Part shown: piece after piece, positions 1 to 34,571 of the stretch
Layout: every line of letters begins with the position of its first letter
How positions within the stretch are numbered: position 1 is the stretch's first letter
From: a virus
IMG/VR virus record: IMGVR_UViG_3300037585_002933
Span: 1-34,571 of that record
Length of the DNA: 34,571 nucleotides
Reading direction: 5' to 3' (one strand)
Program-made: the position numbers and the translations under genes
The notes under the pieces: generated by a model
Databases searched by the model: none
Told to the model about the DNA's origin: nothing
What the model saw: the letters and a program-made list of their open reading frames with translations, nothing else

Positions 1-151
1 AACTTTAGAAGAAAAGAACAAAAAATCTAATGAAGCACTTGATAAACATATTAAAAAAATTAGCAAATCTTCTTCTATTGCTAAAAAAGGTTTAAAAGGA
101 CTAGGACGAGGTATTTTGGGCGTAGGTAAAGCTATTAAAAAAGCAGGAATA
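1..151. repeat. Terminal direct repeat, left copy
   Basis: Bases 1-151 match 34421-34571 at every position but one (T127 versus G34547, synonymous in a glycine codon). The reading frame of the tape measure gene continues through the join. The overlap therefore marks a circular assembly or a circularly permuted genome of 34420 bp, and the window ends are arbitrary. Confidence 0.95.
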
Positions 152-1774
152 GGACTTTTAATTGCAGCTTTAGGAGTATTAGCTAATGGGTTAAGAACTA
201 ATCAAACCGTTATAGATGGTTTTAATGTAGTTTTAGGAACTATTACAGACGTTGGTAAACAAGCAGCACAGATGTTTGTGGATATGTTTAAAAGAGTTTC
301 AGAAGCTACTGGAGGTTTTGATGCTTTACAAAAAGTAATAGGAGGAGCATTTACTATTTCTTTAAATTTAATAGTTGGATTAATACAGGGTATTACATTA
401 GGAATACAAGAAACTCAATTATGGTGGGAGAAATCAATATTTGGAGGAAAAGATGCTGATAAAATAAAAGAATTACAATCTAATATTGATGAAACAAAAG
501 AAAAATTATCCGAAACAGGAGAAAGTATTTCAAATGCAGGTAAACAAATAAAAGACAATTTTGTTGAAGCAGTACAAGAAGTTGGAAGTCTAGCAAAAGG
601 CGTTGCCGAAACAACACAAAAAGCAATAAAGGAAATAGATGTAGAAGCAGCCAAAGAAAGATCAAAAACAATAGTCCAATTACAAAAAGATGCGCAGTTA
701 GCAATAGCAGAAAATGAAAAACTTCAATTAAAATATCAAAGAGAAGCAGAATTACAAAGGCAAATAAGAGACGATGTTACAAAAAGTATAGAGGATAGAA
801 CAAAAGCAAATAATAAATTAGGAACTATTTTAGATGAACAAGAAAAATTACAAAAGAAAAATGCTCAAATAAATGTAGATTTAGCAACAGAGAAACTTGC
901 TCTAGATAAAGACAATATAGAATTACAAGTAGAAAAAATAAATGCCGAAAAAGAATATATAGATGTTTTAGAAAGTGTTGCAGGGTTTAGAAGTGAGCAA
1001 ATGACAAACCAATCAGCTTTACAATTAGAAGAAATTGATTTAATAAAAAGTAAAACAGAAGCCGAAAACACAAGAGAGATACAAAGAAAACAATTTGAAG
1101 CAGAACAGCTATCAACAGAATATGAAAGAGTTGCAGCATTAAGAGTATTAGCAGACGAGGAAAGAGAAATAGAAGAACAAAGACTTTTAGATAATATTTC
1201 AAAATATAAAGAGGGAACACAAGCAAGACAAGATGCGGAACAGGAATTATTAAATTTTAAAGAACAAGCTGATCAAAAAGAAATTACACTAGACAAAATA
1301 GTACAACAAGAAAAATTAAAATTAACATCTGATACTTTTGGACAATTAGCAAGTATTTTAGGAAAAAATAGCGCAGCAGGTAAAGCTGCAGCAACAGCAC
1401 AAGCTGTAATAAATAGTTATTTAGCTTTTACAGATGTTTTAAAAACGCCTACAACTATTCCTGAACCTTTTGGGAGTATTCAAAAAGCAATTAGTGCAGC
1501 GAGTATTTTAGCATCAGGTTTACAAACAGTAAAACAAATAAATGCAGTACAATTACCTGCAGGTAGTGGTGGAGGTGGTGCATCTAGTGGTAGTGCTCCG
1601 TCTGCAGGTCAAGCACCTAGTATAAATGTAGTCGGTGCAGCACCTGAAAACCAACTAGCACAAGCGTTAGGAGAACAAGAACAAAAACCAGTAAAAGCAT
1701 TTGTAGTAAGTAGTGATGTTTCTACTGCTCAATCGTTAGATAGAAATATAATAGATAATGCGTCTATTGGTTAA
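2..1774 (+). CDS. Tail tape measure protein (5' part lies at the window end)
   Basis: This is the main part of the tape measure protein, which sets tail length. The frame is open from base 2 and joins in frame to the ATG at 34341 across the 151-bp overlap, giving 617 aa in all. It shows two hydrophobic stretches near the N terminus (GIGLLIAALGVLAN, then a segment ending LIVGLIQGITLGIQ), a long Glu/Lys/Gln-rich coiled-coil middle, and a Gly/Ser-rich linker near residues 546-568 before a short C-terminal block. The internal TTG at 116 is not a start. By the usual rule of about 1.5 angstrom per residue the tail would be roughly 90 nm, which is an inference. It follows the 921-aa tail protein and precedes the prohead protease. 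Confidence 0.85.
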   Translation, partial: TLEEKNKKSNEALDKHIKKISKSSSIAKKGLKGLGRGILGVGKAIKKAGIGLLIAALGVLANGLRTNQTVIDGFNVVLGTITDVGKQAAQMFVDMFKRVSEATGGFDALQKVIGGAFTISLNLIVGLIQGITLGIQETQLWWEKSIFGGKDADKIKELQSNIDETKEKLSETGESISNAGKQIKDNFVEAVQEVGSLAKGVAETTQKAIKEIDVEAAKERSKTIVQLQKDAQLAIAENEKLQLKYQREAELQRQIRDDVTKSIEDRTKANNKLGTILDEQEKLQKKNAQINVDLATEKLALDKDNIELQVEKINAEKEYIDVLESVAGFRSEQMTNQSALQLEEIDLIKSKTEAENTREIQRKQFEAEQLSTEYERVAALRVLADEEREIEEQRLLDNISKYKEGTQARQDAEQELLNFKEQADQKEITLDKIVQQEKLKLTSDTFGQLASILGKNSAAGKAAATAQAVINSYLAFTDVLKTPTTIPEPFGSIQKAISAASILASGLQTVKQINAVQLPAGSGGGGASSGSAPSAGQAPSINVVGAAPENQLAQALGEQEQKPVKAFVVSSDVSTAQSLDRNIIDNASIG

Positions 1775-1796
1775 AATCAATTATAAGAATTAAATA

Positions 1797-1821
1797 CGTT
1801 ATATAAAAAAACAAGGTAATG
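1797..1821 (+). promoter_or_regulatory. Candidate structural-gene promoter motif, variant spacing
   Basis: CGTTATATA at 1797-1805 lies in the short gap after the tape measure stop and 22 nt before the ATG at 1819. The same core occurs exactly 12 nt before three other structural starts (2608, 5835, 26903). This copy has a longer spacer and is the weakest of the four. Confidence 0.35.
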
Positions 1822-2406
1822 AAAATAGTAGAATTAGTTTTAGACGAGGAAGATGAATTAAATGGAATTGAAGCAATTAGTATTGTAGAAAATCCTGCAA
1901 TAGAAGAAGATTTTATTGCATTAAAAGATCAGCAAGTAAAACTTGCAGAAGTAGATAAGGAAAAAAAGATATTAATGGGAGCATTATTAATTCCTAATAA
2001 ACCCATTTACAGACAAAGCGGAGATGAAGAATATTATATTTATTTCAGCAGAGATACTGTTTTAAAAGCATCACAAAAATATCTTAAATCAGGCAACCAA
2101 AAAAACAGCACTTTAGAACATCAAATGAATATACAAGGATTAACACTTGTTGAAAGTTGGATAAAAGAAGATAAGGTACACGATAAATCTGTTAAATATG
2201 GTATGGATGTTCCTGTTGGAACTTGGCTAGGAAGTGTTAAAGTTGATAATGATGAAGTTTGGGAAAACTATGTAAAGACTGGTCTAGTAAAAGGATTTAG
2301 TATTGAGGGATACTTTGCTGATAAAGCCGAATCTCCAAAAGACAAAGGTATTAAAGAAGAAGCAGAAGAATTAATAGAAAAAGTTAAAAAAATAATAAGT
2401 GAGTAA
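1819..2406 (+). CDS. Prohead protease, XkdF-like
   Basis: 195 aa. It resembles the XkdF/prohead protease family, which matures the capsid by cleaving scaffold and capsid subunits. The likely catalytic residues are His101 in TLEHQMN and Ser161 in KGFSIEGYF, the His...Ser arrangement of HK97-type (U35) proteases. The N terminus (residues 1-35) carries the family's opening block with ISIVENPAI. The C-terminal 30 residues are charged and helical. It is followed by a small Cys-rich ORF, scaffold and major capsid protein, which fits a maturation role. The two catalytic assignments are from family knowledge, not alignment. Confidence 0.75.
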   Translation: MKIVELVLDEEDELNGIEAISIVENPAIEEDFIALKDQQVKLAEVDKEKKILMGALLIPNKPIYRQSGDEEYYIYFSRDTVLKASQKYLKSGNQKNSTLEHQMNIQGLTLVESWIKEDKVHDKSVKYGMDVPVGTWLGSVKVDNDEVWENYVKTGLVKGFSIEGYFADKAESPKDKGIKEEAEELIEKVKKIISE

Positions 2407-2542
2407 ATATTCAATTAAACCACAAAGACACAGAAGTAGTTCTCCCAGAAGTTCAAAAAGAGGATGCTTATGTAGAGACGGTTCTTATTCAAGAAAATGC
2501 TGTGATGGAAATTATTTTTCACAAGGAATAGGAAAAGTTTAA
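2399..2542 (+). CDS. Small Cys-rich basic protein, unknown function
   Basis: 47 aa, start GTG at 2399, overlapping the protease stop by eight bases. The N-terminal half is Arg/Ser-rich. The second half has four Cys in the pattern CLC...CC followed by a conserved-looking DGNYFSQGIG. I believe similar short proteins with a CC-DG-GIG ending occur near capsid genes of flavobacterial phages, but that is from memory. Function is unknown; a minor virion or assembly component is possible. The non-ATG start lowers certainty about the exact N terminus. Confidence 0.5.
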   Translation: MSKYSIKPQRHRSSSPRSSKRGCLCRDGSYSRKCCDGNYFSQGIGKV

Positions 2543-2595
2543 TGTATTAAAAGATAGATGGTTACAGTCTTAAATACAAAATAAATAATAATTAA

Positions 2596-2610
2596 CGTAA
2601 TATAAATATG
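2596..2610 (+). promoter_or_regulatory. Candidate structural-gene promoter or start motif
   Basis: CGTAATATAAATATG ends in the start codon of the scaffold gene. It matches CGTTATATARATATG seen at 5823 and 26891 in 14 of 15 positions, at the same 12-nt distance from the ATG. A transcript from it would be nearly leaderless. Confidence 0.45.
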
Positions 2611-3189
2611 AAAAATCCAGTAGAAATGCTTAAAGATATAAAAAAATTATTGGGTGTAGAACTTTCTGAAACAAAAGAGGTTAAACAAGAACCTAAAGAA
2701 ACGAAAGAAATAGTTTTGGCTCAATTAAATTTAGAAAATGGTACTATTCTTGAATCAGAGATATTTGAGAAAGGCAACGAAGTTTTTATTCTAACAGAAG
2801 ACGAGAAAGTGGCTCTTCCTGTTGGGGAATATAAACTTGAAGACGGAAGAACTTTAGAAGTAACAGAAGAGGGAATAATTAATTCTATCGAAGTTAAAGC
2901 AGAAGAATCTCCAGAGGAAGAAGAAAAAGAGGAGGAAGATATGGAAGAAGAAAAATATCCAACTCGTGAAGAATTTGATGCTCTTAAAGAAATGGTCGAG
3001 GGAATAAAAGAAGTAATGGGCGAAAAAAAGGAGGAAGAAGAAGAAGAATTAAAAGCTGAACTTTCTAAACCTGCAACGCAACCTATTAAACATACTCCTG
3101 AACAAAAAGAGATCAAAAAAGTATTACACGCACAAAAAAGAGGTAATAATACTTTAGATAGAGTTATGAGTAAAATATTAAATAAATAA
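2608..3189 (+). CDS. Putative capsid scaffolding protein
   Basis: 193 aa, very acidic. Residues about 95-150 are almost continuous Glu/Lys with predicted coiled coil, and the last 35-40 residues are basic and helical, as in scaffolding proteins that dock to the capsid through a basic C-terminal hook. It sits between protease and capsid genes, the usual scaffold position. Residues 40-90 form a separate compact segment with alternating hydrophobics. No enzyme motif is visible. The assignment rests on composition and position only. Confidence 0.65.
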   Translation: MKNPVEMLKDIKKLLGVELSETKEVKQEPKETKEIVLAQLNLENGTILESEIFEKGNEVFILTEDEKVALPVGEYKLEDGRTLEVTEEGIINSIEVKAEESPEEEEKEEEDMEEEKYPTREEFDALKEMVEGIKEVMGEKKEEEEEELKAELSKPATQPIKHTPEQKEIKKVLHAQKRGNNTLDRVMSKILNK

Positions 3190-3198
3190 TTATAAAAA

Positions 3199-3609
3199 AT
3201 GGCAACAACAACAACAATAAGTAATGATGTAACTCGTATTTTTCACAAATACGAAGCAATAACAGTAGGTGCTTCTTTGACAGATGCTGATAGTGGCAAA
3301 GTGTTTAAAGTAAGTGGTACAGGTGGAACAGTTACACTACCTGCACCAAAAGAGGGTTTTAATGTAAAATTTATAACAACAGGTGGATTAACTTCTGCAA
3401 ACACAGTAATAGCAGGAGGAACTGCTGACGTAATGGAGGGTAGTATTATAGTAGCAGGTGCAGTAGTAGATGTAGATGCAGCTGATCAACTTAATTTTGT
3501 ACACACAGCAGATAATTTAGGCGATTTTGTAGATATATGGTCAGACGGATCAAATTACTATGTTTTCGGAAATGCTCTAGAGAGTGGAGGAATTACAGCT
3601 ACAGGATAA
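3199..3609 (+). CDS. Putative capsid decoration or head fibre protein
   Basis: 136 aa, rich in Gly, Thr, Val and Ala, with no Cys and no charged helix. It looks like an all-beta virion protein. It begins MATTTTISNDV, similar to the start of the major capsid protein 24 bases downstream (MATTNTITTT), and lies between scaffold and capsid, where decoration proteins are often encoded. The segment LNFVHTADNLGDFVDIWSDG near residues 98-117 resembles the end of phage beta-sandwich or fibre-like domains. Function is inferred from position and composition. Confidence 0.5.
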   Translation: MATTTTISNDVTRIFHKYEAITVGASLTDADSGKVFKVSGTGGTVTLPAPKEGFNVKFITTGGLTSANTVIAGGTADVMEGSIIVAGAVVDVDAADQLNFVHTADNLGDFVDIWSDGSNYYVFGNALESGGITATG

Positions 3610-3633
3610 TTAATTAATAATAAATAAAAAAAA

Positions 3634-4557
3634 ATGGCAACAACTAATACAATAACTACAACGTATGCAGGCGAATTTGCAGGCGAGTACATTTCGGCAG
3701 CTTTACTTTCAGGAGATACGTTAGATAATGGCGGAATTACAATTAAACCAAATGTTAAATATAAAGAGGTAATTAAGAAAATTGCAACAGACGGTATTGT
3801 GAAAGACGCAACGTGTGACTTTGATCCAAGTTCAACTGTTACATTAACAGAAAGAATTATAACTCCTACTGAATTGCAGGTTAATTTACAATTATGTAAA
3901 AAAGACTTTCATTCAGATTGGGAAGCTGCTCAAATGGGATATTCAGCATTTGATAGTTTACCTCCTAAATTTAGTGATTTTCTAATTGGACACGTTGCAG
4001 CGAAAGTAGCACAAAAAACAGAACAAACTATTTGGAATGGTGCTGCAGCAACTGCAGGAGAGTTTGGAGGATTTAAAGAACTATTATTAGCTGATGGGGA
4101 TGTAAACGATGTTACAGCAACTACTGTTACTTCTGCGAATGTAGTAGCACAGCTTGGTGCAATAGTCGATGCAATTCCGTCAACACTATATACTAGTGAA
4201 GATTTAAATTTATATGTTTCTCAAAATATTGCTAGAGCATACGTGAGAGCATTAGGAGGATTTGCAACTAATGTAGGTGCAGCAGGTACAGACAATAAAG
4301 GGACACAATGGTTTGAAAATAACCTTTTATCTTTTGACGGAGTAAAGATTTTTGTCGCTAATGGTTTAGCTGATAACACAGCAGTAGCAGCAGAAAAAAC
4401 AAATCTATTTTTCGGTACTGGTTTACTTTCAGATCAAAACGAAGTAAAAGTGATAGATATGGGAGATATCGATGGTTCGCAGAATGTAAGAATCGTAATG
4501 AGATATACAGCAGGAGTTCAATATGGTATCGGAGGAGATATTGTTTTATACTCGTAA
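3634..4557 (+). CDS. Major capsid protein
   Basis: 307 aa. It has the features of an HK97-fold capsid subunit: a Thr/Ala-rich N terminus, a central helical spine near residues 115-140 (FLIGHVAAKVAQKTEQTIWN), then an alternating alpha/beta region with LYVSQNIARAYVRAL, and a beta-rich C terminus ending near GIGGDIVLYS. It is followed by a strong terminator, as expected for the most abundant transcript of the head cluster. Family alternatives are few given scaffold and protease upstream. Confidence 0.8.
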   Translation: MATTNTITTTYAGEFAGEYISAALLSGDTLDNGGITIKPNVKYKEVIKKIATDGIVKDATCDFDPSSTVTLTERIITPTELQVNLQLCKKDFHSDWEAAQMGYSAFDSLPPKFSDFLIGHVAAKVAQKTEQTIWNGAAATAGEFGGFKELLLADGDVNDVTATTVTSANVVAQLGAIVDAIPSTLYTSEDLNLYVSQNIARAYVRALGGFATNVGAAGTDNKGTQWFENNLLSFDGVKIFVANGLADNTAVAAEKTNLFFGTGLLSDQNEVKVIDMGDIDGSQNVRIVMRYTAGVQYGIGGDIVLYS

Positions 4558-4580
4558 TAAATAAATTAACCAATAAAATA

Positions 4581-4614
4581 GGGTGGGTAAGATTATATCT
4601 ACCTACCCTTTTTT
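4581..4614 (+). terminator. Rho-independent terminator after the capsid gene
   Basis: Nine-base stem GGGTGGGTA (4581-4589) with TACCTACCC (4600-4608), including one G-U pair, a 10-base loop, and a T run from 4609. It may also act as a processing or attenuation point before the tail tube gene, which has no obvious promoter of its own. Confidence 0.85.
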
Positions 4615-4632
4615 AATTAAAATAAAATAGAT

Positions 4633-5181
4633 ATGGCTTGCGATTTAACGTTGGGTAGAAAAGAACCTTGTAAGGACGTAGTTGGAGGAATTAAAGCAGT
4701 ATATTTCGTAGATTTCGGAGATATGGGAACTTTAAGTATTTCAAACGATAACCTTGTAGATGCAACAGGTACTTTTACTGCCTTTAAATATGAACTAAAA
4801 GGAAATAGCAGTTTTGAACAAACTGTTAATGCATCAAGAGAAAACGGTACAGTTTTTTACGAACAAACCTTAAATTTAACTTTAAAGAAACTGACAAAAG
4901 AAGATAACCAGGAGTTAAAATTATTGGCTTATGGAAGACCACAGGTGGCGATAGAAGATTATAATGGTAATTGTTGGTTTATGGGTAGAGAAAATGGAGC
5001 AGATGTTTCAGGTGGTACAATAGTAACAGGAGCAGCGATGGGTGATTTAGTAGGATATACACTTACTTTAACAGGACAGGAGACCTTACCTGCTAACTGG
5101 ATGAACAACGCAACTAGCGGAAATCCTTATGCAGGATTAAGTAGTGCGTCACCTACGATTACACAAGGTACTAATAGTTAA
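4633..5181 (+). CDS. Probable major tail tube protein
   Basis: 182 aa. The body is beta-rich and contains NASRENGTVFYEQTLNLTL and LAYGRPQVAIEDYNGN, blocks I associate with tail tube-like proteins of Bacteroidota phages (from memory). It begins MACDLTLGRKEPCKD with two N-terminal Cys. The C-terminal 30 residues are low-complexity Ser/Thr/Asn. It is flanked by terminators at 4581 and 5207, giving it its own short transcription interval next to the capsid gene, consistent with a high-copy virion protein. Confidence 0.6.
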   Translation: MACDLTLGRKEPCKDVVGGIKAVYFVDFGDMGTLSISNDNLVDATGTFTAFKYELKGNSSFEQTVNASRENGTVFYEQTLNLTLKKLTKEDNQELKLLAYGRPQVAIEDYNGNCWFMGRENGADVSGGTIVTGAAMGDLVGYTLTLTGQETLPANWMNNATSGNPYAGLSSASPTITQGTNS

Positions 5182-5206
5182 TATTTTTTCATTTGTTTGT
5201 TAAATT

Positions 5207-5233
5207 AAGGGGGGTTTTTGCTCCCCTTTTTTT
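5207..5233 (+). terminator. Rho-independent terminator after the tail tube gene
   Basis: AAGGGG (5207-5212) pairs with CCCCTT (5223-5228) around a loop containing TTTTTG, and a T run continues to 5233. It closes the structural segment before the small cassette at 5337. Confidence 0.8.
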
Positions 5234-5261
5234 GTTTAGTATTAAAATAGTTATTAATAAA

Positions 5262-5296
5262 TTTGGATAAGTCATTTATTTTTATTATCTTTATAA
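5262..5296 (+). promoter_or_regulatory. Candidate host-type promoter for the 5337 cassette
   Basis: TTTG at 5262-5265, then 20 bases, then TATCTTTATAA at 5286-5296. Bacteroidota housekeeping promoters have TTG near -33 and TAnnTTTG near -7; the spacing fits and the -7 box differs only in its last base. It lies just after a terminator and about 40 bases before the next ATG. The same 11-base -7 type box recurs at 13643, 14953, 17332 and 25435. Confidence 0.55.
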
Positions 5297-5336
5297 TAAG
5301 TTCTTTGACATACTGAAACAATTAAACAAATTAAAA

Positions 5337-5552
5337 ATGACTAGATATAGAATTTACCAAAAGGATGCTGATAGTCCAAATGAATGGATTGAAATTAGCG
5401 TTCAAAAATTTTTAGAACTTACTGAAGGTAGGGGTGCTTATAAAAAAGGTACTGCTCTTGAAGCTATAAAAAGTTCTATGAAAATTAGAACAAATTTTTC
5501 ATTTTTTAAATTAGATAATCCAAGAGGGTTTGAAAATTTATTTAATTATTAA
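5337..5552 (+). CDS. Small protein of unknown function (moron-like cassette)
   Basis: 71 aa, mixed alpha/beta composition, no Cys, no membrane segment. It starts with an alternating hydrophobic strand (MTRYRIYQKD) and carries a charged helix near residues 20-50. I do not recognise it. It is the first of two small genes lying between two terminators (5207 and 5773) and downstream of a host-type promoter, so it is probably expressed separately from the virion genes around it. A host-directed role such as superinfection exclusion or anti-defence is a guess. Confidence 0.6.
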   Translation: MTRYRIYQKDADSPNEWIEISVQKFLELTEGRGAYKKGTALEAIKSSMKIRTNFSFFKLDNPRGFENLFNY

Positions 5553-5590
5553 AGTCTTAAAATTTAATATGGAATTTAAATTTAATTAAA

Positions 5591-5761
5591 ATGAGTTATA
5601 TTAACACAAACATAGACATAATTTATGAATTACGTGATAACCAAAAAGGCACTTTATTAAAGGATAGTTATATTTTAGATGATTTAAAAGAATATCAATT
5701 AAAAAATTATTCAACTAAAAATACATACATTGAAGAGCATACTATTAGGTTAATTGAGTAA
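5591..5761 (+). CDS. Small protein of unknown function (moron-like cassette)
   Basis: 56 aa from ATG 5591, with an A/T-rich leader (TTTAATTAAA) directly before the start. It is hydrophilic and mostly helical, with YELRDNQKG and a Tyr/Lys/Asp-rich middle. It ends 11 bases before the terminator at 5773. I do not recognise it. Position after the 71-aa gene and before the terminator supports a two-gene unit. Confidence 0.5.
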   Translation: MSYINTNIDIIYELRDNQKGTLLKDSYILDDLKEYQLKNYSTKNTYIEEHTIRLIE

Positions 5762-5772
5762 TAAAAATAAAC

Positions 5773-5800
5773 AGGACAGCAGAAATGTTGTCCTTTTTTT
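5773..5800 (+). terminator. Rho-independent terminator closing the small cassette
   Basis: AGGACAGC (5773-5780) pairs with GTTGTCCT (5787-5794) with one G-U pair and a six-base loop AGAAAT, followed by T to 5800. It separates the small cassette from the portal operon. Confidence 0.9.
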
Positions 5801-5822
5801 ATGCAATATTAATTATTATCTT

Positions 5823-5837
5823 CGTTATATAAATATG
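5823..5837 (+). promoter_or_regulatory. Candidate structural-gene promoter or start motif
   Basis: CGTTATATAAATATG, ending in the start codon at 5835. It directly follows the terminator at 5773-5800, so transcription of the portal operon has to restart here or read through. The same motif occurs at 26891 and, with one change, at 2596. Confidence 0.5.
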
Positions 5838-6194
5838 AAAGTATTAACTACAACTGCATCAGCACAAACTTTTAAAATAATACCTAGAGAATATGTTACA
5901 ACAGCTACAATGTTGATAACAGATGATTCTACTAATACAACAACAACTTACGCAAGTATTACGCCAACAGTAAGCACAAATCATTTACAAATCAATCAAG
6001 CGTTTAGTCCAGTTTTAAAAGAGGGCAGGTTTTATGATTTAGTTTTAAAAAACACAAGCAATAAAATTATCTATAAAGATAAAATATTTTGTACAGTACA
6101 AGGTGTTGATCAAACGCAAAACGAAGAATACACAGTTAATAAAGATGTTTATACTTCTGATACTAGTTACGATAACGACTTTATAATATTATGA
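5835..6194 (+). CDS. Putative head-associated protein upstream of portal, unknown
   Basis: 119 aa. The frame is open further upstream to 5754, but that extension would run through the terminator hairpin, so ATG 5835 is the better start. The protein is beta-rich and Thr/Ser-rich, with REYVTTATMLITDDST, a Gly-Arg-Phe-Tyr-Asp turn near residue 65, and a C terminus SYDNDFIIL. I recall similar proteins immediately before portal genes in flavobacterial phages, without known function. Its stop overlaps the portal start (ATGA), so it is co-translated with portal and is probably a minor head or neck component. Confidence 0.55.
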   Translation: MKVLTTTASAQTFKIIPREYVTTATMLITDDSTNTTTTYASITPTVSTNHLQINQAFSPVLKEGRFYDLVLKNTSNKIIYKDKIFCTVQGVDQTQNEEYTVNKDVYTSDTSYDNDFIIL

Positions 6195-7963
6195 AAAAAT
6201 TAGGAATAGTAAATTTAAGCAGTTACACTTCGCCTGAAATTGTAGAAGTAAGAAACAAAGATTGGGTAATGTACGGAGAGGACAATGCTTATTATCAGTA
6301 TTTAATAGACCGATATAACGGAAGTCCAACTAACAATGCAATAATTAATGGACTATCTGAAATGATCTTTGGAAAAGGATTAAACGCTACTGATGCAAAT
6401 AGAAAACCTGACGAATATGCTCAAATGGTTTCTTTATTTAAAAAAAACACAGTAAGAAAGTTTTGTTATGATCTTAAATTAATGGGTCAATGTGCTATAC
6501 AAATTATTTATTCAAAAGACAGAAAAAAAATAGCGCAAATAGAACACTTGCCTATTGAAACTATAAGAGCAGAAAAAGTAAACGAAACAACAGAAGAAGT
6601 AGAAGCATATTATTATAGTCCTGATTGGCTAAAAATAAAACCTAACGACAAACCGAAAAGAATACCTGCCTTTGGTACATCTAACCAACCGATAGAAATT
6701 TTAGTAGTGAAACCATATAGAGCAGGTTTTTATTATTACTCGCCTGTGGATTATCAGGGAGGATTACAGTACTCTGAACTAGAGGAGGAGATTGCTAACT
6801 ATCATATCAATAATATAAAAAACGGACTTGCTCCTAGTATGCTTATAAATTTCAACAACGGAATTCCAAACGAGGAAGAAAGAGAATTAATTGAAAGAAG
6901 AATTTACGATAAGTTTAGTGGATCAAGTAGTGCAGGAAAATTTATTTTAGCTTTTAATGATAACCAAGAAAGTGGAGCAACATTAGAACCAGTACAATTA
7001 TCTGACGCTCATAACCAATACCAATTTTTAAGTGATGAATCTAGTAAAAAAATATTAGTATCTCATAGGATTGTTAGTCCTATGTTATTTGGTATAAAAG
7101 ACAATACAGGATTAGGAAACAACGCAGAAGAATTAAAAACAGCATCAATACTAAATGATAATGTAGTGGTTAAACCATTTCAAGAATTATTAATAGATGC
7201 TTTTGATCAAATACTTGCAGTTAATGATATTAGTTTAAATCTGTATTTTGAAACTTTACAACCATTAGAATTTAAAGACGACCTTATAGAAGAAATAGAC
7301 GATAAAGAAGTTGTAGAAGAAGAAACAGGAGTTAAAATGTCTGCTGTTCCTGCTTTTGATGATGAAACAAAAGATATTTGGTTAAATCATTTAGGAGGTT
7401 TAGGAGAAGAAGAAGATTTAGAAGCGTGGGAATTAATGGACGTTGAAGATACCGAAGATGAACCTGAAGAATTTAACGCAGAAGAATATCTAAACAAACT
7501 AACATTATCAGCAAATCAAGACAGTAAATTAGACACAGAAAGGTGGAAAGTGCGTTATAAATATATAAAAGGAACTAAAAAAACTCCTAAAACAAAAAAG
7601 TCAAGAAAATTTTGTAAAGATTTAATTAAAAAAAATAAACTTTACAGAAAAGAAGATATTGATATAATGAGTTTTAAAGGCAAAAATAAAGAGTTTGGAC
7701 ATAAAGGTCAAAGTTATTCCATTTTTAAATTTAAAGGTGGTGTAAATTGCTACCACAGGTGGGAAAGACGTATATATAAAAAGAAATTAAAAGCAGATGG
7801 ATCAATATGGGGAGGAAACGCTTTACAAGGCACTAATTTCAAAAATGTAAATCAAGCTATAAGAGAGGGTTGGAAAAAAACAACACAACCAAAAGATGTA
7901 GCAATAGCACCGATTGATATGCCTAATCAAGGACACCATCCTAATTATAAAAAAGGTAAATAA
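6191..7963 (+). CDS. Portal protein with C-terminal extension
   Basis: 590 aa. The first 360-400 residues resemble siphovirus portal proteins that form the DNA-entry dodecamer: an N-terminal wing with NNAIINGLSEMIFGKGL, a middle with FYYYSPVDYQGGLQYSELEEEIANYH and a helix-rich segment around VSPMLFGIKDNTGLGNNAEEL. Acidic linkers (residues about 365-445) lead to a distinct basic domain at 450-590 with conserved-looking Cys and His (SRKFCKDLI, GGVNCYHRWERR, a His pair near the end). That extension is not part of a minimal portal. The gene overlaps both neighbours (ATGA and TAATG), so it is translated in one operon with the connector. Confidence 0.8.
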   Translation: MKKLGIVNLSSYTSPEIVEVRNKDWVMYGEDNAYYQYLIDRYNGSPTNNAIINGLSEMIFGKGLNATDANRKPDEYAQMVSLFKKNTVRKFCYDLKLMGQCAIQIIYSKDRKKIAQIEHLPIETIRAEKVNETTEEVEAYYYSPDWLKIKPNDKPKRIPAFGTSNQPIEILVVKPYRAGFYYYSPVDYQGGLQYSELEEEIANYHINNIKNGLAPSMLINFNNGIPNEEERELIERRIYDKFSGSSSAGKFILAFNDNQESGATLEPVQLSDAHNQYQFLSDESSKKILVSHRIVSPMLFGIKDNTGLGNNAEELKTASILNDNVVVKPFQELLIDAFDQILAVNDISLNLYFETLQPLEFKDDLIEEIDDKEVVEEETGVKMSAVPAFDDETKDIWLNHLGGLGEEEDLEAWELMDVEDTEDEPEEFNAEEYLNKLTLSANQDSKLDTERWKVRYKYIKGTKKTPKTKKSRKFCKDLIKKNKLYRKEDIDIMSFKGKNKEFGHKGQSYSIFKFKGGVNCYHRWERRIYKKKLKADGSIWGGNALQGTNFKNVNQAIREGWKKTTQPKDVAIAPIDMPNQGHHPNYKKGK

Positions 7964-8463
7964 TGGCAACAGCACTATTCATATCGAGAACAGATTTAGT
8001 AAAAAATACTATATTAGATGGTAATGTAGATACTGATAAGTTTATACAGTTTATAAAGATTGCTCAAGAAATACATATAAAAAATTACATAGGTTCTGAT
8101 TTATATAATAAAATAAGTACCCATATAATAGCAGGAAATTTAGCAGGTCATTATTTAACATTAACCAACACTTATTTACAGCCGATGTTGATACATTATG
8201 CTATGGTAGATTACTTGCCTTTTGCAGCGTATCAGGTAAAAAACGGAGGAGTTTTTAAACATACTAGCGAAAATTCAGTAAGTGTTGAAAAGAATGAAGT
8301 AGATTATTTAGTAAACAAAGAACGAGAATTTGCAGAATATTATACAAGACGTATGATAGATTACGTTACATATAATATAGGGAATTTTCCAGAGTATCAA
8401 ACAAATAATAATGAAGATGTTTACCCTGATAAGGATAGTTTATTTAATGGTTGGGTACTTTGA
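7963..8463 (+). CDS. Head-tail connector (adaptor) protein
   Basis: 166 aa, mainly helical. It has the layout of neck adaptor proteins found after portal in Bacteroidota phages (DUF6712-like, from memory): an N-terminal helix leading to FIKIAQEIHIKNYIGSDLYNKI, a middle helix around LQPMLIHYAMVDYLPFAAYQV and a C-terminal helix with FAEYYTRRMIDYV. Its start overlaps the portal stop. The predicted job is to join portal to the tail. No catalytic motif is seen. Confidence 0.65.
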   Translation: MATALFISRTDLVKNTILDGNVDTDKFIQFIKIAQEIHIKNYIGSDLYNKISTHIIAGNLAGHYLTLTNTYLQPMLIHYAMVDYLPFAAYQVKNGGVFKHTSENSVSVEKNEVDYLVNKEREFAEYYTRRMIDYVTYNIGNFPEYQTNNNEDVYPDKDSLFNGWVL

Positions 8464-8546
8464 GAAAAACGAAACCGAAAATACAAAATGTAATTAAGTT
8501 AAAAAATTACATAGAAAAATTAAAAAAAAAGCTAAATGGCAAATAG
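8460..8546 (+). CDS. Possible 28-aa basic peptide
   Basis: TTG-initiated frame of 28 codons filling the gap between the connector and the next gene, overlapping both. The product would be a Lys-rich helix (KLKNYIEKLKKKL). There is no supporting motif; it may simply be spacer sequence. Confidence 0.2.
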   Translation: MRKTKPKIQNVIKLKNYIEKLKKKLNGK

Positions 8547-8751
8547 TATAAATTGGGGAAGTGTTTATTGTCAAATGATAACAGACGAAAGTTTTGGTGC
8601 AGACACAGCATATAGCACAAATAATATTCCAGATTTATCAGCACCAACTTGTTGGGCAACGTTTCCTTTAACAGCAGATTTAATTAGTATATCAGGTAAA
8701 GATTTTAGAGCAAGTACAATAGATTATAGAGCAGACGCAACACAAAAATAA
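8536..8751 (+). CDS. Small virion-associated protein, unknown function
   Basis: 71 aa with low charge, Ser/Thr/Ala-rich, containing INWGSVYCQM and SAPTCWATFPLTADL. It looks like a small beta-rich structural protein. It sits between the connector and the fibre-like gene with only five bases to the next start, so it may be a fibre-base or neck component. Function is not recognised. Confidence 0.5.
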   Translation: MANSINWGSVYCQMITDESFGADTAYSTNNIPDLSAPTCWATFPLTADLISISGKDFRASTIDYRADATQK

Positions 8752-8756
8752 AAATT

Positions 8757-9647
8757 ATGGCAAAACACAACGTTGATATTGGAACAAATCCAAACGACCA
8801 AACAGGCGATCCTATTAGAACAGCTTTTGGGCACGTTAACGATAATACGGACGAATTATATGAGGGTGCAAATATTACAGCAACAGCACCTTTAGCAAAA
8901 ACATCAGTAGCAGACGAATCTGTTACTTTGTCTATTTCAAATGATTCAATTAAAGAAGAAAAATTAGATTGTACTAATGGAGCAACAGATAATTATTTAC
9001 TTTCTTTTGATAATGCTTCAGGTGGATTTACTTGGGTAGCAGGAACAGAGGGAGATATTACAGCAATAACAGCAGGAGATGGATTAACAGGATCAAGTTT
9101 AACAGGACCAGTACCAACTTTAGCTTTAGATTCATCAAGTGCAGGTAATGGATTATCTTTTTCTTCAGGAGTTTTAGCAGTAGGTGTTGATGATTCTACT
9201 GTTGAGTTAAATTCTGATGCAGTAAGAGTTAAAGATTTAGGAATTGTTACAGCAAAAATAGCAAATAATAATATAACACAAGCAAAATTAGAAAATAGAT
9301 ATAAAGAAGTTACAACAAGCACGTCAACAGGTAATCAAAATTTAGATGCTTCAGCTGCCACTGCTTTTAGATTAACAGGTAATGTGGCAACAGCAACACT
9401 TACTATTCAAAATATGAAAAAAGGGCAAGTAATTGATATATTATTTGAGGGTACATTAAGTAGTGCTGTAATTACTTTAGCTGCAGATTTTACTACTGAA
9501 ACTTTTAATAAAGTTGGCGCAGCGAATTTTGATCAAAGTGCAAAAAATTTAATTCAAGTTGTTTGTTTAGACGATACTGATGGTGGTGCATTTTTAAATT
9601 ATTCAGTTGCTCCTTTAGTGTTAAATGATCCAACACCAGCAAGTTAA
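8757..9647 (+). CDS. Fibre-like virion protein
   Basis: 296 aa. The start NVDIGTNPNDQTGDPIRTAF resembles N-terminal attachment segments of phage fibre proteins (DIGTxPNDxTGD). The middle is repetitive beta-helix or fibre-like sequence with ITAITAGDGLTG and repeated Gly/Ser/Thr/Asp blocks, and the C-terminal 100 residues (from about NLDASAATAFRLTGN) look like a beta-sandwich domain. Such proteins form tail or head fibres and contact the host surface. Which appendage it belongs to cannot be told from sequence. Confidence 0.6.
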   Translation: MAKHNVDIGTNPNDQTGDPIRTAFGHVNDNTDELYEGANITATAPLAKTSVADESVTLSISNDSIKEEKLDCTNGATDNYLLSFDNASGGFTWVAGTEGDITAITAGDGLTGSSLTGPVPTLALDSSSAGNGLSFSSGVLAVGVDDSTVELNSDAVRVKDLGIVTAKIANNNITQAKLENRYKEVTTSTSTGNQNLDASAATAFRLTGNVATATLTIQNMKKGQVIDILFEGTLSSAVITLAADFTTETFNKVGAANFDQSAKNLIQVVCLDDTDGGAFLNYSVAPLVLNDPTPAS

Positions 9648-9657
9648 TAAATAAGAT

Positions 9658-10131
9658 ATGAAAGCAAGAGAAGACAATAACGGAAATATAAAAATTTATA
9701 ATAGTGTACCTAAAAGTTGGGGTGCTATAATTTGTGGGTTTGATACTCTATCAGATTCAGAATTAGAAACTCACGGATTTTATGATATAGAATACCCAAG
9801 TGATTATGATGTTCAGATACATAATTTAGGAAGTTTAAGTTTTGATTCTGATAATAGTGTTTTTAGTTATTCTAAAACAAACAAGACTTGGAGTCAATCG
9901 GTTTCAGAACTTAAAAATCTAAAAATAGAAAATCTTAAATCAATCTATAAAAGGAAACTAGAAACAACAGATTGGATAATTATTAGAGACCAAGAACTGG
10001 GTAACACAACAGATCAATCAACATTAGATGCAAGAGCAACTTTAAGAACAGAATGCGCAGATAAAGAAGCAGAAATAAATGCATTAAGCACTAAAACAAA
10101 TATTGCTAAATATATTTTACCTAATATTTAG
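9658..10131 (+). CDS. Putative fibre-assembly or fibre-associated protein
   Basis: 157 aa. The C-terminal half has the pattern of DUF4376-like or tail-fibre assembly proteins: TTDWIIIRDQELG, then RATLRTECADKEAEINAL in a long helix. The N-terminal half is a mixed alpha/beta domain with GFYDIEYPSDYDV. It lies between two fibre-like genes, which suits a chaperone or base subunit. The assignment is from a short motif only. Confidence 0.45.
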   Translation: MKAREDNNGNIKIYNSVPKSWGAIICGFDTLSDSELETHGFYDIEYPSDYDVQIHNLGSLSFDSDNSVFSYSKTNKTWSQSVSELKNLKIENLKSIYKRKLETTDWIIIRDQELGNTTDQSTLDARATLRTECADKEAEINALSTKTNIAKYILPNI

Positions 10132-10133
10132 AA

Positions 10134-11177
10134 ATGGGATTCAATAAAAGACTTATAAGTACAACAGCAGCCGCATCAGGTTTGGATGATTTTAAATTTC
10201 AAGCTGTGGCATATCCAAGTGTAGCTGGAACATCTCAATCTCTAACGAGTGTAGGATTCCAACCTGATTTAGTGTGGATAAAAGCAAGAACTTATGGTTA
10301 TTCTTGGCAGGTTTATGATAGTGTAAGAGGAGTAGGAAATGACAAAGCACTTTTTTTAAGTGAAAATTATGTTGAGGGTTCTACGGCTGCAGAGGGAAAT
10401 GCACAACAATATGGATATTTAAGTGCTTTTGGTTCAAGTGGGTTTACTATAAATGAAGGAACAACCAATGGTGTTTATGTTGGGACTGGTGCTACTGGAC
10501 ATAATATGGGAAGTTGGCACTGGAAAGCGTCAAACTCGTCTGCTGCAAATACACAGGGTGGTAAAGCAAGTGTAGTTAGTGCAGCAAATGGATTTTCTGT
10601 TGTTACTTATACTGGTTCTGCAGGAGGAACACAAACAGTTGGACACGGACTTGAAACAGCACCAAAATTAATTATACAGAAGCAAAGAACAGGAACATTA
10701 GATTGGTACACTTATGTCGCTCCTGGAATTGTTGATGGAACTACACAAATGTATTATTTAGTTTTAAATAACGATGATGCTAAAGCCACAACAGGAAGTG
10801 GTCCTTTAGTAACGGACACCACAATTAATGCTGCATCAACATCAGGAGACTTTGTAGCGTATTGTTTTCACGATGTTGCAGGAAAACTTAAAATTGGAAC
10901 TTATGAAGCACAACAAAGCGCAGGAAGTCCAACAATTACTACTGGTTTCCAACCTGATTTTGTAATGATAAAAAATCTTGATAGGGCGCAAGAATGGGTT
11001 TTGCTTGATAGTGCGAGGGGACTTGATAAATATTTACTACCAAATGCTAATTCAAATGAATCTACAGGAAATGACATATCAGTCAATAGCACAAGTTTCA
11101 CTATAGAAGCAAGTGGTAGTGGAGTTAATTATGCATCTGGGGATAAAATGCTATATATGGCAATAAAAAATTGTTAA
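10134..11177 (+). CDS. Putative receptor-binding or tail fibre protein with internal repeats
   Basis: 347 aa, Gly/Ser/Thr-rich, beta. It contains repeated modules built on G-F-Q-P-D-x-V-x-I-K: GFQPDLVWIK at 41-50 followed by YDSVRG, and GFQPDFVMIK at 271-280 followed by LDSARG, with a divergent copy GHGLETAPKLIIQK at 170-183. Trp pairs (SWHWKAS) are spaced between them. I have seen this module type in marine phage fibre-region proteins. It is the last structural gene before lysis, the usual place for host-recognition genes. The enzymatic or binding role is unknown. Confidence 0.55.
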   Translation: MGFNKRLISTTAAASGLDDFKFQAVAYPSVAGTSQSLTSVGFQPDLVWIKARTYGYSWQVYDSVRGVGNDKALFLSENYVEGSTAAEGNAQQYGYLSAFGSSGFTINEGTTNGVYVGTGATGHNMGSWHWKASNSSAANTQGGKASVVSAANGFSVVTYTGSAGGTQTVGHGLETAPKLIIQKQRTGTLDWYTYVAPGIVDGTTQMYYLVLNNDDAKATTGSGPLVTDTTINAASTSGDFVAYCFHDVAGKLKIGTYEAQQSAGSPTITTGFQPDFVMIKNLDRAQEWVLLDSARGLDKYLLPNANSNESTGNDISVNSTSFTIEASGSGVNYASGDKMLYMAIKNC

Positions 11178-11178
11178 A

Positions 11179-11322
11179 ATGGATTTAAAAGTATGGTCAG
11201 CTAATGGGTTTGCAATTCTTTTTTCTTTAATGAATGAAGCTAATCAAATCTTACAGACCATAGTTTTAATTCTTACAGCTACTTATACTATTATATCAAT
11301 TTACCAAAAGCTAAAGAAATGA
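11179..11322 (+). CDS. Small membrane protein in the lysis cluster
   Basis: 47 aa with one strongly hydrophobic segment near residues 25-42 (LQTIVLILTATYTIISIY) and a Lys-rich end. The stop overlaps the next start (ATGA at 11319). Size, one membrane span and position suggest a holin, antiholin or lysis accessory, but no family is recognised. Confidence 0.5.
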   Translation: MDLKVWSANGFAILFSLMNEANQILQTIVLILTATYTIISIYQKLKK

Positions 11323-11714
11323 ATCTTCCAAAAAATGGAGTGGCGAAAGAAATCCGTCATTATATTGGAGCGTTACTTATATTCTTTTTTATAGTAGCTT
11401 TAGTTATAGGTTTTATTCAGTTTCCTGTTTTAGATTCTAACAAAGAAGTGGTTATGATGTTAGTAGGTACGCTTTCCGCAAGTTTGGCGATGGTAGTATC
11501 TACAATTACAGGAAGTAAACCTGACGATATTGAAGCTATGAAAAACAAAGTTGAAAAATTAGAATTAACAATAGAACAGCTTCACAAGAATAAAGACGAA
11601 TACGAAAAAATGATTATTAACTTACAAAATCAAATGGTTGAAAATTACGATAATATTCTAGATAGAGTAATACTGAAAAGTGCTATGGATTTTGACGATA
11701 AAAAAAGATTATGA
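11319..11714 (+). CDS. Membrane protein with coiled coil, holin-like
   Basis: 131 aa. Two membrane segments, at about residues 16-37 (YIGALLIFFFIVALVIGFI) and 44-64 (VVMMLVGTLSASLAMVVST), are followed by a cytoplasmic coiled coil at about 70-115 (IEAMKNKVEKLELTIEQLHKN). The topology is holin-like and the gene lies between two short membrane genes just upstream of the endolysin, with ATGA overlaps on both sides. It could be a holin, an antiholin or an anchor for a lysis complex. A separate three-helix holin is encoded at 12234. Confidence 0.5.
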   Translation: MNLPKNGVAKEIRHYIGALLIFFFIVALVIGFIQFPVLDSNKEVVMMLVGTLSASLAMVVSTITGSKPDDIEAMKNKVEKLELTIEQLHKNKDEYEKMIINLQNQMVENYDNILDRVILKSAMDFDDKKRL

Positions 11715-11821
11715 AAGAAAAATTTAAAGAATGGTATTTAAACCAATTTGAAACAAACAAGGTATTGTTTTTTTTAGTACATTTATTTATACTAGTTATT
11801 ATTATAGGAACATTTTTATAA
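11711..11821 (+). CDS. Small single-span membrane peptide
   Basis: 36 aa: a charged N-terminal half and a C-terminal hydrophobic helix (VLFFLVHLFILVIIIGTFL). It overlaps the previous stop and ends directly before the endolysin ATG. The shape resembles small lysis or holin-modulating peptides; nothing more can be said. Confidence 0.45.
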   Translation: MKEKFKEWYLNQFETNKVLFFLVHLFILVIIIGTFL

Positions 11822-12190
11822 ATGAAACATTTTACAACAAATGAATTTGATTCGCCTGATTATTCTAATAGTGGGATTAATATGGATACTTCTTTTCTCA
11901 CAATGCTCGATAATGCAAGAGAGTATGCGCAAATATCGTTTAAAATTAATTCAGGATTCCGTACAGCAGAACATAATGCAAAGGTTGGAGGAAAACCGAA
12001 ATCGAGCCATCTTGTTGGAAAAGCAGCCGACATATCTTGTAATAATTCGAGGGAAAGACACATCATATTTACCGCTCTTATCAAAGCAGGATTCAATAGA
12101 ATTGGAATTGCGAACTCTTTCATTCACGTTGATTCAGACGGAACAGATCAAGGAGGAGATAAATCACCAAACGTTATTTGGACATACTAA
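11822..12190 (+). CDS. Endolysin, M15-family peptidase
   Basis: 122 aa, a compact Peptidase_M15A domain that cuts peptidoglycan cross-bridges. The N-terminal NEFDSPD...SG motif, SGFRT at 44-48, SSHLVGKAADI at 61-71 (His63 and Asp70 as zinc ligands) and FIHVD at 100-104 (His102 as third ligand) are all present. There is no signal peptide, so export should depend on a holin. It lies in the lysis cluster, followed by the holin gene after 43 bases. An unrelated frame inside it is discussed in the findings. Confidence 0.85.
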   Translation: MKHFTTNEFDSPDYSNSGINMDTSFLTMLDNAREYAQISFKINSGFRTAEHNAKVGGKPKSSHLVGKAADISCNNSRERHIIFTALIKAGFNRIGIANSFIHVDSDGTDQGGDKSPNVIWTY

Positions 12191-12233
12191 CACAGTAGGA
12201 AACACTTTAAAAATAAATTAATACCTTTGGTTT

Positions 12234-12641
12234 ATGAAGAAAAAGTTCCATCAAACTGCTGTCGGAAAATTCCTTTTAAATAAAATTCCAAAAGTTGTAG
12301 GAGCAATAGCTAAAGACACACCAGTTGGTAGTGTTATAGAAGCTATTATTGGTGGTTCTGAAATGTCAGAAGCTGATAAACAAGTAGCGTTAGAAAAATT
12401 ACGACTAGAAAGAGCAGAAATAGATGGTACTACAAAAAGATGGATAGCAGATAGTAGATCAGGATGGTTAGCACAAAACGTAAGACCTTTAACATTAGTA
12501 TTTTTAACTGTTAGTTATGTAGTGGGTTGGTATTTAGGTTATCCATTAGATTCAATTACTGGTCTTTTATCTATCGTTATAGGAGGTTATTTTGGATCAA
12601 GAGGTGTTGAAAAAGTGTTTGGGAATAAGATGCATCAATAA
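12234..12641 (+). CDS. Holin, three-transmembrane family
   Basis: 135 aa. It matches the layout of the holin-of-3TMs family: an amphipathic N-terminal part with GKFLLNKIPKVVGAIA, a charged helix around residues 45-75, the conserved WLAQNVRPLTLVFL near 78-91, and two hydrophobic stretches with GYFGSRGVEK near 118-127. It would form the membrane lesions that release the endolysin. Its stop overlaps the next ATG (TAATG). Confidence 0.75.
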   Translation: MKKKFHQTAVGKFLLNKIPKVVGAIAKDTPVGSVIEAIIGGSEMSEADKQVALEKLRLERAEIDGTTKRWIADSRSGWLAQNVRPLTLVFLTVSYVVGWYLGYPLDSITGLLSIVIGGYFGSRGVEKVFGNKMHQ

Positions 12642-12778
12642 TGGCTAGAAAAGCTATAGTAATTTCTTATATAAAGAAAAAAATTAGGCGTAAAGGAATA
12701 CACGCTAAAACAAAAACCAGTAGAGTAAAGTCCAGCAAAAACTACGTTAAAAAATATAGAGGACAAGGACGAATTTAA
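12641..12778 (+). CDS. Small, highly basic protein, unknown
   Basis: 45 aa, about one third Lys/Arg, with TKTSRVKSSKNYVKKYRGQGR at its C-terminal end. No Cys and no membrane segment. It could bind nucleic acid. I recall similar short peptides ending KKYRGQGR in flavobacterial phages but no function. It is coupled to the holin stop by TAATG. Confidence 0.5.
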   Translation: MARKAIVISYIKKKIRRKGIHAKTKTSRVKSSKNYVKKYRGQGRI

Positions 12779-12797
12779 TCTTAAAAAACATAAAAAA

Positions 12798-13040
12798 ATG
12801 AGTGATGAACAAACCGTTAGAAATTTAGCTTTAAAAATAGTAAATGATTTTAATAGATCAACAAAACAAAAAACAGATAATCTGTTAGAATTAAATGCAA
12901 TTATGTATACTAATTTGGGTATAGATAGTAAACAGGTAGAAAAAAACAAAGTTAAATCTGATAGTAAGTTTATTTATAATGAGATTAAAAAGATTGATCC
13001 GAAACTTGGAAAAGGTTTTATAGCTAGTATGGATAAATAA
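12798..13040 (+). CDS. Small helical protein, unknown
   Basis: 80 aa, hydrophilic and helical, with a weakly repetitive Lys/Asp/Asn composition and no Cys. It is the last gene before the AT-rich repeat region at 13045, and its A-rich leader (ACATAAAAAAATG) is typical of this genome. Function is not recognised. Confidence 0.5.
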   Translation: MSDEQTVRNLALKIVNDFNRSTKQKTDNLLELNAIMYTNLGIDSKQVEKNKVKSDSKFIYNEIKKIDPKLGKGFIASMDK

Positions 13041-13044
13041 CCAC

Positions 13045-13126
13045 TATATATTAGTACTATAATACTATATAAGTACTTCTATTGTTATTACTTATATATA
13101 TTAGTACTTATATATATTAGTACTTA
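13045..13126. repeat. AT-rich iteron-like repeats in the lysis-replication gap
   Basis: TATATATTAGTACT occurs at 13045-13058, 13095-13108 and 13111-13124; the last two are exactly 16 bp apart. A fourth AGTACT lies at 13072-13077, so four such palindromes fall within 72 bp. The 123-bp gap is the only sizeable non-coding segment between lysis and replication genes. It could be a replication origin, an operator, or both; no DnaA box of the TTATCCACA type is present. Confidence 0.6.
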
Positions 13127-13163
13127 TTTATAATATATAAAAATATTTCTAATAACCAAATAA

Positions 13164-13559
13164 ATGGCAAAAAAAATTGCTAGATCAAGAAGAGTTAGAT
13201 ATTTAGATATAGCATTTAGTAAATATATTAGATTAAAAAATGCTGATAAAACTGGTTATTGTACTTGCGTTACTTGTAGTAGAGATTATCATTATAAAAA
13301 TATTCAAGCAGGACATTTTATGAGCAGGAAACATTATTCTACTAGATGGGACGAAAGAAATGTATATCCGCAATGTTATGGTTGTAATGTAATGCAACAA
13401 GGCAAACAATATGAATTTAGTTTATTTTTAGGCAAACAGGTTAGCGATGAATTATTGTATTTAAGTAAAAGAATTGTAAAATTTTCAGATATAGAATTAA
13501 CAGAAATGCAAAAATATTACGAAAATCTTGTGCAGGTTTTAGAAAAACAGTATATTTGA
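13164..13559 (+). CDS. ninG: NinG/Rap-type recombination endonuclease
   Basis: 131 aa. It fits the NinG family, lambda Rap-like enzymes that cleave branched DNA in recombination. It has a zinc site and HNH-like core: C33-x-C35-xx-C38, then AGHFMSRKHYSTRWDERNVYPQC with His51 and Cys71, and Cys74-Asn75 in GCN. The N terminus is basic (KKIARSRRVR). It opens the replication/recombination region just downstream of the AT-rich repeats and is followed by a strong terminator. Likely partners are the RecE-like exonuclease and SSB-like proteins downstream. Confidence 0.8.
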   Translation: MAKKIARSRRVRYLDIAFSKYIRLKNADKTGYCTCVTCSRDYHYKNIQAGHFMSRKHYSTRWDERNVYPQCYGCNVMQQGKQYEFSLFLGKQVSDELLYLSKRIVKFSDIELTEMQKYYENLVQVLEKQYI

Positions 13560-13596
13560 GTTTCTTTGTATGTTTTAATTGTTTTAACCAAGAAAG

Positions 13597-13628
13597 AGGA
13601 TAATTTTAATTAATTATCCTTTTTTTTA
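13597..13628 (+). terminator. Rho-independent terminator after ninG
   Basis: A perfect nine-base stem AGGATAATT (13597-13605) with AATTATCCT (13612-13620), a six-base loop, and a T run. The preceding AGAAAG can extend the stem into the T run. Confidence 0.9.
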
Positions 13629-13642
13629 TTAAAAATTTTTTA

Positions 13643-13653
13643 TATCTTTATAG
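13643..13653 (+). promoter_or_regulatory. Candidate promoter box (TAnnTTTATAR class)
   Basis: TATCTTTATAG right after the ninG terminator and 14 bases before the ATG at 13667. It is close to the host -7 consensus TAnnTTTG. No clear TTG lies at the -33 distance, only a T run. Confidence 0.4.
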
Positions 13654-13666
13654 AAAAATAAAACAT

Positions 13667-13858
13667 ATGAAAACAAAAAATAAATTACCAAAAGGAATAA
13701 AAATAATAGAAAATAAAAATGAAATACAGAATATAGATGAATTATCAAAAAGTATATTTGGAATTAAATATTATAATCTTAATGAATATAACCAAGACAT
13801 AATAAAAAATGAAATTAAAGGTCTTAAAGATTTAATGAAAGATATAGAAAATAAATAA
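13667..13858 (+). CDS. Small helical protein, unknown
   Basis: 63 aa, Lys/Asn/Ile-rich. The N-terminal LPKGIKIIENKNEIQNIDEL could form strand-turn-helix, and the second half is a charged helix. First gene after the terminator at 13597 and promoter box at 13643. No family recognised. Confidence 0.5.
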   Translation: MKTKNKLPKGIKIIENKNEIQNIDELSKSIFGIKYYNLNEYNQDIIKNEIKGLKDLMKDIENK

Positions 13859-13867
13859 ACAATTATT

Positions 13868-14032
13868 ATGGCAACAGATATTAAAACACCATTAATCGAA
13901 TATCTAACAAATGAAGATTTAAAAAATATTATTTTAGACAAATCATTATTAGATCAAACTAGAGAACTCGCAAAAAGAGAACTGTTATTAAGAGAACCTG
14001 TAAAAGGTAAATCAACAAATGAATCTAAATGA
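13868..14032 (+). CDS. Small helical protein, unknown
   Basis: 54 aa. Residues 10-40 form a Leu-rich charged helix (LTNEDLKNIILDKSLLDQT). The stop overlaps the next start (ATGA at 14029), which supports it being real despite its size. Function unknown. Confidence 0.5.
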   Translation: MATDIKTPLIEYLTNEDLKNIILDKSLLDQTRELAKRELLLREPVKGKSTNESK

Positions 14033-14166
14033 CTCAATCAGAAGATATTATTAGACTTTTAAGAACAGAAAATATTGTTTTGAGAAACAGAGTAGAATTT
14101 CTTGAAGCACAATTAGAAATACAACTTAACAAACAAACAAAAAATCATTATGAACAAAACAGGTAA
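14029..14166 (+). CDS. Small coiled-coil protein, unknown
   Basis: 45 aa, almost entirely a heptad-like helix (LLRTENIVLRNRVEFLEAQL). It overlaps both neighbours: the previous stop by ATGA and the next gene by 17 bases. Probably an oligomerising accessory of the replication cluster; this is inferred from position only. Confidence 0.45.
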   Translation: MTQSEDIIRLLRTENIVLRNRVEFLEAQLEIQLNKQTKNHYEQNR

Positions 14167-14587
14167 AATAAAATTTATACAACCCAAAGGAAAAGGACAA
14201 CCATTTATAGATAAAGACACAGGTCAAGAAATTATATTAGATAGATATTTAATAGGATTTTCTGACGGAGGAGAATATACATTTTCTGCTAAAGGAGAAT
14301 GGAAGCACGAGATAGGAACAGAAATAGAGTTTGAAGTTTCTAACGAGCAATATAAAACTGCAAAAAAAGCTAGAGCAGTAGAAAAAAATACATTTGAATT
14401 TTCTAATACAAAACCAAGCAATTTTACTTATCCTAAACCAAGTACAAACGATAGTATTATAATGCAAGTTTGTTATAAAGAAAATATGCAAGCGTTTGCA
14501 AAAGAAAATAGAGATGTGGTAATGAAAAGAACTGAAGAAGATTTTATATCTTTAAGACAAATTTTAAATAACACAACAGATGGATAA
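14150..14587 (+). CDS. Replication-region protein, possible OB-fold
   Basis: 145 aa. The first 80 residues alternate short beta-strand patterns (GKIKFIQPKGKGQPFID, LIGFSDGGEYTFSAKG, GTEIEFEV) compatible with an OB-type nucleic-acid-binding fold. The C-terminal 50 residues are helical with EEDFISLRQIL. It is directly upstream of, and overlaps, the gene with an SSB-like C-terminal tip, so a role in handling single-stranded DNA is plausible. This is inference; the family is not recognised. Confidence 0.45.
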   Translation: MNKTGKIKFIQPKGKGQPFIDKDTGQEIILDRYLIGFSDGGEYTFSAKGEWKHEIGTEIEFEVSNEQYKTAKKARAVEKNTFEFSNTKPSNFTYPKPSTNDSIIMQVCYKENMQAFAKENRDVVMKRTEEDFISLRQILNNTTDG

Positions 14588-14846
14588 CAAAAAAGACAAT
14601 TTTATAAACGGATTATATTGCAATAAAGCCAATCAAGATTGGAAACTAGTTAGACTGGGAATAAACATAGAACAATTACAAGAAGAATTAATAAAACTAA
14701 AACCAAAAGCAAACAAAGGTTTTATAAATATAGATGTATGTTGGTCAAAAGATGGTACTAAATTATATGCTGTTTTAGATGATTACATAGCAAAAGAAAA
14801 AGTAACCTCTTCACAACAAAATCCTGATAGAGATTTACCTTTTTAA
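14580..14846 (+). CDS. SSB-like small protein with DLPF C-terminal tip
   Basis: 88 aa. The N-terminal 70 residues are compact and beta-rich (FINGLYCNKA, VRLGINIEQL, KGFINIDVCWSKDGTKLYAVLDD), and the protein ends NPDRDLPF. The acidic-Leu-Pro-Phe ending is the hallmark of bacterial single-stranded DNA-binding proteins, where it docks partner proteins. The body is shorter than a standard SSB (about 110 residues for the OB domain), so this may be a reduced phage SSB or an SSB mimic. The next gene ends in the same way (TDLPF). Confidence 0.55.
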   Translation: MDNKKDNFINGLYCNKANQDWKLVRLGINIEQLQEELIKLKPKANKGFINIDVCWSKDGTKLYAVLDDYIAKEKVTSSQQNPDRDLPF

Positions 14847-14909
14847 ACTAAATGAACCATTAGAGGAAAAAATATTGACGAATATTATAATACTATTTTA
14901 GTTTAACCG

Positions 14910-14953
14910 AGCCGAGAATAATGTTGCAACTCATACTTCTCGGCTTTTTTTTT
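14910..14953 (+). terminator. Rho-independent terminator before the ATPase gene
   Basis: AGCCGAGAA (14910-14918) pairs with TTCTCGGCT (14937-14945) perfectly, with an 18-base loop that contains the palindrome GTTGCAAC, followed by nine T. It ends the transcript carrying the SSB-like gene. Confidence 0.9.
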
Positions 14954-14963
14954 ATATTTATAA
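14953..14963 (+). promoter_or_regulatory. Candidate promoter box (TAnnTTTATAR class)
   Basis: TATATTTATAA at the end of the terminator T run, 13 bases before the ATG at 14976. The nearest TTG (14924) is too far upstream for a standard -33 element, so this box stands alone. Confidence 0.35.
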
Positions 14964-14975
14964 AAACATACAAAG

Positions 14976-15890
14976 ATGATAATTAACTACGACGACCATA
15001 TACAAAAGATAAAAGATGTTAGATCAGGTAAAATTAAAGAGGGATTAAAATTAGACATACCTGAAATAGACGAATTCTTAAGATTTAAAATTGCAAACTT
15101 TAATGTAATACTAGGACACGCTAACACAGGCAAAACTACTTTAATACTTTATTTTATGTTATTATATTCAGTTAAACATAAATTAAGGTGGTTAGTGTTT
15201 AGTAGTGAAAATGAACCTTATACATTAATTAAAAAGTTAATAGAATTTTTAGAGGGAAAAGTTATAACTAAAATTGAAGAAACATATTTTAAAAAACGAA
15301 GCGAATGGGTGGATCAGTATTTTAAATTTATTGATCCTAATGAAATTTATTGCTTTAAAGATATTTTAGATTTAGCTAGTGCAATAAAAAAGGGTTGGAA
15401 TTATGATGGATTATTAATTGATCCTTATAACAGCTTAATTAAAAACAAAGAGTTATCCAAAAGTTTTAACGGACACGAATACGATTATTATGCTACAAGT
15501 GAAATGAGAGTTTTTTGTAAAAAGAACCAAGTTAGTTTGTGGTTAAATACTCACGCCTCAACTGACGCATTAAGAAAAAGACATCCTGAAAGACACGATT
15601 ATTCAGGGCATCCAATACCTCCAATGGCTAGTGATGTAGAGGGAGGAGGAAAGTTCGTTAACAGAGCAGATGATTTTATAGTAATACACAGATACATTCA
15701 ACATCCTACAGAATGGATGAATAATTTAGTTCATATTCGTAAAGTAAAAGACGTAGATACAGGAGGAAGACCAACACCGATTGATGAACCAATTACTTTA
15801 AGAAGTGTAATAAATAATGTCGGATTTGAAATAAATGGAAAAAATTTATTAGATTTACCTAAAAGAGTTCAAACTGATTTACCTTTTTAA
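14976..15890 (+). CDS. RecA/DnaB-type ATPase, probable replicative helicase or loader
   Basis: 304 aa. Walker A GHANTGKTT at residues 47-55, a hydrophobic Walker B strand ending LLID with Asp149, and WLNTHAST at 189-196 with the Asn/Thr-His typical of motif 3 in RecA/DnaB-like proteins. The domain looks like a single SF4-type core without a primase domain; no primase gene is recognised elsewhere. It ends RVQTDLPF, an SSB-like tip. It starts right after a terminator and a promoter-like box, and is followed by a membrane protein and a sigma factor with no gap. It may unwind phage DNA or remodel single-stranded DNA complexes. Confidence 0.7.
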   Translation: MIINYDDHIQKIKDVRSGKIKEGLKLDIPEIDEFLRFKIANFNVILGHANTGKTTLILYFMLLYSVKHKLRWLVFSSENEPYTLIKKLIEFLEGKVITKIEETYFKKRSEWVDQYFKFIDPNEIYCFKDILDLASAIKKGWNYDGLLIDPYNSLIKNKELSKSFNGHEYDYYATSEMRVFCKKNQVSLWLNTHASTDALRKRHPERHDYSGHPIPPMASDVEGGGKFVNRADDFIVIHRYIQHPTEWMNNLVHIRKVKDVDTGGRPTPIDEPITLRSVINNVGFEINGKNLLDLPKRVQTDLPF

Positions 15891-16082
15891 ATGGATGGTT
15901 ACTTTAGTAACTTTGGTTTCAATATACAATTTATACCGTTATATGGAGTAGCGATAGGATTTCTTTATTATAATCCTGACCTAGAACCTGATAATGAAAA
16001 AACAAAGAAAGAAGATTTTTACGAGCAATTAACTTTTATGTTTTTATTATTTGGGATACATATAACTTGGTATAGATTATGA
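15891..16082 (+). CDS. Small two-span membrane protein
   Basis: 63 aa with two hydrophobic segments (FIPLYGVAIGFLYYN near 13-27 and LTFMFLLFGIHITWY near 47-61) separated by an acidic loop (PDLEPDNEKTKKED). It starts immediately after the ATPase stop and overlaps the sigma factor start (ATGA). I recall similar proteins next to replication genes in flavobacterial phages, without a known role. Confidence 0.6.
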   Translation: MDGYFSNFGFNIQFIPLYGVAIGFLYYNPDLEPDNEKTKKEDFYEQLTFMFLLFGIHITWYRL

Positions 16083-16558
16083 CGGTTTTAAATTTACTAG
16101 CTAAAAAACATAAAGATTGGATTAAGGTGGTGCAAAGTTTTGGGTGCAACAAAGATACAGCAGAAGATTTAGTTCAAGAAATGTATATTAAAATGATAAG
16201 ATTAGTTAATAATGGAACTGTAATTTGGTATAATAAAAACGAATTAAATCACTTCTATATTTTTAGAACGTTAAGATCTTTATTTATAGACTTAATAAGA
16301 AAAGAAAACAAAGTAACTTTAATTTCTTTTGATAGTTTAAATCACAGCTTAAATACAGAAGAACTTGTAAACTTTGAAGAAAGTTATAATAAATTTTTAA
16401 ACAATTTAGACAAGATGCATTGGTACGATAAAAAAGTTTATGAATATATTGACGCAGGAGAAAGTATTGCAGCATTAAGTGAGAAAACAAAAATTAGTTA
16501 TTACTCACTTTATAACACTTATAGGAAAGTTAAAAAAATATTATTAAATAAATTATGA
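16079..16558 (+). CDS. Sigma-70-like RNA polymerase sigma factor
   Basis: 159 aa, ECF-sized. Region 2-like sequence lies at residues about 25-80: DTAEDLVQEMYIKMIR, then YIFRTLRSLFIDLIRKENK, matching the helices that bind core polymerase and the -10 box. A C-terminal helix-turn-helix resembling region 4 is at 117-155 (YEYIDAGESIAALSEKTKIS followed by YSLYNTYRKVKKIL). No regions 1.1 or 3 are present. A phage-borne sigma factor would redirect host polymerase to phage promoters, possibly those with the CGTTATATARATATG motif seen at structural genes; that pairing is inferred. Gene overlaps on both sides. Confidence 0.7.
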   Translation: MTVLNLLAKKHKDWIKVVQSFGCNKDTAEDLVQEMYIKMIRLVNNGTVIWYNKNELNHFYIFRTLRSLFIDLIRKENKVTLISFDSLNHSLNTEELVNFEESYNKFLNNLDKMHWYDKKVYEYIDAGESIAALSEKTKISYYSLYNTYRKVKKILLNKL

Positions 16559-16707
16559 AACTAGGAAATCTATTAGAAAAAATTTTTAAATACACAGGAA
16601 TTAAATGGCTTGTTGAAAAAATAGTCATTGATATTTTAGGATTCAAAAGTTGTGGTTGTGACAAACGGAAAGATAAATTAAATAACATTTTTAGAAATAA
16701 TGAATAA
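16555..16707 (+). CDS. Small protein with CGC motif, unknown
   Basis: 50 aa, helical N-terminal part (LLEKIFKYTGIKWLVEKIV) and a C-terminal SCGCDKRKDKLNN. I recall short proteins ending in a CGC-x-x-R-K motif in Bacteroidota phages, with no known role. It overlaps the sigma factor stop and the next start, which supports translation. Confidence 0.5.
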   Translation: MKLGNLLEKIFKYTGIKWLVEKIVIDILGFKSCGCDKRKDKLNNIFRNNE

Positions 16708-16906
16708 AGAAGAATATAATAGTTGGACTGAATTTAAAAAAAGTACTTCTAATAGTTTAACAGAAAATGAAGTTGAATTAACAGCGAGGTTACACGCTAA
16801 ATATTTTAATCATTCTTATTATAAACCTTGTACCTGTTCTGGTAAAACATATAATTTATGGATCAAGGATTTAAATAACTTATACAAACAAGGTTTTGAA
16901 GATTAA
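16700..16906 (+). CDS. Small protein with CxC motif, unknown
   Basis: 68 aa, hydrophilic and helical, with YYKPCTCSGKTYNLWIKDLNNLY in the C-terminal half. The two Cys could bind a metal as part of a dimer. It overlaps both neighbours. Function is unknown. Confidence 0.5.
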   Translation: MNKEEYNSWTEFKKSTSNSLTENEVELTARLHAKYFNHSYYKPCTCSGKTYNLWIKDLNNLYKQGFED

Positions 16907-17321
16907 AGACGTACACAGATACGAACAAGCTATTATTAGTTTTTTAAATTTTGACGGTTGGGATTTACAATGGTGTGGTGGAGGGTTTGAACATTACGAC
17001 GCTGTTGGAGGAACGCCAAAAGGAAAAGAATGTGTTATTGAAATGAAATTTAGAAACAAGTATTATCCTGATAAAATGTTAGAAAAATATAAATATGATG
17101 CTTTAATGGATATGCCTTACGATATGGTTAAGTTATATTTTATAAATGATCCTAAAGGAAATTATTTATTTTGGTTAAATGAAATTAAAATACCTGAACC
17201 AGTTAATATGTATTGTCCTGATACTACTTTATGGACTAAAAAAAAGATATTAAAACCTTGTTATTTGCTGCCTGAAAATCACGCTTCAATAATTAATATA
17301 AATAATTCTTTTATGTCTTAA
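16896..17321 (+). CDS. Putative PD-(D/E)XK nuclease
   Basis: 141 aa. The likely active site is Glu (RYEQAII, near residue 9), Asp in HYDAVGG and the E-x-K of CVIEMKFR, the arrangement of PD-(D/E)XK phosphodiesterases, possibly VRR-NUC-like. The start must be TTG 16896, overlapping the previous stop, because no ATG lies before the catalytic region. It belongs with the other recombination nucleases in this region (17896, 19102, ninG). Substrate is unknown. Confidence 0.5.
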   Translation: MKIKDVHRYEQAIISFLNFDGWDLQWCGGGFEHYDAVGGTPKGKECVIEMKFRNKYYPDKMLEKYKYDALMDMPYDMVKLYFINDPKGNYLFWLNEIKIPEPVNMYCPDTTLWTKKKILKPCYLLPENHASIININNSFMS

Positions 17322-17331
17322 TAATTTTTAA

Positions 17332-17342
17332 TAACTTTATAG
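17332..17342 (+). promoter_or_regulatory. Candidate promoter box (TAnnTTTATAR class)
   Basis: TAACTTTATAG in the 22-base gap before the ATG at 17344. It would give an almost leaderless mRNA. No TTG at the -33 distance, so support is weak. Confidence 0.3.
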
Positions 17343-17343
17343 A

Positions 17344-17637
17344 ATGAATGATCCTATAAATAAAAAAATGAATAACCTAGAAGAATTAGAATTAACATCG
17401 TCTTTATTAGTTATGCAAGTTTTTATAAAACAATGGATAAAATTAAAACCTAACAATAATGATCTTGAAAAATTTAAACAAGCGTTATTAGAGGTTACTT
17501 TTATAACAAATAAAATGATAGTAGATAAAAGAAATTACTATAATATAATTGGTCAGTATCGTGCTGATAAATTAAGAGCCATTCAAAGGGCAGAAAAAGC
17601 AGAATTAAAACTTATAGAATATGACAATAAAAAATAA
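17344..17637 (+). CDS. Helical protein, unknown
   Basis: 97 aa, largely helical, with two amphipathic stretches (ELTSSLLVMQVFIKQWIKL and LRAIQRAEKAELKLIEY). It overlaps the next gene by 17 bases and lies just upstream of the RecE-like exonuclease. Possibly an exonuclease partner, but no family is recognised. Confidence 0.5.
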   Translation: MNDPINKKMNNLEELELTSSLLVMQVFIKQWIKLKPNNNDLEKFKQALLEVTFITNKMIVDKRNYYNIIGQYRADKLRAIQRAEKAELKLIEYDNKK

Positions 17638-17899
17638 AATAAAAAACAGTTCAAATCCTGATGCAACAGAATATTGGGTAGAAGTAAAAAATATAAACTA
17701 CATAGATTATCCAAAAACCAACGTAATGACAGACGGTAAAAAAAGCAAACAACCTTATTTTATGTTAGGTGTTAATGATTATGACGATAACGAATATCTT
17801 TTAAATTTTGATCCAGTAGAGTTTTTAAAGAGGGTTGATAGAGAAACTTTAGTAAATATTATTAAAGCCGTAAAAGACGATCTAGACGATAAAGTATGA
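17621..17899 (+). CDS. Small protein upstream of the exonuclease, unknown
   Basis: 92 aa, with beta-rich central sequence (YWVEVKNINYIDY, QPYFMLGVNDYDDNEYLLNF) and an acidic helical C terminus (VNIIKAVKDDLDDKV). It overlaps both neighbours, the exonuclease by ATGA. It might be an exonuclease cofactor; that is position-based. Confidence 0.5.
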   Translation: MTIKNKIKNSSNPDATEYWVEVKNINYIDYPKTNVMTDGKKSKQPYFMLGVNDYDDNEYLLNFDPVEFLKRVDRETLVNIIKAVKDDLDDKV

Positions 17900-18669
17900 T
17901 AAAAAGTATAACATTATTAGATGGTTCTATTTGGGATAAAAACGAACTTATAAAAAATATGGACAACGATGAGTTTTACTATAATTTATGTGGTAAAAAT
18001 ATGTTATCAAGCAGTAGTGCTAAACTCCTTTTACATTCTTATAAAAAATATTATTACGTTCAAAAGTATGGTTATAAATCTAGTCAAGCATTAATAGATG
18101 GTTGGTTGTTTCATACTTCAATATTAGAACCTGATGTATTTAGTAAACAAATTTTTGTAGATGTAGCATCAAAAAACACAAAAGCATTTAAAGATGCTAA
18201 AAATAAATACAAAGTTGTTTTTACAAAAAAAGAAAAATCAGACGCTGAAAGATTAGCTGATGCTTTTTTAAAAAATCCTGATTTAGTTAAATGGTTAAAC
18301 AAAGGAGATTGTGAAGTACCAATAGCAGGGGAGGTTATGGGTATGCCTTTTAGAGGAAAAGCAGATATAATTACAAAAAAAGGAGAAATAATTGATCTTA
18401 AAACTACAGTAAATATAGATAAATTTAGAAATTCGGCATTTAATTTTTCATACGATTTACAATGTTATGTGTATTGTAATTTGTTTAAAGTAGATTATAG
18501 TAAATTTTATTTCATAGCTTTGGACAAAGAAAATTTAGTTCCAAAATTTTGCACAGTATCAAAAGAATTTTATCAAAGTGGGGAGTATAAATGTGAAAAA
18601 GCAATTAAAGAATATAAAGAAAATGTAAACAAAGACATTAACGAATACTTACAAACAGAAATATTATGA
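17896..18669 (+). CDS. RecE/lambda-exo-type PD-(D/E)XK exonuclease
   Basis: 257 aa. The motif set of RecE-like (exonuclease VIII) enzymes is visible: DGWLFHTSILEPD with His73, FRGKADIIT with Asp157, EIIDLKTT with Asp167 and Lys169, and DLQCYVY with the Q-xxx-Y signature (Gln189, Tyr193). Such enzymes degrade one strand from duplex ends to make tails for annealing recombination. No obvious RecT or Erf annealase is next to it, though the OB-like and SSB-like genes at 14150 and 14580 could serve. It is translated by ATGA coupling on both sides. Confidence 0.75.
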   Translation: MIKSITLLDGSIWDKNELIKNMDNDEFYYNLCGKNMLSSSSAKLLLHSYKKYYYVQKYGYKSSQALIDGWLFHTSILEPDVFSKQIFVDVASKNTKAFKDAKNKYKVVFTKKEKSDAERLADAFLKNPDLVKWLNKGDCEVPIAGEVMGMPFRGKADIITKKGEIIDLKTTVNIDKFRNSAFNFSYDLQCYVYCNLFKVDYSKFYFIALDKENLVPKFCTVSKEFYQSGEYKCEKAIKEYKENVNKDINEYLQTEIL

Positions 18670-19100
18670 GAAAAAAAAGAAAACCTGTCTTTCATCAAAG
18701 GCGAGAAAGTAAACGTAAAAGTATAACGTTTGCACAAAGAATGGCGAGAACATTAAAAAATTTAACAGGCGTAAATGTTTTTGAAAACAGTAGAAGAACA
18801 GATGTTATAGAAATAAGATCATTATTAGTTTATATTTTAAGAGAAGTAGAAAATATGACTTATTATAGCATTAGAGATTTCTTTATTGCAAATGGAAAAG
18901 CGTATGATCATACTACCGCTATGCACGCTTACAATAACTATTTAATGTTTGAAGAATATAATCCTAATTTAAAAAAACATTTTAACGCAGTAGTAGAAAA
19001 TAACAAAACAGCTAATAGTAAAAAGCTAGTTGCAAAATCAATTATAGACAAACAAGAAGTTGAAGTTGCAGAATTGTTTACTTATATGATAAATAAATAA
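18666..19100 (+). CDS. DnaA domain IV-like DNA-binding protein
   Basis: 144 aa with a very basic N terminus (MRKKRKPVFHQRRESKRK). Residues about 45-100 resemble the C-terminal DNA-binding domain of the replication initiator DnaA: IRSLLVYILREVENMTYYSIRDFF then YDHTTAMHAYNNY, where DHTT-x-x-HA is the DnaA signature. There is no AAA+ ATPase domain, so it is not a full initiator; it may mark the phage origin, block host initiation or act as a transcription regulator. The domain call is from motif similarity alone. Confidence 0.65.
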   Translation: MRKKRKPVFHQRRESKRKSITFAQRMARTLKNLTGVNVFENSRRTDVIEIRSLLVYILREVENMTYYSIRDFFIANGKAYDHTTAMHAYNNYLMFEEYNPNLKKHFNAVVENNKTANSKKLVAKSIIDKQEVEVAELFTYMINK

Positions 19101-19101
19101 A

Positions 19102-19611
19102 ATGGACAAACCTTTTAAAATTAAATATCCCCCTTTAATAAATGAACAGGCATTATATATAGGAAAAATGAGAGAAGCTACAAACGTTTATATGCATCAA
19201 AAAAACCCTAAATTTAAAAGAGGAAATATACCAGTTGATGCATTAGGTTGTCAATGTGAATTAATTGCTCAATATTATTGTTGGGATAAAAAACTATCTT
19301 ATGAAAGTGATCAAATGCTAGGAGGAAAACCAATAGCAAGTTATGATATTAAAGTAACAAATCCTGATGGTGAGATTTTTAAAATAGATGTAAAAGGAAT
19401 ATCAGCTGTCCAAGGGGAATTTAGAGTAAATTATAATGCCCATATAAAAGATAAAAATATTTCTCATTATATGTTTATACAACCTTTGAGTGAAAATCTA
19501 TTTAACGAAGATGCAAATATTTGGATAAAACAAAAAAAAGAAATAGATAAATGGGATTTAAAAGAATTAAAATATAGTAAAGCTTATATAAAACAAATGC
19601 TATTCTTATAA
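19102..19611 (+). CDS. Putative PD-(D/E)XK endonuclease-like protein
   Basis: 169 aa. ELIAQYY (Glu near residue 53), YDIKVTNPDGE and KIDVKGIS (Asp-x-Lys) form a plausible PD-(D/E)XK active site in the spacing used by restriction and Holliday-junction enzymes. The C-terminal part is beta-rich (HYMFIQPL, NIWIKQKKEID). It lies between the DnaA-like and ParB-like genes. It could act in recombination or degrade host DNA that lacks the phage base modification; the second idea is speculative. Confidence 0.45.
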   Translation: MDKPFKIKYPPLINEQALYIGKMREATNVYMHQKNPKFKRGNIPVDALGCQCELIAQYYCWDKKLSYESDQMLGGKPIASYDIKVTNPDGEIFKIDVKGISAVQGEFRVNYNAHIKDKNISHYMFIQPLSENLFNEDANIWIKQKKEIDKWDLKELKYSKAYIKQMLFL

Positions 19612-19614
19612 TAT

Positions 19615-20145
19615 ATGAAAATTGAAATAAACAAACTCAAACTAAATTCTAACAATCCAAGATTAATAAAAGACTTTAGATTTAAAAAACTTGTAAACTC
19701 AATTAAAGAGTTTCCACAAATGTTAGAAAAAAGACCTGTTGTGGTTGATGAAGATTATATTATACTAGGAGGTAATATGAGATACCGAGCAGCCAAAGAA
19801 TTGGGAATTAAAAAAATAGACGTTATAGTTGTAAAGGATTGGACAGAAGATCAAAAAAAAGAATTTACAATAAAAGACAATGTGGGTTTTGGAGATTGGG
19901 ACTGGGACTTATTAGCTAACGATTGGGAGAATAATAAATTAAATGAATGGGGTTTAGAAGTTTGGGAAAATAAAGAATATGATTTAGATGAATTTTTTTC
20001 CGAAAAAGAAGAGGAAGAAGAAAAAGATTTTACAATTATATTAAAGTATAACAAAGATAAGTTTAAAAAAGTTAAAGATATTTTAAATTCAAAAAAAGGA
20101 ACTAAAGAAGAAATTATTTATAATTTATTAGTTAAAGACAAATGA
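19615..20145 (+). CDS. ParB/sulfiredoxin-type domain protein
   Basis: 176 aa. The N-terminal 90 residues fit the ParB N-terminal domain found in phage DNA-modification loci: LNSNNPRLIKD, RPVVVDEDYIILGGNMRYRAAKELG with the box GGNMRYRAA (52-60), and DNVGFGDWDWDLLAND. The C-terminal part is acidic (EEEEEKD) and helical. Such domains often accompany phage DNA methyltransferases; here the neighbour is the DpdA-like enzyme, overlapping by ATGA. I infer a link to modification, perhaps recognising DNA or nucleotide substrate. The domain may bind CTP like ParB, which cannot be judged here. Confidence 0.6.
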   Translation: MKIEINKLKLNSNNPRLIKDFRFKKLVNSIKEFPQMLEKRPVVVDEDYIILGGNMRYRAAKELGIKKIDVIVVKDWTEDQKKEFTIKDNVGFGDWDWDLLANDWENNKLNEWGLEVWENKEYDLDEFFSEKEEEEEKDFTIILKYNKDKFKKVKDILNSKKGTKEEIIYNLLVKDK

Positions 20146-20894
20146 AAATTTATTTAGCAGCACCTGCAAACACTTCCGACCCTTTCGTTAGAGATGAATT
20201 TTTTGATTTTTACTCTTTACAATCTTACCATTATATTAAAAAAGCATTTAGAAATGAGGGGAAAATACATAATAAATACAAAGATTTTATGTTAGATAGT
20301 GGTGTTTTTACTTATTTAACATCTCTTAAAGAAAAAGCTAAAACACTTGACTGGGAGAAATATATTTATGATTATGGGAGTTTTGTAAAAAAATATAAAA
20401 TACAAAAGTATGTAGAGGTTGATGTTGATAAAGTTTTAGGAGAAAAAGAGGTGGAAAAATTAACTAAAAAATTAGAAAAATTGGTTGGGTGGAAAACTAT
20501 ACCAGTTTGGCATATGAACAGGAGTTATGATAGTTGGTTAAAAATTTGTAAAGATTATGATTATATATGTTTCGGAGCATTTTTAACTGATGGATTAAAA
20601 CAATCAAAATTTCCTATGATTAACAAATTTTTATTTGATGCGGCTAAATCTAAAACAAAGGTACACGGTTTAGGGTTTACTTCATCAAAATTACTTCCTT
20701 TGTATAAATTTTATTCAGTAGATAGCAGCAGTTGGTCAGCAGGAAGAAGATTTGGAACTTTATATAATTTTAATAATGGTAAACTAACCACCAAGAGTTT
20801 TAAAAATAGGAGAGTTAAGGATTCTCATAAATTAAGCAGACACGATTTTTACGAGTGGGTAAAATATAGTCAATACGCAGAAATTAATCTTTAA
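20142..20894 (+). CDS. dpdA: DpdA-like DNA 7-deazaguanine transglycosylase
   Basis: 250 aa. It matches phage DpdA, a tRNA-guanine transglycosylase relative that swaps guanine in DNA for a 7-deazaguanine base. Visible marks are LDSGVF at 51-56 (Asp52 corresponds to the DSGGF aspartate of TGT enzymes), VEVDVD at 91-96, HMNRSYDSW at 124-132, VHGLGFTS at 174-181 and YSVDSSSW at 191-198. It begins MKIYLAAP. It is followed immediately by the preQ0/preQ1 pathway genes, all coupled by overlapping starts and stops, and preceded by the ParB-like gene. The exact base inserted is not shown by the sequence. Confidence 0.75.
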   Translation: MKIYLAAPANTSDPFVRDEFFDFYSLQSYHYIKKAFRNEGKIHNKYKDFMLDSGVFTYLTSLKEKAKTLDWEKYIYDYGSFVKKYKIQKYVEVDVDKVLGEKEVEKLTKKLEKLVGWKTIPVWHMNRSYDSWLKICKDYDYICFGAFLTDGLKQSKFPMINKFLFDAAKSKTKVHGLGFTSSKLLPLYKFYSVDSSSWSAGRRFGTLYNFNNGKLTTKSFKNRRVKDSHKLSRHDFYEWVKYSQYAEINL

Positions 20895-20905
20895 AAATAA
20901 ATAAA

Positions 20906-21304
20906 ATGGAAAACGAAAATTACATACCAATACACGGTTCAATGAAAAGACCTGCAGGACCTGATATAGGTGTTAGGGAAGTAGAAAAAGGAAGACAAAA
21001 TTGGACTGGAGGTAATTTAAAAATACATATAAGCACTTTAGAATTTACTTCTGTATGCCCTACTACTGGTCAGCCAGATTTTAATAACATAACCATAATA
21101 TACAAACCAGATAAGTTTTATATAGAATCTAAAACAATTAAATTCTATTTATGGAGTTTTAGAGATTATGGTGCTCATTGTGAAACTTTATCAAAGTTGA
21201 TAGCAGAACATTTAAACAAAGCAATAAAACCAAAAAAAATAAAAGTAATAGTAAATCAATTTCCAAGAGGTGGAGTAAAAATAATTTCAAAATATAAAAT
21301 ATGA
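20906..21304 (+). CDS. queF: QueF-type 7-cyano-7-deazaguanine reductase
   Basis: 132 aa, unimodular QueF. It would reduce preQ0 to preQ1 with NADPH. Cys51 in TSVCP (thioimide nucleophile), Asp58 in GQPDF and ESK at 74-76 (start of the NADPH motif) are intact, and Glu93 aligns with the substrate-binding Glu. The NHG part of the usual motif reads DYG (87-89), and the position of the conserved His next to Glu93 reads Cys92, with His91 one residue earlier. So it is QueF-family, but whether it reduces or acts as a QueF-like amide-transferring variant is uncertain. It overlaps queC by ATGA. Confidence 0.75.
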   Translation: MENENYIPIHGSMKRPAGPDIGVREVEKGRQNWTGGNLKIHISTLEFTSVCPTTGQPDFNNITIIYKPDKFYIESKTIKFYLWSFRDYGAHCETLSKLIAEHLNKAIKPKKIKVIVNQFPRGGVKIISKYKI

Positions 21305-21966
21305 AAAAAGCAATAGTACTATTATCAGGTGGACAAGATTCAACTACCTGCCTTTATTGGGCAAAAAAAGAATTTGAACAAATTCAAGCAATAGGGTTTG
21401 ATTATGGTCAAAGTCATAAACAGGAATTAATTCAAGCAAAAAAAATAGCTGATAACATTTCTGTTAAATATAAGATATTTGACGTAAAAGGATTACTCGC
21501 TAAATCTTCTTTAATAAATCATACAGACCATACAGAAGAAAGTTATTTAGATAGTAATTTACCTGCAAGTTTTACTGCAGGAAGAAATATATTATTTTTA
21601 ACAATAGCGGCAAGTTATGGTGCTGAAAAAGGAATTACAGATTTAGTGACTGGTGTCTGTCAAACAGATTACAGTGGGTATCCTGATTGTAGAAAAACAA
21701 CTATTGACAGCTTACAAACCACTTTGTCTTTAGGGTTAGGAGCAGGAGATTATAGAATACACACTCCATTAATGTATCTTGATAAAGCACAAACTTGGAA
21801 AATGGCAAAAGAATTAAATTGTTTAGATGTTATAATTAATGATACTATGACTGATTACAACGGAGATATGACAAAAAATGAATGGGGTTTTGGAAATAAA
21901 GATAATCCTGCTACAGAGTTACGAGTTAAAGGATATTATCAAGCCAAAGAAAAAGGGTGGATATGA
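21301..21966 (+). CDS. queC: QueC-type 7-cyano-7-deazaguanine synthase lacking zinc cysteines
   Basis: 221 aa. It would make preQ0 from 7-carboxy-7-deazaguanine, ATP and ammonia. The PP-loop SGGQDSTT (9-16), FDYGQSHKQE (33-42), FTAGRN (91-96) and VCQTDYSGYPDCR (119-131) are all typical of QueC. The C-terminal region that normally carries four zinc-binding Cys reads DTMTDYNGDM...WGFG...DNPATELRVKG (181-211) with no Cys in the positions of TCYNG, GCG and CPAC. The fold there is presumably kept without zinc. The stop overlaps queD (ATGA). Confidence 0.85.
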   Translation: MKKAIVLLSGGQDSTTCLYWAKKEFEQIQAIGFDYGQSHKQELIQAKKIADNISVKYKIFDVKGLLAKSSLINHTDHTEESYLDSNLPASFTAGRNILFLTIAASYGAEKGITDLVTGVCQTDYSGYPDCRKTTIDSLQTTLSLGLGAGDYRIHTPLMYLDKAQTWKMAKELNCLDVIINDTMTDYNGDMTKNEWGFGNKDNPATELRVKGYYQAKEKGWI

Positions 21967-22364
21967 TTAAAATAAGAAAAAAATATTATTTTTACGCAGG
22001 ACACAGAAACAAAGATGCAGGAGAAAAATGTGGCAGGTTACACGGACATACTTACGATATAGTTTGTGAGTTTGAATTTAAAGAAATAAAAAATGGAGTT
22101 ACAATGTTGTTTTCAGATATAGATAATATTGCTGAACCAATAATAAAAGAATACGATCATTATTTTTTATTATATAAAGAAGATCCTTTAGTTGATGTTT
22201 TTAATTTAGCAAACGAACCTTTTATTGAATTACCTTTTGAAACTTCAGCAGAGAATATGGCAATTTGGATTTATCAAAGAATAAAAAAACATTTACCTAT
22301 AAAAAGAATTGAACTATCTGAAACTAAATCAAGCACGGTTATTTATGAAGAAGATAGCAATTAG
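21963..22364 (+). CDS. queD: QueD-type 6-carboxytetrahydropterin synthase
   Basis: 133 aa from ATG 21963; an in-frame GTG at 21957 is less likely because the ATG is coupled to the queC stop. It converts dihydroneopterin triphosphate to 6-carboxytetrahydropterin. Zinc ligands His14, His27 and His29 (in YAGHRN and GRLHGHTYD), catalytic Cys23, the Asp65-His66 pair in EYDHYF and Glu120 in ELSETKSS are all present. Its 3' end overlaps queE by 20 bases. Confidence 0.85.
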   Translation: MIKIRKKYYFYAGHRNKDAGEKCGRLHGHTYDIVCEFEFKEIKNGVTMLFSDIDNIAEPIIKEYDHYFLLYKEDPLVDVFNLANEPFIELPFETSAENMAIWIYQRIKKHLPIKRIELSETKSSTVIYEEDSN

Positions 22365-23073
22365 TGAGGTTTTTTATTCTATTCAAGGAGAGGGTAAGAC
22401 CGTTGGAATACCAAGTGTATTTGTTAGATTAGGAGGGTGTAATTTAATGTGCGGTGGTATGGGAACTCAATTTGATGGAGAACTGCATAATAACGCACGA
22501 TGGAGATGTGATACTGTTGAGGTGTGGATGAAAGCAAAAAGCAAAGAGTTTAAAGATGTTTTAAATAAAGAGTGTATTGATGCTATAAAAAACAACGCTC
22601 ATATTATAATAACAGGTGGAGAGCCAATGATGCAACAAATTCAAATAATAGAATTTATAAATTATATAAAAACCAATATAAACAAAAAAGCATATTTTGA
22701 AGTTGAAACCAATGGAACTATAATGCCAAATAATTTTTTATTAAATGAAATTAATTTATGGAATTGTAGTCCTAAACTATCTAATAGTGGTAATGATAAA
22801 TCTTTAACTTATAAACCTGATGTAATAAAAAGACTTAATAAACAAAATACTATTTTTAAATTTGTAGTAGATAGTAAACAAGATTGGCTGGAAATAAAAA
22901 AAGATTATTTAATGTTAATAGATAAAGAAAAAGTTTATTTAATGCCTGCAGGAGAAAATCAAAAACTATTAAACGATAATAAAAAAATAATAGTTGAGTT
23001 AGCTAGAAATAATTATTTAAATTTTACAACAAGATTACATATAGACGTATGGAACAAAAAAACAGGAGTATAA
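22345..23073 (+). CDS. queE: QueE-type 7-carboxy-7-deazaguanine synthase with atypical Cys motif
   Basis: 242 aa, radical SAM family. The start is ATG 22345 (MKKIAISEVFYSIQGEG, the canonical QueE opening); an upstream TTG at 22309 only adds sequence overlapping queD. GGCNLMCGG then, after an 18-residue spacer, RWRCDT gives CX3CX18C for the iron-sulfur cluster instead of CX3CX2C. IIITGGEPMMQ carries the SAM-binding GGE motif, and EVETNGT and NCSPKLS are typical QueE blocks. It makes CDG, the precursor of preQ0. The stop overlaps folE by TAATG. Confidence 0.85.
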   Translation: MKKIAISEVFYSIQGEGKTVGIPSVFVRLGGCNLMCGGMGTQFDGELHNNARWRCDTVEVWMKAKSKEFKDVLNKECIDAIKNNAHIIITGGEPMMQQIQIIEFINYIKTNINKKAYFEVETNGTIMPNNFLLNEINLWNCSPKLSNSGNDKSLTYKPDVIKRLNKQNTIFKFVVDSKQDWLEIKKDYLMLIDKEKVYLMPAGENQKLLNDNKKIIVELARNNYLNFTTRLHIDVWNKKTGV

Positions 23074-23882
23074 TGGATTGGATTGAAATAATAGAAAGAG
23101 TCAAAAAAATTAAAACAAAATATCCTAATGGTAAGTTTTGGGGAGTTCCAAGAGGTGGTCAGGTTATATCAGGACTTTTAGGAAATCCAGTTAATACAAT
23201 AGAGGAAGCAGATGTTATTGTAGATGATTTAATTGACAGCGGAACAACTTATAAAAGATATAAAAAATACAATAAACCTTTTGAAGTTTTAATAGATAAA
23301 AGAAAAGAAAAAAGAGATTGGATTATTTTTCCGTGGGAAGATTCGCAAGGAGATATACAAGACAACGTTATAAGAATGTTACAATATTTTGGAGAGGATG
23401 TTAATAGAGAGGGATTAAAAGATACACCAAAAAGATATATTAAATTTTTTGAACAGTTTTTTAATCAACCTAACTGGAAGTTTACAACATTTAATAGTGA
23501 GGGGTACGATGAAATGATTATACAAACAAATATTCCTTTTTATTCTTTATGCGAACATCATATAGCACCTTTTTTTGGCTATGGTCATATAGCATATGTT
23601 CCGAATAAAAAAATAGTAGGGTTAAGTAAATTAGCAAGAACAATAGATAAATTTTCTCATAAATTACAAAACCAAGAAAGAATAACAACACAGGTTGCAA
23701 ATTTTTTAAATAAAGAGTTAGAACCAAAAGGAGTAGCTGTATCTTTAACTGCAAAACATATGTGTATGGAAATGAGGGGGGTAAAGAAACACGACACTTG
23801 GACAACAACAAACAAATTAATAGGAGTGTTTAACGATGAACACGAAACAAGATTAGAATTTTTTAATAGTATAAAAAAATGA
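23073..23882 (+). CDS. folE: Phosphoribosyltransferase-GTP cyclohydrolase I fusion
   Basis: 269 aa from ATG 23073, coupled to the queE stop; an in-frame ATG at 23049 would add eight residues inside queE. Residues 1-90 look like a small type I phosphoribosyltransferase: FWGVPRGGQVISG (22-34) and the PRPP loop VIVDDLIDSGTT (48-59). Residues about 96-267 are GTP cyclohydrolase I, which starts the pathway from GTP: SLCEHHIAPFFG with Cys160 and His163, VGLSKLAR, and Cys231 in AKHMCME as third zinc ligand, then the RGV block. The fusion is the notable feature. It overlaps the terminase small subunit (ATGA). Confidence 0.85.
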   Translation: MDWIEIIERVKKIKTKYPNGKFWGVPRGGQVISGLLGNPVNTIEEADVIVDDLIDSGTTYKRYKKYNKPFEVLIDKRKEKRDWIIFPWEDSQGDIQDNVIRMLQYFGEDVNREGLKDTPKRYIKFFEQFFNQPNWKFTTFNSEGYDEMIIQTNIPFYSLCEHHIAPFFGYGHIAYVPNKKIVGLSKLARTIDKFSHKLQNQERITTQVANFLNKELEPKGVAVSLTAKHMCMEMRGVKKHDTWTTTNKLIGVFNDEHETRLEFFNSIKK

Positions 23883-24235
23883 ACAAAACAGAACACAATA
23901 AAAAAGCATTATTAGAAGCACTAGAAAAATCATTAGGAGTAGTAACAACAGCTTGTAAGCAAGTGGGAATAGGTAGAACTACTTATTATGAATATTATAA
24001 AGACATAGAATTTAAAAAGCAAGTAGATTCAATTCAAGATATTGCTTTAGATTTTGCCGAAAGCCAACTCCATCAACAAATACAGGGAGGTAATACTGCA
24101 GCAACAATATTCTTATTAAAAACAAAAGGTAAAAAAAGGGGTTATGTAGAACGCCAAGAAATAACAGGAGCAGAGGGATTACCAACAAATGTAACAGTAG
24201 AGATTATTAGAACAAATGAAAATAAAGACGAATGA
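23879..24235 (+). CDS. terS: Terminase small subunit
   Basis: 118 aa. An N-terminal helix-turn-helix (LEKSLGVVTTACKQVGIGRTTYYEYYK, residues about 15-42 read in two parts) is followed by a helical oligomerisation region (QDIALDFAESQLHQQIQGG) and a basic segment KTKGKKRGYVER. This is the layout of phage TerS DNA-recognition subunits, and TerL is next, overlapping by 20 bases. It would mark the phage DNA packaging site. It directly follows the DNA-modification operon without a gap. Confidence 0.75.
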   Translation: MNKTEHNKKALLEALEKSLGVVTTACKQVGIGRTTYYEYYKDIEFKKQVDSIQDIALDFAESQLHQQIQGGNTAATIFLLKTKGKKRGYVERQEITGAEGLPTNVTVEIIRTNENKDE

Positions 24236-25370
24236 TGTTTACGACCATTTAATATTAAGTGATAAAAAAATAGTTGTTGAACAGGGGGGTACTCGTTCAG
24301 GAAAAACTTATAATATACTTCTTTGGATTATTTTTAGTTATTGCACAAATCAACGTAATAAAATAGTTACAATTTGCCGTAAAACTTTTCCTAGTTTAAG
24401 GGCATCAGTAATGAGAGATTTTTTAACTATACTAAAAGAGAATAAAATGTATAGTGAAGAAGCACATAATAAATCAGCAAGCGAATATGTTTTATATGGA
24501 AATCTAATTGAGTTTATTAGTTTAGATCAACCACAAAAAGTAAGAGGTAGAAAAAGAGATTTACTTTTTATCAACGAAGCTAACGAATTATTCTGGGAGG
24601 ATTGGCAACAGCTTTTATTTAGAACAAACGGTAGAATTATTTTAGATTATAATCCATCAGATGAATACCATTGGATATATGATAAAGTTATTTCTAGAGA
24701 AGATGCAGACTTTTATCAAACTAATTATTTAAACAATCCTTTTTTAGATAAGAATATAATTCAAGAAATTGAAAGACTTAAAGATACTGACGAACAATAT
24801 TGGCAAATTTATGGATTAGGTATAAAAGGAATTACAAAAGCTACAATATTTAGATATCTAGAAATAAATAAAATACCTGAACAAGCAAAGTTTTTAAGTT
24901 ATGGAATGGATTTTGGATATACTAACGACCCTACTGCTTTGATTGGTGTTTGGGTTGATGAGTTTAATTTATATATTAAGGAATATCTTTATAGAACTAT
25001 GATGACCACAAACGATATAAATAAGTTTCTGCTTTCTTTAAATATCCAAAGAGAAATGATATTTGCTGATTCAGCCGAAGTAAGATTGATTGATGAATTA
25101 AGAAGAATGGGTTGGAATATAAGACCAAGTATAAAAGGGAGGGATTCTGTTAATGCAGGAATTGATCTTTTGAAAAGATATAAATTACATATTACAAAAG
25201 ATAGTGATAATGCTATACAGGAATTTAGAAACTACAAATGGAAAGAAGATAAAAATGGTAAAATGTTAAACATTCCTATTGATGATCATAATCATTTAAT
25301 TGACAGTTTACGTTACGGAACTTATAGTATATTATCTAAACCAAACTTTGGTAGGTACGCAATTAGATAG
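24216..25370 (+). CDS. terL: Terminase large subunit
   Basis: 384 aa. ATPase domain: Walker A GGTRSGKT (24-31), Walker B LLFINEAN (116-123, with the catalytic Glu in NEAN) and the coupling block RIILDYNPSDEYHWIY. Nuclease domain, RNase H-like: Asp232 in YGMDFGYTNDP, Asp285 in FADSAE and Asp363 in HLIDSLRYG. The protein powers and cuts DNA during packaging. Length is slightly short for the family (about 400-450). It resembles PBSX/Terminase_3-type enzymes. Headful packaging with circularly permuted ends would fit the assembly overlap, but this is inferred. Confidence 0.9.
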   Translation: MKIKTNDVYDHLILSDKKIVVEQGGTRSGKTYNILLWIIFSYCTNQRNKIVTICRKTFPSLRASVMRDFLTILKENKMYSEEAHNKSASEYVLYGNLIEFISLDQPQKVRGRKRDLLFINEANELFWEDWQQLLFRTNGRIILDYNPSDEYHWIYDKVISREDADFYQTNYLNNPFLDKNIIQEIERLKDTDEQYWQIYGLGIKGITKATIFRYLEINKIPEQAKFLSYGMDFGYTNDPTALIGVWVDEFNLYIKEYLYRTMMTTNDINKFLLSLNIQREMIFADSAEVRLIDELRRMGWNIRPSIKGRDSVNAGIDLLKRYKLHITKDSDNAIQEFRNYKWKEDKNGKMLNIPIDDHNHLIDSLRYGTYSILSKPNFGRYAIR

Positions 25371-25411
25371 AAAATAATTGGAAAATTTTTAGAAAATAAT
25401 TAGAAAATAAT
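25368..25411. repeat. Four 11-bp tandem repeats with phased A tracts
   Basis: Units at 25368, 25390 and 25401 read TAGAAAATAAT; the unit at 25379 is TGGAAAATTTT. The first unit includes the terL stop codon. A4 tracts repeat every 11 bp, close to one helical turn, so the segment should be intrinsically curved. It lies 24 bp upstream of a promoter-like box. Confidence 0.7.
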
Positions 25412-25414
25412 TAG

Positions 25415-25456
25415 GTTATTAATAATTTTTAATATATATTTATAGTATTATTAACC
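25415..25456 (+). other. Imperfect inverted repeat upstream of the accessory cassette
   Basis: GGTTATTAATA near 25414-25424 can pair with TATTATTAACC near 25446-25456 with one mismatch, around an AT-rich loop that holds the promoter-like box at 25435. It could be an operator or a weak hairpin; its very low GC makes a terminator unlikely. Confidence 0.3.
25435..25445 (+). promoter_or_regulatory. Candidate promoter box for the accessory cassette
   Basis: TATATTTATAG, same 11-base class as at 5286, 13643, 14953 and 17332. It is followed by an A14 run (25457-25470) that ends in the start codon of the first accessory gene, a strong A-rich leader for a Bacteroidota ribosome. Confidence 0.45.
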
Positions 25457-25469
25457 AAAAAAAAAAAAA

Positions 25470-25670
25470 ATGAATTATTATTTCAATACCAAATATTTAA
25501 AATTACTAACTACTACACAGGTTGAAGCTGAATTAAGACAACTTCGAAAACTGGAAATAGAATTAAAAAAACATTACGCAAGACTAGAAGATATGAAAAA
25601 GATTGTTGAAATTGAAAGAAATATAACGAGATTTAAAACAAGAATTGAAAAGATTAATAACTTAAAATAA
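25470..25670 (+). CDS. Small coiled-coil protein, unknown (accessory cassette)
   Basis: 66 aa. Almost the entire protein is an amphipathic charged helix (VEAELRQLRKLEIELKKHYA, then a second helix from LEDMKKIVEIE), indicating a coiled-coil dimer. The start follows 13 A residues. First of seven small genes between terL and the tail chaperone; function unknown. Confidence 0.55.
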   Translation: MNYYFNTKYLKLLTTTQVEAELRQLRKLEIELKKHYARLEDMKKIVEIERNITRFKTRIEKINNLK

Positions 25671-25675
25671 ATAAA

Positions 25676-25828
25676 ATGAAAACAATACCAATAATAACAA
25701 ACAAAAAAGATATTAACGGAAACCGAATTTACAAAGTAGTAATTTTTGATAATTCTGAAAATATTAAAAAGGTTTTCGATAATCAAATTATGACTGATAA
25801 AGGTTATCAGTATGCAAATTTAAAATAA
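25676..25828 (+). CDS. Small protein, unknown (accessory cassette)
   Basis: 50 aa with strand-like NRIYKVVIFDNS and a Lys/Asn-rich remainder. The leader AAAATAAATAAAATGA is identical to that of the next gene, which suggests a duplicated translation-initiation segment. Function unknown. Confidence 0.5.
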   Translation: MKTIPIITNKKDINGNRIYKVVIFDNSENIKKVFDNQIMTDKGYQYANLK

Positions 25829-25833
25829 ATAAA

Positions 25834-26127
25834 ATGAGTTCAAGAAGTTACCCAATGTACAATATAATTCAATCGTGTGCTTATTCTAGTCAACCCTATA
25901 CAAAAGGGAACAAAAGCTTTGGAGTAAGAAAGCATAGTGAAATTAATGTTAAGGTAGGAAGTAGTGCCACTCACTCCAATGACTTTTGTACAATCAAGCA
26001 AAGTGTTAGAGATTTTGGAAATTGGCGAATATTTCAAATTAAAGTCGATAACAAAATTATAAAGACTGCCTATTTCAATACACGAACGAAACACTACACC
26101 AACAGAAAACCAAAAGAATTAATTTAA
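25834..26127 (+). CDS. Protein of unknown function (accessory cassette)
   Basis: 97 aa, basic, with two Cys (SCAYSSQP and NDFCTIK), and beta-type patterns (RIFQIKVDNKIIKTAYF). Base composition is less AT-rich than that of its neighbours, hinting at separate origin. It looks like a compact globular protein with possible nucleic-acid affinity from its Arg/Lys content. Not recognised. Confidence 0.5.
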   Translation: MSSRSYPMYNIIQSCAYSSQPYTKGNKSFGVRKHSEINVKVGSSATHSNDFCTIKQSVRDFGNWRIFQIKVDNKIIKTAYFNTRTKHYTNRKPKELI

Positions 26128-26137
26128 ATCTAATCAA

Positions 26138-26443
26138 ATGAAAACAAAATACATTAAAAAAGAAAAAGATTATCATTTATTATCTTTTGAAGAATGGGAA
26201 AAGAAATACAAACCCATACATAAAAGTAACGGAAACATATTTTTTGACACTCATAGTGAAAAAGATTTGAAATTTATAAAAGAATTTCAAAATAAAAATA
26301 GCATTTTAAATTGTTGGACTCTTGTTGATGGAGATGATGAATTATATATTGATTCAGGTTTGAGATGGATTAATAGAATGGAGTATGTTATAACCGAAAT
26401 ACCAAGAGAGTCAAAAGACATATTAGTACAAGCTGAATATTAA
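26138..26443 (+). CDS. Protein of unknown function (accessory cassette)
   Basis: 101 aa, mildly acidic, with a central Asp-rich strand (WTLVDGDDELYIDSGLRWI) and an N-terminal helix (LLSFEEWEKKYKPI). The A-rich leader is typical of the cassette. No Cys pair, membrane segment or enzyme motif is seen. Could be a host-interaction protein; unrecognised. Confidence 0.5.
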   Translation: MKTKYIKKEKDYHLLSFEEWEKKYKPIHKSNGNIFFDTHSEKDLKFIKEFQNKNSILNCWTLVDGDDELYIDSGLRWINRMEYVITEIPRESKDILVQAEY

Positions 26444-26453
26444 ACTAAACAAT

Positions 26454-26558
26454 ATGAAAGAAATTAAAAAATTACAAACAGGAATAGCATTAAATCACGT
26501 TAATAAAAATGGGGTTACAAAAATTAGTATTAACGAAAACAAAAAATATGAAAATTAA
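26454..26558 (+). CDS. Tiny protein, unknown (accessory cassette)
   Basis: 34 aa, basic, with one hydrophobic patch (LQTGIALNHVNKNGVTKISI) that may form a beta hairpin. It ends overlapping the next start. Low certainty because of its size. Confidence 0.35.
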   Translation: MKEIKKLQTGIALNHVNKNGVTKISINENKKYEN

Positions 26559-26694
26559 ATTAAGAGAATTATCAGAAAAAGAAAACAGAGAAAACCTATT
26601 TATTCTAGGTATAGAATTTTTAAAAGTGATAGCATACATTATTGGATTTTTTATATCTTTAAGATTAATCTATAAATTTTTTATATGGCTTTAA
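26548..26694 (+). CDS. Small membrane protein, unknown (accessory cassette)
   Basis: 48 aa from ATG 26548, preferred over an upstream in-frame ATG at 26509 because it overlaps the previous stop and gives a charged N terminus. One membrane segment (FLKVIAYIIGFFISLRLIYKFF) near residues 22-43. Function unknown; possible host-envelope target. Confidence 0.45.
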   Translation: MKIKLRELSEKENRENLFILGIEFLKVIAYIIGFFISLRLIYKFFIWL

Positions 26695-26810
26695 CATACA
26701 ACGAAGAAGAATATTCTTGTCAAAATTGTGGAGAGTATTCAGAAGATAAATATTGTTGCAAAGAATGTGAACAAGAAAATTACGTTACTATGACATACGA
26801 AAAAGGATAA
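26685..26810 (+). CDS. Small zinc-ribbon-like protein, unknown (accessory cassette)
   Basis: 41 aa with CQNC, CC and KEC: a C-xx-C...CC-xx-C arrangement that could bind one zinc ion. Acidic otherwise (EEEYS, EQE). It overlaps the preceding membrane gene and is the last gene before a terminator. Function unknown. Confidence 0.5.
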   Translation: MALTYNEEEYSCQNCGEYSEDKYCCKECEQENYVTMTYEKG

Positions 26811-26842
26811 CTTTTTTATTTGGTTTATTTTAGTTAGATTTG

Positions 26843-26870
26843 AAGGGTGGCTTTATTGCTACCCTTTTTT
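26843..26870 (+). terminator. Rho-independent terminator closing the accessory cassette
   Basis: AAGGGTGGC (26843-26851) pairs with GCTACCCTT (26858-26866) with one G-U pair and a six-base loop, followed by T to 26870. It isolates the cassette from the tail operon downstream. Confidence 0.88.
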
Positions 26871-26890
26871 TATAAACTCATTTTTAAAAG

Positions 26891-26905
26891 CGTTATATAG
26901 ATATG
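26891..26905 (+). promoter_or_regulatory. Candidate structural-gene promoter or start motif
   Basis: CGTTATATAGATATG ends in the start codon at 26903. It follows the terminator at 26843, so a new transcript must start here or there is read-through. Same 15-base pattern as at 5823. Confidence 0.5.
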
Positions 26906-27565
26906 AAATTAACATTTTTAGTTCCTGATCATTTGAAAGATATTACATTAGGACAGTATCAACAATTTGAAAAATTAAACACAAAAGAAAATCAAGATAG
27001 TGTTTTTTTAATGCAAAAAATGATAGAGATATTTTGTGGAATAAAATTTGAATTAACATTAGGATTTAAATATAATGACCTTGTTGATTCTATAAAACAT
27101 ATTACTAATATCTTAAATGAAAAACCTAAATTAAAAAACACTTTTAAATTAGGAAAAACACAATTTGGCTTTATACCAAATTTAGACGAAATAACATTAG
27201 GAGAATATATTGACCTTGATAATTATCTTGGAAAATGGGAACATATGCATAAAGCTATGTCGGTTTTATATAGACCAGTTACAAAGAAAAAAGAAAATAG
27301 ATATTTGATAGAAGAATACAAAGGAAGTATATATTCAAGGGTGATGAAAGAATGCCCAATGGATATTGTTGTGGGTTCTATGCTTTTTTTTTATCATTTA
27401 AAGAACGAGTTAATAAATCATTCCCTGAATTGTTTACACAAAGAGATAGGAACGAACCTAACTTCGGAACAGTTGAAAACTTTGCAGAAAGATGGGGGTG
27501 GTATCAATCAATCTTTGCACTCTCTAGAGGAGATATTGAAAGATTTGAACATATCTCAAAGTTAA
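26903..27565 (+). CDS. Tail assembly chaperone, short product
   Basis: 220 aa in the zero frame. It begins MKLTFLVPDHLKDITLGQYQQFE and includes EMIFCGIKF-like helical sequence, then FGFIPNLDEITLGEYIDLDNYL and a helix at PMDIVVGSMLFFYHLKNELIN. I associate this pattern with tail assembly chaperones placed upstream of the tape measure in Bacteroidota siphoviruses. A 9-T run at 27384-27392 in codons 161-164 allows a -1 shift into a second frame (next entry), the G/GT arrangement known from lambda. The zero-frame product ends 82 bases before the next gene. Confidence 0.6.
   Translation: MKLTFLVPDHLKDITLGQYQQFEKLNTKENQDSVFLMQKMIEIFCGIKFELTLGFKYNDLVDSIKHITNILNEKPKLKNTFKLGKTQFGFIPNLDEITLGEYIDLDNYLGKWEHMHKAMSVLYRPVTKKKENRYLIEEYKGSIYSRVMKECPMDIVVGSMLFFYHLKNELINHSLNCLHKEIGTNLTSEQLKTLQKDGGGINQSLHSLEEILKDLNISQS
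27384..27392 (+). other. Putative -1 ribosomal frameshift slippery site
   Basis: Nine consecutive T. In the zero frame codons TTT TTT (27386-27391) are preceded by T, giving the heptamer T TTT TTT, a permissive -1 slip site. A homopolymer length error in the assembly would produce the same appearance. Confidence 0.55.
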
Positions 27566-27651
27566 ATGTTTTTAAATGTTTAACAATGTTAACGTTTATG
27601 AAAGAAAAAAACGACATAGAAATTAGTCAAATTAAAAAGAATAAAATATGA
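27391..27651 (+). CDS. Tail assembly chaperone, frameshift extension
   Basis: Frame -1 relative to 26903, read as LSFKERVNKSFPELF... to a stop at 27651; the fused product would be 249 aa (163 zero-frame residues plus 86). It has a helical block with FAERWGWYQSIFALSRGDIERFEHI and MLTFMKEKNDIEISQIKK, similar to T-domain extensions of tail chaperones. The next gene overlaps this frame's stop by ATGA, which shows that this frame is translated. An internal ATG at 27352 is an alternative start. Confidence 0.6.
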   Translation, partial: LSFKERVNKSFPELFTQRDRNEPNFGTVENFAERWGWYQSIFALSRGDIERFEHISKLNVFKCLTMLTFMKEKNDIEISQIKKNKI

Positions 27652-27938
27652 AAAAGTCTAAAAAGAAAAAAATAGTAAATAATAAATTTTGTATTACTGA
27701 AAATTGTAAATGCGACCTACAGCCAGTATTAAATGATTTATTTCCTTATTACAGTCCAAACTGTTTAACAGAAAGTGAATTCGATCTATTAAAAGACAAC
27801 CTAATTGATAAAAACGATTTAAAGGACGATAACAAGGAGATAATTACAAAAGTATATAATAGGGTATTTAAACAAAACAAAGCTTATACGGATAAAGTAT
27901 ATAACCAAATTCAAAGGATTTACAAAGAGTTTTTATGA
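27648..27938 (+). CDS. Protein of unknown function in the tail cluster
   Basis: 96 aa. The N terminus is very basic (KKSKKKK), followed by three Cys (FCITENCKC, NCL) and a charged helical second half ending IYKEFL. It overlaps both neighbours by ATGA, so it is part of the tail operon. Possibly a minor tail or assembly protein; unrecognised. Confidence 0.5.
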   Translation: MKKSKKKKIVNNKFCITENCKCDLQPVLNDLFPYYSPNCLTESEFDLLKDNLIDKNDLKDDNKEIITKVYNRVFKQNKAYTDKVYNQIQRIYKEFL

Positions 27939-28408
27939 GCCAACAAGGAACTAGAGCATTTTATCAGATAACGGAACAAATTAAAACGCAATTACTAGAG
28001 GATGTAAATTGCAATACAGTTACGTTTGGAAATATTACAGATATTGATTTATCTAAACAAACTATATTTCCTTTAAGTCATATAATGGTAAACAATGTTA
28101 GCTTTCCAAATAATACAATAAATTTTAATATTACAGTTATGTCAATGGATATAGTTGATGTATCTAAAGATGAAACAACAGATATATTTAGAGGTAATAA
28201 TAATCTTCAAGATGTTTTAAATACTCAATTAGAAGTGCAAAATAGATTAATACACGAATTAAAAAGAGGAGATTTATTTACTAGTATGTATCAGGTTTTA
28301 GGAGAACCAAGTACAGAAGTTTTTACAGATAGATTTGAAAACGAAATAGCAGGGTGGGCGGTTACGTTTGATATAATTACAAATAATGATATTTCAATTT
28401 GCGACTAA
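27935..28408 (+). CDS. Putative tail terminator or neck protein
   Basis: 157 aa, mixed alpha/beta. The C-terminal portion (VQNRLIHELKRGDLFTSM then EPSTEVFTDRFENEIAGW followed by AVTFDI) resembles tail completion or terminator proteins that cap the tube in siphoviruses. It lies between the chaperone and an HK97 gp10-like gene. The assignment is based on gene order and overall pattern. Confidence 0.5.
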   Translation: MSQQGTRAFYQITEQIKTQLLEDVNCNTVTFGNITDIDLSKQTIFPLSHIMVNNVSFPNNTINFNITVMSMDIVDVSKDETTDIFRGNNNLQDVLNTQLEVQNRLIHELKRGDLFTSMYQVLGEPSTEVFTDRFENEIAGWAVTFDIITNNDISICD

Positions 28409-28935
28409 TGGAATTAAAAGAAGTAAATAAAAGATTAAATGAATTTGGAAAGTATGTTGTGCAACAAGCTAGGTCTAGATTAAGTAAAAGCAAAAAAAAC
28501 AATACTAAAGAATTATACAATAGTTTATATTATTGGATAGAAGAAACTGAACAGGGATCAAAGATACGTTTTGAAATGGAAGATTATGGAATGTATCAAG
28601 ATTTAGGAGTAAAAGGAAAAAATCCAAGTTTAGTAAAAAACGGAAAACAAAAAGCACCAAATAGTCCTTTTAAATATAAAACTAAAATGCCACCAATGAA
28701 GTCTTTAATGAATTGGGCAAAAAAGAAAAACATCCGCTTTAGAGATTCACAAGGAAAATACACTAGAGGTAATTATCAAACTATTGCTTTTTGGTTACAA
28801 AAAAGAATATTTGCACAAGGAATAAAACCGAGTTTATTTTTTACAAAACCTTTTGAAAAGGCATATAAAGAATTACCTGATATGTTAGCAAATGATTTTG
28901 GAATTGATTTTGATAAATTTTTAGACAGAAAATAA
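28408..28935 (+). CDS. HK97 gp10-like tail completion protein
   Basis: 175 aa from ATG 28408, which overlaps the previous stop; a TTG at 28399 would add three residues. N-terminal helix (LNEFGKYVVQQARSRL), then the gp10-like TKELYNSLYYWIEE, FEMEDYGMYQDLGVKG motif, and a basic middle (KNGKQKAPNSPFKYKTK). C-terminal helices with FTKPFEKAYKELPDML close the protein. Such proteins connect tail tube and neck. The next gene starts inside its stop (TAATG). Confidence 0.6.
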   Translation: MELKEVNKRLNEFGKYVVQQARSRLSKSKKNNTKELYNSLYYWIEETEQGSKIRFEMEDYGMYQDLGVKGKNPSLVKNGKQKAPNSPFKYKTKMPPMKSLMNWAKKKNIRFRDSQGKYTRGNYQTIAFWLQKRIFAQGIKPSLFFTKPFEKAYKELPDMLANDFGIDFDKFLDRK

Positions 28936-30452
28936 TGAGCACAAAACTAAACGCAAGAAGTCCGTTTTATTTAAATTTAACTAAACCAACACAGACAGTA
29001 CCAACTTTTGATTGTACTACTGCTAAAGGTGGATCAACTGCTAGAAACTTTGCAATTAATGATCAAGGTATTATAACATTACCTGCTTTAGATTATGGAA
29101 CAATTTTAAGCTATACATCTTCTGCAGGAGATTTTTCAAATAATAAATTTGCAACAGTAGCCACACCAACAGCAAGAACGGTTACTTTAACAATAGAAAT
29201 ACCAACAATAGGATATACAAATAGTGCAACAGGAAATATTACTTGTGATATAGATTATACCCAACCTGCTTATGTTACTAGTGGTGGATCCGCAACTTGT
29301 TCAGGTGGTCCAACTTTAAATGGAACAATATCAACACAAGCATTAAATTCAGGAGGTGCATCTACGTCTATAAATTTAGCTAGTTTTTTTAATAGCGCAA
29401 CCGAGTATATAGTTACAAATAATTATCCAACTTTTGTTCAAACAACTTTAAGTTCTTCAACGTTAGGTTTAACAAGTCAAAATATTGGAGGTAGCTATAA
29501 TATAAGCGTAGAGGGTAGAGACGCATCATATCCAACAACTTGTAGCGTTACACAAAATTTTGCAGTTTCAATAACAGTTGTAGGCGTTGCTTTTACTTGT
29601 ACAATAGCTGATTTAAGTGGTGGAGCAATAGCACAAGGTGGTGCAATTACTGATCCAACAGGAGGGTTAAATAGTTTTGCTAGTTCAAATTATATAAGCA
29701 CAGCATCAGATGGAAGTGCATTAATTACAAGTTATTCTGCAAATGGTACTGGAAGTGATAGATCCGTTACTTTATATTTTAAAACTAAAATACCTCCTAA
29801 CTATACAAACTATGCAACAGGACATTTATGGTGTGGCGTAGCTTTTGATCAACCTGCTGCTTTACCTGAATTTACTTGTGATATAGCTAATTTAACAGGA
29901 GGAGCAGTTTCAGCATTAGGTTCTATTTTAAAACCATCAGCACAATTAGGAACAGTAACTGCTACTTGGTCTCCTACAAGTTTTGCAGAAGTAGGAACAG
30001 TAACTTCAAGAACAGTTACTTTTAATGTTCTTATACCTAGTGGTTATTCTAACACAGGAGATGGAAGTCAAACAATAGCTTGTCCAGTTACAACATTTAA
30101 ACAACCTGCTAATCTACCAACTTGTCCTGCAGGAGCAACAAATATTTTTTATATATCAAGTGGAAGATTAAGAGAGGGAGAATTTTATTGTGATGGTTCT
30201 TATCCTACAACAACTGAAATTAAATCAGAAGCTACAACAATCGCTCAATTAGAACCAACAGGAACAGTATGTAGTAATGGAGCACCTTTTGATGGTGGAA
30301 ATTTATGGTATGCAGTACAAACTACAAACAACACATCAATAGGCACAAATTCAGGATCGTTTAATGTAATACAAATAAATTCAGAAGGAACAGTAGTAGA
30401 TCAAAAACCAAGAGATTGCACAGGTAATATTGGAGGTGTTTCACCAGTTTAA
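28935..30452 (+). CDS. Modular Ig-like tail protein
   Basis: 505 aa, Ser/Thr/Gly-rich, no long helix. Three related modules of about 80-90 residues are seen at 25-112, 220-308 and 313-392: each starts F-[TD]-C, has a Gly-rich loop and a strand pair including TVT[LF], and ends C-x(4-6)-QPA. Between the first two lies a different module (113-218) with NIGGSYNISVEGRD. The final 110 residues have extra Cys (TCPAG, FYCDGSYP, TVCSNG). It is probably a beta-sandwich virion protein of the tail, perhaps adhesive, and the Cys pairs may form disulfides. Not a known enzyme. Confidence 0.5.
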   Translation: MSTKLNARSPFYLNLTKPTQTVPTFDCTTAKGGSTARNFAINDQGIITLPALDYGTILSYTSSAGDFSNNKFATVATPTARTVTLTIEIPTIGYTNSATGNITCDIDYTQPAYVTSGGSATCSGGPTLNGTISTQALNSGGASTSINLASFFNSATEYIVTNNYPTFVQTTLSSSTLGLTSQNIGGSYNISVEGRDASYPTTCSVTQNFAVSITVVGVAFTCTIADLSGGAIAQGGAITDPTGGLNSFASSNYISTASDGSALITSYSANGTGSDRSVTLYFKTKIPPNYTNYATGHLWCGVAFDQPAALPEFTCDIANLTGGAVSALGSILKPSAQLGTVTATWSPTSFAEVGTVTSRTVTFNVLIPSGYSNTGDGSQTIACPVTTFKQPANLPTCPAGATNIFYISSGRLREGEFYCDGSYPTTTEIKSEATTIAQLEPTGTVCSNGAPFDGGNLWYAVQTTNNTSIGTNSGSFNVIQINSEGTVVDQKPRDCTGNIGGVSPV

Positions 30453-30461
30453 AATTATATT

Positions 30462-31442
30462 ATGGAGTTAGGAAAAGTAGAAGTAAAGTTATATGTGTAC
30501 GATGGAACTAGTGGAGGTTTTGCCGATACAGACTTAAAATATACAATATCAAAAGAGAGAATAACCTCACATACAGGAATTACAATAGAAATAGCTGAAC
30601 TAGTAAGAGATTATTTAACCGTTAGTTTTAATAACGATTATCCTGTTAACACAAGATGGGCAAGTGCTGTTGTTACTTATTACAATCAAGCAGGAGTTGA
30701 ATTTCCTTATAATAGTCCACAGACTTTTAATTACATAGCATTAGACGGTTACGGTATTTTTGAAGATGGAGTAAATCCACAATTATCTGACAACGCTTTA
30801 ATCTCCGCTAATAATATTTATTTACCTGAAAACACAACAGGGAAGTTTCCTATTTTTAGAGAGGGTGTTGGTAAAGTTATAATAGATTCAACAACTACAG
30901 AAATAACAGATAGTGGAAATTCAAATCAAAAAATACAATATATAACCATACCTGTTAACAGTAGTACTTTTAAGGTTTATGACACAGACGATCATACTTT
31001 ATTAAAAACAGTTACTATTCATAATATTTGTGAACCAAAATATACACCTTATAAAGTTACATTTGTAAACAAATTTGGTGCGTTTCAAGATGTTTATTTC
31101 TTTAAAAAAACAGTAGAAAAATTTGATATAACAGACGAAAACTATAATAGAAATATAATATCTAATTCAAGTTATAATACCTACGACAATGAAAGACAGA
31201 GATATAATTTAAAAAGTAAAACTTCATTAATATTAAATACAGGATTTATTCTAGAGGACGCAAATGTAACGATTGAAGAATTATTTTTAAGCGAAAATGT
31301 ATGGATTAGATACAACAGTAAAACATTACCAATAATACCAAAAAGTAAAAACTTTGAATATAAAACATCATTAAATGATAAGCTAATTAATTATACAGTA
31401 GATTTTGAATTTGCTTTCGACAAGATTAACAATGTTAGATAA
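30462..31442 (+). CDS. Tail protein, possible distal tail component
   Basis: 326 aa, beta-rich throughout, with KVEVKLYVYDGTSGGF at the start, ITIEIAELVRDYLTV, and a central VNKFGAFQDVYFFKK followed by basic loops. I recall comparable proteins located between tail completion and tape measure genes of flavobacterial phages, and it may be a distal tail (Dit-like) or baseplate subunit. No catalytic motif. Its stop overlaps the next ATG (TAATG). Confidence 0.5.
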   Translation: MELGKVEVKLYVYDGTSGGFADTDLKYTISKERITSHTGITIEIAELVRDYLTVSFNNDYPVNTRWASAVVTYYNQAGVEFPYNSPQTFNYIALDGYGIFEDGVNPQLSDNALISANNIYLPENTTGKFPIFREGVGKVIIDSTTTEITDSGNSNQKIQYITIPVNSSTFKVYDTDDHTLLKTVTIHNICEPKYTPYKVTFVNKFGAFQDVYFFKKTVEKFDITDENYNRNIISNSSYNTYDNERQRYNLKSKTSLILNTGFILEDANVTIEELFLSENVWIRYNSKTLPIIPKSKNFEYKTSLNDKLINYTVDFEFAFDKINNVR

Positions 31443-34207
31443 TGTTAAGACTACAGCTTTATATAGAAGAACAAGAAATAGAATTGTTTAAAGACGAAAG
31501 TATTACTTTAACACAATCTATTCAAGACGTAAGAGACATATCAAAAGTATTTACAGATTACACAAAAACATTTAGCGTACCTGCATCACGGACTAACAAT
31601 AAAGTATTTAAGCATTTTTATAATTTTAATATTGATGGTTACGATCCAAGATATAAAAGACCATCGGAATTACATTTAAATTATAAGCTATTTAAAAAAG
31701 GAAAAATAAAACTTGAAACAGCAGAATTAAGAAATAATAAACCGCATACCTATAAAATTACTTTTTATGGAGATACAATTAATTTAAAAGATAGTTTAGA
31801 CGAAGATCAATTAAGTGTATTAACAGAATTAAACGTAGGTAATTTTGATTATTCAGACGCTAATATTAAAACGTATATGGCTGATGGATTAGACGTAACG
31901 ATAGGAGACGAAAAAATTACTGATGCTGTTGTTTTCCCTTTATTAACTCATACTGCTAATTTAGGTTGGAAAAATGGTACTTCAAATTTTTCTGATGGTA
32001 GTTATAATTTAAATTCTGCAGTAGGAGGTTCTAACGGAGTACCACTTACAGAATTAAAACCTGCTATAAAAATACACGCTTTAATAAAAGCTATTCAGGA
32101 ACATTATCCTTTATTAAACTTTAGTACAGATTTTTTTACTATTCCATCAACTACTTCAATATATGATTCTCCTTATGGAAGTCTTTATATGTGGTTACAT
32201 TCTAGAGAGGGAACTATGTTTGGAGAGTTTACTAGTTATCCAGTTTTATTTAACACAGGAACAGTAAAAGGAGATATAGCTAAAATGGGTGCACCAACAA
32301 CAAATTATTATTCTAATACTGCTAGTACTTTTGATCCAAGAGAAATGAGCGTAACAGTAAGACCATCTGACACAGACGATGAATATAATTTAGTAGTTAA
32401 AAAAGACGGAATAGAATTTAAAAGATATGATGGTTTAACTAATGTAACAACTAACGGTGCAGCAACAAATGTAAATTTTTCAATATTTGGAATTCAAACA
32501 GGAGATTATACTTTTTTTATAGAAAGTAAAACTGCTAATACTTTTACAATATCAGTTACGGTGGTACAAGGAAGTTTGTTTAATTTTGTAAAACCACCAA
32601 AAATAATGTTTACTGGACAAGCAAGTGCAGGTGCTGTTAAAAAAGTAGATTTAGCATCTCATTTGCCTAAAATAAAAATATTAGATTTTCTTACTGGACT
32701 ATTTAAGATGTTTAATTTAACTGCATATCAAGATACTAGTGGAGTAATTAATGTAAAAACATTAGACAGTTATTATAGTGATTCAACAACCTATTGGGAT
32801 ATTACAGAAAACGTAGATAAAAAATCAAATAAAGTTGATACTATTATTCCTTATAAAAGAGTAAATTTTTCTTACGAGGGCACAGGTACGTTTTTAGCTA
32901 ATCAACATAACGATATAGCAAAACAAAGTTGGGGAGAATTAAGCTACGTTGCAAACACAGATAAAAGAACAGAGGGACAAACTTATGAAGTTAAACTTCC
33001 TTTTGAGCATATGAAGTTTCAACACATAAGAAATGATACAACAGGTGCTGATACAGGATTTCTTTTTGGTAGATGTGTAGATGAAAGCGGAAACTCTTAT
33101 TTGGGAAAACCTATTTTATTTTTTGTTAACACTAGTATTATAAGTTTTGGAACAGTAGGTTCTATTGCTGTTTATACACAAGCAGGAGCAAAAGAAACTG
33201 TAAGTTTACCTTATTATCCATCGAATCATTTAAATTCTTGGTGTACCAAAGGATCAACAACTACTGCAACAAGTCCTTTTAGTGGTTTTACTTTTGATGC
33301 ACAAAATATACATTTTAACGCTGAAATAAGTGAGAGGTGTGGACTTCCGAATGAAAAAACATTATTTAAAACTTATTACGAAACTTATGTAAAAGATTTA
33401 TTTGATGATAGAAAAAGACTTACAACTATAAAAGCGTATTTACCTATTAAGGTTACTGAAAAAATAACACTAGCCGATAAAATAATATTAACAGACAATG
33501 CTTATAAAATAAACAAACTTACTACAAACTTCGAAAATAATTTAAGCACACTAGAATTAACTAATACGCTTGATGAAAGAACATATGATACAACAATGTG
33601 GACATTAGCTTGTGATCTTACTGCAGACAATGGTAAATCTTTAAATCATCAAGACTTTAAAAATGTAACAGTAGATCAAACTTGTAAAGCAGGAGGGTTT
33701 GATATATTACCTTTAAATACAGGAATGGTTAGTCCACAACCTGCAAACTTACCTAAACAATTAACAAATAATCCTTTAACGGTAGCTGCACCTCAATACA
33801 ATGAATTAAATGTATATTCAGCAACAACAGTTATTACATTTACTTGGAATGTTGAAAGCGCAGGGTTAATTGATAATAACCAAGAAATGATACAAGAACA
33901 CGGTGTGTTTATAACTACAACTGAAAGTAATTTAAAAGATTCTAGAGGTCTTGAAATTTTTGATTTAGATGTTTTAAAAAGCAAAGCAGGTGTTGAAAAT
34001 TTTTATAGTACTAATATAACTAAACCATATACAGGAGGAAGTAAAAGCACACCAGTAGATAATAATAAAGCATTGTTTGTAGGACAAAGAACTTCCTCAA
34101 CAAAATATTATTATAAATTTTATATAAGAACTATTAGTCCAACCCTTTCGCCGAAATATAATATTGCAGATACACAATCAGGAATAGGAGAAATAACAAC
34201 ACAATGA
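31442..34207 (+). CDS. Large tail protein, probable baseplate or tip
   Basis: 921 aa. N-terminal 120 residues: YIEEQEIELFKDESITLTQS, VFTDYTKTFSVPASRTNNK and a Lys-rich strand region (FKKGKIKLETAEL), features I associate with phage tail proteins of Bacteroidota. The middle is beta-rich with receptor-type domains, and the last 150 residues include a Gly/Ser-rich C-terminal domain (GGSKSTPVDNNK, TSSTKYYYKFYIRT). It sits directly before the tape measure, so a tip or tail-associated lysin-like role is possible, but no peptidase or lysozyme motif is evident. Confidence 0.55.
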   Translation: MLRLQLYIEEQEIELFKDESITLTQSIQDVRDISKVFTDYTKTFSVPASRTNNKVFKHFYNFNIDGYDPRYKRPSELHLNYKLFKKGKIKLETAELRNNKPHTYKITFYGDTINLKDSLDEDQLSVLTELNVGNFDYSDANIKTYMADGLDVTIGDEKITDAVVFPLLTHTANLGWKNGTSNFSDGSYNLNSAVGGSNGVPLTELKPAIKIHALIKAIQEHYPLLNFSTDFFTIPSTTSIYDSPYGSLYMWLHSREGTMFGEFTSYPVLFNTGTVKGDIAKMGAPTTNYYSNTASTFDPREMSVTVRPSDTDDEYNLVVKKDGIEFKRYDGLTNVTTNGAATNVNFSIFGIQTGDYTFFIESKTANTFTISVTVVQGSLFNFVKPPKIMFTGQASAGAVKKVDLASHLPKIKILDFLTGLFKMFNLTAYQDTSGVINVKTLDSYYSDSTTYWDITENVDKKSNKVDTIIPYKRVNFSYEGTGTFLANQHNDIAKQSWGELSYVANTDKRTEGQTYEVKLPFEHMKFQHIRNDTTGADTGFLFGRCVDESGNSYLGKPILFFVNTSIISFGTVGSIAVYTQAGAKETVSLPYYPSNHLNSWCTKGSTTTATSPFSGFTFDAQNIHFNAEISERCGLPNEKTLFKTYYETYVKDLFDDRKRLTTIKAYLPIKVTEKITLADKIILTDNAYKINKLTTNFENNLSTLELTNTLDERTYDTTMWTLACDLTADNGKSLNHQDFKNVTVDQTCKAGGFDILPLNTGMVSPQPANLPKQLTNNPLTVAAPQYNELNVYSATTVITFTWNVESAGLIDNNQEMIQEHGVFITTTESNLKDSRGLEIFDLDVLKSKAGVENFYSTNITKPYTGGSKSTPVDNNKALFVGQRTSSTKYYYKFYIRTISPTLSPKYNIADTQSGIGEITTQ

Positions 34208-34353
34208 TACAGACAATAACAGAACTTTTATCAATAATAAAAAAACACAAAGTTACAGGTCGTTATATAGATATAGCATTAGGAAAAAATAAATATCCTG
34301 AAACTATGAAAGAAGCGTACAACCAATTTAAAAAAGAATTATGGCAAAAGTAA
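34204..34353 (+). CDS. Small protein before the tape measure, unknown
   Basis: 49 aa, basic and helical (ITELLSIIKKHKVTGRYIDI, then KEAYNQFKKELWQK). It overlaps the 921-aa gene stop by ATGA and the tape measure start by 13 bases, so it is probably a tail operon member. Function unknown. Confidence 0.5.
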   Translation: MIQTITELLSIIKKHKVTGRYIDIALGKNKYPETMKEAYNQFKKELWQK

Positions 34354-34571
34354 CAATAGATATTGAAGCTAAATATAAAGAAGCAGCATTTGATATTGAA
34401 CAATTAAATAAAGAGGTTGAAACTTTAGAAGAAAAGAACAAAAAATCTAATGAAGCACTTGATAAACATATTAAAAAAATTAGCAAATCTTCTTCTATTG
34501 CTAAAAAAGGTTTAAAAGGACTAGGACGAGGTATTTTGGGCGTAGGGAAAGCTATTAAAAAAGCAGGAATA
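34341..34571 (+). CDS. Tail tape measure protein, 5' part (continues at base 2)
   Basis: ATG 34341 (MAKVTIDIEAKYKEAAFDIE) begins the tape measure. The first 77 codons run to the window end, and the frame continues at base 2 through the 151-bp overlap. The N terminus is charged and helical, with repeated Lys residues (EEKNKKSNEALDKHIKKI), leading to the hydrophobic stretch found at the window start. Confidence 0.85.
   Translation, partial: MAKVTIDIEAKYKEAAFDIEQLNKEVETLEEKNKKSNEALDKHIKKISKSSSIAKKGLKGLGRGILGVGKAIKKAGI
34421..34571. repeat. Terminal direct repeat, right copy
   Basis: Same 151 bp as bases 1-151 with G instead of T at 34547. Assigning this copy as the redundant one gives a 34420-bp circular unit. 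Confidence 0.95.

Follow-up and report, generated by a model that had tools for sequence, protein, structure and literature searches.

A predicted preQ1 DNA-modification operon with an exchangeable DpdA–QueF module in a phage known from environmental sequencing

Streptococcus phage Dp-1 encodes the same enzyme set as the locus analysed here, and dPreQ1, with no dG+, was measured in its DNA (PMC6884629). Dp-1 and HVTV-1 are both of the tested cases with a QueF-type protein, and both carry mainly dPreQ1 (PMC6884629). Before dPreQ1 was measured, dG+ had also been considered, most phage QueFs being nearer to QueF-L by HHpred, and the same 2019 study left open whether the reduction of preQ0 precedes or follows insertion (PMC6884629). 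Further 7-deazaguanine DNA bases are on record (NAR 51, 9214, as cited in PMC13329287).

The window, by which we mean the whole analysed stretch of 34,571 nucleotides (IMG/VR record IMGVR_UViG_3300037585_002933), is from a virus of bacteria known from environmental sequencing alone, and its operon probably puts preQ1 in the place of some guanines, a disguise of a known kind that protects against the defences of bacteria. No DNA match to the window was found among 50,697 phage records, and there is no close isolate. Its gene content is that of group 1 of PMC6884629 (DpdA, FolE, QueD, QueE, QueC and QueF or QueF-L). The enzymes leading from GTP to preQ1, together with DpdA, are common to the window and Dp-1 (NC_015274), whereas the gene order differs, the Dp-1 cluster consisting of the consecutive genes queF-queC-queD-queE-folE-queT-dpdA. 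Dp-1 alone has the QueT transporter, a zinc-type QueC and a QueF with the FHED motif, in which the window QueF has a Cys for the His; the window alone has a phosphoribosyltransferase (PRT) domain on FolE and borders formed by ParB and TerS. Sphingomonas phage vB_StuS_MMDA13 (PMC7472734) resembles the window in its DpdA, PRT-extended FolE, QueD, QueF-L candidate, zinc-less QueC and QueE. However, its small QueF-like protein is divergent, its genes are in another order, and its cluster adjoins a DNA polymerase instead of the terminase. The Queuovirinae (Vibrio phage VpKK5, Pseudomonas phage PaMx25) likewise combine DpdA, QueE, QueC or Gat-QueC, QueD and a PRT at FolE, although no separate QueF is annotated and the genomic position is different; in the PaMx25 record the PRT stretch is annotated as a separate hypothetical protein.

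The operon and its genes

The operon occupies positions 20142–23882 of the + strand and consists of dpdA, queF, queC, queD, queE and an N-terminally extended folE, six genes in the order given by the initial annotation. It is flanked on the left by a ParB-like (ParB_N) gene (19615–20145; PF02195, 1.4e-8; phrog_620, 3e-27) and on the right by the terminase genes, TerS (23879–24235; phrog_309, 5.9e-6) and the PBSX-type TerL (24216–25370; TIGR01547, 131.5 bits, cut-off 105.05), which serves as a backbone marker; all are on the + strand. Nearly all stops and starts overlap, as had been noted. The junctions measure −4 nt (ParB/DpdA), +11 (DpdA/QueF), −4 (QueF/QueC), −10 (QueC/QueD), −20 (QueD/QueE), −25 (QueE/FolE), −4 (FolE/TerS) and −20 (TerS/TerL), so that the +11 between DpdA and QueF is the sole gap along the run from ParB to TerL. 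A single terminator-like site lies downstream of TerL at 26842. Promoter-like sites in the window are no more frequent than in shuffles, and the window contains neither preQ1 riboswitches nor any other Rfam family. PADLOC reported no defence system in the window; it matched QueC, and the ParB-like protein as methyltransferase-type.

Profile searches gene by gene matched the Que and DpdA families, and the scores, far from chance, confirm the gene identities. DpdA (20142–20894, 250 aa), a predicted DNA guanine transglycosylase, matches phrog_887 (2.3e-42). A tblastn search with it found matches in 102 phage records, and its relatives are encoded on viral contigs, within operons that share this composition. 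A Pfam search with the protein gave no match and a PDB sequence search with its profile nothing credible; the relation to tRNA-guanine transglycosylases (TGT) is visible by fold only, the AlphaFold model (pLDDT 90.4) having TGTs as its top structural matches (best 7a3v, E 4.5e-5). In the family alignment D52-S-G, H175, D194-S and W198 are invariant and D94 is nearly so; D94 and D194 would form the catalytic Asp pair. In an alignment with three other phages, H175 falls on HGFG in both VpKK5 and MMDA13 and on HAFG in Dp-1. From this alignment H175 is presumably the conserved DpdA residue named His196 in PMC6884629, which is absent in DpdA2.

QueF (20906–21304, 132 aa), the predicted preQ0 nitrile reductase, scores 104.6 bits with TIGR03139 (cut-off 86.9), and QueC (21301–21966, 221 aa), the predicted preQ0 synthase, 198.9 bits with TIGR00364 (cut-off 150.3). 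QueC matches 3bl5 over residues 2–214, with SGGQDS kept and the Cys ligands replaced. The canonical zinc motif, C(x)8CxxCxxC (PMC13329287), is absent from all 101 full-length QueCs of the locus set, and both Gat-QueCs of the set have a zinc cysteine motif. The window protein thus appears to be a QueC by every other mark, though not a canonical one. QueD, a 6-carboxytetrahydropterin synthase (21957–22364, GTG start; PF01242, 1.8e-24; phrog_2389, 6.5e-23), keeps Cys-x3-HGH in EKCGRLHGHTY. QueE (22345–23073; phrog_2076, 2.4e-57) probably starts at the ATG at 22345 and not at the listed TTG at 22309, and its radical-SAM motif, Cx3Cx18C, is the form that QueE proteins of the set show most often (77 of them). 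Both QueD and QueE score under the NCBIfam equivalog cut-offs despite their kept motifs. The last gene (23049–23882) encodes a PRT-like N-terminal domain of about 103 residues (23049–23357) followed by the GTP cyclohydrolase I domain of FolE (residues 104–277, 23358–23882; PF01227, 3.9e-63; TIGR00063, 198.6 bits, cut-off 181.6).

The initial annotation had taken the operon for a 7-deazaguanine pathway that could do without host queuosine genes. All enzymes from GTP to preQ1 and a DpdA of TGT fold are indeed encoded, but self-sufficiency is better treated as a proposal, because QueC is without the canonical zinc cysteines and the enzymes are predicted from sequence.

The PRT-like extension of FolE

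As a single sequence the N-terminal part of the fusion gives a weak Pfam match (E 0.044), while a profile built from 19 relatives finds xanthine-guanine PRT (XPRT/XGPRT) structures in the PDB (E 1.8e-8), in agreement with the earlier description of a PRT–folE fusion. With Foldseek the best match of the fusion is 1wm9 (E 7e-21), and the top 50 matches are all FolE and none PRT, so that the PRT assignment rests on the sequence profile. R35 G36 G37, D59 D60, D63 S64 G65, T67, W91 and E97 are invariant across 33 fusions, which thus all retain the phosphate loop RGG and the PRPP loop DDxxDSGxT. Gpt (1a95, 6kp5) shares RGG, DDxxDSG and a base-side Trp-...-Pro-Trp motif with the domain, but is not fused to FolE and has about 28 more residues between RGG and DD: this spacing is 19–20 residues in 122 of 132 fusions and about 48 in XGPRT 6kp5. 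The extension therefore appears to be a shortened xanthine-guanine-PRT-like domain, found in cultured DpdA phages too, and it may bind rather than catalyse, because the residues lost include the flexible catalytic loop. Most likely it would bind a 6-oxopurine nucleotide or PRPP and tune FolE or couple it to the guanine supply.

It is possible, though on balance doubtful, that the domain is instead a working guanine phosphoribosyltransferase, a reading compatible with the pathway proposed below. Guanine released by DpdA would be converted to GMP, which would refill the GTP pool for FolE and pull the exchange forward. The strict conservation of both loops agrees with this notion, as do the span of the profile match, which covers the base-contacting Lys region (K84, ~94% conserved), and the resemblance of W91..FPWE to TWIEQPWD. 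Moreover, all four of the cultured records with the extension that we opened (VpKK5, PaMx25, MMDA13 and Stenotrophomonas 2008005c) have DpdA in the same cluster. On the other hand, the short RGG-to-DD spacing leaves no flexible catalytic loop, and some DpdA islands carry FolE without the domain. A scan of GTDB genomes gave three matches, to the FolE part only, and no full-length PRT–FolE fusion, and therefore no host link. Our literature search found no paper joining phosphoribosyltransferase, FolE, DpdA and phage.

An exchange island and the DpdA–QueF pair

The operon itself represents a known strategy; its surroundings in relatives matter more, and the exchange of blocks, the DpdA–QueF pairing and the nature of the FolE extension go beyond the initial annotation. 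Across about 100 related viral loci synteny is conserved and the block from ParB to QueD is interchangeable. With DpdA the block holds QueF and QueC, QueC alone, or Gat-QueC; further variants have an ArcS-type domain, or a QueD-like paralogue that may or may not be accompanied by a glycosyltransferase. Elsewhere among the relatives, TET/JBP or TET-associated glycosyltransferase genes (Tet_JBP, ADDT, TAGT) take the place of the entire operon. The ParB-like gene, at the same position in most relatives, is the conserved left border; on the TerS side, the alignment with locus L161 resumes at 23874. The window and locus L005, which has no QueF, are 92–94% identical on both sides of 20158–21567, where DpdA, QueF and the 5' part of QueC are replaced. 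Modules also differ between L070 and L072 (94.7% identity over 6 kb) and between L030 and L081 (94.6% downstream). Where flanks are more than 90% identical, the phages diverge precisely in those genes on which the final DNA base depends, a pattern to be expected under continued pressure from host nucleases to change disguise.

These observations lead us to suggest, tentatively and with less than even confidence, that the ParB–TerS interval could be a site where entire DNA-base chemistries are exchanged, that its 7-deazaguanine versions trade a base-specific DpdA along with a base-finishing enzyme, and that a module of DpdA, QueD-like paralogue and glycosyltransferase without QueC would insert a 7-deazaguanine that bears a sugar and does not derive from preQ0. 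The paralogue might be a CDG decarboxylase (DpdL). No description of such a DNA base was found in the literature searched. The slot variants amount to a list of pairs of DpdA and tailoring enzyme for making DNA with chosen 7-deazaguanines.

DpdA and QueF travel as a matched pair. In a test confined to eight distinct QueF loci, all eight QueF-linked DpdAs formed one clade (support 100), and the QueF label changed once on the DpdA tree compared with 7–8 times on the QueC, QueD, QueE, FolE and ParB trees. The hypothesis that the QueF loci form one clade was rejected for QueC (p = 0.0026), QueD (p = 0.0004) and FolE (p = 8e-6). Linkage as the sole cause of the pairing is rejected as well, because QueC, the other direct neighbour of QueF, does not co-travel with it. 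Scanning with a QueF alignment gave 11 loci, all on contigs already in the set, and hence none of this type beyond it. Locus L070, outside the pairing test, has a second QueF that is divergent and accompanied by a DpdA type of its own.

The inserted base

We consider it likely that this tailed phage has a self-contained guanine-modification pathway with DpdA and QueF as its matched, exchangeable end-module, giving dPreQ1 in the DNA and resistance to nucleases. FolE, QueD, QueE and QueC would convert GTP to preQ0, QueF would use NADPH to reduce free preQ0 to preQ1, and DpdA would then put preQ1 in the place of guanines in the replicated phage DNA, with guanine set free; the dPreQ1-bearing DNA should resist host nucleases that read guanine. 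The end-module would act on a shared precursor pathway inside the ParB–TerS island, which relatives may use for different DNA-modification chemistries. The final base had been held to be unreadable from the sequence. This is not wholly so: preQ1 is favoured because QueF is strictly co-inherited with one DpdA clade, although it is still deduced from that co-inheritance.

The same end base would result if DpdA inserted preQ0 and QueF then reduced it on the DNA, an order of events that we regard as unlikely. Archaeal QueF-L works on tRNA-bound preQ0 (PMC6884629), the order was left open in that study, and co-inheritance could also mean that DpdA and QueF act together on the same DNA. Were dPreQ0 in the DNA the substrate of QueF, however, any preQ0-inserting DpdA would suffice, and varied DpdAs would be expected beside QueF; one clade was found, whereas QueF does sit beside varied QueCs. 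The strict pairing makes the question of 2019 directly testable.

The window QueF aligns with the B. subtilis-type structures 4f8b, 5udg and 4fgc, and in the 4f8b alignment the predicted catalytic residues Cys (C51) and Asp (D58) are kept, together with ESKTIKFY and E93. We assume E(S/L)K(S/A)xK(L/Y)(Y/F/W) as the definition of the NADPH-site motif, of which ESKTIKFY is a slightly relaxed form (T for S/A, F for L/Y). Of the His-Glu pair that binds preQ0 the Glu is E93; at the His position of FHED the protein has C92, with a His at 91, and this is invariant in eight aligned proteins. That substitution, and the HHpred affinity of most phage QueFs to QueF-L (PMC6884629), would fit a QueF-L-type amidinotransferase and archaeosine (dG+) as the DNA base. 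We consider this quite improbable given that ESKTIKFY aligns with ESKSLKLY of B. subtilis-type QueF, that the score with the QueF-II model exceeds its cut-off, and that mainly dPreQ1 was found in both tested phages. Least probable is that the operon serves to increase the queuosine content of host tRNA in infected cells instead of modifying phage DNA, as proposed for Que-gene phages without DpdA (PMC6884629), since hardly any island that was followed from ParB through to FolE lacks DpdA, and since this protein scores with the families of phage DpdA rather than as a bacterial TGT and gives way in the slot to DNA-modification genes.

The predicted 7-deazaguanine operon and its phage

The initial annotation described an operon with the order DpdA, QueF, QueC, QueD, QueE and an extended FolE, and this operon is real, occupying positions 20142-23882 on the + strand of the IMG/VR virus record (34,571 bases). 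Profile searches, proposed there as a check, recognise each of the six genes by its family profile. The overlapping stops and starts are likewise borne out, as all junctions from the ParB-like gene (19615-20145, +) to TerL overlap with the sole exception of DpdA/QueF, which are separated by an 11-nt gap. Translation of the operon is probably coupled to that of the flanking genes, since the operon overlaps by 4 nt both the ParB-like gene at its upstream edge and, through FolE, the small terminase gene (TerS, 23879-24235, +) at its downstream edge. A portal protein (6191-7963), a DnaB-like or primase-helicase gene (14976-15890) and an exonuclease VIII-like gene (17896-18669) mark an ordinary tailed phage. 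The closest named TerL relatives share 34-36% identity and come mostly from phages of Bacteroides and Phocaeicola, a weak hint of a Bacteroidota host.

Operons of this kind are already known, and that of the window is predicted to make dPreQ1. A Pfam search of the window DpdA gave no match; the protein is a member of phrog_887, keeps D52-S-G, D94, H175 and D194-S, and its confident predicted model (pLDDT 90.4) finds its best structural matches among tRNA-guanine transglycosylases. Aligned with B. subtilis-type enzymes, QueF keeps its catalytic Cys and Asp as well as the ESK..K.Y stretch, while Cys replaces the His of FHED and a His stands one position earlier, an arrangement invariant in all eight aligned proteins. 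QueC (21301-21966) aligns with B. subtilis QueC along nearly all of its length and retains none of the four zinc cysteines. The canonical four are gone in all 101 full-length QueCs of the set, and likewise in Sphingomonas phage MMDA13 and one Stenotrophomonas phage, whereas the Gat-QueCs occupying the same slot retain it. The window QueE (22345-23073) has the form Cx3Cx18C, in which 18 residues separate cluster cysteines two and three; 77 QueE proteins of the set share this form, and a few others have a spacing of 5 or 6.

Exchange between ParB and TerS

Relatives were gathered with DpdA, FolE, QueC and TerL as queries and confirmed by tblastn. The order ParB, DpdA, module, QueD, QueE, FolE, TerS, TerL recurs in contigs of many metagenomes, the variable part being the stretch between ParB and QueD. 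Among 101 distinct loci, this module consisted of QueC only in 63, a QueD-like paralogue in 13, the paralogue with a glycosyltransferase in 11, QueF in eight, a short QueC in three, Gat-QueC in two, and in one an ArcS-type DUF5591 domain, DUF5591 being a domain of ArcS. The QueD-like protein of the DpdA/glycosyltransferase module (110-115 aa) belongs to phrog_17812, and the end base of this module is possibly sugar-bearing. DpdA, a QueD-like protein and a glycosyltransferase (PF00534) occur without QueC in L006 (4440-6798), L016, L021, L024, L036 and L047. A QueC-like protein of about 141 aa, its C-terminal third missing, is the only module gene product next to DpdA in L034 (1970-2395) and L045 (4591-5019).

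Modules differ even between close relatives. The related locus L005 shares 94% identity with the window as far as 20158 and 92% again from 21567 onward, with one further replaced gene in the flanks (19102-19611); between these points DpdA is 36% and QueC 58% identical, and QueF is missing. L070 and L072 are 94.7% identical over 6 kb including TerL, one carrying QueC-QueF-DpdA and the other a different DpdA together with a QueD-like gene. A third such pair is L030 and L081. On the TerL tree (116 rows) at least 26 changes of module type are needed; 7 would be the lowest number possible, and shuffling gives 57.6 on average.

In relatives L161-L164 (TerL 83-85% identical to that of the window), the interval from ParB to TerS holds DNA-modification genes of other kinds. 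L161 and L162 have a TET-associated glycosyltransferase there; in L161 (PF20691, 6134-6991) it lies directly between the two genes and replaces the whole Que operon, the alignment with the window running up to 19958 and resuming at 23874, 5 bases before TerS. In L163 (3887-6024) and L164 (5517-7654) the island encodes a P-loop protein together with a TET/JBP oxygenase (PF12851, 4e-29) and an amino acid:DNA transferase (PF18724), a gene set that suggests hypermodification of thymine from the same site. A PF20691 glycosyltransferase also lies near TerS in L171 (74-955).

The last step is known to differ between related genera, with QueC and QueF-L in MMDA13 versus Gat-QueC in Nipunavirus (PMC7472734). 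In a limited literature search, neither exchange between near-identical phages nor exchange with TET-type genes turned up; the specialist interest of the operon lies in this module exchange and in the pairing of DpdA with QueF.

The gene immediately before ParB also varies among relatives and is replaced between the window, where it has a weak restriction-endonuclease-like match (19102-19611), and L005 (2392-2787), where an HNH_3 gene lies one position further up. Several relatives' proteins at this position look L005-type (L011, 1495-1914; L163, 2897-3328). A nuclease at the edge of this island could promote exchange or keep it in check.

Pairing of DpdA with QueF

Module type requires 12 changes on the DpdA tree and 27-29 on the FolE, QueD and QueE trees (101 loci); for 59 loci the numbers are 9 for DpdA, 18 for ParB and 21 for TerL. 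Comparing QueF-present with QueC-only loci (71 loci, with a small sample of 8 QueF loci, some long branches and quick trees), the QueF label requires one change on the DpdA tree, with support 100, and 7 or 8 on the QueC, QueD, QueE, FolE and ParB trees, about as many as shuffled labels. Holding the QueF loci together was rejected for the QueC, QueD and FolE trees. Nearly all loci had been collected through FolE and QueC scans rather than through DpdA, and a QueF-alignment scan found no further QueF locus of the window type. Linkage alone does not account for the pairing, because QueC is the other neighbour of QueF. The simplest reading of these trees is that the window-type DpdA clade uses preQ1, which QueF would supply as the free base; less likely, QueF acts on DNA as a partner of this DpdA.

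The FolE extension

The first ~100 residues of the FolE fusion (23049-23357, +) resemble xanthine-guanine phosphoribosyltransferase, and both phosphate-binding loops are invariant. In 122 of 132 fusions these loops lie 19-20 residues apart, compared with ~48 in xanthine-guanine phosphoribosyltransferase, and thus the flexible active-site loop is missing. In working phosphoribosyltransferases this loop closes the active site. Our first choice is that the extension serves as a regulatory binding domain; an appealing alternative is that it recycles the guanine that DpdA releases. Dp-1 and some islands of the set have FolE without the extension, which is therefore accessory. The cultured phages VpKK5, MMDA13 and Stenotrophomonas phage 2008005c possess it, with DpdA adjoining or nearly so. 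The word "phosphoribosyl" is absent from the MMDA13 paper (PMC7472734), and in the PaMx25 record the stretch is split into two annotated genes.

Follow-up and report, generated by a model that had tools for sequence, protein, structure and literature searches.

What happens to the guanine that leaves phage DNA when a 7-deazaguanine base takes its place? The exchange by DpdA should release guanine, as has been proposed (PMC6884629), and the fusion of a phosphoribosyltransferase (PRTase)-like domain to the GTP cyclohydrolase I (FolE) of a marine phage's deazaguanine cluster raises the question of its fate.

The fusion gene and its surroundings

In the window (the whole stretch of viral DNA analysed, 34,571 nt) the fusion is an ORF of 269 residues on the + strand at 23073–23882, its stop codon ending at 23882. 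The start codon (ATG at 23073) overlaps the stop codon of QueE (TAATG), and a Shine-Dalgarno-like AGGAG (23064–23068, read from the sequence) lies 4 nt 5′ of it; an alternative start at 23049 (277 aa) was rejected because the extra stretch overlaps QueE and holds the AGGAG site. Residues 1–90 (23073–23342) make up the PRTase-like domain, assigned by profile, alignment, model and fold comparison, with an intact PRGG pyrophosphate loop (residues 26–29) and an intact PRPP loop (VIVDDLIDSGTT, residues 48–59), and with K76, W83 and FPWE at 86–89 as its other marks. The FolE domain occupies residues 96–269 (23358–23879): GTP_cyclohydroI is complete at 96–267 (PF01227 E = 3.7e-63, 212.6 bits against a cut-off of 27) and the TIGR00063 cut-off of 181.6 bits is passed with 198.7. 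C160, H162, H163, H229 and C231, the counterparts of zinc-ligand and catalytic residues in the E. coli enzyme, are invariant. The ORF, the motifs and the PF01227 match thus bear out the original prediction of a PRGG segment and PRPP loop in about 90 residues ahead of a complete FolE.

Upstream on the same strand lie genes for a DpdA-type DNA guanine transglycosylase (20142–20894, phrog_887 E = 2.3e-42), a QueF-II type preQ0 reductase (20906–21304, TIGR03139 E = 2.6e-30, above cut-off), the preQ0 synthase QueC (21301–21966, PF06508 E = 9.1e-59), the 6-carboxytetrahydropterin synthase QueD (21966–22364, PF01242 E = 1.6e-24) and the radical SAM CDG synthase QueE (22345–23073, phrog_2076 E = 3e-57). 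The order is therefore DpdA, QueF, QueC, QueD, QueE and fusion, followed by terminase genes, and DpdA is accompanied by FolE, QueD, QueE and QueC, as in a DpdA cluster. As the QueF of the window scores as QueF-II (preQ1 synthase) above the cut-off, the modified base in the DNA of this phage may, judging from sequence, be preQ1. A ParB-N-domain protein is encoded immediately upstream of DpdA (19615–20145); such a protein is present in 54 of the 122 relatives' loci with DpdA, 300–900 bp before DpdA in 45 of these 54, and could guide DpdA to its sites. Elsewhere in the window, ORFs 1819–2406 and 2608–3189 are pieces of a split gene, matching N- and C-terminal portions of a single phage family (phrog_24921).

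A truncated Gpt-type domain

Single-sequence searches identify the N-terminal domain poorly: PF00156 matches at E = 0.008 (16.0 bits, under the gathering score of 26.3), the xanthine-guanine phosphoribosyltransferase (XPRT) model NF006613 is absent from the matches of the full-length protein in the curated model search, and a phmmer search of the PDB with the single domain sequence gives no match, XPRT being reached by profiles only. With a profile built from 16 sequences of just this domain the top PDB matches are XPRTs (5xtk, E = 1.2e-8; 1a95, E = 3.8e-7), and HMM–HMM comparison with E. coli Gpt by hhalign gives 97.5–97.9% probability, columns 3–104 aligning with Gpt 4–139 (97.5%) so that both ends are covered. 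AlphaFold models the domain alone with pLDDT 93.5 and pTM 0.85; E. coli and Yersinia XGPRT are the top Foldseek matches of this model (E = 5e-4), and VIA-align superposes it on XGPRT with Z 9.4–10.5 and rmsd 2.5–2.7 over 91–94 of its 95 residues. On the profiles and the predicted structure, then, the N-terminal domain is a truncated XPRT of the E. coli Gpt type, and the assignment as a PRTase domain survives the test of structure prediction. Sharpening it to Gpt/XPRT makes guanine or xanthine the likely base.

The active-site residues are the most conserved portion of the domain. R27, G29, D51, D52, D55, G57, T59, W83 and E89 are kept in 142–144 of the 144 distinct fused domains from IMG/VR; among the equivalents of the Gpt base contacts Lys115, Trp134 and Asp140, K76 is found in 133 of the 144 and W83 and E89 (E for D) in all. 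In the alignment every Gpt-like contact position for pyrophosphate, ribose phosphate and 6-oxopurine base is retained, the conserved residues corresponding to Gpt R37–G39, D88, D89, D92, T96, K115, W134, W139 and D140, positions whose roles are established for 6-oxopurine PRTases.

What has been lost is equally consistent. All 144 fused domains lack the stretch with the flexible loop (Gpt 61–83) together with the strand that precedes it, and little is left of the hood (~119–131); the RGG-to-DD spacing is 20–33 residues in fused members and 48 in Gpt. Only three core strands (22–24, 48–54 and 70–75) appear in the model, two core strands being gone. The PRPP motif sits at the end of core strand 48–54, as in a type I PRTase; the domain has neither the flexible loop that belongs to that type nor the five or more parallel strands of its core (PMC2228302). 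In HPRTs the flexible loop reportedly closes over the active site while catalysis proceeds (PMC6783271), and with this loop and two strands gone catalysis by the domain is not assured.

Distribution of fused, solo and loop-containing forms

The original prediction treated the fusion as an exception among FolE proteins; searching other phages showed it instead to be a recurrent phage architecture, with 144 distinct fused domains and four distinct solo domains in IMG/VR and the full-length architecture in 33 isolate-phage records (tblastn), related phages in these counts not being independent. The isolates infect Vibrio, Pseudomonas, Sphingomonas, Stenotrophomonas, Xanthomonas and Variovorax, and some are Queuovirinae. 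They usually have the fusion annotated as plain GTP cyclohydrolase, and in PaMx25 the annotated folE start falls inside the open frame. In most phages FolE lacks the N-terminal domain. Among the best 80 FolE matches in bacterial and archaeal genome contigs, most of which were ordinary FolE, only one contig (L091) has the fusion, in a phage-like order (QueE-QueC-QueD-fusion-DpdA); the fusion is nearly restricted to phages.

The domain also occurs on its own at various positions in these clusters: two loci (L237/L238) read QueD-QueE-FolE-ParB-DpdA-QueC-PRT-terminase, another (L221) reads QueC-PRT-terminase, and in L311–L319 solo loop-less PRTs lie within DpdA clusters, mostly beside QueD and QueE. 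Flavobacterium phage immuto has QueD, QueE, PRT, FolE and DpdA. Two solo relatives have a damaged PRPP loop (DDIADKGNV in L319 and DDINDTSKT in CP220). Locus L234 is ordered QueD-PRT-FolE with a FolE-like tail remaining on the PRT: the solo loop-less PRT at 4977–5438 ends in this tail (DENIDRIVQYYDKW...), and an intact FolE comes next at 5451–5999, as though a fusion had broken and another FolE had taken over. A tree built on the columns that every form has groups the fused domains with L234 and L238/L246 (support 98/97), so that both fusion and separation have occurred. A clade of FolE-fused forms alone is rejected (p-AU 0.004), three solo forms nesting inside; that the loop was lost only once is not rejected (p-AU 0.109).

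DpdA is present in 57 of 61 wide-flank loci and a family search adds three of the four remaining records, a co-occurrence that is expected anyway because every member was found in deazaguanine clusters, the counts being also biased to FolE neighbours since the queries that collected the loci were FolE or this domain. Longer PRTs that contain the loop and share the WIVFPWE ending were found in Brevundimonas phage StAshley, Cellulophaga phage phi13:1 and L321–L336. All records searched with such a PRT, save one short fragment, also have FolE and QueE, which ties the family to deazaguanine clusters beyond the fusion. The phrog_887 DpdA profile found nothing in the loop-containing-PRT genomes searched, where divergent transglycosylases are possible, and the phrog_7068 profile matched in no record at all and is therefore uninformative. 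A clean split between loop-less forms with DpdA and loop-containing forms without it (by phrog_887) is not upheld, because the DpdA of immuto is itself missed by phrog_887, because Campylobacter phage CP220 encodes a protein (54681–55439) 44% identical to the annotated immuto DpdA and because phi13:1 and StAshley have weak likenesses to it. The latter are hypothetical proteins, phi13:1 gp036 (L346:6457–7236) and StAshley_00090 (L345:3476–4276), weakly similar to immuto-type DpdA (phrog_19058), and by this similarity are candidate divergent DNA guanine transglycosylases.

Function and comparison with known systems

On this sequence evidence the phage 7-deazaguanine pathway includes the domain as a recurring component. 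The reading we prefer, with a probability of roughly 0.4, is that the domain would be a minimal Gpt-type purine PRTase recycling the guanine released by DpdA. The cluster would make preQ0/preQ1 and put it in the place of guanine in phage DNA; the domain would bind the displaced guanine with PRPP and convert it to GMP, and host kinases would return GMP to GTP, the substrate of FolE. As DpdA should set free one guanine for each base modified and FolE spends one GTP per preQ0, the domain would close the cycle; with no flexible loop, a slow reaction or cover from a partner chain would be needed. Recycling is favoured by the solo forms, by the link to DpdA, by the FolE and QueE that accompany the loop-containing relatives, and by sites for pyrophosphate, PRPP and base that are all intact: a two-substrate enzyme needs a pyrophosphate loop as well as a base pocket, and the domain keeps the two, and solo loop-less forms at varied places in clusters are as expected of an independent pathway step. 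Salvage of DpdA-released guanine, already suggested in the original prediction, is thus compatible with the kept sites and the near-constant DpdA, but sits uneasily with the missing catalytic loop and strands and with the damaged PRPP loops of two solo relatives.

The same losses give weight to a close rival, suggested by analogy and possible though at rather less than even odds, namely that the domain performs no catalysis and is a regulator that would bind a ligand (GMP, ppGpp, or guanine together with PRPP) and tune FolE as GFRP regulates animal GTP cyclohydrolase I, solo copies then serving as separate regulatory subunits. Loop and strands are absent from every fused member while the ligand-contact positions are near-invariant, the domain with its short linker stands in for the usual N-terminal extension of FolE, and B. 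subtilis HPRT retains wild-type binding of pppGpp after part of loop II is deleted (PMC6783271), so that a pocket need not have the loop in order to bind. The near-invariant RGG pyrophosphate loop and the Asp at the catalytic position nevertheless exceed the needs of a GMP sensor, and in some clusters the solo forms lie away from folE.

It is unlikely that the base handled by the domain is a deazaguanine (preQ0 or CDG), which it would either bind or turn into a ribotide, for feedback or as a way into DNA at the nucleotide level. The domain does occur in deazaguanine clusters, many loop-containing relatives have Asn in place of the base-contact Lys of Gpt, and the loop-containing PRT gene lies near ribonucleotide reductase in phi13:1 and in StAshley, where FolE and a dNMP kinase are also its neighbours. 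The group to which the window belongs, however, retains the Lys and Asp with which Gpt-type enzymes contact O6 and N7, a ribotide is unnecessary given that DpdA inserts the base in free form, and these two loop-containing isolates have possible divergent DpdA proteins. That the domain is a structural leftover merely stabilising FolE is very improbable, since its active-site residues are its most conserved part and solo copies persist in the same clusters, even if it is small and loop-less and FolE does without it in most phages.

No phosphoribosyltransferase is mentioned in the phage deazaguanine papers PMC6884629, PMC7472734 and PMC13329287 (the word phosphoribosyl is absent from the first, Hutinet 2019), and open-licence PMC papers yielded nothing relevant to the FolE fusion. 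We tentatively propose, as somewhat doubtful in its full extent, that deazaguanine phages carry an undescribed pathway component, a loop-less XPRT, fused or free, which would be the smallest working purine PRTase and would feed DNA-expelled guanine into the supply of FolE. If so, a DNA modification pathway that counters restriction and has been much studied would gain a component so far overlooked. Should the loop-less domain prove active, type I PRTases could no longer be held to need the flexible loop; should it prove inactive, FolE would carry a nucleotide sensor made by the phage.

Compared with E. coli Gpt (PDB 1A95, 1NUL, 4JLS) the likeness lies in the fold order, the aligned pairs (fusion/Gpt) being PRGG/SRGG, DDxxDSGxT/DDLVDTGGT, K76/K115, W83/W134, W88/W139 and E89/D140, whereas Gpt has the flexible loop (61–83) and hood (~119–131) and the fusion domain has neither, has three core strands and is joined to FolE. 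The solo phosphoribosyl transferases of phrog_8995 (phi13:1, StAshley) share its family, its WIVFPWE end and its occurrence in phages with FolE and QueE, but are separate proteins with the loop region. With ordinary GTP cyclohydrolase I (PF01227, TIGR00063) the fusion shares a complete domain and every invariant Cys and His, and differs in having a PRTase-like domain and short linker where an N-terminal extension is usual. Finally, set against the phage 7-deazaguanine clusters described previously (Hutinet 2019; PMC6884629), the window holds all six genes consecutively (DpdA, FolE, QueD, QueE, QueC and QueF) and adds the XPRT-like component.
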